Shown: in pieces, positions 1-35,844 of the stretch | Numbering within the stretch: the first letter of the stretch is position 1 | Layout of the letters: each line of letters opens with the position of its first letter | Assembly: GCA_016219175.1 (NCBI GenBank) | Contig: JACRCD010000064.1 | Span: 1 to 35,844 of the forward strand | Length of the DNA: 35,844 bases | From: Deltaproteobacteria bacterium | GTDB taxonomy: Bacteria; Desulfobacterota; Desulfobulbia; Desulfobulbales; SURF-16 | Direction: 5' to 3' | The notes under the pieces: generated by a model | What the model was told of the DNA's origin: nothing | Databases searched by the model: none | What the model saw: the letters and a program-made list of their open reading frames with translations, nothing else | Translations under genes and position numbers: made by a program

Positions 1-840
1 CTGACAGCCGATCCGGTGGGCGTACGGAAATTGATAAATTGATGGCCAAGATACACGAATGTAGTGCCACTACGAAAAATTTAAAGACGTAACGTGCTGA
101 TTATATTAGGCAAATAATTTATGCTGTTAAACTTGGGCTAATACTAGAAAAACTTTTTTCATTTTAGTCCCCTCACTTTTTAAAAAGTCCAACATGTTAT
201 TCTACAGATCTATATATCACCCCAAATTGAAGGGGTCCCCATATGTACCCGCATAGCCGGAAGCATTGGTCCTTTGACACCATATAGACGTTATCTTCTG
301 CATACTCCAATATCTTTTTCCTGACAAGCCAATTTTAAAATAATTATTGCTTTTCCGGATATCCTCCAAGATGGAGGAAGAACCAGTTTCGGGAGAACTT
401 CGAATGCGACCTATCCCTGCCGCATTACAGACAGTTTTCGAGGCGTGTCCACGGGCTGCGGAATCTCCAAAAACCGCTTCCGCATAAATAGCTGCGTTTC
501 TCCCTGGTTTTTGCCGTAAATAACAGGCCGCGCCCTCCTGGAGAGAGTCTGTTTCTCTTTCTATCGGAGAAGAAATATTCGAAAATTGGCTTGCCGCCCG
601 ATTTTCCCCTCCGTGTGGCAAGCGTGACAAAAAGGTGGGGAAGGTTACATTATTGTCGCTCGACGCTGTATTGCGCTATTCCGCTCTCCCCGATTATTTC
701 TTCCCGTGAAATATAACCCGCACCTGGGTCCGTCCCGGAGCAGGCCGGGAAATCGCCGGGAGGTCGGCGCGGGTGAGGAGGCGGCAAGTCTGCCGCTGGC
801 ATATCTTTTGCCTTGACGAGTGTCAGAAAAGAAGTTTTTT
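1..840. other. No supportable gene; leader region upstream of modA
   Basis: The first ~640 bases are AT-rich, with no open frame that resembles a known protein. A small perfect hairpin (GTAGTG/CACTAC) lies near 62-74. From about 715 the sequence turns GC-rich and could fold: ACCCGC near 716 can pair with GCGGGT near 767, enclosing several CCGGG repeats, and a 6-bp hairpin (GCGGCA/TGCCGC) lies at about 781-796. This may be a structured modA leader, but I could not match it to the Moco riboswitch or to any other class. Confidence 0.4.
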
Positions 841-842
841 AT

Positions 843-892
843 GACGTCTTGGATTCTGGGTCGCGCCTTGCGGGCCTGGAATGAGACGTCTT
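843..892. repeat. Dispersed intergenic hairpin repeat (GGATTC...GGAATGA type)
   Basis: Just upstream of modA a GGATTCTGGG...CCTGGAATGA imperfect palindrome is framed by two GACGTCTT copies (843-850 and 885-892). It belongs to the same loose class as the copies near 1888, 24748 and 26638: a GGATTCC arm, a short loop, and a GGAATGAC arm. Such elements are common non-coding repeats in proteobacterial genomes. The class assignment is by eye. Confidence 0.45.
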
Positions 893-948
893 GTCTGTAT
901 GTTCGAACAAATAACCCGAGTATTTACAACACAGTGAGGAAAGGCGTG

Positions 949-1725
949 ATGAAAATCCGATCAATTGTTCTACTGCTGGCGTTGTTCATGTGCAGCCATT
1001 TCCCCCAAGCCGCCCGGTCCGCCGAGGTGCGTCTGTCGGCTGCGGCCAGCCTGACCGAGGCGATAAAGGAAATCGGCGCGGGTTATATTAAGGAGCATCC
1101 GGAAATGAACCTGCAGACCAATTTCGGGGCCTCGGGGGCACTGGCCAAGCAGATTGTCGCAGGCGCTCCGGCTGATCTCTTTATCTCGGCGGACAGCAAG
1201 TGGCTCGATTATCTGGTCAAGGAGGGCAAGGTGTCGCCTGCAATGGTGCGGGTTTTGACCTCCAATACCCTGGTGCTGGTCGGGGATGCCAAAAATGTTG
1301 TTGCCTCGCTGGGTGATGTCACGAAATTTGAGCGTGTCGCCATGGGCAGCCCCGGCAGCGTGCCCGCCGGACTCTATGCCGAGCAGGCCATGCGGTCCGC
1401 GGGCGTGTATGAGAAGTTGCAGGCTGGGAAAAAGCTGGTCATGGCCCAGGATGTGCGCCAGGCCCTGCTCTATGCCGACCGGGGCGAGGTGGACGCCGCC
1501 TTTGTCTATCGCACCGATGGACTGCTGGCCAAAAAGGCGGTGATCCTCTATACCGTGCCGGCCGAGCTGCATGAACCCATTACCTATCCCCTGGCGCTGA
1601 CGGTTGATGGCGAGAAAAATGGCGCGGCCAGGGGTTTTTATGACTATCTGGCCGGGCCTGAGGCTAAAACGATTCTGGAAAAATACGGATTTACAGTTGG
1701 CGGATCGGCTGCCGGGTCGCGTTGA
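949..1725 (+). CDS. modA: Molybdate ABC transporter, periplasmic substrate-binding protein
   Basis: ModA binds molybdate (and tungstate) in the periplasm and delivers it to ModBC for molybdenum-cofactor synthesis. The chosen ATG at 949 follows AGGAAAGGCGTG and gives 258 residues with a typical signal peptide (MKIRS, a hydrophobic run, then ARSAEV as the likely cleavage region). The mature start has the family hallmark AASLTEA, followed by the FGASGALAKQI segment that lines the oxyanion pocket, and later VAMGSPGSVPAG and VDAAFVYRTD. The frame is open back to 820, but the extra 43 residues would precede the signal peptide and are implausible. modB and modC follow on the same strand. The 210-bp gap before modB is unusually long for this operon because a MITE-like element is inserted there. 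Confidence 0.95.
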   Translation: MKIRSIVLLLALFMCSHFPQAARSAEVRLSAAASLTEAIKEIGAGYIKEHPEMNLQTNFGASGALAKQIVAGAPADLFISADSKWLDYLVKEGKVSPAMVRVLTSNTLVLVGDAKNVVASLGDVTKFERVAMGSPGSVPAGLYAEQAMRSAGVYEKLQAGKKLVMAQDVRQALLYADRGEVDAAFVYRTDGLLAKKAVILYTVPAELHEPITYPLALTVDGEKNGAARGFYDYLAGPEAKTILEKYGFTVGGSAAGSR

Positions 1726-1746
1726 CCGGCGGGATACTTAATAATG

Positions 1747-1879
1747 GAGGCTCTTGCAAAATAAGCAAAAGAGTGCCTCCTGTCATTTCGACCGAAGGGA
1801 GAAATCTAATAAAATCAATGCAGTTAAAGATTCCTCACTGCGTTCGGAATGACACACAAGTTCATTTTGCAAGAGCCTC
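1747..1879. mobile_element. MITE-like element (133 bp) with 16-bp terminal inverted repeats
   Basis: The ends are perfect inverted repeats: GAGGCTCTTGCAAAAT at 1747-1762 and its reverse complement at 1864-1879. The element is flanked by a 4-bp direct repeat, AATG (1743-1746 and 1880-1883), which looks like a target-site duplication. Its interior has an imperfect inner palindrome: GTCATTTCGACCGAAGG near 1781 against a TTCGGAATGAC arm ending near 1853. It has no coding capacity, so it would be a non-autonomous element mobilised by a transposase elsewhere. It splits the modA-modB intergenic region. Confidence 0.8.
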
Positions 1880-1887
1880 AATGGATA

Positions 1888-1920
1888 ATGGATTCCGACT
1901 TAAAAAATGCCGGCATGACG
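1888..1920. repeat. Dispersed GGATTCC...GCATGACG hairpin repeat
   Basis: A short palindromic repeat sits immediately beside the MITE-like element and about 20 bp before modB. Its arms are GGATTCCG and CGGCATGACG around an A-rich loop. It closely resembles the copy at 26638-26668 in reverse orientation. Confidence 0.5.
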
Positions 1921-1939
1921 ACCGGCAATGGTGTGAATC

Positions 1940-2629
1940 ATGCTGACCCTCTCTCCTCAGGATATACAGGCCATCTGGCTGTCGGCCCAAGTGGCCACCG
2001 CGGCGACGCTGATTTCCGTGCCGTTCGGCTTTGTTGCCGCCTATCTTTTGGTCTTTGCGCGGGTGCCGGGCAAACCCCTGCTGGAGGGGCTGATTAATCT
2101 CCCCCTGGTGCTACCGCCGGTGGTGGTCGGTTATCTGCTGCTGTTGCTTTTTGGCCAATCAGGGATGCTGGGCGCCATGTTTCACTCCCTTGGCCTGCGC
2201 GTCGTCTTTACCCTGAGCGGCGCGGTCATCGCCTCGGCCGTGGTGGGCTTTCCCCTGCTGGTGCGCTCCATCCGCACCGGCATGGAAGACATCGACAAAC
2301 GCTATCTCCAGGCCTCGCGCACCCTGGGGGCACGCTGGTGGGACACCCTGCTCACCATCATTTTGCCCCTGTCCGGCCGGGCCGTTTTGGCCGGCATGAC
2401 GCTGATGTTTGCCCGGAGCCTGGGCGAATTTGGCGCCACCATCATCCTGGCCGGCAATATTCCCGGCGTCACCCAGACCATTCCCCTGGCCATCTACGAG
2501 TACACCAACACCCCGGGCGGCGACCGCATGGCCCTGACCCTGTGTCTGGTCTCCATTGTGTTGTCCTTTGCGGTGCTGCTGGTCAGCGAGTCCATCTCCC
2601 GCAAATTCCGGCAGAGGGCGGGGCAATGA
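1940..2629 (+). CDS. modB: Molybdate ABC transporter permease
   Basis: This is the inner-membrane channel subunit that works as a dimer with ModA and ModC to import molybdate. Its 229 residues show about five hydrophobic segments and, at about 125-143, the EAA-type coupling loop (SRTLGARWWDTLLTIILP) that docks on the ATPase. LPLVLPPVVVGYLLLLLFG and ARSLGEFGATIILAGNIPG are strongly ModB-like. The length is normal for the family. The stop codon overlaps the modC start (ATGA at 2626-2629), indicating translational coupling. There is no strong ribosome-binding site, perhaps because the repeats upstream displaced the original leader. Confidence 0.95.
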   Translation: MLTLSPQDIQAIWLSAQVATAATLISVPFGFVAAYLLVFARVPGKPLLEGLINLPLVLPPVVVGYLLLLLFGQSGMLGAMFHSLGLRVVFTLSGAVIASAVVGFPLLVRSIRTGMEDIDKRYLQASRTLGARWWDTLLTIILPLSGRAVLAGMTLMFARSLGEFGATIILAGNIPGVTQTIPLAIYEYTNTPGGDRMALTLCLVSIVLSFAVLLVSESISRKFRQRAGQ

Positions 2630-3681
2630 ATCTCGAGGTGGCGTTGCGCAAGAATTACGGTAAATTTCAGCTGAAGGTCGAGTTCAGCCTGACGGCAAAG
2701 CACTGCGGCATCTTCGGTCCTTCCGGCAGCGGCAAGTCGACCCTCATGCATCTGTTGGCCGGCCTGCTTAAACCGGATGAAGGGCGGATCATGCTGGCCG
2801 GCCGGGAGCTTTTTAACTCGAGCCGCAACCTCAATGTGCCGCCCGAGGAGCGCCGCATCGGCGTGGTTTTCCAGCACGCCCACCTTTTCCCCCATATGAG
2901 CGTGCGCCGCAATCTCCTTTACGGCTGGCGCCGCACCCCGCTTGCTGAGCGGTTGATTGATCCGGAGGCGCTTATCCGGGTCTTGCAGCTTGACCATCTG
3001 CTGGACCGGGGCGTCAATGCCCTGTCCGGCGGAGAGCGGCAGCGGGTGGCCCTGGGCCGCACCGTGCTCGCCTGTCCGCGCCTCATTCTCATGGATGAGC
3101 CGTTGAGCGGCCTGGATGAAGAGTTGAAATATCAGATTATGCCGTATCTGAAGAAGGTTTTTGGCGAATTCGATGTGCCGTTGCTCTTTATCAGCCATTC
3201 GCTGCATGAGATGCGCATGATGGCCGACGAGGTGCTGGTGTTCGAGGCAGGGGAGGTACGGGACCGGCTGCCGGCCGAGGAGCTGGCGCGCCGCAATCTG
3301 GTCACGGGCAGCCGGGGTTATGCTAACCTGCTCACCTTAAGCGCGCCGCAACCCCAGGGGGATCTCTGGCTCTACCGGTGGGGGGAAACGCCGCTCGTTC
3401 TGACCGAACCGGGCGGCATGGGCGACAATGTCTTTGAGCTGGCCGCCAAGGACATCACCCTGTTCAAACGCCATCCCGAGGCGAGCAGCGCCCGCAACAT
3501 CCTGCCCTGCCGGGTCACGGAACTCTTCGGCGTCGGCAACCGCATCGGGGTGGAGCTTGACTGCGGGGGCAACCGTTTGATCTGCCAGATTGTGCCGGAG
3601 TCGGTGCGGGAATTGGATATCCGGGAAGGCGCCGAGGTGATCGGGGTGATCAAGGCCTCCGCCTTCCGGCGGCTTTATTAA
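2626..3681 (+). CDS. modC: Molybdate ABC transporter ATP-binding protein
   Basis: ModC is the ATPase subunit that energises molybdate import. The ATG at 2626 lies in the ATGA overlap with modB and gives 351 residues. Visible motifs are Walker A GPSGSGKST (31-39), the Q-loop in VFQHAHLFPHMSV (Q83), signature LSGGERQRVALGR (133 onward), Walker B LILMDEP (about 153-159) and an H-loop ISHS. The C-terminal ~65 residues, starting at ILPCRVTELFG, form the molybdate-binding MOP/TOBE domain typical of ModC, which senses intracellular oxyanion. The frame is open much further upstream, but that part is a shadow of modB. Confidence 0.96.
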   Translation: MNLEVALRKNYGKFQLKVEFSLTAKHCGIFGPSGSGKSTLMHLLAGLLKPDEGRIMLAGRELFNSSRNLNVPPEERRIGVVFQHAHLFPHMSVRRNLLYGWRRTPLAERLIDPEALIRVLQLDHLLDRGVNALSGGERQRVALGRTVLACPRLILMDEPLSGLDEELKYQIMPYLKKVFGEFDVPLLFISHSLHEMRMMADEVLVFEAGEVRDRLPAEELARRNLVTGSRGYANLLTLSAPQPQGDLWLYRWGETPLVLTEPGGMGDNVFELAAKDITLFKRHPEASSARNILPCRVTELFGVGNRIGVELDCGGNRLICQIVPESVRELDIREGAEVIGVIKASAFRRLY

Positions 3682-3704
3682 GCGGGATGTCGGATAATAA
3701 TAAT

Positions 3705-3831
3705 GGTGGGCACGATGAAGCCGTGCCCACCCTACGGGGGCGCCGGGTAGGGTGTGCAACAGCAGTTTGTTGCGCACGCGGAGGGAAACAATACGATAAT
3801 CCCGGTGGGCACGATAAACCCGTGCCCACCC
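3705..3831. repeat. Paired GGTGGGCACG/CGTGCCCACC hairpin repeats
   Basis: Two near-identical hairpins, 3705-3731 and 3804-3830, each have a perfect 10-bp stem GGTGGGCACG/CGTGCCCACC and a short loop. Between them is a third palindromic stretch, GTGCAACAGCAG...TTGCGCAC. They lie between the convergent modC and pgpA genes, and the right-hand copy runs up to the TAG stop of pgpA. They may act as a bidirectional transcription barrier, although neither is followed by a T-run. GTAGGGTGGGCAC-type elements of this kind recur in many proteobacterial genomes. Confidence 0.75.
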
Positions 3832-4286
3832 TACCAGCCAAGCCAGGAGCGCAGCAGCTGCATGACAAGCAGGGTGTAAAGGCCGGCGATCACATCGTCG
3901 ATAACGATGCCGAGTCCGCCATGCAGGTGGGCGTCGGCCCAGCCCACCGGAAAAGGTTTGACGATGTCAAAGAAGCGGAAGAGGATAAAGGCGGTAAGGA
4001 GCGGTCCAGCCTTCACCGGCGTGTGGATGAGGCCGATGAGCATGCCGAATATTTCATCGATGACCACGATGCCGGGATCAGCCCGGTCCAGGATCTTTTC
4101 CGCGCTGCCGGCAGCCAGCACCGCCACGACAAAGATGACGCCCAGGGCGCTATAGTAGCTGGTGGGGGAAAGTCTGGTCAGCAGAAAATGCAGGGGAAAG
4201 GCGGCCAGCGTCCCCCAGGTGCCGGGCGCCTTGGGCAGGTAGCCGGTGTAGAATCCCGTGGCAATGGCCATGAACAGTTTGTCCAT
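3831..4286 (-). CDS. pgpA: Phosphatidylglycerophosphatase A
   Basis: PgpA dephosphorylates phosphatidylglycerol-phosphate to phosphatidylglycerol in the inner membrane. The ATG at 4286 overlaps the larC stop codon (TGATG) and gives 151 residues, the usual family size. Recognisable elements are the N-terminal GFYTGYLPKAPGTWGT, the acidic IVIDEIFGMLIGL motif, and FILFRFFDIVKPFPVGWAD, all characteristic of PgpA, together with several membrane helices. A longer frame upstream only re-reads larC. It is the last gene of the minus-strand housekeeping run and ends inside the hairpin repeat array. Confidence 0.93.
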   Translation of the reverse strand: MDKLFMAIATGFYTGYLPKAPGTWGTLAAFPLHFLLTRLSPTSYYSALGVIFVVAVLAAGSAEKILDRADPGIVVIDEIFGMLIGLIHTPVKAGPLLTAFILFRFFDIVKPFPVGWADAHLHGGLGIVIDDVIAGLYTLLVMQLLRSWLGW

Positions 4287-5467
4287 CAGCTCTTTCCCTG
4301 AAAGCTCTCCGGAGAGGCCTTGCTCACTTCCCGGTAAACCCTGTGCAGGGGGATTTTCTTTTCCAGCGCCACTCTGCGGCAATCCTCATATTCCGGGTAA
4401 AGCACGTCGCCGGCCGGGGTCGACACCTTTTTCACCGCCACCTCGCCCAAGTCCGTGGCTATCGTTCCTGTTTGCCGGGGCAGAGTCCAGCGGGTCTCAA
4501 GGTGATAGCGCAGACCGATGGCCGAACTCTCGGAGAGGATGCAGCGTTTCAGCTCCCAAGCGGCGGCGCAATCCGCCACCACCCGCAGCAGAAAGCCGGG
4601 CCTGCCTTTCTTCATCTGCATGGGAATCAGGGCCACATCAAGCGCCCCCTTACCAAAAAGCTGCTCGCTTAAGTAAGGGAAGCCCTCGGGCTGCCAGTCA
4701 TCAAGATGGGTTTCGATCACCACCACCTGCTGGGCCTCGTCGACCGATAGGGCAGCGCCGAGGACCAGCCGCAGCAGGTTGGGTTGTCCGTTCGCGAGTT
4801 GGCGGGAGCCCGCCCCGTAGCCCACCCGCTCTATGGTCATGGGCGGAAAGGGACCAAAAGTGCTGCCGCAACCCTTGAGGATGGCCGCCCCGGTGGGGGT
4901 GACCAGTTCCTGATTGAGATCAAGCCCGTAAACCGGCATGGATTTGACCAGCTCGCAGACAGCCGGGGCGGGCAGGGGCAGGCGGCCGTGTTCACACTCC
5001 ACCCAGCCCCGGGTCAGGGGCAGGGGGGAGGAGACGAGCTGATCGATGTTGAAGTAATGCAAACCGATGGCCGCCCCGACAATATCAATGATGGCGTCCA
5101 CCGCGCCGACCTCGTGAAAGTGCACCTCATCCAGGGTGCAGCCGTGCACCGTGGCCTCGGCCCGGGCAAGTTCGCTAAAGATGGCCAGTGATTTTTCCTT
5201 GACTGCGGGGTGCAGTTCACTCTGGTCAAGCAGGGTGCTGATGTCGGACCAGGAGCGGTGCTGGTGGGCATGGGGGATGGCGATGGTGATTTTGGTGGCG
5301 GAGAGGCTGTTGTCCCTGGTTTTCGCGACGGTTAATTCCCAGCCGTCAATGGCAAGCGCGGCCAGCTGGTCCGTGAGTGTTTGCAGGGGAAGTCCGGCAT
5401 CGATTAAGGCGCCGAGAAACATGTCGCCGCTGATGCCGGAAAAGGTGTCAACGTAGGCAACGGTCAT
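4286..5467 (-). CDS. larC: Nickel-pincer cofactor biosynthesis protein LarC
   Basis: LarC inserts nickel into the pyridinium-dithiocarboxylate precursor to make the nickel-pincer nucleotide cofactor of lactate racemase and related enzymes, in a CTP-dependent reaction. The ATG at 5467 gives 393 residues beginning MTVAYVDTFSGISGDMFLGA, the family's start. CTLDEVHFHEVGAVDAIIDIVG follows at about residues 107-128, then the C-terminal domain (VVIETHLDD onward). In some lactobacilli the protein is made by a programmed frameshift from two ORFs; here it is one continuous frame. larB and larE are not in the window. A 157-bp repeat occupies the whole gap to fmt, so there is no recognisable Shine-Dalgarno site. 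Confidence 0.9.
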   Translation of the reverse strand: MTVAYVDTFSGISGDMFLGALIDAGLPLQTLTDQLAALAIDGWELTVAKTRDNSLSATKITIAIPHAHQHRSWSDISTLLDQSELHPAVKEKSLAIFSELARAEATVHGCTLDEVHFHEVGAVDAIIDIVGAAIGLHYFNIDQLVSSPLPLTRGWVECEHGRLPLPAPAVCELVKSMPVYGLDLNQELVTPTGAAILKGCGSTFGPFPPMTIERVGYGAGSRQLANGQPNLLRLVLGAALSVDEAQQVVVIETHLDDWQPEGFPYLSEQLFGKGALDVALIPMQMKKGRPGFLLRVVADCAAAWELKRCILSESSAIGLRYHLETRWTLPRQTGTIATDLGEVAVKKVSTPAGDVLYPEYEDCRRVALEKKIPLHRVYREVSKASPESFQGKS

Positions 5468-5624
5468 TTTTGATGATTTCGTAAAAAGCAATTTTCGGGG
5501 ATGGCTAAGCAAAAATCGTCAAATGCGAGGCGCGCAAATTTCGAGGAATGAGGCGTACTCGGGTACGCCGCAGTGACGAGATAATTTGCAGCAACGAAGC
5601 AGCTGGCGACTTTTTGCGACGCCC
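5468..5624. repeat. ~160-bp dispersed palindromic repeat, copy 1
   Basis: The entire gap between the fmt stop and the larC start is one repeat. Read on the minus strand it begins with GGCGTCGCAAAAAG, has a central GGCGTACCCGAGTACGCC palindrome, contains GCTTAGCCATC, and ends TTTTTACGAAATCATCAAAA directly before the larC ATG. Two further copies lie at about 10451-10612 and 23094-23262, sharing the same ordered blocks with diverged spacers. Confidence 0.8.
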
Positions 5625-6575
5625 TCATTTTTTGCCGAACCGCAGTCCTACCTGCAGCGGCCTGCCCTGAAGAAAGGCGGTGACAGGCATGCGGTTGGCG
5701 CCCTCCCGCTGTATTTCGCGGACCAGGAGATAGTCGTGGCCGGCGGCGATCACCAGCCCGTCCCGGTCGATGCGGCACAGGGTGCCGGGCGGCTCGGTGG
5801 GTTCACCCTGGATGACCTCCGGGGAGAAAAAACGGAGCCACTGGCCGGTGTGGGTGGTGAAGGCCAGGGGCCACGGATCAAGACCGCGGATAAGGCAGCT
5901 GATTTCGTGGGCCGGCCTCTTCCAGTCAATCTCCGCCTCATCCTTGCTGATCATCGGCGCCTCGGTGGCAAGATGATTGTCCTGTTTACGGGGCGGCAGT
6001 TTATCCTTGCGCAGCAATTCCAGGGCCTCAATGAGCAGACTGCCGCCGAGTTTGGACATCTTGACGGCCAGGGTGGCCGAGGTGTCGTCCTCCTTGATGG
6101 GCAAACTTTCCTGCAGCAGTATGTCGCCGGTGTCCATGCCTTCATCCATCTGCATGATGGTGATGCCGGTTTCGTGGTCGCCGTTCAAGAGGGCGCGCTG
6201 GACCGGGGCGGCCCCGCGATAGGCGGGCAGCAGGGAGCCATGCACATTGATGGTGCCAAGCGGCGGCAGGCGCAGCAGCGGTCCGGGCAGAATCCTGCCA
6301 TAGGCCGTGACAATAATGACATCCGGGTCAAACTCCCGGATGGTGTCGAGATATTCCTCTGTTCTGATTTTTTCCGGTTGCAGCACCGGGATGGAGGATT
6401 TTTCGGCCAGTATCTTCACCGGCGGCGGGGCCAGTTTCCTGCCCCTGCCCTTGGGCCGGTCAGGCTGGGTGACCACGGCCACCACATTTTCATTGTGATC
6501 GAGCAGCGCCTGCAGGCTGGGCACGGCAAAGTCAGGGGTGCCCATGAAAATGACGCGGTTAATCCTGTTTATCAT
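5625..6575 (-). CDS. fmt: Methionyl-tRNA formyltransferase
   Basis: Fmt formylates initiator Met-tRNA using 10-formyl-tetrahydrofolate. Its 316 residues match the usual size. The N-terminal Rossmann-like domain shows VIFMGTPDFAVPSLQALL and VTQPDRPKGRGRKL. The formyl-donor/catalytic region is INVHGSLLPAYRGAAPVQ with GITIMQMDEGMDTGDIL. A smaller C-terminal tRNA-binding domain follows. The start at 6575 lies inside the 3' end of def (17-nt overlap), consistent with translational coupling. The pairing of def and fmt is a conserved bacterial arrangement, since Def later removes the formyl group that Fmt adds. Confidence 0.96.
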   Translation of the reverse strand: MINRINRVIFMGTPDFAVPSLQALLDHNENVVAVVTQPDRPKGRGRKLAPPPVKILAEKSSIPVLQPEKIRTEEYLDTIREFDPDVIIVTAYGRILPGPLLRLPPLGTINVHGSLLPAYRGAAPVQRALLNGDHETGITIMQMDEGMDTGDILLQESLPIKEDDTSATLAVKMSKLGGSLLIEALELLRKDKLPPRKQDNHLATEAPMISKDEAEIDWKRPAHEISCLIRGLDPWPLAFTTHTGQWLRFFSPEVIQGEPTEPPGTLCRIDRDGLVIAAGHDYLLVREIQREGANRMPVTAFLQGRPLQVGLRFGKK

Positions 6576-7092
6576 CTAAAGCCGCCTGTTCCTCCAGGAG
6601 TTGTTTCCTGCGTTTTTTCTTGTACAGGGTTTTTTTCAGGGAGCTCAGATGATCGATGAAAAGTTTGCCGTGCAAATGATCGACCTCATGCTGGATGACC
6701 CTGGCAAACCAGCCGTCCGCCTCGAATTCCACCTGGGCGCCGTCGAGATTACAGGCCCGCACCCTGATGTGGGCAAAACGCTTGACAGTGGCCGCGTAGT
6801 CCACCACGCTCAGACAACCCTCTTCCTCGACCTCGGCCCCCTCCCCCTCTAAAATCTCGGGATTTATCAGGGGGATCAGTTTGTTTTTCTCTTCCTTGGG
6901 ACTGATGTCGATAACCACCACCTGAATCGCCAAGCCTATCTGGTTGGCGGCCAGGCCGACCCCTGGGGCGGCGTACATGGTCTCGGCCATGTCGGACACG
7001 AGTTTTTTCAGTTCCTCATTGAACTCGGTGACGGGAGCGGCTTTCTGGCGCAGTACCGGATTGGGATATTTTATGATTTCTCGGATCGGCAT
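6559..7092 (-). CDS. def: Peptide deformylase
   Basis: Def removes the N-formyl group from nascent proteins and needs a divalent metal. All three active-site motifs are visible in the 177 residues: GVGLAANQ (44-51), EGCLSV (91-96, with the metal-ligand Cys) and QHEVDHLHG (HEVDH at 135-139). The basic and acidic C-terminal tail (KKTLYKKKRRKQLLEEQ) is typical of proteobacterial Def helix extensions. The gene overlaps fmt at its 3' end. Upstream lies the presumed 6S RNA on the other strand, so the def promoter must be in 7093-7300. Confidence 0.96.
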   Translation of the reverse strand: MPIREIIKYPNPVLRQKAAPVTEFNEELKKLVSDMAETMYAAPGVGLAANQIGLAIQVVVIDISPKEEKNKLIPLINPEILEGEGAEVEEEGCLSVVDYAATVKRFAHIRVRACNLDGAQVEFEADGWFARVIQHEVDHLHGKLFIDHLSSLKKTLYKKKRRKQLLEEQAALDDKQD

Positions 7093-7299
7093 GTTTGATA
7101 GAGTGGTGATGTTGATTTTATTTTCTGCATGTATCTATAGCAAAGGTAATGTTTTTTTACCAGTCTGATTTGCAAAAGATTTAGAAGCCGTTTCTGAGGC
7201 AAAATCTGCTTGACTCCGCCTTTACAAAAAATATGACAACCAGTGATTAGAGATGGTTCGTATATTTATGTGTTTAGTAATTATTACAAATAAGCATTT

Positions 7300-7488
7300 G
7301 CTTCCTTGAGGTCAAGCCGCAAGCGGGCGGCAAGAAACAGCCCGGTTTGCGGCCGGGAGCAACAGGTCAAGCCCTGGAGGGAGGCGATAGCAAGTCCCGG
7401 CCACTGGGAAACAGTTTGAGCGGATGTTGAGGAAGATGATGAGAAGGATCCCCACCGGTCCGTAAGGGAAGGATGGGGATTTTTTTTT
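7300..7488 (+). ncRNA. ssrS: Candidate 6S RNA (rod-shaped structured RNA with terminator)
   Basis: The sequence folds into a long rod. Consecutive paired blocks are CTTCC 7301-7305/GGAAG 7431-7435, TCAA 7312-7315/TTGA 7427-7430, CCGC 7317-7320/GCGG 7420-7423, AAAC 7335-7338/GTTT 7414-7417, CCCGGT 7341-7346/ACTGGG 7403-7408 and GGCCGGGA 7351-7358/TCCCGGCC 7395-7402, with a large one-sided bulge at 7321-7334. This is the layout of 6S RNA, which mimics an open promoter and sequesters RNA polymerase. Local similarity to the E. coli molecule is seen by eye (GCAAGCGGGC on the 5' side; ACAG...GCGG...GAGGA on the 3' side). An intrinsic terminator on the same strand follows. It lacks the conserved SRP RNA loop. 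The fold is strong evidence for an RNA; the 6S name is an inference. Confidence 0.55.
7448..7488 (+). terminator. Intrinsic terminator of the candidate 6S RNA
   Basis: ATCCCCA at 7448-7454 pairs with TGGGGAT at 7474-7480, followed directly by eight T residues (7481-7488). The T-run is on the plus strand, so it cannot serve the minus-strand rhodanese gene that ends at 7490. No protein gene on the plus strand precedes it, which supports a plus-strand RNA gene. Confidence 0.85.
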
Positions 7489-7489
7489 A

Positions 7490-7939
7490 TCAATACTTGA
7501 CGGGTAGCCCGGCTTCCTTCCAGGCGGTAAGCCCGCCGCTGACATTATACACTTCCTTGTACCCGTATTTGACCATCATCTGGCCGGCGGCAAAGCTTCT
7601 TCCGCCCACGGCGCAGACCAGCATGACCGGCGTTTCTTTCGGCAGGGTGAGTTTGTTCTGCATGATGGCCCAGAAGGGTACCAGGGTGGAGCCTTCTATC
7701 GCTCCTTCCTTCAGCTCCTCCGGGGTGCGGACGTCGAGGATGACCAGACCGGGCCGCTTTGCCATCAGTTCCTTTGCCTGGGTGACGGAAATGGACTGGA
7801 AGGGGGTGGCGGGGGCCTGGTTAAACAGGGGTTTGTCCTGCACGGCGGCGGCGGGAGGTTTTGCCTCATTGTCTCCGTTTGAGCAGGCGGGAAAAGTAAA
7901 AGCGACAAACAACAGGGTAAAGAAAATGAGTTTTTGCAT
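7490..7939 (-). CDS. Rhodanese-domain lipoprotein
   Basis: This is a periplasmic, membrane-anchored single-domain rhodanese of 149 residues. The N-terminus is a lipoprotein signal peptide with the lipobox ending FPAC (Cys19). The rhodanese domain spans about 48-149, with ILDVRTPEELKEGAIEGS and the active-site loop CAVGGRS. Cys109 is the predicted persulfide carrier and Arg114 closes the loop. VSGGLTAWKEAGLPV is the usual C-terminal hallmark. It may carry sulfane sulfur or help handle sulfide or polysulfide in the periplasm, which would suit a sulfur-metabolising anaerobe, but the substrate is unknown. It lies between priA and def on the same strand and converges with the candidate 6S RNA. Confidence 0.9.
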   Translation of the reverse strand: MQKLIFFTLLFVAFTFPACSNGDNEAKPPAAAVQDKPLFNQAPATPFQSISVTQAKELMAKRPGLVILDVRTPEELKEGAIEGSTLVPFWAIMQNKLTLPKETPVMLVCAVGGRSFAAGQMMVKYGYKEVYNVSGGLTAWKEAGLPVKY

Positions 7940-7996
7940 AGGGAAAAGGTAAATGGTTATGGTTGATGTTGATGGTTGCCTGAAAAATTTTTCGGT

Positions 7997-10450
7997 TTAT
8001 AACATGCTTTCCGGGTCGACGTCCACTATCATTGCAACTTTTGCGAAGCGGTGCGGGGAAGCGGGCTGGGAGGCCAGGTGATCACACAGGGCGCGCAAAC
8101 CATTGCTGTCCGCGCCTTTCAGCAGCAACTGCCAGCGGTATTGGTCCCTGATGCGGGCCAGCGGCGCTGCCGCCGGGCCGAGAACGGCGGCCTGGCAGCT
8201 GTCTGCCATGGCGCGGGCCTGAAGGGCGGTGAGATGTGCCGCGTTTTTGACCATCTCTTCGTCGTCGCCGCTGAAACGCAGATTGACCAGGCGGGCAAAG
8301 GGCGGGTACTGCAGGGCCTTGCGCAGCTGCAGTTCTTTTTCATAAAAACCGTGATAGTCATGTTTTTGCGCGTTGACAATGGAGTAATGATCAGGCTGGT
8401 GAGTCTGGATGATGACCCGGCCCGGCTTGTCACCCCGGCCTGCCCTGCCGGTCACCTGGGAGATGAGCTGAAAAGTGCGCTCGCCGGCCTTGAAGTCGGG
8501 CATTCCCAGCCCGCCGTCAGCCCAAATGACCCCCACCAGGGTGACATGGGGAAAGTGATGGCCCTTGGTGATCATCTGGGTGCCGACCAGGATGTCGATT
8601 TCACGCAGATGCACGGCCTTGAGGATTTTGAGAAATTTTTTACGGTCCGTGGTCGTGTCCCGGTCGAGCCTGGCAATCCTCGCCTGGGGGAAATGGACGC
8701 CCAGCGCCTCTTCCAATCGCTCCGTGCCGAAGCCGATTTCCTTTACCTTGGGCGAGCGGCAGGATGGACAGAGGATGGGATTTCTGGCGTGATAGCCGCA
8801 GTAGTGACAGGTGAGGAGCTGCTCGCTTTTGTGCAGGGTGAGCGAGATGTCGCAGTGCAGACATTTCACGGGATTGCCGCAATCCTGGCAGATCATGAGA
8901 TTGGCGTAACCCCGGCGGTTTAAAAAGATGATGGACTGGTCGCCCTGGGCCAGGGTTTCTTCCATGGCATTGAGCAGATCCCGGGAAAAAAAAGCGGGGG
9001 CTGCGGTTTCCCTGGGCAGGGTCCGCAGGTCGATCACGGTGACCTGCGGCAGCGGTCTGTCTTCAATGCGTTTGTTCAGGCTGAGAAGCTGATACTTGCC
9101 CGTGGAGGCATGGTGAAAACTTGTCAGGGATGGGGTGGCGGAACCGAGCAGCACGGGGCAGCCCTGCAGATTGCCGCGCAGCACGGCCATATCCCGCCCC
9201 TGATAGCGCAGGGTGTCTTCCTGCTTGTAGGCGCTGTCGTGTTCTTCATCGACAATGATGAGGCCGGGCTCGTGAAGCGGGGCAAAGATGGCGGAGCGGG
9301 CGCCGATGACAATTTTGGCCTGCCCCCCCATGATCCGGGTCCACTGGTCGAAACGTTCTCCCGGGCTCAGTCCGCTGTGCAGCAGGGCAACGGTTCTGCC
9401 GAAGCGCGAGAAGAAGTGGGCTTCCAGCTGGGTGGCCAGGGCGATCTCCGGCACCAGCACCAGAACGCTTCTGTTTTCTTCAAGGGTTCTGCGGGCTGCC
9501 CGCAGATAGATTTCGGTCTTGCCGCTGCCCGTCACCCCGTGCAGAAGAAAGGTGGCGAATGCTTGCCTGCTGACAGCGGGCAGGAGCTGGGCCAGGGCCT
9601 GTTCCTGCTCCTGGGAAAGTTGGGCCGGTTCCGGACAAAAAGGAGGTTCTTCGCCAAAGGGATCACGGAAAACCTGCTGTTCGTGGAAAGTGACAAGTCC
9701 TTTGCCGGCCAGGGACTTCAGTCCCTGGCCGGCCCCGCTGTAGGCATGGCTTATTTCCTTAACCGGGACAAGGGGCAGGGAGCGCAGTCCAAGCAGTTCC
9801 TGAAGGATGTCCAGGGTCTTCCGCTCCGAGCCCTTCAGCTTGCCCCCGTAGGTCAGGGCGCAGTCCGCCAGGGCCGCGCAGATCTCGGTTTTCGCCTGGG
9901 AGCGCTGAGCGCTGACCGATTCCTCAAGCTGGACATAGCCCTCATCGCGCCATCTGGTCAGCTGGTTCCGCCATTTCCCGGAGCGCCAGAGAACGCGGAC
10001 TTGGGCCGGGGAAAGCATCCCCTTTTCCAGCAGCCCGGCCAGCCATTGCGGAGAGGAGTCGGGGTTTCCGGCCAGCAGCGCGGTCAGCGGTTGTCTGCCC
10101 GCAGGCTCAAGACGCACCTGCCGCTCGCTTTGCCGGGTAAGCCCGCCGGGCAGGGCGATTTTGATGACTTCGCCCAGGGGGTAGCGGTAATAGGCGGCGA
10201 TCCAGCGCAGAAAGGGGATCATGCTTTCCGGGAAAAGGGGGCTGTCGTCCAGCAGTTCCGTCACCTGCTTGACTGTGAAGGCTGTTTTTTCAGCGGGCTT
10301 TACGGCGAGAAGATAGCCGGTCACCTGTCGTCTGCCCAGGGGAACCAGCAGCCGCGTGCCGGGTTTCAGGCAGCCGGATTCAGAGGCCGGGAAACGGTAG
10401 GTGAGAGTCTCGGTGACCGGGGCGGCCACTGCGACTTCCAGGTGCATCAT
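7997..10450 (-). CDS. priA: Primosomal protein N', replication restart helicase
   Basis: PriA recognises stalled forks and D-loops and reloads the replisome. The 817 residues include the N-terminal 3'-OH-binding domain (about 1-105), Walker A GVTGSGKT (305-312), the DEEH box (401-404, DEEHDSAYKQ), a zinc-binding insertion with paired cysteines (CQDCGNPVKCLHC ... CHYCGYHARNPILCPSC), and helicase motifs ending in QVTGRAGRGDKPGRV. The start is either of the two adjacent ATGs (10450 or 10447). The upstream sequence is the end of a dispersed repeat and shows no clear Shine-Dalgarno site. priA next to def-fmt is a conserved bacterial neighbourhood. Confidence 0.96.
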   Translation of the reverse strand: MMHLEVAVAAPVTETLTYRFPASESGCLKPGTRLLVPLGRRQVTGYLLAVKPAEKTAFTVKQVTELLDDSPLFPESMIPFLRWIAAYYRYPLGEVIKIALPGGLTRQSERQVRLEPAGRQPLTALLAGNPDSSPQWLAGLLEKGMLSPAQVRVLWRSGKWRNQLTRWRDEGYVQLEESVSAQRSQAKTEICAALADCALTYGGKLKGSERKTLDILQELLGLRSLPLVPVKEISHAYSGAGQGLKSLAGKGLVTFHEQQVFRDPFGEEPPFCPEPAQLSQEQEQALAQLLPAVSRQAFATFLLHGVTGSGKTEIYLRAARRTLEENRSVLVLVPEIALATQLEAHFFSRFGRTVALLHSGLSPGERFDQWTRIMGGQAKIVIGARSAIFAPLHEPGLIIVDEEHDSAYKQEDTLRYQGRDMAVLRGNLQGCPVLLGSATPSLTSFHHASTGKYQLLSLNKRIEDRPLPQVTVIDLRTLPRETAAPAFFSRDLLNAMEETLAQGDQSIIFLNRRGYANLMICQDCGNPVKCLHCDISLTLHKSEQLLTCHYCGYHARNPILCPSCRSPKVKEIGFGTERLEEALGVHFPQARIARLDRDTTTDRKKFLKILKAVHLREIDILVGTQMITKGHHFPHVTLVGVIWADGGLGMPDFKAGERTFQLISQVTGRAGRGDKPGRVIIQTHQPDHYSIVNAQKHDYHGFYEKELQLRKALQYPPFARLVNLRFSGDDEEMVKNAAHLTALQARAMADSCQAAVLGPAAAPLARIRDQYRWQLLLKGADSNGLRALCDHLASQPASPHRFAKVAMIVDVDPESML

Positions 10451-10612
10451 AGGTGATGGCGTCGCAAAAAGCCCGATCTACTGCGTTGCGGCGGGATCGC
10501 GAAATGCTCGGCGTACCCTATGTACGCCTCCGCTTTCGCGACACCACCGCGCCTTGTATATCGAACTTTTGTGCTTAGCCATCCGGATACTTTTCGCGAG
10601 ATTGTCATAGGG
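10451..10612. repeat. ~160-bp dispersed palindromic repeat, copy 2
   Basis: It has the same block order as copy 1: GGCGTCGCAAAAAG at 10456, CGATCTACTGCGTTG, a central GGCGTACCCTATGTACGCC palindrome, CGCGCCTTGTATATCGA, GCTTAGCCATCCGG, and TTTTCGCGAGATTGTCAT at the far end. It abuts the priA start codon. The next ~45 bases towards galU contain a fragmentary second copy (GATGGCTAG, TGCGAGGCG). Confidence 0.8.
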
Positions 10613-10656
10613 GCGAGAGCCACAAAAAGTCTAAATTGGTGAGGATGGCTAGTACA

Positions 10657-11526
10657 TCATAGGTGCGAGGCGACCTCCTTGATATGGTCGCTGAATTCCT
10701 CACACAGATCGGGGTGGCGCAGGGCAAAGGCGACAATGGCCTTGAGGTAGCCCAGTTTGTCTCCCGCGTCAAAACGGGTGCCTTCGAATTCAAAGGCGTA
10801 CATGCCTCGTTTGTTTGACAGGGCAAGCAGGGCGTCGGTGAGCTGAATCTCGCCGCCATGGCCGGGGGTGGTCTTTTCAAGCATGTCAAAAATATCGGGC
10901 TGGAGAATATAGCGGCCGATGATGGCCATGTCTGACCGGGTGGTGCCGGGCGCCGGTTTTTCCATCATGCGGTCGACCTTGATGACCCGGTTTCTCACAT
11001 GTTTCCCTTCGACAATACCATACTGAAAGGTCTCCTCCAGGGGCACCTTTTGCACGGCAACCACCGACTCCTGCACATCATTGAACAGGTCGATCATCTG
11101 TTTGGTGCAGGGCGGCTCGCTCAGCACCAGGTCGTCGCCGAGCAGAACGACAAAGGGCTCGTCGCCCACCACGTTCCTGGCCGTCCAGATGGCGTGCCCC
11201 AGTCCCAGGGGCCTTTTCTGCCGCACGGAAACAATGTCGATGAGGTTTGACAGATGGCGCATCTCCTCGGCCAACTGTGTTTTTTTCTTGGCGCTTAACA
11301 CCGTGTCGAGGTGGAAGTTGTAGTCGAAATGGTTTTCAATGGCGGATTTTCCCTCACTGGTAATGAGAATAACCTCTTCAATGCCCGAGGCGACCGCCTC
11401 TTCGACAATGTACTGGATGGTGGGGCGGTCAACCACGGTGAGCATTTCCTTGGGGATGGCCTTGCTGGCCGGCAGAAAACGTGTCCCGAGCCCGGCAACG
11501 GGGATGACTGCTTTGCGTACTCGCAT
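10657..11526 (-). CDS. galU: UTP-glucose-1-phosphate uridylyltransferase
   Basis: GalU makes UDP-glucose from UTP and glucose-1-phosphate, feeding glycan and possibly trehalose synthesis. The 289 residues are of normal length. The nucleotide-binding signature VAGLGTRFLPASKAIPKEML opens the protein, followed by YIVEEAVASGIEEVILIT, GLGHAIW, VVLLGDDLV and HGGEIQLTDA. FEGTRFDAGDKLGYLKA near the C-terminus is diagnostic of bacterial GalU. It is transcribed divergently from tilS; 11527-11700 must hold both promoters, but I see no unambiguous -35/-10 pair. UDP-glucose could be a donor for TreT further along the window. Confidence 0.96.
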   Translation of the reverse strand: MRVRKAVIPVAGLGTRFLPASKAIPKEMLTVVDRPTIQYIVEEAVASGIEEVILITSEGKSAIENHFDYNFHLDTVLSAKKKTQLAEEMRHLSNLIDIVSVRQKRPLGLGHAIWTARNVVGDEPFVVLLGDDLVLSEPPCTKQMIDLFNDVQESVVAVQKVPLEETFQYGIVEGKHVRNRVIKVDRMMEKPAPGTTRSDMAIIGRYILQPDIFDMLEKTTPGHGGEIQLTDALLALSNKRGMYAFEFEGTRFDAGDKLGYLKAIVAFALRHPDLCEEFSDHIKEVASHL

Positions 11527-11700
11527 AATTAGTCTCTTCGATTTGGATTATTATGGTATAAATACTCAGATATCAGGAGTCAAAACCGCGGGCTGCAGGA
11601 CACAGACACCGCAGGGACATTGGAATAAGTCAGTACCGACCGACCTTTAGTCTAATAGTCTACAGCCTAAACACCTAATGATTAATTGTCAATTATAACC

Positions 11701-12738
11701 ATGCATCCGCTTGAAAAAGAAATACTGGCAACCATTCGGACCGAGTGTCTTATTGCGCCCGGCGAGGGTGTGGTGACAGGGGTCTCCGCTGGACCCGACT
11801 CCATGGCCCTGCTCCATGTCCTGGCTGGACTCGCCCCGGTGCTTGGCCTGCGCCTTATCGCCGTTTATGTGGATCATTGCCTGCGTCCCCGGGAAACGGA
11901 ACAGGAACGGCTGCTGGTTGCCGGGCAGGCCCGCTTGCTCGGCGCGGACTTTGCCACCTGCCGGGTCGATGTGCGGGAGCAGGCGGCCAGCTTAAAAATC
12001 TCCGTGGAGCATGCGGCCCGGGATGTGCGCTATGATTTTTTTTCGCAGGTGGCGGAAAGATTTCTGGCGGGCAGAATCGCCGTGGCCCATACCGCTGACG
12101 ACCAGGCGGAAGAGGTGCTGCTGCGGCTGATTAGGGGAACGGGCCGGACCGGGCTCTCCGGCATGAAAATGATGCGCGACGCCAAAATCATCCGCCCTTT
12201 TCTGGCCACCCCCAAGGAAAAGCTGCTCGCCTATCTCAGGGAGAGGAACATCCCTTTTCTCGTCGACAGCTCAAATTTTGACCGGGATTATCTGCGCAAC
12301 CGGATTCGCCTTGATCTGCTCCCCTTTCTGCAACAATTCAATCCCAACATCGCGGAGACCCTGCGCCAGACCGCGGCGCTGCTCCAGGATGAAGAAAGGG
12401 TCCTTGCCGACCTGACCGAGACGGCCTGGGCGGAAATGGCCGCGGTCGTGCAGGGCAATGTGGAGGAGGTTCCGCCCTCGGTCTCCCTTGAGCTGGCGGG
12501 CTTCCTTGCCCTGGAGCGGGGCATCCGGCGCCGCATTGCCGAAAAGGTTTTTATTGCCTTGGGGAGCCCGCCGCAGTTCAAGAAAATCGAGCAGATTCTG
12601 CAGGTGGCCGCAACCGGGGAAACCGGGGCCAGGCTTCATTTCGCCAAGGGGCTGCGCATGAAAAAGGGCAGGGACTATCTGGTCTTCAGCTATCCCGGAG
12701 GGAAGATGGCCGGGCGGGGTGATCTGGACGAGGAATAA
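11701..12738 (+). CDS. tilS: tRNA(Ile)-lysidine synthase
   Basis: TilS converts the wobble cytidine of the CAU-anticodon tRNA-Ile to lysidine so that it reads AUA. The 345 residues begin with the N-type PP-loop ATP pyrophosphatase domain, including HTADDQAEEVLLRLIRGTG and SNFDRDYLRNRIR. The PP-loop reads SAGPDS at about residues 29-34, whereas the usual motif is SGGPDS. After the catalytic domain (to about 215) comes the linker/TilS substrate-binding region, and any C-terminal domain is short. I chose the ATG at 11701; an in-frame TTG at 11686 is possible, and neither has a good ribosome-binding site. Confidence 0.92.
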   Translation: MHPLEKEILATIRTECLIAPGEGVVTGVSAGPDSMALLHVLAGLAPVLGLRLIAVYVDHCLRPRETEQERLLVAGQARLLGADFATCRVDVREQAASLKISVEHAARDVRYDFFSQVAERFLAGRIAVAHTADDQAEEVLLRLIRGTGRTGLSGMKMMRDAKIIRPFLATPKEKLLAYLRERNIPFLVDSSNFDRDYLRNRIRLDLLPFLQQFNPNIAETLRQTAALLQDEERVLADLTETAWAEMAAVVQGNVEEVPPSVSLELAGFLALERGIRRRIAEKVFIALGSPPQFKKIEQILQVAATGETGARLHFAKGLRMKKGRDYLVFSYPGGKMAGRGDLDEE

Positions 12739-12756
12739 GCGGGGGCGGTGAGGCAT

Positions 12757-12790
12757 AAAAAAAGGCAGCCCGAGAAAAACCCGGGCTGCC
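12757..12790 (-). terminator. Intrinsic terminator after the cytochrome gene
   Basis: On the minus strand GGCAGCCCG (from 12790) pairs with CGGGCTGCC (to 12764) around a short loop, followed by seven T residues (12763-12757). It ends the cytochrome transcript and lies just past the tilS stop, so tilS and the cytochrome converge here. It matters for the recoding argument: the terminator belongs to the far end of the readthrough frame, not to the internal TGA. Confidence 0.9.
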
Positions 12791-12818
12791 GGTGGTTTAC
12801 TGCTTGGCTACTTCTTTT

Positions 12819-14162
12819 CTATCTCCACTTCCACTCGGTCTTCAGGTCGAGATTCTTCTGTTCTTCAAAGAAAACAACCTCATGTCCTTCAAATTCTCCG
12901 AAGGGCAGATACCAGAGCTTGACATCGACCACGATCTCGTCGTTCACCAGATCCCTGGTCTTTTTGCCGTCCTTCTCGCTTACCGTGAAAGGATACGGAA
13001 TCTCGAAGGTTTCCTTGGTGGTTTTCATCGGCGGCAGACTGGTTTCGCGGAGAAGACCGCTCTTCTCGTACGGTCCACGGCCCATTTCCGAGCCGCGGCC
13101 CATGCGGCCGGGGTACGGCATGTAGATTTTCTGGTTGTTGTAGATCTGTTTCCCATCCTTTGTTTTGGCAGTCACATCCAGGACCAGCCTATTAGGAGTG
13201 GGTCAGCCATCCGGGATGGTATGTCCCGCCTTGTTGGTAATCTCCACATTGATAATGCCCATGGGCAGAACGCCTTCCGCGCTGTTTTTGCGCCAGAACA
13301 GGGAGCGTCCGTCCACTTCGACATCCACGGCCATCTTGACCATGGCCTCGCTGTTGTAGGACTGCATGTCGTGGCCAAGGCCTGACTTCTTCATGTGACA
13401 TTCCTGGCAGCTCTCATGCCCGCCCTCGGCAACGTAGGCAAAGAGATAACTGCCGTACAGGGTGGCGCACTGGGAAGGATGGGCCAGCTCGAAATTCGGT
13501 CCCTGACCGTGACACTGCCCGCAGAAGATCGACTCGCCGAGCGCCGGGGCCTTGCCCATTTTCGGGAATTTCGGATCATCATGGGCGCCGTCCTTGGAGC
13601 CGTAAACCGCATCAGGCTGAGCATAGCCGTCGGCCCATTTATGGATGATGGCCATTTTATTGTGACAGACCCGGCAGTTGATGTTCAGGCTGGCAATGGT
13701 CGCTTCCAGCTTAGCCGCCTCGTCGTCCTTTTCTTCCTTTTTGGCCTTCTGCCAGCCCTTGATGGTGGCGATAATCTCCCTGGCCACATCGTCAGTGGCC
13801 TCATCCAGCTGGGGAAGATGACATTTGGTGCACATCTTCAGATGTTCCACGGTAATGTCCTTGTCTTCCTTCACCCCGGAATAGGGGAAATTCTTCACGC
13901 CTACTTCCATGGCGGTGATAATGGTCGGCGCTGTTCTCGGCGAACCGAGGATGGAATGGGAGTGCAGCGAATTCGCCCATTGATCGTGGGCTTCCTGATG
14001 ACATTCGGTGCAGCTGCTTGAGTCATAGCGGTCAGCCAGTTCCTTTATGGTCTTTGCCTTTGGCTGCTCGGCCGGCTTGGGACCGCCTTCGCAGTATGCC
14101 CCGGACGTCCACAACGCCGTCATGGCAAATAAAGACAAACCAATCCTTAAAACCTTTTTCAT
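12819..14162 (-). CDS. Periplasmic pentaheme c-type cytochrome, predicted selenoprotein (in-frame TGA)
   Basis: Reading from the ATG at 14162 gives a signal peptide (to about residue 24) and five CXXCH heme sites at residues 51, 111, 163, 214 and 252. The frame then meets TGA at 13205-13203 (codon 320), in the context AGHTIPDG-TGA-PTPNRLVLDV. It continues open in the same frame for 127 more codons to a stop at 12819, just before a strong terminator. The continuation looks like natural coding sequence (VTAKTKDGKQIYNN...) and completes the conserved beta-rich C-terminal region seen in multiheme cytochromes with a GHxIP motif. The simplest reading is a 447-residue cytochrome with selenocysteine at 320. 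The alternatives are a recent nonsense mutation or a sequencing error. Its role is probably periplasmic electron transfer; the partner is unknown. Confidence 0.8.
13167..13189 (-). promoter_or_regulatory. Possible SECIS-like hairpin downstream of the in-frame TGA
   Basis: Starting 13 nt after the TGA (13205-13203), GGC (13189-13187) pairs with GCC (13169-13167) and GTC (13184-13182) with GAC (13173-13171). These are separated by a small asymmetric internal loop (TG/T) and capped by the 8-nt loop CTGGATGT. A bulged upper stem with a G-rich loop about 20-25 nt after UGA is the geometry of bacterial SECIS elements. The stem is short and other folds are possible, so this is suggestive only. Confidence 0.35.
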
Positions 14163-14725
14163 GACACCTCCTACGTTTTTTAGTTAATTACAGCGTACTT
14201 TTCGCCCCTCACTTTTTCCCCATGGACTTTAGCCCCCGGTTCAACATTCTGGTGCAGCCGCGGCCCATTTATTGATTGCCGTCTCTTACGTGCAAAGAGA
14301 CGCGGAGACCCCTTTTGACGTTATGCGGCGTTCAGTAAAATAACAGCAATAACAAAGAGATCCGATCGATGGCCGATTATAACACAAGCCTTGCTTAAAT
14401 TGCTACAATTCTTCCGGATACCATGATAATTTTTGCAAAAGATGAATAAGTATTCATTTTAGATTTTGATGTAATACAATGTGATATGGAAATGTCAAGG
14501 GTAAAATTGCGGGGATCTCTTTTTTTTGTGATGGCCGGTCTTGTCCGCGGGGAAGAATTCGGCGGTCACTGCCGGGACATGGACTGGCAAGTATCTGCTT
14601 GTGGGGTAATGAGACAGGGGATTGAAAAAGGTCGGGCCGGGCTTCAGGGCGGGGATTAGGGCAGCGGGGACAAAAATCTTTACGGGCCGGGCAATTCGTG
14701 GTAAAGATATGGCCGTATTGTTTGT
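14163..14725. other. Intergenic region between cytochrome and tRNA
   Basis: I see no gene here. It should contain the cytochrome promoter and leader; ACACCTCC just before 14162, read on the minus strand, is a good ribosome-binding site (GGAGGTGT). A perfect 8-bp hairpin CGTCTCTT/AAGAGACG lies at 14280-14302. The sequence is AT-rich around 14390-14500 and has no open frame of note. Confidence 0.6.
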
Positions 14726-14802
14726 GGGCGGGTAGCTCAGCTGGATAGAGTGTTGGCCTCCGAAGCCAAAGGTCGTGGGTTCGAATCCCGTCCCGCCCAC
14801 CA
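14726..14802 (+). tRNA. tRNA-Arg (anticodon CCG)
   Basis: A complete 77-nt cloverleaf is present. The acceptor stem is GGGCGGG 14726-14732/CCCGCCC 14792-14798. The D-arm is GCTCAGCTGGATAGAGT. The anticodon stem TTGGC/GCCAA closes the loop CTCCGAA, whose CCG at 14760-14762 is the anticodon. The T-arm contains GGTTCGAATCC, and the discriminator A is followed by an encoded CCA (14800-14802). It reads CGG codons. It has its own downstream terminator and appears to be a single-gene unit. Confidence 0.97.
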
Positions 14803-14813
14803 TTGTCATTTCA

Positions 14814-14850
14814 AGGGGTTGCCGTAAAAAGTGGCAACCCCTTTTTTTTT
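14814..14850 (+). terminator. Intrinsic terminator after tRNA-Arg
   Basis: AGGGGTTGCC (14814-14823) pairs perfectly with GGCAACCCCT (14833-14842), followed by a run of nine T residues. It terminates the tRNA transcript and lies opposite the 3' end of treY. Confidence 0.95.
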
Positions 14851-14907
14851 CAAAAAAATTTCCATCCGCCTTTCCGTGCCTGAAGCGGCTCTCCTTCCTT
14901 CCCTTTT

Positions 14908-17871
14908 TCACTTGCCACTGACTTCGCCTGCCTGTTCCGGCCGCCACTCCAGAAGCGCCACGGGAAATTGCCGGAGGATGGCGGCCAGGGGAAGGATCGG
15001 ACCGGCTGCCTCGTCCGCCGCATGGGTCTCCCCGGTAAAGATATTCCGGTAGCCGTTTCCGGCACCATCCGCCGGGAGTTCGATAACGGTATCACCCCAG
15101 GCCGCCCGGCCCAGGGGAGAGGGAGCTTCAGCTCCGCTAAGTCGCGAAACGAGCCGGGGCGCGACCACGATCACCTTTTTTCCCTCAACCGCGCGCATAA
15201 AGGCGATCACCGATTCCTCCCGTTCTCCCCGCGCCGTAAGCGGGGTGTAAACTCCCTGCTCGAAGATCTCCCGGTTGTCCCGGCGGAAAGTGAGGGCCTT
15301 CCAGGTCAGGAAGAGCTTGATGTTGCCGTCCTCCATATTGCCAAGCAGCTTGCGGCACAGGGCGGCCGGACCGCTCCGCCGCTCCGTGGCCTGCAGTGCC
15401 TGCAACATCCCGGCCCGTCTGGTGAAATCAATTGGCCGGCGGTTGTCCGGGTCCACGAGGCTCAGGTCCCAGACTTCGCTGCCCTGGTAGAAATCCGGCA
15501 GGCCCGGCGAGGTGATCTTGAGCAGCGTCTGGGAGAGGGAGTTGAACATGCCGAGCCGGCTCACATAACCGGCAAGCCCCAGGAAGGAACGGACAAAGGG
15601 GGTGTCGCCCTCGCCGAGGATGGCCTCGATGAAGGTCTCCACCGCCTCCTCGTGGGCGCTGTTGGGATTCACCCAGCTGCTGTTGATTTTCGCCTCGCGG
15701 ATGGCTTTGCGCATATAGTCCCTGATGCGCTGCCGGAAGAGGCCGAACTCTTCGCCGTTACCGGGCTGATGCGGCCAGGCACCCAGCAGGGTCTGGTAGA
15801 GGAGATACTCCTCGTTGCGGGACGGCGCCTGCAGGCCGTCAACAACCTTTCTCCGTTTCCGGTTGATCTGACTCCAGGTGATGAGCGCCTTGCGCCAGAC
15901 ATCCGGGATTTCCGACAGCACGTTGATGCGGGCCCGGACATCCTCGCTGCGTTTGGTGTCATGGGTGGCGGTGGCGAGCATGGCATGAGGGTAGCTGGCG
16001 AACCGCTCCATGTTCCGCTGGTGGAAGTCCTCAACGGGAAAGCCGAAGCGGTCAGGGGCGCCGCCCACTTCGTTTAAAGACACGAGGCGGTTATAGCCAT
16101 AGAAGGCCGTATCTTCCATGCCCTTGGCCATCACCGGGCCGGTGAGCTGCTGAAAGCGCATGACAAAATCGAGACGCAGCCGCTGATCCTCCTCGCCCGA
16201 TCCGGCCGGGCAACGCAGCAGCAGGACATCACGGAGAAAGTCGAAGATGGAGGAGCCCATGGCCGGATTATGCCGCCTGGCCTGTGATATCGCCCTTTCG
16301 ATGATCTGGCGGTCCGACTCCGCGATCTGGCTGCCGCGGACATACGTCCGGTAGACCGGGAAGAAGGCGATGATCTCCACCAGGGCCTTGGTGAGGCTGT
16401 TCAAGGTGAAGTCCCTGGTGTGGCGGTCTCTTTCGGAGATGGTATTGAGAAAGCGGCTTAAGTTGTTGATCTCGCTTGACATGGAGACCTGCATGACAAG
16501 CCGTTTCGCCTCGGTGGCCACCTCGGGAAAGTTCCGGTGCCGGCGCATGAAATGGCCGTAAACGGCCTCAAGTTTCCCGGCGTTACGGCCATCCACCAGC
16601 AGACCGTTGACACTGTTTAAAAAGGCATAGCCCGTGGCGCCATGGACCGGCCAGTCACGGGGGAGCCTCTCGCCCGGCATGAGGATCTTCTCCCCGACGA
16701 TATAGAGTGGCGGACTGGCGGCGGGCTCGGCCGGCGGGGTCTGGCCGGTCACGGTTTGCGCCTCCTCCGTCCCTTCCCCCAGGGCGTTCCGGCACTGGGC
16801 CTGGAGATGGCGGAGGTAGGCGGTTGGGTCGTAGAGGCCGTCGACGTGATCCACCCGCAGGCCGGTCACCTTGCCTTCAGCCACGAGACGCAGGACAAAG
16901 CCGTGGGTTGCGGCAAAGACCGCTTCATCCTCAACCCGGATGGCTCCCAGGGCGTTGATGTCAAAGAAACGCCGGTAGTTGATCTCCTCGGTGGCCACCC
17001 GCCAGTGGGAGATGCGGTAAACCTGTTCGGCGAGCAGTCTGTCGAGCAGGTCGAAACTTGCCGGCGTGTCCGGCCGGCCGTTGAAGATGCGGACGTTTTC
17101 GTCGATGAAGCCGGCCACGGCCGGGCTGTCTTCATGCAATCGCTGGATGCGGCGTTTGACCACCTCTTTTTCCCGGTAGCGTTCCGCTATCCGCTCCGGA
17201 TCGGTTTCCGTGTAAAAAGGCAGGTGCTGGAGAGCGGTCATGATGCTCAGCAGCTCCTGGAACGGGAGACTGTCGCTGCCCAGTTGCTGTTCCAGGATCT
17301 CCAGCCGGTGGCCGAGGATATGCACATAGGTCTTGGGGATAATGGGGAAGCTGTGTTCGTAATAATGGAGGGTAAAGGCGCCGTCCGCGAAGACGAGGAC
17401 GAGTTCGCCGTTTTCCAGAACATTGCCGTACTGGTCTCCCAGCACCGGGATGAGCACCTTGTTCTTCAGCTCTTTTTTCACCGGGTCCCAGTCGATATCA
17501 AAGGTCCGGGCATGGACCGAGCTGGGGCCGTTTTCAAGCAGATCCCGCCACCAGTGGTTTTCTCCCCCTTCCACGCACATATGATTCGGTACGATGTCGA
17601 GAATCTGGCCCATGCCGAGGTCATGGAGCAGGGCGGTGAAGGCCTCGTACTCCTCGGCCGAACCCACCTCCGGGTTCAGGCCGTCATGGGCCACGATATC
17701 GTAGCCGTGGGGACTGCCCCGGCGGGCCTTGAGATAGGGGGAGGCATAGATGTCCGTTATTCCGAGCTCCCGCAGGTAGGGGAGGATGGCGGTCGCCGCG
17801 CGGAAACCGAAGCCGGCATGAAACTGCAGCCGGTAGGTGGCGGCCGGGATGCGGGGTGAAAGGGATATCAT
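14908..17871 (-). CDS. treY: Malto-oligosyltrehalose synthase
   Basis: TreY (GH13) isomerises the reducing-end alpha-1,4 bond of maltooligosaccharides to the alpha,alpha-1,1 bond of trehalose, giving maltooligosyltrehalose. The 987 residues begin IPAATYRLQFHAGFGFRAA, the family's signature start. GH13 catalytic regions are visible: DIVPNHM; GLRVDHVDGL, which carries the nucleophile Asp; IVGEKIL, with the acid/base Glu; and ATHDTKRSEDVRARI, with the transition-state Asp. The C-terminal part contains GLPDFYQGSEVWDLSLVDPDNRRPIDF, another TreY hallmark. It is somewhat longer than many homologues because of a loop around residues 365-385. It is the last gene of the operon, 31 bp after treZ, which acts on its product. 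Confidence 0.96.
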   Translation of the reverse strand: MISLSPRIPAATYRLQFHAGFGFRAATAILPYLRELGITDIYASPYLKARRGSPHGYDIVAHDGLNPEVGSAEEYEAFTALLHDLGMGQILDIVPNHMCVEGGENHWWRDLLENGPSSVHARTFDIDWDPVKKELKNKVLIPVLGDQYGNVLENGELVLVFADGAFTLHYYEHSFPIIPKTYVHILGHRLEILEQQLGSDSLPFQELLSIMTALQHLPFYTETDPERIAERYREKEVVKRRIQRLHEDSPAVAGFIDENVRIFNGRPDTPASFDLLDRLLAEQVYRISHWRVATEEINYRRFFDINALGAIRVEDEAVFAATHGFVLRLVAEGKVTGLRVDHVDGLYDPTAYLRHLQAQCRNALGEGTEEAQTVTGQTPPAEPAASPPLYIVGEKILMPGERLPRDWPVHGATGYAFLNSVNGLLVDGRNAGKLEAVYGHFMRRHRNFPEVATEAKRLVMQVSMSSEINNLSRFLNTISERDRHTRDFTLNSLTKALVEIIAFFPVYRTYVRGSQIAESDRQIIERAISQARRHNPAMGSSIFDFLRDVLLLRCPAGSGEEDQRLRLDFVMRFQQLTGPVMAKGMEDTAFYGYNRLVSLNEVGGAPDRFGFPVEDFHQRNMERFASYPHAMLATATHDTKRSEDVRARINVLSEIPDVWRKALITWSQINRKRRKVVDGLQAPSRNEEYLLYQTLLGAWPHQPGNGEEFGLFRQRIRDYMRKAIREAKINSSWVNPNSAHEEAVETFIEAILGEGDTPFVRSFLGLAGYVSRLGMFNSLSQTLLKITSPGLPDFYQGSEVWDLSLVDPDNRRPIDFTRRAGMLQALQATERRSGPAALCRKLLGNMEDGNIKLFLTWKALTFRRDNREIFEQGVYTPLTARGEREESVIAFMRAVEGKKVIVVAPRLVSRLSGAEAPSPLGRAAWGDTVIELPADGAGNGYRNIFTGETHAADEAAGPILPLAAILRQFPVALLEWRPEQAGEVSGK

Positions 17872-17902
17872 GTCGAGACGTCCTTGATGAAGGGTGGACT
17901 GT

Positions 17903-19786
17903 TCATGGCGATTGCGCCGGTAACGGGTGGCGCTGGTTTTCTGCCAGAAGCACGGCCGCGCTCATGGGGTTTGTCCCATATGTGTCTTCTTCCGCTCCCT
18001 GGCCTTCTCCCCGGCTGAAAACGCCGGGGCCGCCCCATTCGCCGCCGGAGGAGTCGAGAAGCACCCGCCAGCCGCCCGGCCCGGGCAGGTCCACGGCCAT
18101 GGGTTCCGTGCCGAAATTGAGGATACACAGGGATTTTTGACCACCAGCCTCCCGGACGATCAGGAGCACCGGCCCCTCACCCGCCTGGCTCACGGTGCAG
18201 GATGGCCGGTCCACGGGACCCAGGCTCGGATTTTTTTTACGCAGCGCGATGAGCCGGCGGTAGAAGCCATGGAGCAGGGCATGGCGGCCCTGACGGCGCT
18301 GCTCGATGACGATGCGGCTTCTGCGAAAGGTGGCCTCGTCCTGGGGGTCGGGTGTTTCGCCCTGCCAGGCAAAGGCGGCGAACTCCTCCCGCCGGCCGGC
18401 GCGCACCGCCGCGATGAGGGTAGGGTCGGTATGGCTCACGAAATACTGGAAGGGCGCGGTCTCGCCGTACTCTTCCCCCATGAAGAGCAGCGGCAGGAAG
18501 GGCGAGAGCAGCACGGCGGCCGCGGCAAGTTTCAGCCGTTCCAGGTCAAGATGCCGGGCCAGGCGCTCGCCGTCCCCACGGTTGCCCACCTGGTCATGGT
18601 TCTGGGAGAAGACCACCAAGCGCCGGGGGTCGATGTCGCCGGCATCGTTGCCGTGCCGCCGCTGCCGGAAGCGGGAATAGCCGCCGCTATAAACAAATCC
18701 CTCGGCAAAGGCGGCGAGCAGCTGCCCGAAATCCCCGAAATCCATGTAATAGCCCTGTTGTTCCCCGGTGAGCAGGGTGTGCAGGGCGTGGTGGAAATCG
18801 TCGTTCCACTGGGCGTCGAGGCCGTAACCGCCCTGGCCGCGGGGCCGGATGAGGCGGGAATCGTTCAGGTCGCTCTCCGCGATGACGTATGCCTTGCGGC
18901 CCAGCGCTGCGGCCAGCCGATGCACCGCTTCCCCCAGTTCATTCAGGATGTGGCGGGCGCTGAAATCAAAAATTCCGTGCACCGCATCGAGACGCAGGGC
19001 GTCGATATGATATTCCTCGATCCAGCAGAGGGCGTTGCCGATAAAGAAGTCCCGCACCCCGTCGCTGCCGGGGCCGTCGAAGTTGACCGCCTCGCCCCAG
19101 GGGGTCCGGTAGCGGTCGGTGAAGTAGGGACCAAAGGCATGGAGATAGTTGCCCTCGGGACCAAGATGATTGTAGACCACATCGAGAATGACCGCGAGTC
19201 CCCGCCGGTGGCAGGCGTCCACCAGCTTTTTCAGCCCGTCCCCCCCGCCGTAGCTCATCTGCACGGCAAAGGGGAAGACGCCGTCATAGCCCCAGTTGCG
19301 CGCGCCCGGAAACTGAGCCACCGGCATCAATTCCACGGCGGTGATGCCGAGTTCGCACAGGTAGTCGAGCCGTCGGACAACCCCGGCAAAGGTACCTTCC
19401 GGTGAGAAGGCGCCGACGTGCAGCTCGTAGATAATAAAATCCGCCAGATCCATGCCGCGCCATTCGGCATCCTGCCAGACATGGGCGGACGGGTCCACAA
19501 CCTGCGAGGGGCCATGGACCCCTTCCGGCTGGCGGCGCGAGGCGGGATCGGGCCGTTCCAGCCTGTTGTCCAGCAGGTACAGGTAGAGATCCCCGGCCCT
19601 GATGCCGGGGCAGGAGCCGCTGAAATAGCCGCCGCCCTCCGGCGCCAGGGTCAGGGTTTCGCCGGCCGGGAGGAGCCGCACTGCCACCGTCGCGGCCCGC
19701 GGCGCCCAGACCCGGAACGTGGCGCCCTCTTTGCTTAGTGTCGGGCCGAGGGCAGGGGGGCGCGTCGGGCTCCGGTGTTGTTTCAT
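17903..19786 (-). CDS. treZ: Malto-oligosyltrehalose trehalohydrolase
   Basis: TreZ cleaves maltooligosyltrehalose made by TreY, releasing free trehalose. The ATG at 19786 overlaps the mscS stop (ATGA) and gives 627 residues. An N-terminal beta-sandwich (ATFRVWAPRAATVAVRLL) precedes the GH13 barrel: IYELHVGAFSPEGTF, GYDGVFPFAVQMSYGG, VILDVVYNHLGPEGNY, IDALRLDAVHGIFD (nucleophile Asp), YVIAESDLND (acid/base Glu) and VFSQNHDQVGNR (third acid). FMGEEYGETAPFQYF and the C-terminal beta domain complete the family pattern. The same frame remains open upstream through mscS, but that part is a shadow. TreY and TreZ together make trehalose from glycogen-type glucans. Confidence 0.96.
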   Translation of the reverse strand: MKQHRSPTRPPALGPTLSKEGATFRVWAPRAATVAVRLLPAGETLTLAPEGGGYFSGSCPGIRAGDLYLYLLDNRLERPDPASRRQPEGVHGPSQVVDPSAHVWQDAEWRGMDLADFIIYELHVGAFSPEGTFAGVVRRLDYLCELGITAVELMPVAQFPGARNWGYDGVFPFAVQMSYGGGDGLKKLVDACHRRGLAVILDVVYNHLGPEGNYLHAFGPYFTDRYRTPWGEAVNFDGPGSDGVRDFFIGNALCWIEEYHIDALRLDAVHGIFDFSARHILNELGEAVHRLAAALGRKAYVIAESDLNDSRLIRPRGQGGYGLDAQWNDDFHHALHTLLTGEQQGYYMDFGDFGQLLAAFAEGFVYSGGYSRFRQRRHGNDAGDIDPRRLVVFSQNHDQVGNRGDGERLARHLDLERLKLAAAAVLLSPFLPLLFMGEEYGETAPFQYFVSHTDPTLIAAVRAGRREEFAAFAWQGETPDPQDEATFRRSRIVIEQRRQGRHALLHGFYRRLIALRKKNPSLGPVDRPSCTVSQAGEGPVLLIVREAGGQKSLCILNFGTEPMAVDLPGPGGWRVLLDSSGGEWGGPGVFSRGEGQGAEEDTYGTNPMSAAVLLAENQRHPLPAQSP

Positions 19787-20841
19787 ACCGTAACCCCTGG
19801 CTGCGGCGCGGGCTGCTCCCCCCGCAGATGCACGGTGCGCTGGGGGAAGGGGATGACGATCCCTTCGGCGGCGAAGCGGCGGATGATCCTTTTGCGGATG
19901 ATATGCTGCGCCAGATACTGGTCGGTGAACTCCGCCACCTGGCAGATCAGGGTGAAATCCAGGGAACTCTCGCCGAAGCCGGGGATGAAGCGGACAAACG
20001 GCGGCGGCTCGGTCAGGAGTCCCGGCGCCTCGGCGGCCGCCGCCAGGGCCTCCTCGATGAGGATGCGTTCCACCAGTTCCGGGTCCGTGCCGTAACGGAC
20101 CCCTACCTGGACCAGGAGCGACATTCGCTTTTCTGGCAGGTAATAGTTGATGATGACGCTCTGGGTCAGCTTGCTGTTCGGGATCACCACCATGTTGTTC
20201 GGCAGCATCCGCACCCTGGTGGTCCGCCAGGAGATGCCCGCCACATACCCTTCCTGTCCGGTATCGAGGCGGATAAAATCGCCGACCCGCACCGTTTGTT
20301 CCATGAGGATCTGCATGCCGGCAAAGAGGTTGGCCAGGGTGTCCTGCAGGGCGAGCGCCACGGCGAGTCCGCCGACTCCCAGGGCGGTGAGCAGCGGAGC
20401 CACGGAGATACCCAGCAAACTCATGATGATGAGAAAACCCGCGGTAAAGACACTGCCTTGCACCATGCCCTGGGCGAGCCCGGTCCTGGTGAGGGGGAAA
20501 TTGGTTTTTTGCAGGAAATTCGAGAAGATCGTCCCGAAAAAATTCGCCAGGGCCAGGGTCATGGAGAAAATGACGAGCACCGTGATGGCCCTGGTGGAAA
20601 TTTCCGCGAAACGGGCGGGAATGTCGGAGGCGGTGATGCCGCTGTAAAGACCCAGGGCGAGACACCAGAACAGGGAAGGATACCGGATGGTGCCGGTCAG
20701 GACCTCGGCGATTTTCATGCCGGCATGGGAGGTCCACGAACCAACGAACTTCAGCAGCCAGATGCGGCACAGCAGGAGTAGGGCGGTCGCCGCAACACTG
20801 ATGGCGGGAAAGAGAAAATAGGGATGCTGGAAAAACTGCAT
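19783..20841 (-). CDS. MscS-family mechanosensitive channel
   Basis: This is a small-conductance mechanosensitive channel of 352 residues in the inner membrane. It opens on membrane tension to release solutes after osmotic downshock. Four or so hydrophobic segments precede the pore helix region LLTALGVGGLAVALALQ, which has the alternating Gly/Ala packing of MscS TM3. Next is DTLANLFAGMQILMEQ, then the beta domain (VRVGDFIRL, VVIPNSKLTQSVIINY) and a C-terminal alpha/beta domain. The ATG at 20841 has AAGGGAAGC upstream and follows treT by 12 bp; the stop overlaps treZ. Its placement inside a trehalose-synthesis operon suggests that solute production and release are co-expressed. Confidence 0.93.
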   Translation of the reverse strand: MQFFQHPYFLFPAISVAATALLLLCRIWLLKFVGSWTSHAGMKIAEVLTGTIRYPSLFWCLALGLYSGITASDIPARFAEISTRAITVLVIFSMTLALANFFGTIFSNFLQKTNFPLTRTGLAQGMVQGSVFTAGFLIIMSLLGISVAPLLTALGVGGLAVALALQDTLANLFAGMQILMEQTVRVGDFIRLDTGQEGYVAGISWRTTRVRMLPNNMVVIPNSKLTQSVIINYYLPEKRMSLLVQVGVRYGTDPELVERILIEEALAAAAEAPGLLTEPPPFVRFIPGFGESSLDFTLICQVAEFTDQYLAQHIIRKRIIRRFAAEGIVIPFPQRTVHLRGEQPAPQPGVTV

Positions 20842-20853
20842 GAAAAGCTTCCC

Positions 20854-22092
20854 TTAGATGTAGATGGCCGAAGAATCCACCCCCGAACTCAGGATATGAA
20901 ACAGGGTGAGATACTCCCTGAGCTGGCGGGTGAGCAGAAAGTGTTCCCGGACGAACTCCCGCGCCTTGATTCCCATCTTGTTGCGCAGGGACTCGTGATG
21001 GAGCAGGAACCGGATGCGGTGCGCCGCCCCCTCGGCCGTGTTGACCAGAAAGCCGGTGTGGTAGTTCACCAGCTGCAGCCGGATGCCGCCGGTGTCGCCG
21101 CCGATAACCGGCTTGCCTTTCCAGAGGCCTTCGGTGACCGTAAGCCCGAACCCTTCCCTGGTGGATTTCTGGATAACGATGTCGGCCAGCCGCTGTAGCG
21201 CATTGATGGTCCGGTGGGCATCGGGAGGCAGCAGCAGGACGTGGATATCGGGATCACCAGCCGCCGCTTCGAGCACCTCGTCGAGCACCTCTTTGCCTTC
21301 CGGATCGTCGGTGGCCCCGCCCCCGGCCAGCACCAGCTGCACCGGCTGGATGGCGCGGACCAGCCGGTAGGCGGCAACGACGCCCAGCGGGTCCTTGAAC
21401 CGGTCGAAACGGGATATCTGGACCAGCAGCGGTTTGTCCGGGGCCAGGTTGTACTGGTGGCGCACGCTGTCCAGCTCTTCCGGATCAAGTTCCATGTTCT
21501 TCGGGCTCATGGGATCGATGCTCGGCGGGATCAGAAACTGCGGATGGGGCAACGGCTGGGCAAACTGACTCATGGAGAAGATACTCGCATCGTAACCTGA
21601 GACAAAAGGCAGCAATTCCCGCCAGACTGAACGCGCCGGGCGGCTGACGTCGATATGGGCCCGCCAGATCCATTTCCCTTGCCGGTCCGGACAGAGGCCC
21701 AGCAGGCCAGCCGGCTGGGGATCGTGAATCACCACCAGATCGGCTTCCTTGAGGATCGGCCGCAGCCGGACCGCGTTCTCCTCGTTCACCTCCCGGTAGA
21801 TCTGCCACTCCCGTTTACTGATGTTGACCGGGAACCCCTGGAGGCCGTTATGGATCTTTTTGGTGACTGAAAAAAAATCGCTGTTGCCGGTGATCACTTC
21901 CCAGTGGGCGTCAAGCCCCACATCCCGCATGAGCAGGATCATCCAGTCGAGGATCTCCGCCACCCCGCCGCCCTCCCTGGTCGAGTTGACGTGCACTACA
22001 CTTCTGCCGGTCAGGCGACTACCCAGCTGCCGGAGCTGGCTGATGACGGTTTCGTTCACCACCCCTTGGTAAGCCGAAAGGAGTTTGGTCAT
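20854..22092 (-). CDS. treT: Trehalose synthase, glycosyltransferring type (GT4)
   Basis: TreT joins an NDP-glucose and glucose to form trehalose, reversibly. The 412 residues form two Rossmann-like halves of the GT-B fold. The N-terminal half has VVHVNSTREGGGVAEILDW and WEVITGNSDFFSVTKKIHNGLQG, close to known TreT proteins. The linker IHDPQPAGLL and RAHIDVSRP are also characteristic. The C-terminal half holds LLVQISRFDRFKDPLGV and the donor-binding EGFGLTVTE (E-x7-E) followed by KPVIGGDTGGI. Its start overlaps the upstream DUF5752 gene by 4 bp. The donor may be UDP- or ADP-glucose; the sequence alone does not say. General GT4 glycosyltransferase is the fallback name. Confidence 0.9.
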   Translation of the reverse strand: MTKLLSAYQGVVNETVISQLRQLGSRLTGRSVVHVNSTREGGGVAEILDWMILLMRDVGLDAHWEVITGNSDFFSVTKKIHNGLQGFPVNISKREWQIYREVNEENAVRLRPILKEADLVVIHDPQPAGLLGLCPDRQGKWIWRAHIDVSRPARSVWRELLPFVSGYDASIFSMSQFAQPLPHPQFLIPPSIDPMSPKNMELDPEELDSVRHQYNLAPDKPLLVQISRFDRFKDPLGVVAAYRLVRAIQPVQLVLAGGGATDDPEGKEVLDEVLEAAAGDPDIHVLLLPPDAHRTINALQRLADIVIQKSTREGFGLTVTEGLWKGKPVIGGDTGGIRLQLVNYHTGFLVNTAEGAAHRIRFLLHHESLRNKMGIKAREFVREHFLLTRQLREYLTLFHILSSGVDSSAIYI

Positions 22093-22736
22093 GACGCACC
22101 TCCGTTTTGCAGGAGCCGCACGAGCTCATCCCGCAGTTCGGTCAGGGTGAAGAAGGAAAAATCCACGGTTTGCAAGGCGGCGCACCATGCCTCCTGACCG
22201 GCAAACCCGGCCAGCCAGGCGGAGAAATCATCGATACCCACGGGTTCACGCCGCCGGGCTTCGAGAAAATGATAGTAGATACTGCCATTGCTCATTTTGC
22301 CGATGGCCTCGGGCAACCGGTCCGGGGAGGCGGCCCGCATGCCCGTGTCAAAAACCACGGTCACCGCCTCGGTGAAGAAAAATTCCCCCCCCGGCTGGCA
22401 GGACGGCACAAGATGCACCTCGCTCAACCGCTCGTCGAGGACTTCGAGCACCTGCTCCCGCAGATTTTCCAGGTCGGGGAAGATATAGGGATTGATGATG
22501 CCGAGCCGCTCGGCCAGTACCCGGTCGCCCAGTTGCATTAAGGCCCACGCCGCGAAATCGTTGCTGTAGTCGGGGTTGTCGAAGCAGGGCACGAGCGGGG
22601 TTTCGCAAAAGTGATGGTAAAGCACGTTCCTGCCGCAGGTGGCGAGGCGCTCGCGCAGCTCCCTGAGGTTGAAGACCGGAGGCACGCCGCTGGTTCTGGT
22701 CAGCAGCGTACAATCGTGAATGATAAACTCTCCCAT
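22089..22736 (-). CDS. DUF5752 family protein
   Basis: This is a 215-residue soluble protein starting MGEFIIHDCTLLTRTSG, preceded by an excellent AGGAGG site, which decides for the ATG at 22736 over an upstream in-frame alternative. The middle section (NVLYHHFCETPL, NDFAAWAL, LGIINPY, SNGSIYYHFLEARRR) has the repeated YHHF/YYHFLEAR pattern of DUF5752, with two similar halves of about 90 residues. No catalytic motif is evident. It is the first gene of the trehalose operon and overlaps treT by 4 bp (ATGA), so it probably assists or controls TreT. Function is unknown. Confidence 0.8.
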   Translation of the reverse strand: MGEFIIHDCTLLTRTSGVPPVFNLRELRERLATCGRNVLYHHFCETPLVPCFDNPDYSNDFAAWALMQLGDRVLAERLGIINPYIFPDLENLREQVLEVLDERLSEVHLVPSCQPGGEFFFTEAVTVVFDTGMRAASPDRLPEAIGKMSNGSIYYHFLEARRREPVGIDDFSAWLAGFAGQEAWCAALQTVDFSFFTLTELRDELVRLLQNGGAS

Positions 22737-23093
22737 GGTTCCTCCTTTCCCCGGGGAATAGCATCCCAACAGGTGAACGCCATTGGGGTGAGGGTGGTGG
22801 CTGCGGGACGAAAATGGCGTATATGTGATAGGCTGACCGTCCGCCCGGAGAGGGTCGCGGAGGCCTGGACCGATTTTCCTCTTGAAATTAAAAGGATCTC
22901 TATCGGGTAAGGCTGAGGTATGGATCGTATCCGTGACGTTCCCTACGTAACAACTTCATGTAACCCTTATTTTTTTATAGCAGAATGACAGGGCCTGATC
23001 AACTTTTTTCGGGCCCCGGTCCGGGCAGGATGAATGGCGCTTCTTTCACCCGCGAATTGTAAAGAGATCAGCCGGGTTCGTGAAAGGAAACTT
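22737..23093. other. Upstream region of the trehalose operon
   Basis: No gene is seen. It should hold the promoter of the DUF5752-treT-mscS-treZ-treY operon on the minus strand. I looked for a sigma-70 or sigma-54 pair and found nothing convincing. Confidence 0.5.
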
Positions 23094-23262
23094 GGTGGCG
23101 GCGTAAAAAATTCGATCTACTGCGTTGTGGCGCATTTTTGTTCGCTCGGCATACCATATGTATCGCCTCACTCGCAAAAATACACTACGCCTTGTATGTC
23201 GAATTTTGTTACTTAGCCATCTGGGCTTTGTCGCCGACTTTTCACGGATTTATCAAAAATGA
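23094..23262. repeat. ~160-bp dispersed palindromic repeat, copy 3
   Basis: It has the same ordered blocks as copies 1 and 2: GGCGGCGTAAAAAATTCG, CGATCTACTGCGTTG, a central GGCATACCATATGTATCGCC palindrome, CGCCTTGTATGTCGA, ACTTAGCCATCTGG, and ACGGATTTATCAAAAATG at the end. This copy is free-standing rather than flush with a gene. It is closer to copy 2 than to copy 1. Confidence 0.8.
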
Positions 23263-23371
23263 GGTTCAGGGAGATGCTGCCGCAAAATCGCTAGGGATGA
23301 AAGGGGAATGCGGGCAACGGTATCCCTCCCTCTCCAGCAGCATGACCCTGAAAGATCCGTGGATGCCTGGA

Positions 23372-23581
23372 TCAGCTCATGATAAGGCCGGTGCCGTTAC
23401 AGTCCGGACAAGCGGTTGTCGGGGTGCACTGGCAATCCGTCCATTCATCATTTGTTTGCGTCCCCCGCCATTCCGAATTACAAACGCAGGTGCCTTCCAG
23501 GACCTTGCCGCCCTCGCATTTTGGGCATTTTTTCATATGATCAGGGCTCGAAGCGGATTTTTTGTTTTTTATGGTATCCAT
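23372..23581 (-). CDS. Small cysteine-rich zinc-ribbon/DnaJ-like protein
   Basis: This is a 69-residue protein with four CXC/CXXC-type clusters: CPKC, CVC, CQC and CPDCNGTG. The last resembles a single DnaJ-type CXXCXGXG zinc-binding repeat, so the protein probably binds one or two zinc ions. A GGGGGA site lies upstream of the ATG. It is on the same strand as, and downstream of, another small zinc-ribbon gene (23715-23894). No function can be assigned. The regular cysteine spacing makes chance unlikely. Confidence 0.65.
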   Translation of the reverse strand: MDTIKNKKSASSPDHMKKCPKCEGGKVLEGTCVCNSEWRGTQTNDEWTDCQCTPTTACPDCNGTGLIMS

Positions 23582-23714
23582 AGTGATCCCCCGTTGTGTT
23601 GTTTTGCGGGTAAAATGTTGACCTCATGAGCGGATCGTTGATCTGTGCCGGGAAAATCAAAAAAGGTGGCAGATCTTTTTTCGTCACCTGTCACCTTTTT
23701 ACTTCAGCAGGGCC

Positions 23715-23894
23715 TTACCTTGCTACCATTGTTTCATTATCCTTGCCGCATTTCGGACACTTGGCCGTTACCTTGGTTGTTGTCCTGGCATACACATTTC
23801 TGCCGCATTTCGTGCACACGCAGGGATTAACGGCTGCTGCCGGTGTCGGCGGTAAAAGCTCGTTTCTACATTCCGGACATCGTAGTTCAGGCAT
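23715..23894 (-). CDS. Very small zinc-ribbon protein (59 aa)
   Basis: The frame starts at the ATG at 23894 behind GGGGGGTG and ends with TAA at 23715. It encodes MPELRCPECRNELLP, then a Pro/Ala linker, CVCTKCGRNVY and KCPKCGKDNETMVAR. The three CXXC knuckles (CPEC, CTKC, CPKC) are classic zinc-ribbon ligands. It is shorter than most gene-calling thresholds and is overlapped by a longer but meaningless frame. Function is unknown; it could be a zinc-binding adaptor. Confidence 0.75.
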   Translation of the reverse strand: MPELRCPECRNELLPPTPAAAVNPCVCTKCGRNVYARTTTKVTAKCPKCGKDNETMVAR

Positions 23895-24156
23895 ATTTTC
23901 ACCCCCCGGATATCAATTGTTGCGGTTCTCTTGCAGGGAGCCGGTTTTGGTTTCGTTACGTCGCTTACAACTATTCTTTTTATCAGGTCAGGAGCGCACA
24001 ACATGTTGTAGTAGTATAGTTGCTTTTCCCTTCCTTCTAATAGAAAGCTAAGAAGAGGCGGGGCATCTGTCAATGTAGATGGGAATGATTATTAAGAGGA
24101 GGCGGGGCAGGGAATTTGCCGTATTGTTTTTCAAGGGTGATTAATTCCAATTGGTT

Positions 24157-24576
24157 TCAGCAGGCCTGCCTTTTGAAAATCCTCCGCATGTTTGCCTGCC
24201 ACGATTCCAGATAGATATAGATCACCGGCGTGATGTAGAGGGTCAGGAACTGGGAGAGGAGCAGCCCGCCCACCACCGCGAGCCCCAAGGGCCGGCGGGC
24301 CTCGGCCCAGGCGCCGAAGCCCATGGCGATGGGCAGCGAACCCATCAGGGCCGCCATGGTGGTCATCATGATCGGCCGGAAACGCAGCACGCAGCCGTCG
24401 TAAATGGCCTCTTTCGGACTTTTTCTCTCCTTGCGCTGCGCCATCAGGGTGAAATCGATCATCATGATGGCGTTCTTCTTGACAATGCCGATCAGCATGA
24501 TGACCCCCACAAAGGCATAGATGCTCAGGCTCGTGTCAAAGACGAGCAGGGTCAACAGCGCCCCCACCCCAACTTT
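24157..24576 (-). pseudogene. C-terminal remnant of an RND efflux pump (MdtB/HAE1-like)
   Basis: About 140 residues match the end of an RND inner-membrane transporter: [57 protein letters not shown] and [31 protein letters not shown]. Full-length members have about 1040 residues, so roughly the first 880-900 are missing. Homology stops sharply near 24573, at the ALLTLL transmembrane segment. The frame upstream of that point is unrelated repeat sequence. No periplasmic adaptor or outer-membrane partner is nearby. This is a non-functional remnant produced by a deletion or element insertion. Confidence 0.9.
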
Positions 24577-24926
24577 AGGCACTTGGAGTATTTTAAGTAC
24601 TTTCAGACATCCTGACCTCGAAACGAAATAATAAGCGGTTATGTTGAGTTCGGTAGATTGACATGAGACCGAAGAGTGGCGAATATTCCGTTCTTCCGTC
24701 ACCCCCGCATGTCGTTAGTGGGGGTCCATCGCATTGAAAACACATGGATTCCCGCTTAACTGCCTGCGGGAATGACGGCCTTGGTGCTGCCCTTCAATGA
24801 CGGCCTTGGCGCTGCCCTTTTCGGTATCAATGCAAATCTTCCGAGGTCGAGATGTCTGACTTTAGGCGCTTTTTTTGATCTTTTATTTTGGTGCCAGCGT
24901 TTAATCCGCCGAGATCAGGTTGTCTG
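24573..24926. repeat. Mosaic repeats at the RND break point
   Basis: A 17-bp motif occurs three times: inverted at 24604-24620, direct at 24842-24858 (CGAGGTCGAGATGTCTG), and direct at 24910-24926 (CGAGATCAGGTTGTCTG), with two mismatches between any pair of the first with the others. CTTTAGGCACTT (24573-24584) recurs as CTTTAGGCGCTT (24860-24871). The first copies begin exactly where RND homology ends, suggesting the edges of a degraded mobile element. I see no transposase. Confidence 0.55.
24697..24820. repeat. dRS3-like ATTCCCGC...GCGGGAAT repeat plus a 25-bp tandem duplication
   Basis: ATTCCCGC (24748-24755) and GCGGGAAT (24766-24773) form a hairpin beside a second one, ACCCCCGC...GTGGGGGT, near 24701-24726. 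Immediately after, a 25-bp unit beginning AATGACGGCCTTGG is tandemly duplicated (24771-24795 and 24796-24820, two mismatches). It is non-coding. Confidence 0.7.
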
Positions 24927-25118
24927 AGGCTCGGAGAAAAAGAAATTAAAACAATTGCTTTTATTTCACAATGCAGTTGTCGCTGGCTGGAGAAAAAGTG
25001 CTGGTGTCGGATTTTCGTGACGATAAATCAAAGAGTTATCACGCGCTACGTGTCAGTCGGGCAGTTTTTGGCCAGATCGTCAATTGTCGATAAAAAAAGT
25101 TTTTTTGGCTTTTACCCC

Positions 25119-25148
25119 TTGCCAGCTCTGCCTTTAATGAGATATGAT
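25119..25148 (+). promoter_or_regulatory. Sigma-70-type promoter of the HU gene
   Basis: TTGCCA (25119-25124) and TATGAT (25143-25148) each match five of six consensus bases, with an 18-bp spacer. A T-rich tract lies upstream at 25098-25113. It is about 80 bp before the HU start codon, with no other gene between. Confidence 0.65.
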
Positions 25149-25226
25149 CGATTGGCAATTACAGAAGATTGCTGTCAGCAGGACATATTTAATCACAACA
25201 CCATGGGCAAGAAAAAAGGAGATGAG

Positions 25227-25499
25227 ATGAACAAAGCTGAATTGATTACCCAGATAGCGGAATCCGCACAAATTACAAAGGCCGCGGCAGACAAAGCTCT
25301 GGTAGGCTTTCTTGATGCTGTAACCGATTCGTTGGCCAAGGAAGACAATGTAACCCTCGTTGGTTTCGGCACTTTTTCCATCTCAAAAAGAGCTGCCCGC
25401 ACCGGCCGTAATCCCCAGACCGGCAAAGCAATTAAAATTAAAGCCAGGAATGCGGTGAAATTCAAGGCTGGAAAGAAGCTGTCCGACGCAGTCAAATAG
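25227..25499 (+). CDS. DNA-binding protein HU
   Basis: This is a 90-residue nucleoid protein of the HU/IHF family that bends and compacts DNA as a dimer. It begins MNKAELITQIAESAQITKAAA, typical of HU-beta. The DNA-binding arm contains the signature GFGTFSISKRAARTGRNPQTGK, with the conserved proline at its tip. The ATG at 25227 is chosen because AAGGAGATGAG precedes it and because it gives the exact family length; an in-frame ATG at 25203 would overlap that site. It is a single-gene unit with its own promoter and terminator. Confidence 0.96.
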   Translation: MNKAELITQIAESAQITKAAADKALVGFLDAVTDSLAKEDNVTLVGFGTFSISKRAARTGRNPQTGKAIKIKARNAVKFKAGKKLSDAVK

Positions 25500-25542
25500 A
25501 GCGTCCCCGCCATTCTGCCGGCGGAAGACATGAATCCCGAGA

Positions 25543-25580
25543 CCCTGCACCTGGACTTAATCGCCGGCTGCGGGGTTTTT
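25543..25580 (+). terminator. Intrinsic terminator after HU
   Basis: CCCTGCA (25543-25549) pairs with TGCGGGG (25569-25575), with one G-T pair, followed by TTTTTGTTTT. The position, 45 bp past the HU stop, fits. Confidence 0.75.
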
Positions 25581-25644
25581 GTTTTATGCTTCAGGCTGCA
25601 AGCGCAACACCTGGGCAGTCATACAATATCATGGATGGAAAAAA

Positions 25645-26286
25645 GTGAAAATTACCCTTGCGGCGGTATTGGCAACCGGTCTGTTCCTGCCTGGTCTGGC
25701 AGGTGACGCCCATGCTGTCCAACTGAAAACGACGGTAACGGCAAAGATCGTCTCGATACGCGGAGATTCACCGCTGGCGGTTGGCGAGCAGGTTTCCTTC
25801 ATCTGGACCTATGATCTCAGCTCCACCCAGATGCACCGGTTCTGTGATGATGGCGCGGCGGACTGTGTCTATGATGAAAGCAATTTCACCGGCTTTGATT
25901 TCATGAGTGACGCCAAGCTGTCATTAAGCGATAATCTGCAGGGTATACTGCCGGTTGCCGCCAATCCGGTCAGACATCTTTCCTCCCACGAAACCGTGGT
26001 CTATGGCGGTGAAATAGCCGGAGAGAGCGTGTTCAGGTTCGAGAACCGCTGTGAATCCTTTTACCTGTCATTATTTTATGGCGTGGCAAGCACGAGTTAC
26101 ATGGTTGCCTTTAAAAAGGATGAAAAGGGTGTTTACGGCATTGGCTACGAATTTGAGGATCTGCGGTTTTCCACCACCCTGGCCACCGCTGATCCTGACC
26201 CGGAAATGGCGGCCATTCTTTTATCCCGCTCCAGGACATTGCGATTTGCCGGCAGCCAGAACAAGGGAGAGGTGGAGAAAGAGTAG
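25645..26286 (+). CDS. Hypothetical secreted protein
   Basis: From a GTG at 25645, behind GGATGGAAAAAA, the product is 213 residues with a clear signal peptide (KITLAAVLATGLFLPGLAGDAHA) and cleavage likely after AHA. The mature part is beta-rich: VQLKTTVTAKIVSIRGDSPLAVGEQVSFIWTYD resembles the opening of secreted exosortase-type or beta-sandwich proteins. There are two nearby Cys (FCDDGAADCVYD) that could form a disulfide. No C-terminal sorting motif is visible. An upstream start at 25579 would put residues before the signal peptide. I do not recognise the family. It is a lone gene downstream of HU. Confidence 0.6.
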   Translation: MKITLAAVLATGLFLPGLAGDAHAVQLKTTVTAKIVSIRGDSPLAVGEQVSFIWTYDLSSTQMHRFCDDGAADCVYDESNFTGFDFMSDAKLSLSDNLQGILPVAANPVRHLSSHETVVYGGEIAGESVFRFENRCESFYLSLFYGVASTSYMVAFKKDEKGVYGIGYEFEDLRFSTTLATADPDPEMAAILLSRSRTLRFAGSQNKGEVEKE

Positions 26287-26364
26287 GGTTGTTCCCCCTC
26301 CCCCCCCCATGTGCATAGGGCCTTTTAGATGATTATCCAGTCTTGAAATATCAGACAATAATTG

Positions 26365-26578
26365 TCAAGCCTTGGGAGACTTGATGCGGTAATGGCCTGG
26401 GAAAACCGCAACCCCCATCCGCACCATGAAACGCTCATCATGCTCCAGCTCGCCGGTCGGTCTATAATGGGATTCGTTCAGTTTGAACATGGCCAGGATA
26501 TTCTCGACTTGGCCTATCTCCCAAAAAATCACCGATGACCTTGGTCAACTCGCGATTGTTCCATCCACTACTCCTCAT
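26365..26578 (-). pseudogene. Decayed reading frame of unknown family (one frameshift)
   Basis: On the minus strand, codons from about 26578 read MRSSGWNNRELTKVIGDF. After a shift at a run of six T residues they continue as WEIGQVENILAMFKLNESHY, PTGELEHDERFMVRMGVAVF and PGHYRIKSPKA before TGA at 26365. The second half looks like genuine protein rather than random translation. If intact, the C-terminal part alone could start at the ATG at 26490 (41 residues). I do not recognise the family. Confidence 0.3.
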
Positions 26579-26637
26579 CCTCACCTCACTTGTAAAGGTT
26601 TGCGGCTTGCCGCTGTCAATAAATAGTTCACCGTGAA

Positions 26638-26668
26638 CGTCATTCCGGCATGTTTTCAGCCGGAATCC
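26638..26668. repeat. Dispersed GTCATTCCGGC...GCCGGAATCC hairpin repeat
   Basis: CGTCATTCCGGCATG, a T-rich loop, and AGCCGGAATCC form a hairpin. This is the same class as 1888-1920 but in the opposite orientation. Confidence 0.6.
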
Positions 26669-27031
26669 TCCGTTTTTTTTGAGCACGTTCGGCGGGGGTG
26701 CCGCCATTTTTCGCCCTTTTTGTTATCATTTTTTCGCGCTACGGGAAGCGAGGACGTTACTGGAAAATGAATACTCCCTTTTTTATTCACTCATTCGGCT
26801 TGTTATTTTTTTATTGTCGCTTTTTGCCAAAAATGTTACTCCTTTTTTTAACAAGGGAAGGTCAAGCTAAAAACGACTTGGCTCCATGACGGTATATCCT
26901 GCAAAAACAGCATATGAGTTCTGGATCAGGAAGCAGTTGTCGGACAGGGCATTGTTGCTTTCTGGTAGATATAATATTGCATGGGTATTGAACTGAGTGA
27001 AATCAATTGGGTGTATCAATTTAATCAAAAA

Positions 27032-27049
27032 ATGCTAAGTTATTAGCAT
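27032..27049. promoter_or_regulatory. Perfect palindrome, possible operator
   Basis: ATGCTAA-GTTA-TTAGCAT is an uninterrupted 7-bp inverted repeat in an AT-rich, promoter-like stretch about 390 bp upstream of the DUF2628 gene. It is not followed by a T-run, so it is more likely an operator than a terminator. No regulator gene is adjacent. Confidence 0.35.
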
Positions 27050-27438
27050 AAATAAAATCAAATCTGTGAGGTGAGGAAATGATATCGCAATGTTATTTTT
27101 CCGGCTAGCATGCGTTCGAAGCAAGGGATGAATGCGGGTCCATCACGTCCATCAACTTTGCTGTTTAAGATTTACAGAAGCCGTCGATAGAGGAGAGATC
27201 GTCCATTCCGAGGCAGACGATGAAACCGAATGGTTCATCAATACTTTTTGGCATATCTGCTTCTGCCCTTTCTTCGGAGTACTCGTAATGGGCAAGGGCT
27301 GGGGCAAAGTTGAACCGGGGCGTGGCAAACAAACGGGAAGCGTGGCATGATTGCGACATTGGTACTGCGAACCCAGCGTTCAAGCGAAGCGCAAACTGCC
27401 GTGCCTGCTTAACCTCAAGGTGAAAGGGAAAAAATGTC

Positions 27439-27801
27439 GTGTCTGTAGAAATTTCGCAATTGAACATTTCCGAATCGTGGAAGCAAAAGTTCTCCCTCAT
27501 CGAGAAAGCTGGTGGGCCAGAGCTTCCGTACATTAAAAATCTCGAATTCAATGAACGAATTGGCCTAAAATTCAACATAGTTGCGTTCATTTTCGGTCCT
27601 CTCTATTACGTTGCTAAGGGGCTGTGGAGGCAGGCAATAGTATATCTCCTGTTATCAGTCGCGCTTGGTTTTCTTCTTGAGGCATTAGGCTTTCATGAAA
27701 TCGCTAAAGCGGTTGGTTATTTTTTTGCTGCCATCTTTGGGTTGCGAGCCAACACCAGTTATTACAAGAAAATCGTACTGTGTCAGACATCGTGGGTTTA
27801 A
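27439..27801 (+). CDS. DUF2628 family small membrane protein
   Basis: This is a 120-residue protein beginning with a GTG at 27439. The N-terminal ~45 residues are soluble. Next is the DUF2628 hallmark, LKFNIVAFIFGPLYYVAKGLWRQ, in which a hydrophobic segment ends in FGPLYY. Two more hydrophobic segments follow, to about residue 105. It is predicted to lie in the inner membrane; no biochemical function is established for the family. It ends 12 bp before the large STAND-type ATPase gene on the same strand, so the two are probably co-transcribed. The ribosome-binding site is weak (AAAGGGAAAA about 10 bp upstream). Confidence 0.7.
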   Translation: MSVEISQLNISESWKQKFSLIEKAGGPELPYIKNLEFNERIGLKFNIVAFIFGPLYYVAKGLWRQAIVYLLLSVALGFLLEALGFHEIAKAVGYFFAAIFGLRANTSYYKKIVLCQTSWV

Positions 27802-27813
27802 CATTCAACCCTT

Positions 27814-30800
27814 ATGAATAATCTCTTGGACGTTCCAATAACATCGGTAACTGCGCTCATCCCCGAGCGCGCCGTGGTCGTAATGCGCGCCATACTTCGA
27901 TCTGAATGCGACTACGCCAAGCTGAGCCCAGTCGTATTGACGATCTCTGGGCGAATCTCGATCGCGGATGGCGGCATTGACGCTGAGGTCGATGTGCCCT
28001 CTGGGCTTACGATTCCCACAGATTGCCTATTTCAGTCCGGACTTACAGGATTCCAGATCAAGTCAGGGACGACGTTCAAGCCTTGGATGCCGAGCGCGAT
28101 TCGTAGTGAACTGCTAGATAGCAAAGGGGAACTGTGCTCCGAGGTGGAGCGCCTCCTTCGCCGTGGTGGTCGCTATACGCTGCTTTGCACGGGCCATGAT
28201 CTGACCCCGGAACAGCGCAATGATTCGCGGCAACAGATTGCTGTTGTGATGTCGGAAGTGGGATTCAGGGAGCACGGAGAGCTGATCGAAGTCCTCGGCG
28301 CGAGCCAGGTTGCTCAATTTGCCGAACGCTATCCGGGGACAGCATCTCTGCTGGCAGTCGACCCAATTCAAGAAGCCTGGGTCCTTGAGGAATGGCAGCG
28401 TGATGCCCATATGGCAAATACCTTCGAGGCATCACCAGAGCAGTCTCAAATAATCGCCCATATTCGGGCAGGACTTCATGGCGAGATCAAACACATCCGT
28501 GTCCTCGGAGAGCCTGGTCTCGGGAAGACGCGCATTGTCCTTGAGTCCGTTAAGGAAGCGAATATCGCGTCCTACGTGCTGTACGTACAGCACGGCTCAC
28601 AATTTGGCCAAACAAGACTTTTCCGCCAGTTGTTGAAATTTGGCTATGATAAACCGCTCGTACTTGTCATCGACGAACTTCCGGAGTCCGAGCTGTCGGA
28701 TATCTGGAGGCATTTGAAGCCGCGTTGCGGCAGTCTGAAGATTGTGTCGCTGGACCACGGGAGAGACGAAACCTACGACGAGGAAATTGATCGACTCTAC
28801 GCCCCGCGTCTGCCTGACGAGATCATAAAGAAGATACTTGCCAGCCGAGTTGGCGAATCACGCGAGCTTGATCGATGGGTTGCGATCTGCGAAGGCTCTC
28901 CGCGAGTTGCGCAGGCAGTTGCGGACAACCTTCACGCAAACCCAGGAGACATTCTGAAACCGCCGTCCACGGTGCCAATTTGGGCGAGATTCCTGCATGG
29001 CTACGGCAGCCGGGTCGAGGGGACCACAAGGCAAGTCAACTGTGTCACCCAGCACTTGGCCCTGTTCAGCCGATTCGGTTATGAAGCTCCGGTAGGGGAT
29101 GAAGCGGTGTACCTCGCCGAACTGATTCGGAAAGTAGATCCGACGATTGGATGGGCGCGGTTCCAGGAGATCGTTCAAAGTCTTCGTGCGCGAAGGGTAC
29201 TTCAGGGAAGCAGGACGCTCTTCTTTGTGCCAAAGGCCCTCCACATCTATTTATGGAAGCAGTTCTGGGCGTGCTATGGGCGTTGGTTTGACTTCACCCA
29301 GACCTTCAATAACATGCCGGAGTCCTTACACATTTGGTTCATGAACATGTTCAAGTTTGCAGGGGCCGCGGCAACGGTTCATGTCATTGACGACATTCTT
29401 AGACCAGACGGCATTTTTTCCCAGCGCGCAGCGCTAACGTCGGCGAAAGGTTCCCGATTTCTTTCCATCCTGGCCGAAGCCAATCCTGCTGCTGTGCTGA
29501 GGCTTTTGGAAGCCACGATTGGCAAGTGGACTGATCAAGAGCTCTTGGATTTCAAGCAGGATCGGCAGAACCTCGTCTGGGCGCTTGAAAAGATCGCGGT
29601 TTGGCCACCCTTTACGGTTAGGGCAATCCAGGTGTTAGTCCGATTCGCTGTCAACGAGAATGCCGACTTCTCTAACAACTCTATGGGCACCTTAATTGGG
29701 CTGTTTCGCATCGGGCCTGAAGAGGCTGCTACGGAATCGACTCCCGAAGCGCGACTTCCGGCAATGCTTAAACTTCTCCGTGCGCCTGGGGACGCGGAAC
29801 GCCGTCTTGGGCTCAAGGCGATGGGAGCCGCGCTCGACAGTCGTGGCATGGGTTTTCGGATTGTCGGACCTGAATATCAAGGACTAAGGGAGAGAGCCAA
29901 GCTCTGGATTCCAACAACATACGGCGAGTGGTGGCAAGCCAAGTTTACTTATTTTCAGGCATTGGTCGAGGAGACTCGAAACTGGCCTCTCTCTCTGCGC
30001 GCCGAGGTCTGTCAGACCCTGCTGGAGACCGTAGAGCAGCAGATCAAAACACCACCATGTACGGAGTTGGCGTTCCAAGTGCTGAGCGCTCTTGTCGACG
30101 ACAGTACGATGTCGCCGGAGAAGCTGAATCGTTTCTTTTGGCATTGGCAGGAGTATGAGCATGACGATAAGCATCCCGAGATTGCAAAGAGGTTGCGAAG
30201 CTTCGAGCGTCGCTACACAAAACGCGACTTGCTAAGTAGGTTCCGACGCTACGTGGTTGATATGGACTGGATGGAATGGGAGGATGACTTTCGCGAACAG
30301 CACAACAAGCCCAGGAATCGCGCTAAGATTCTCGTCAACGCTCTGGCTCGCCGTATCGCGCGGCATCCGGAGAAACTAAGTCAGATCCAGCATCTCCTTG
30401 CGCCAGCAAGAAATGCCCCTGCGCTGTGGCATTTCGGGGAGCAGGTGGGGCTGAATGATAAGACGCGAGAGTTGCTGCCGGCTCTTACCCAGCTAACCCT
30501 GGAAACAAAACACCAAGTGTGTCTGCATAGCTACCTGTCGGCAGTACGGGCAAGCAATCCCGAGTTATATCTCTCCACGGTCAGAGGGTTTCTAAACATG
30601 GAGAGCACTGCGTGGCTGGGAGCAACCATCGCACTTCGCTCCGGCTATGATGATGGGTTGTTCGTGCAGTGTCTGGAGGCACTGGAAAAAAGATGGATCG
30701 ATCCGCTGCTTTTCGCAGGGCTTCGATTCGGGAAAGCGAGCGAATCGGTTCCTCCAGAAAGGACAGGGCGACTACTTCGCCAGTTGAACGAGCACGATGC

Positions 30801-31590
30801 TCAGGAATCACTATTCCTCTTGATTGAGCTGTTAGACTCGATCCCGTTCAACGACTCCTCGCCGTTCAATTCAGACTTCGTCTTCGGGGTGGTGTCAAGA
30901 GCCATTCCTGGCGAGGAAAGTCGGGATGTCATGCGCGGTTACCACTGGAAGAACATCTGCTTGAAACTGATCAAGTGGGACGTGAGTTACGTACTTCCCC
31001 TGCTGGATGCCTTGCTTGCCAAAATGGGAAAAGTATACCGTTTGAGCTACGACTCCGACGTCGAGCCGCTGGCAAATGAGCTTGTACGAGCCGACAAATC
31101 TGGAGCGTGGAGGATTGTGAAGGCACATTTCGAGGAGACGCTTCCAAAATGGCGCGGCGACCTTTGTCATTGGCTCAAGGGAGGGCTATCGACATTCGAT
31201 GAAAAGGAACCGAGAGGCGCAATTGCTGACCTGCCGGTTCCGGAAATTCTCGAATGGATTGAAGAAGATCCCGGGGCTAGAGCTGCGCTGATGGCTCACG
31301 CTGCTCCCGGCACACTTGACGACCCTCAAGGCGGTCGTTTGACTCGGGAATTGTTGTACAGGTATGGACAGTTCGACGGTGTTCGAAGTGGCATCAGTGC
31401 GACCTTTCACTCCGGCGGATGGACTGGTCCAGCAAGTGCCTATCTGAAGCGAAAGAGAGAGAAATTCCGTCGATGGCTGGCGGCTGGCTTTGAGATTGAG
31501 ATATCACAATGGATCGAGGCCGAAATTGAATACTTGGATCGTTATATCGAACGCAAGGAAATTGACGAGGAGCGTTCGCGATTCGACTGA
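27814..31590 (+). CDS. Large STAND-type ATPase with nuclease-like N-terminus (Avs-like defence candidate)
   Basis: The product has 1258 residues. Residues about 45-85 carry ADGGIDAEVD ... GFQIKSG, the D...(D/E)xK-like arrangement of PD-(D/E)XK nucleases (Asp56, Glu58, Gln81, Lys83). A P-loop NTPase follows: Walker A GEPGLGKT (232-239), Walker B LVLVIDE (282-288), and EGSPRVAQ (360-367), which matches the GxP motif that defines STAND ATPases. From about 400 to the end the protein is alpha-helical with no further motif, as expected for a superhelical sensor domain. Effector, STAND and sensor in that order is the architecture of antiviral Avs proteins. It is the only large gene in its locus, and codon usage looks less GC-biased than in the core genes. 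Antiviral function is inferred; a nucleic-acid repair role is possible. Confidence 0.8.
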   Translation: MNNLLDVPITSVTALIPERAVVVMRAILRSECDYAKLSPVVLTISGRISIADGGIDAEVDVPSGLTIPTDCLFQSGLTGFQIKSGTTFKPWMPSAIRSELLDSKGELCSEVERLLRRGGRYTLLCTGHDLTPEQRNDSRQQIAVVMSEVGFREHGELIEVLGASQVAQFAERYPGTASLLAVDPIQEAWVLEEWQRDAHMANTFEASPEQSQIIAHIRAGLHGEIKHIRVLGEPGLGKTRIVLESVKEANIASYVLYVQHGSQFGQTRLFRQLLKFGYDKPLVLVIDELPESELSDIWRHLKPRCGSLKIVSLDHGRDETYDEEIDRLYAPRLPDEIIKKILASRVGESRELDRWVAICEGSPRVAQAVADNLHANPGDILKPPSTVPIWARFLHGYGSRVEGTTRQVNCVTQHLALFSRFGYEAPVGDEAVYLAELIRKVDPTIGWARFQEIVQSLRARRVLQGSRTLFFVPKALHIYLWKQFWACYGRWFDFTQTFNNMPESLHIWFMNMFKFAGAAATVHVIDDILRPDGIFSQRAALTSAKGSRFLSILAEANPAAVLRLLEATIGKWTDQELLDFKQDRQNLVWALEKIAVWPPFTVRAIQVLVRFAVNENADFSNNSMGTLIGLFRIGPEEAATESTPEARLPAMLKLLRAPGDAERRLGLKAMGAALDSRGMGFRIVGPEYQGLRERAKLWIPTTYGEWWQAKFTYFQALVEETRNWPLSLRAEVCQTLLETVEQQIKTPPCTELAFQVLSALVDDSTMSPEKLNRFFWHWQEYEHDDKHPEIAKRLRSFERRYTKRDLLSRFRRYVVDMDWMEWEDDFREQHNKPRNRAKILVNALARRIARHPEKLSQIQHLLAPARNAPALWHFGEQVGLNDKTRELLPALTQLTLETKHQVCLHSYLSAVRASNPELYLSTVRGFLNMESTAWLGATIALRSGYDDGLFVQCLEALEKRWIDPLLFAGLRFGKASESVPPERTGRLLRQLNEHDAQESLFLLIELLDSIPFNDSSPFNSDFVFGVVSRAIPGEESRDVMRGYHWKNICLKLIKWDVSYVLPLLDALLAKMGKVYRLSYDSDVEPLANELVRADKSGAWRIVKAHFEETLPKWRGDLCHWLKGGLSTFDEKEPRGAIADLPVPEILEWIEEDPGARAALMAHAAPGTLDDPQGGRLTRELLYRYGQFDGVRSGISATFHSGGWTGPASAYLKRKREKFRRWLAAGFEIEISQWIEAEIEYLDRYIERKEIDEERSRFD

Positions 31591-31659
31591 CTTGGTTGTC
31601 ACGCCCCTGCCGTTGGAAGTCCAGGGCTCGCAATCGGTGGATACGCCCTCTTTTCACCC

Positions 31660-32604
31660 TTATCGTAAATCCAGTAAACTTCCTAATGTTATTTTTTTAA
31701 GTTGCTCATCATCCAGCGCCACCTGCAGGACCATCAGCTCTTCCTGAAGATTCGCCGCCATATCCGAGGTTACCGTAAAGCTGTCGGCCATGTTGGCCAG
31801 CATCTCGGGCTTTGCCCTGAGCAGTTCGCTGATACTGAGGTGAAACAGGGATGTGAAGAGTGTCAGGCTTGCCCTAATCGCCATGACCATCCTGGCCTTG
31901 GCGCGGAATTCCCGCAGTTTCACGCCGGGAATGCCGGCCAGCGGAGCAAGTGGGTCCATGGCCGGGAAATCGGCCAGGACATTGACCCCGGCCGCGGCCA
32001 GCGCCCGGCCATAGACATCTCCCACCCCATCGATGCTGCGCGCCGGCAGACCAGCGCCGAAGCCCAGGATTTCCTCTTTTGCCGCGTATCCCTGGGCAAA
32101 ATCAAGACGCAGGGTCCGGCGCAGGGTCAGCCCAGCCGTGATGTCGATGCGGGGATGGATAACGTGATTGATCATGAGGCCGCTGTCAGGCTCCGGCGTG
32201 GCGTTGCCGCCGAAGAGCCCGAATTCCCGCACGGGCTGGAAACCGTTGGCCGGGAAATTGTCGCGGGTCAGCTGGATGCTGATCTGCAGACGGCCGGTGG
32301 GAGCGGCGGCAGGTAACCCTGCGCTGTCCAGGAAAAGGATCTCCTCGCTTGCGATGGGGCGGCGCAGAATCTCCTTTATGAGTCTGGAGTCGGCCGGTTG
32401 CGGCTGCGCCAGGGTGCTGTCCCACTCTTTTAAACCCTCGCCCACGGCCAGAAAAAGGATGCCGCCAACCCCTGCCTCGTTTTTCAACAGCGCGGCCAGC
32501 AGCCGGTTGCAGCCCGCGACGATGAGATTAGGGCGCCAGCCTCTATCCAGCCGCACTTTTTTCTGACCATCAAGCAGCCGGTCGTTATAGGAACCCTTTA
32601 TCAT
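31660..32604 (-). CDS. Phage-tail-like protein with a helix-hairpin-helix domain
   Basis: The product has 314 residues. The N-terminal ~155 residues (NLIVAGCNRLLAALL, LAVGEGL, FPANGFQPVREFGLFGG, MINHVIHPRIDITAGLTLRRTLRLDF) follow the pattern of phage tail-fibre/collar domains. The hallmark REFGLFGG and the closing strand that ends in LRLDF are both present. Residues about 175-215 (LPARSIDGVGDVYGRALAAAGVNVLADF) look like a helix-hairpin-helix of the type found in DNA-binding or self-assembly domains. The C-terminal ~90 residues are helical. No other tail genes are nearby, so this is not a prophage. It may be a solitary remnant or part of a tail-derived device. Family unknown. Confidence 0.6.
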   Translation of the reverse strand: MIKGSYNDRLLDGQKKVRLDRGWRPNLIVAGCNRLLAALLKNEAGVGGILFLAVGEGLKEWDSTLAQPQPADSRLIKEILRRPIASEEILFLDSAGLPAAAPTGRLQISIQLTRDNFPANGFQPVREFGLFGGNATPEPDSGLMINHVIHPRIDITAGLTLRRTLRLDFAQGYAAKEEILGFGAGLPARSIDGVGDVYGRALAAAGVNVLADFPAMDPLAPLAGIPGVKLREFRAKARMVMAIRASLTLFTSLFHLSISELLRAKPEMLANMADSFTVTSDMAANLQEELMVLQVALDDEQLKKITLGSLLDLR

Positions 32605-32807
32605 TTAAACCAATATCTCATGGGTGGTCTGGGAGATATCCGAATAATAAGACACAGCAGCATCGTATCGCGACCAAGGTTAATTAAAGCTGAGTCTGAA
32701 ATCTTCGGTCATCAATCGTTATTGCCGAAACGTTCTGTTCCGCTCTCGGCTTGTTTTTTTGCCATAACCAATTACTTGTCTGAGCAGACAACTCCCCAAG
32801 CAGATTC
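32605..32807. other. Short intergenic region
   Basis: About 200 bp with no gene. It separates the tail-like gene from the repeat protein; both are on the minus strand, so it may hold the tail-like gene's promoter. Confidence 0.5.
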
Positions 32808-33917
32808 TTACTGTCGCTCAAAGCTGCATGTCTCGGTCCCCTCATAATATCCATTAAAAAAGACCGCACCCTCTCCGTCAAAGGTTGATCCATCGCCGGA
32901 AACAACTAAATCAGTAAATTCGAGAGTTAGAATGTATTCACTGGTAAAGTCCATGGTTGTCTGAAAACTGCACACATTGCTATTGTCCACGATGCCTGTA
33001 AGGGGGAAAGAAAAATTATAGTTAGTACCGGATATATCAGCGCTCACGTCAAATGTGCCGGACAGAGAGTTGTCACTTTGCACGAGTATGGCCGTTAAGG
33101 TGAGGGATATACCATCTATATAGTAATCGTCCAAAAACATCCAGGTACCGGTTACATCAATGTCGTCATTCTCATCCTCCACAGTTCCAGGAATCGACCA
33201 CTCGGCGATGCCATCGAAATCCTCGTCCAGATAAAACATGTTGTTTGAGGGGCGGTATGCGCCTATATCCGTAATACCATCTCCGTCCCAATCCCCGACA
33301 ATCGGCACGTCATTGGTGGAGCCGAAATTTTGGGCATGATCATGCACGCCGTCATCATCGTCATCAAGATAGAATCTTTTATTGTCAGGACGAAAAATTC
33401 CTATACTGTCTGCCCCATCACTATCCCAGTCACCGACAAGAGAGTAGTCTCCCAGTTTGCCGATGGTAACAGCCCTGTCATGGATTCCATCCTCATTAAA
33501 ATCCATGTAGTACCTTCTGCCGGAAGGGCGGAACACTCCTATGTCGTCTGCCCCGTCACTGTCCCAGTCACCGACTACAGGCAGATCACTCGACCTGCCT
33601 ATGGTTACCGTTTCATCAGTCACACCATCCTGATTATAATCAAGAAAAAATTTTCTATCAGCACTCCGGAAAACCCCTATATCATCACGGCCGTCCCCAT
33701 CCCAGTCTCCGCACACCGGCAAATCCGTGCTTCGACCGAAGGCTATCACCTTGTCGGCTACTCCGTCGTTATCGAAATCAAGCAGAAACTTATTGCCGCT
33801 GAACAGGCCGACATTGGCATACCCGTCGCCGTCCCAGTCGCCGACAATAGGGGTCGCGCAATTTGCCGCAACCGGTATGAGACACGCAAACAAAACAATC
33901 AGACTTTTTTTTTTCAT
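32808..33917 (-). CDS. Secreted FG-GAP/VCBS-like repeat protein
   Basis: A 369-residue protein has a signal peptide (MKKKSLIVLFACLIPVAANCA). Residues about 24-235 contain five tandem repeats of ~42 residues, each with GDWDGDG or GDWDSDG, then (D/N)IGxFR, then an xLDxxxDGxxD unit. The aspartate runs (DWDGDGRDD, FNEDGIHD) are calcium-binding DxDxDG-type loops, as in beta-propeller FG-GAP proteins. The last ~120 residues (VTGTWMFLDDYY ... GTFDVSADIS) form a separate beta-rich domain resembling a lipocalin-type or cell-surface barrel. It is exported and probably calcium-stabilised. Partner and target unknown. Confidence 0.75.
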   Translation of the reverse strand: MKKKSLIVLFACLIPVAANCATPIVGDWDGDGYANVGLFSGNKFLLDFDNDGVADKVIAFGRSTDLPVCGDWDGDGRDDIGVFRSADRKFFLDYNQDGVTDETVTIGRSSDLPVVGDWDSDGADDIGVFRPSGRRYYMDFNEDGIHDRAVTIGKLGDYSLVGDWDSDGADSIGIFRPDNKRFYLDDDDDGVHDHAQNFGSTNDVPIVGDWDGDGITDIGAYRPSNNMFYLDEDFDGIAEWSIPGTVEDENDDIDVTGTWMFLDDYYIDGISLTLTAILVQSDNSLSGTFDVSADISGTNYNFSFPLTGIVDNSNVCSFQTTMDFTSEYILTLEFTDLVVSGDGSTFDGEGAVFFNGYYEGTETCSFERQ

Positions 33918-34315
33918 TTCTCTTCTCCTTTGGACCGCTGTCTCACGGTCTGGCCTGTCGGTAATTATCTTTTTCTTCAGTTATGTCATATTCTAAACTC
34001 CAGTTTCAAAATCGTAATTTGTTTATTCATTTTCAGGTTGATGCGCTTATGAAACCGCGCATTCCTGTTAAGTGGCCCGCACGTGACGCAATGCGCCGAT
34101 TTTGGCATCACGACTTGCGTTCGGGAAACAGCCGGGAATAGGTTTTGTTTCAGTACTGTTACTAGGCATGAGATCCCCCGGATAAATATATTTTAATCCC
34201 TAACGTATAAATATTATCATACACTGACTTATTTCGAATAGAAACTGGTTGTTTATGTGAATCTGTCCCCAACTCCGTATCCTCCCTTATCATTTCTTTT
34301 TAGGAGAAACATTAA
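33918..34315. other. Intergenic region between the two secreted-protein genes
   Basis: About 400 bp with no gene. A GGAGAAGAG site for the repeat protein lies just upstream of its start (read on the minus strand). I see no terminator with a T-run and no promoter I trust. Confidence 0.5.
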
Positions 34316-35431
34316 TCAGTAATTCATCCCGAAATTCCGAGAGAGCCCGGAGAGATCAAACCCGTCCACATCGCCATCGCCATCAACATCGCCGGCAAGG
34401 AGAGGAAGAATGACAAGCGAGTAATTTCCGGATGCCGCCGCCAGGGGATATTCATCATCAGCATAGGGAGCGTCTGTTACCCCATCGCCATCGGTGTCGC
34501 TCAGGTCATGGTTCGCATAAAAATTACCCAGATAGCCGCTGTGCAATGCCCCATTATAGATATAACTGACTCGCGTTGGCGAGCGCCAGTTGTTGGCCGA
34601 ATCAAATGAATAAAAATTCGTTTCGTTGCTGTTGAAATTATTGAAATAGAAGGTGTTGCTGCTGCCGCCACTTGTCCATAAGCCAATCAAATTTCCTGAG
34701 AAGGTGTTGCCGATGGCGGCGCAATTTACGGCGCCGGATTGATCAAGACCGAAGACAGCGTTGGCCTCGCAGTTGTTGCCGATAACCGTGATATTTGTCA
34801 CCGCGATCAGACTTATGCCACCCATGCCGTTGTTTGCACAGATATTGCCCAATATCGTGTCGGCATTGGAATTATTCAGGTGGATACCGTAATAGGTGTT
34901 GGCATTGCAGATGTTGTTGCTGATGTTGTGGCCGGGGCCTGAGTGGTTTACGGAGATGCCATAGTCACTATGATGGGCGGCATCGTAGCCGCAGCGATTA
35001 TCGGCGATGGTGCAGTACTGGGTGTAGTTGTCAAGGTATATTCCGGCATCTCCACTGCCGTTGCCGGTCGTGCCATAGACGGTGAAGCCCCGTATGGTTA
35101 CCTGGTCGGCGGTCACCGTGAACCCGGGATATGCAGGGTTTGCAGCTTCCACCGTGGTCGAAGCGTATCCGTGCTGCGAACGGATAATAACTGGTCTGTT
35201 TACGACCACATTTTCTCGATAGGTGCCGGCGTCGACCCAAATCGTATCGCCATCAGCCGTTGCCATGGCATTGATGGCGGATTGAATTGTCGTGAAGTCA
35301 CCCCCGCTTTGAGAGACATGCCATTCCGCGCCAAAGGCCTGGGTGAAAATAAACAGGAGCGGAATGGCGGTCAAGGGAAAGACACGAAAACAAAAAATCA
35401 GCCGGCGCAGATATATTTCACCATTTTTCAC
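34316..35431 (-). CDS. Secreted right-handed beta-helix protein with C-terminal dockerin
   Basis: The product has 371 residues. A GTG at 35431 follows GGAAAGGAAA; the N-terminal signal peptide ends near AFGAEW. The first section, GGDFTTIQSAINAMATADGDTIWVDAG, is the standard entry to a parallel beta-helix. It is followed by NosD/pectate-lyase-like rungs (YGISVNHS, YYGIHLNNSNADTILGN, GGISLIAVTNITVIGNN, LIGLWTSGGSSNTFYFNNF). The C-terminus, LLAGDVDGDGDVDGFDLSGLSRNFG, is a dockerin type I with a calcium-binding DVDGDGDVD loop. Carbohydrate binding or cleavage is likely, but no catalytic acid pair is evident. No cohesin is in the window. Confidence 0.8.
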   Translation of the reverse strand: MKNGEIYLRRLIFCFRVFPLTAIPLLFIFTQAFGAEWHVSQSGGDFTTIQSAINAMATADGDTIWVDAGTYRENVVVNRPVIIRSQHGYASTTVEAANPAYPGFTVTADQVTIRGFTVYGTTGNGSGDAGIYLDNYTQYCTIADNRCGYDAAHHSDYGISVNHSGPGHNISNNICNANTYYGIHLNNSNADTILGNICANNGMGGISLIAVTNITVIGNNCEANAVFGLDQSGAVNCAAIGNTFSGNLIGLWTSGGSSNTFYFNNFNSNETNFYSFDSANNWRSPTRVSYIYNGALHSGYLGNFYANHDLSDTDGDGVTDAPYADDEYPLAAASGNYSLVILPLLAGDVDGDGDVDGFDLSGLSRNFGMNY

Positions 35432-35492
35432 GATATTTTTTTCCTTTCCGTCTCTTTTTGAGGGGAGGGATTATGCTGAGAAGAACTGGCCT

Positions 35493-35695
35493 GAGAGCTA
35501 TCCGACAGGCCTCCGGCTGGAGCGCCAGCGCTTCCCGCCTTCGGGAGATCCGGGGACAACGGCGATGCTTCGCCCCATCTCCCCATCACTCCCTAACCAC
35601 ACTTTCCGGTGCGGCGGTCCGCCTTTTCCCGGTGACCCGGCTCGCTGCCGGTGCGGCGGCGCCCCACCCGGAGACCTGTCGGATATTTCCCTCTC
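35493..35695. other. Large inverted-repeat element, candidate structured RNA
   Basis: Arms TATCCGACAGGCCTCCGG (35499-35516) and the complementary 35668-35685 pair over 18 bp with one mismatch on the plus strand (a G-U pair on the minus-strand RNA). An outer GAGAG/CTCTC pair lies at 35493-35497 and 35691-35695. The 151-bp interior is GC-rich and contains further hairpins: GGAGAT near 35564 with ATCTCC near 35578, a GGCGA/TCGCC hairpin around 35570, and CTGGAGCGCCAG at 35517-35528. No ORF fits. It lies upstream of the dockerin gene and could be its leader or a free-standing RNA or mobile element. The arm lengths are certain; the function is not. Confidence 0.6.
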
Positions 35696-35806
35696 GGTTA
35701 CAGCCTCGTTGTTGTTTCGCCTCAGGAGATAGGCAGAAGGCAGAAGTGAAGGTGCTTTTTCTTATGCCCATTGCCTAATGCCTGTTGTCTTCTTCTTGCA
35801 ATAATG

Positions 35807-35826
35807 TTCCAGCTTCGGAGCTGGAA
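35807..35826. repeat. Perfect 8-bp hairpin (TTCCAGCT/AGCTGGAA)
   Basis: TTCCAGCT and AGCTGGAA flank the loop TCGG with no mismatch, near the right edge of the window. It may be part of a larger repeat that continues beyond the window. The preceding 35725-35800 is low-complexity (GGCAGAAGGCAGAAG type). Confidence 0.6.
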
Positions 35827-35844
35827 TTATCCTGTCCGTTCTGA

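Follow-up and report, generated by a model that had tools for sequence, protein, structure and literature searches.

We observed that a gene on the reverse strand of a 35,844-nt stretch of Desulfobulbales DNA (contig JACRCD010000064.1 of assembly GCA_016219175.1; hereafter the window) carries a single in-frame TGA, and sequence comparison indicates that it very probably encodes one 447-residue protein of the ExtKL/MccSep family in which TGA codon 320 is read as selenocysteine (Sec). In the reading that we favor, one exported pentaheme c-type cytochrome would be encoded across the TGA, and SelB, drawn by a SECIS hairpin that begins 13 bases past the codon, would decode it as Sec. An earlier note on this DNA had proposed the same recoding, which is now supported by the homologue column, the Sec machinery, the hairpin, the NCBI family model and an alignment with MccSep. 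The gene structure described there was recovered as well. The frame (14162-12819, −) opens with ATG, contains one internal TGA at 13205-13203 and closes with TAG at 12821-12819; its five CXXCH sites (first residues C51, C111, C163, C214 and C252) all precede the Sec/Cys site, and 127 sense codons lie between the TGA and the TAG. The residues flanking codon 320 are GHTIPDG upstream and PTPNRLVLDV downstream, as quoted in that note, and the strong terminator that it placed past the 3′ end was located at 12790-12764 (−), making this a single gene with its own terminator.

Table 1 Features of the window around the predicted selenocytochrome gene.
Feature	Position	Strand	Description
Nucleotidyl transferase	10657-11526	−	galU-like by eye
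PP-loop protein	11686-12738	+	tilS-like by eye
Intrinsic terminator	12764-12790	−	stem of 11 pairs (9 G-C) followed by 7 T
Predicted ExtKL/MccSep-type pentaheme selenocytochrome gene	12819-14162	−	447 residues with the TGA read as Sec
C-terminal beta-rich domain	12846-13328	−	strands between residues 279 and 439
SECIS-like hairpin	13167-13189	−	arms GGC and GGUC with U between, GG in loop, arms GACU and GCC
In-frame TGA, codon 320	13203-13205	−	inferred selenocysteine
Five-CXXCH heme-binding stretch	13395-14012	−	residues 51-55, 111-115, 163-167, 214-218, 252-256
Probable N-terminal export signal	14088-14162	−	hydrophobic helix, residues 5-20 in model; by eye
tRNA-Arg	14726-14802	+	
Alpha-amylase-type protein	14908-17871	−	treY-like by eye

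The cytochrome scored 585.7 bits over residues 13-441 against NCBIfam NF040886, 'multiheme c-type cytochrome (seleno)protein ExtKL' (curated cut-off 250 bits). This model asks for Sec or Cys following GHxxPDG, and the TGA of the window gene stands directly after that motif. Since such a model exists, current annotation need not split the gene, contrary to the expectation in the earlier note that a conventional annotation would do so or call it a pseudogene. A relative is represented in the PDB by five entries named 'Multiheme cytochrome c selenoprotein (MccSep)', which we compared by chain names and sequences. Three of them (9wt8, 9wta and 9wtb) share one sequence with a non-standard residue at 325 that aligns with TGA codon 320; a second sequence (9wt9 and 9wtc, with names that include 'U325A') has Ala at 325, aligned with the same codon. 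MccSep is alignable with the window protein over window residues 31-436 but is a different protein sequence. A literature search that included the name 'MccSep' found no paper on these structures, and MccSep was not among the 50 Foldseek matches listed; the fold library ends in April 2026, so the entries may be newer.

The family itself is known: it was predicted in 2007 and its structures are already solved (MccSep). The first proposal, as far as we found, is PMC1914089 (2007), whose available text has only TGA in the column and gives neither a SECIS nor a non-Sec homologue for the family. In the available text of PMC5877670 the Geobacter gene is named extKL and a role of its product in selenite reduction is suggested from preliminary work, while that of PMC6148476 describes ExtK and ExtL as separated by a TGA for a predicted selenocysteine. 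The family is also included among prokaryotic selenoproteins in the accessible parts of PMC13188914 and PMC9312934; the word 'cytochrome' is absent from the main text, in its accessible form, of PMC2398784 and PMC5029168, which the review PMC13188914 cites for the family.

Homologues were collected with the window protein or NF040886 as query, so that distant relatives are under-sampled. Searching the fetched loci by tblastn with the window protein yielded 110 matches, which were reduced to 93 by removing copies only where the last 600 bases were identical, and then to 90 aligned genes by dropping three fragments, two of which are pieces of one broken copy. At the column of codon 320, 81 of the 90 genes have TGA, six have TGT or TGC, one has GTT, one has ATC and one is cut off at a contig end; a second in-frame TGA was found in none of the 90. 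The suggestion that this position might be Cys in homologues thus holds for these six. By record title, the aligned organisms include Thermodesulfobacteriota, Nitrospirota and Myxococcota. The same TGA is present in genes that are 84, 87 and 88% identical and come from three other assemblies (G005, G002 and G011), which makes a base-call error very unlikely. Decay does occur in the family, since one relative (G050 contig 8, 94512-95029; L063, L064 and L113) has a cytochrome copy broken right after the TGA and one Cys copy (G337; L098) has an in-frame TAA, and both cases could be cited for regarding the window gene as a pseudogene. However, its TGA recurs in other assemblies and several phyla and is followed by 127 intact codons, and a pseudogene or sequencing error is, in our judgment, a negligible prospect. 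The relative with the broken copy has another family copy on contig 17, which is intact and divergent.

The TGA might instead be a true stop, with the two halves made as separate proteins from one operon (extK and extL). In the available text of PMC1914089 a conserved operon is offered as another possibility, given that no SECIS was found there, PMC11976967 gives a two-gene structure for one cable bacterium and G. sulfurreducens, and in the window an in-frame GTG lies downstream of the TGA at 13175. However, both parts are consecutive in one frame in all 81 TGA genes (the three fragments left out), and five of the six relatives with Cys at the column are without any stop in frame. The constraint on synonymous codons past the TGA, described below, and the MccSep chain with a residue at the place of the TGA both fit read-through. 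We therefore consider two separate proteins quite improbable and a single Sec-containing protein the better account of the gene.

We assessed synonymous constraint in the 81 TGA genes by comparing the evenness of synonymous codons in each column with that of codons resampled according to the usage of the individual gene; a thinning step in this test removed none of the 81 genes. Of all 8-codon windows in the gene, that at +4 to +11 past the TGA was the most constrained. Codon +6 is always GTG for Val (41/41) and always CTG for Leu (35/35). Val is GTC in 65 of 76 cases at codon +7 and GTG in 64 of 74 at codon +10, Leu is CTG in 75 of 77 at codon +8, and Thr is ACC in 61 of 67 at codon +11. The z-values, which are inflated because the genes are related, were 27-34 for columns +6, +7, +8 and +10, 18.6 for +9 and 15.1 for −94, with a gene-wide mean of 2.0 (sd 4.1). 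Far upstream of the TGA, column −112 (about 13541-13539, −, in the window) also stood out, with Ser nearly always AGC or AGT (z 24.5).

Within 13140-13205, which had been singled out for a bacterial SECIS search, we located a SECIS-like hairpin at 13189-13167 (−). It has a minimum free energy (MFE) of −8.4 kcal/mol, 8 pairs, the loop UGGAU and 22 nt from the TGA to the apical loop. These values lie within the published SECIS limits, given in the available text of PMC13188914 as a loop of 3-9 nt, a stem of 4-16 bp, a G as the first or second base of the loop, a spacing of 16-37 and an MFE of at most −7.5. The limits were passed by 64 of the 81 TGA genes (17 fail) and by 0 of the 8 non-TGA genes; they are weak alone, because 58 of 486 control windows taken from other parts of the same genes pass as well, and so do 50 of 324 resamples. 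The core of the hairpin is GGUC...GACC, and in most genes its loop is CUGGAAGU or CUGGAUGU (31/81 and 23/81, respectively). All four core pairs are kept in 70 of the 81 TGA genes, compared to 0 of the 8 non-TGA genes, and in 1000 synonymous resamplings they were kept on average in 12.0 of 81 (sd 3.3, highest 23). On 76 distinct stretches these four pairs were formed in 93.1% of cells (90.1 in shuffles), and 7 cells were changed on both sides of the pairs, in comparison to 0.9 in shuffles, with every slid version exceeded; RNAalifold proposed no consensus structure for the same 76 stretches. Six of the 11 TGA genes that lack the core pairs, including those of the Geobacteraceae loci L023, L024 and L032, have CUGUCGGU at positions 25-32. 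These genes permit another hairpin nearer the TGA, with UGGUUCU or UGGUCCU as loop and the arms CCGAC and GUCGG assigned by eye, and the MFE fold of some of them pairs otherwise. The Geobacter-type sequence, which allows UGGUUCU between these arms but has an MFE fold with other pairs, differs from the GGUC/GACU type of the window. Altogether, the alignments strongly support RNA-level selection directly after the TGA, whereas the exact fold of the putative element is less supported.

The window's genome encodes tRNA-Sec (68.9 bits; gathering score 47), SelA (619.1 bits), SelB (364.9 bits) and SelD (375.6 bits), so that all of the selA, selB, selC and selD functions that the earlier note had proposed to look for were detected. 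SelD (L117; G000 contig 88, 161448-162374) contains one internal TGA and is therefore probably a selenoprotein itself. SelB was over the cut-off in 62 of 65 genomes, counting 50 carriers of the cytochrome and 15 non-carriers together, and is non-discriminating since carriers and non-carriers pass alike. Under the cut-off were two carriers with the TGA (G002, 88% complete, and G167, 76% complete) and the non-carrier G020. The TGA could also be read through with another amino acid, by near-cognate or unspecific suppression and without SelB. Such a mechanism would agree with the unremarkable fold of the window stretch, which on its own is not unusually stable (z −0.32; 67 of 200 shuffles as good). 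The Cys at the column in six genes, the presence of tRNA-Sec, SelA, SelB and SelD in the genome, the RNA-level constraint just past the TGA and the word 'selenoprotein' in the PDB name all speak against it, and we consider non-Sec read-through highly improbable.

The Cys forms come from six genomes: G329, G083, G337, G374, D. elongatus (G440) and a Nitrospirae genome (G441). A maximum-likelihood tree covering 88 of the 90 genes requires 4 changes for Cys, of which at least 3 follow from well supported branches, and these changes may be gains or losses. Sec and Cys copies occur together in four genomes (G083, G329, G337 and G374), which also have SelB. Loss of the Sec machinery as the cause of the Cys forms was rejected, because all six Cys-form genomes pass the SelB cut-off. 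The genes with Val (GTT) or Ile (ATC) each come first in a tandem pair, and the two genomes concerned (G254 and G083) belong to the same genus. In these pairs (L096 on G083 contig 12 and L084 on G254 contig 132) the motif of the first copy is GHxxPDS[IV]; the second copy has Cys in L096 and is truncated at the end of the contig in L084. We also noted a very divergent relative (L112:1471-2592; G091 contig 287) that scored 172.8 bits, under the NF040886 cut-off, and has a TGA after HRVPDS with a downstream RNA sequence much alike; it may be a separate subfamily.

Two observations go beyond the 2007 report: a conserved RNA element past the TGA in TGA genes and not in the 8 non-TGA genes, and the six Cys homologues, four of which occur in genomes with both a Sec copy and SelB. 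The NCBI name '(seleno)protein' suggests that the Cys forms are already known to its curators, and we claim no priority for the RNA element or the Cys forms. Sec and Cys copies in one genome provide natural pairs for asking what advantage selenium brings to a heme protein.

To describe the surroundings of Sec320, we used an AlphaFold model of the cytochrome (mean pLDDT 90.6). The CXXCH sites lie in a mostly helical part and the C-terminal part is beta-rich, with strands from 279 to 439. Sec320 is positioned in a loop between strands 298-310 and 325-334, GH-x-IPDG-Sec-P, six residues from His314, which is invariant in 54 aligned proteins. Among the solved structures of the fold library, the best match was penta-heme cytochrome c552 of Thermochromatium tepidum (5ze8; Z 22.5, 3.0 Å, 305 aligned residues). 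It resembles the window protein in overall fold over these 305 residues, and both proteins have Cys232 and the His of the GH-IPDG motif, but Ala replaces Sec in c552. The fold does not depend on the selenol, since Val or Ile takes this place in two tandem copies and Ala does so in c552. Cys232, a non-heme residue that is invariant in the 54 proteins, was weakened as a candidate partner of Sec320, because 5ze8 has it together with Ala at the Sec position.

In the mechanism that we propose from this model, which is without hemes, the loop with His314 and Sec would approach one of the hemes, and the selenol would act there on a ligand or substrate. That the loop lies against a heme, with the selenol providing redox activity or substrate binding in a periplasmic reductase, is a tentative proposal to which we give somewhat less than an even chance. 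A bolder version is unlikely, though worth stating: Sec320 might belong to a catalytic heme site, either as an axial or near-axial selenolate or as a selenol that passes electrons on to the chain of hemes, and the family might switch between Sec, Cys and neither with the substrate. If true, this would be a heme enzyme with its reactivity set by selenium.

Finally, we compared the genomic context with that of Geobacter. ExtKL of Geobacter (GSU2937-2936) is like the window protein in its five CXXCH sites, its C-terminal part and a TGA in the same motif, and the three Geobacteraceae loci that we found (L023, L024 and L032) are 52-54% identical to the window protein. The Geobacter gene is part of extHIJKLMNOPQS, as given in the available text of PMC5877670, whereas the window gene stands outside any ext cluster. 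No adjacent multiheme cytochrome genes (extM, extN or extS) were found beside it, its neighbors belong to other families, and no other window frame of at least 60 codons has more than one CXXCH. For these reasons we do not classify the gene as part of an ext conduit, and the contribution of the window is one single-standing family member outside the ext cluster. Geobacter-type loci L022, L023 and L032 have a 12-heme frame and further multiheme frames downstream, and L024 has a 10-heme frame. In the 12 loci that most resemble the window in type (L009-L014 and L016-L021), no CXXCH was found in the flanking frames of at least 100 codons that were picked, and the neighbor genes differ. A search with one ExtI porin query, run without a positive control, gave no match in the genome; an ExtM query matched multiheme frames elsewhere in the genome, the best being a partial match of 42% identity on contig 38.

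The palindrome TGAATACTTATTCA (14443-14456, −), ~290 bases upstream of the start, was considered as a conserved promoter box and rejected, as it occurred in 0 of 12 relatives over 420 bases. Scanned against Rfam at gathering scores, the window gave one match, a tRNA. About 5 kb from the cytochrome, the window encodes a rhodanese-domain protein (7490-7939, −; Pfam PF00581, 63.1 bits); Geobacter ext clusters also contain a rhodanese-like protein, but that of the window is not adjacent to the cytochrome. Lastly, a 1258-residue protein encoded at 27814-31590 (+) matched the PADLOC model PD-Lambda-4_A with 83.9 bits and is a candidate anti-phage defence protein.
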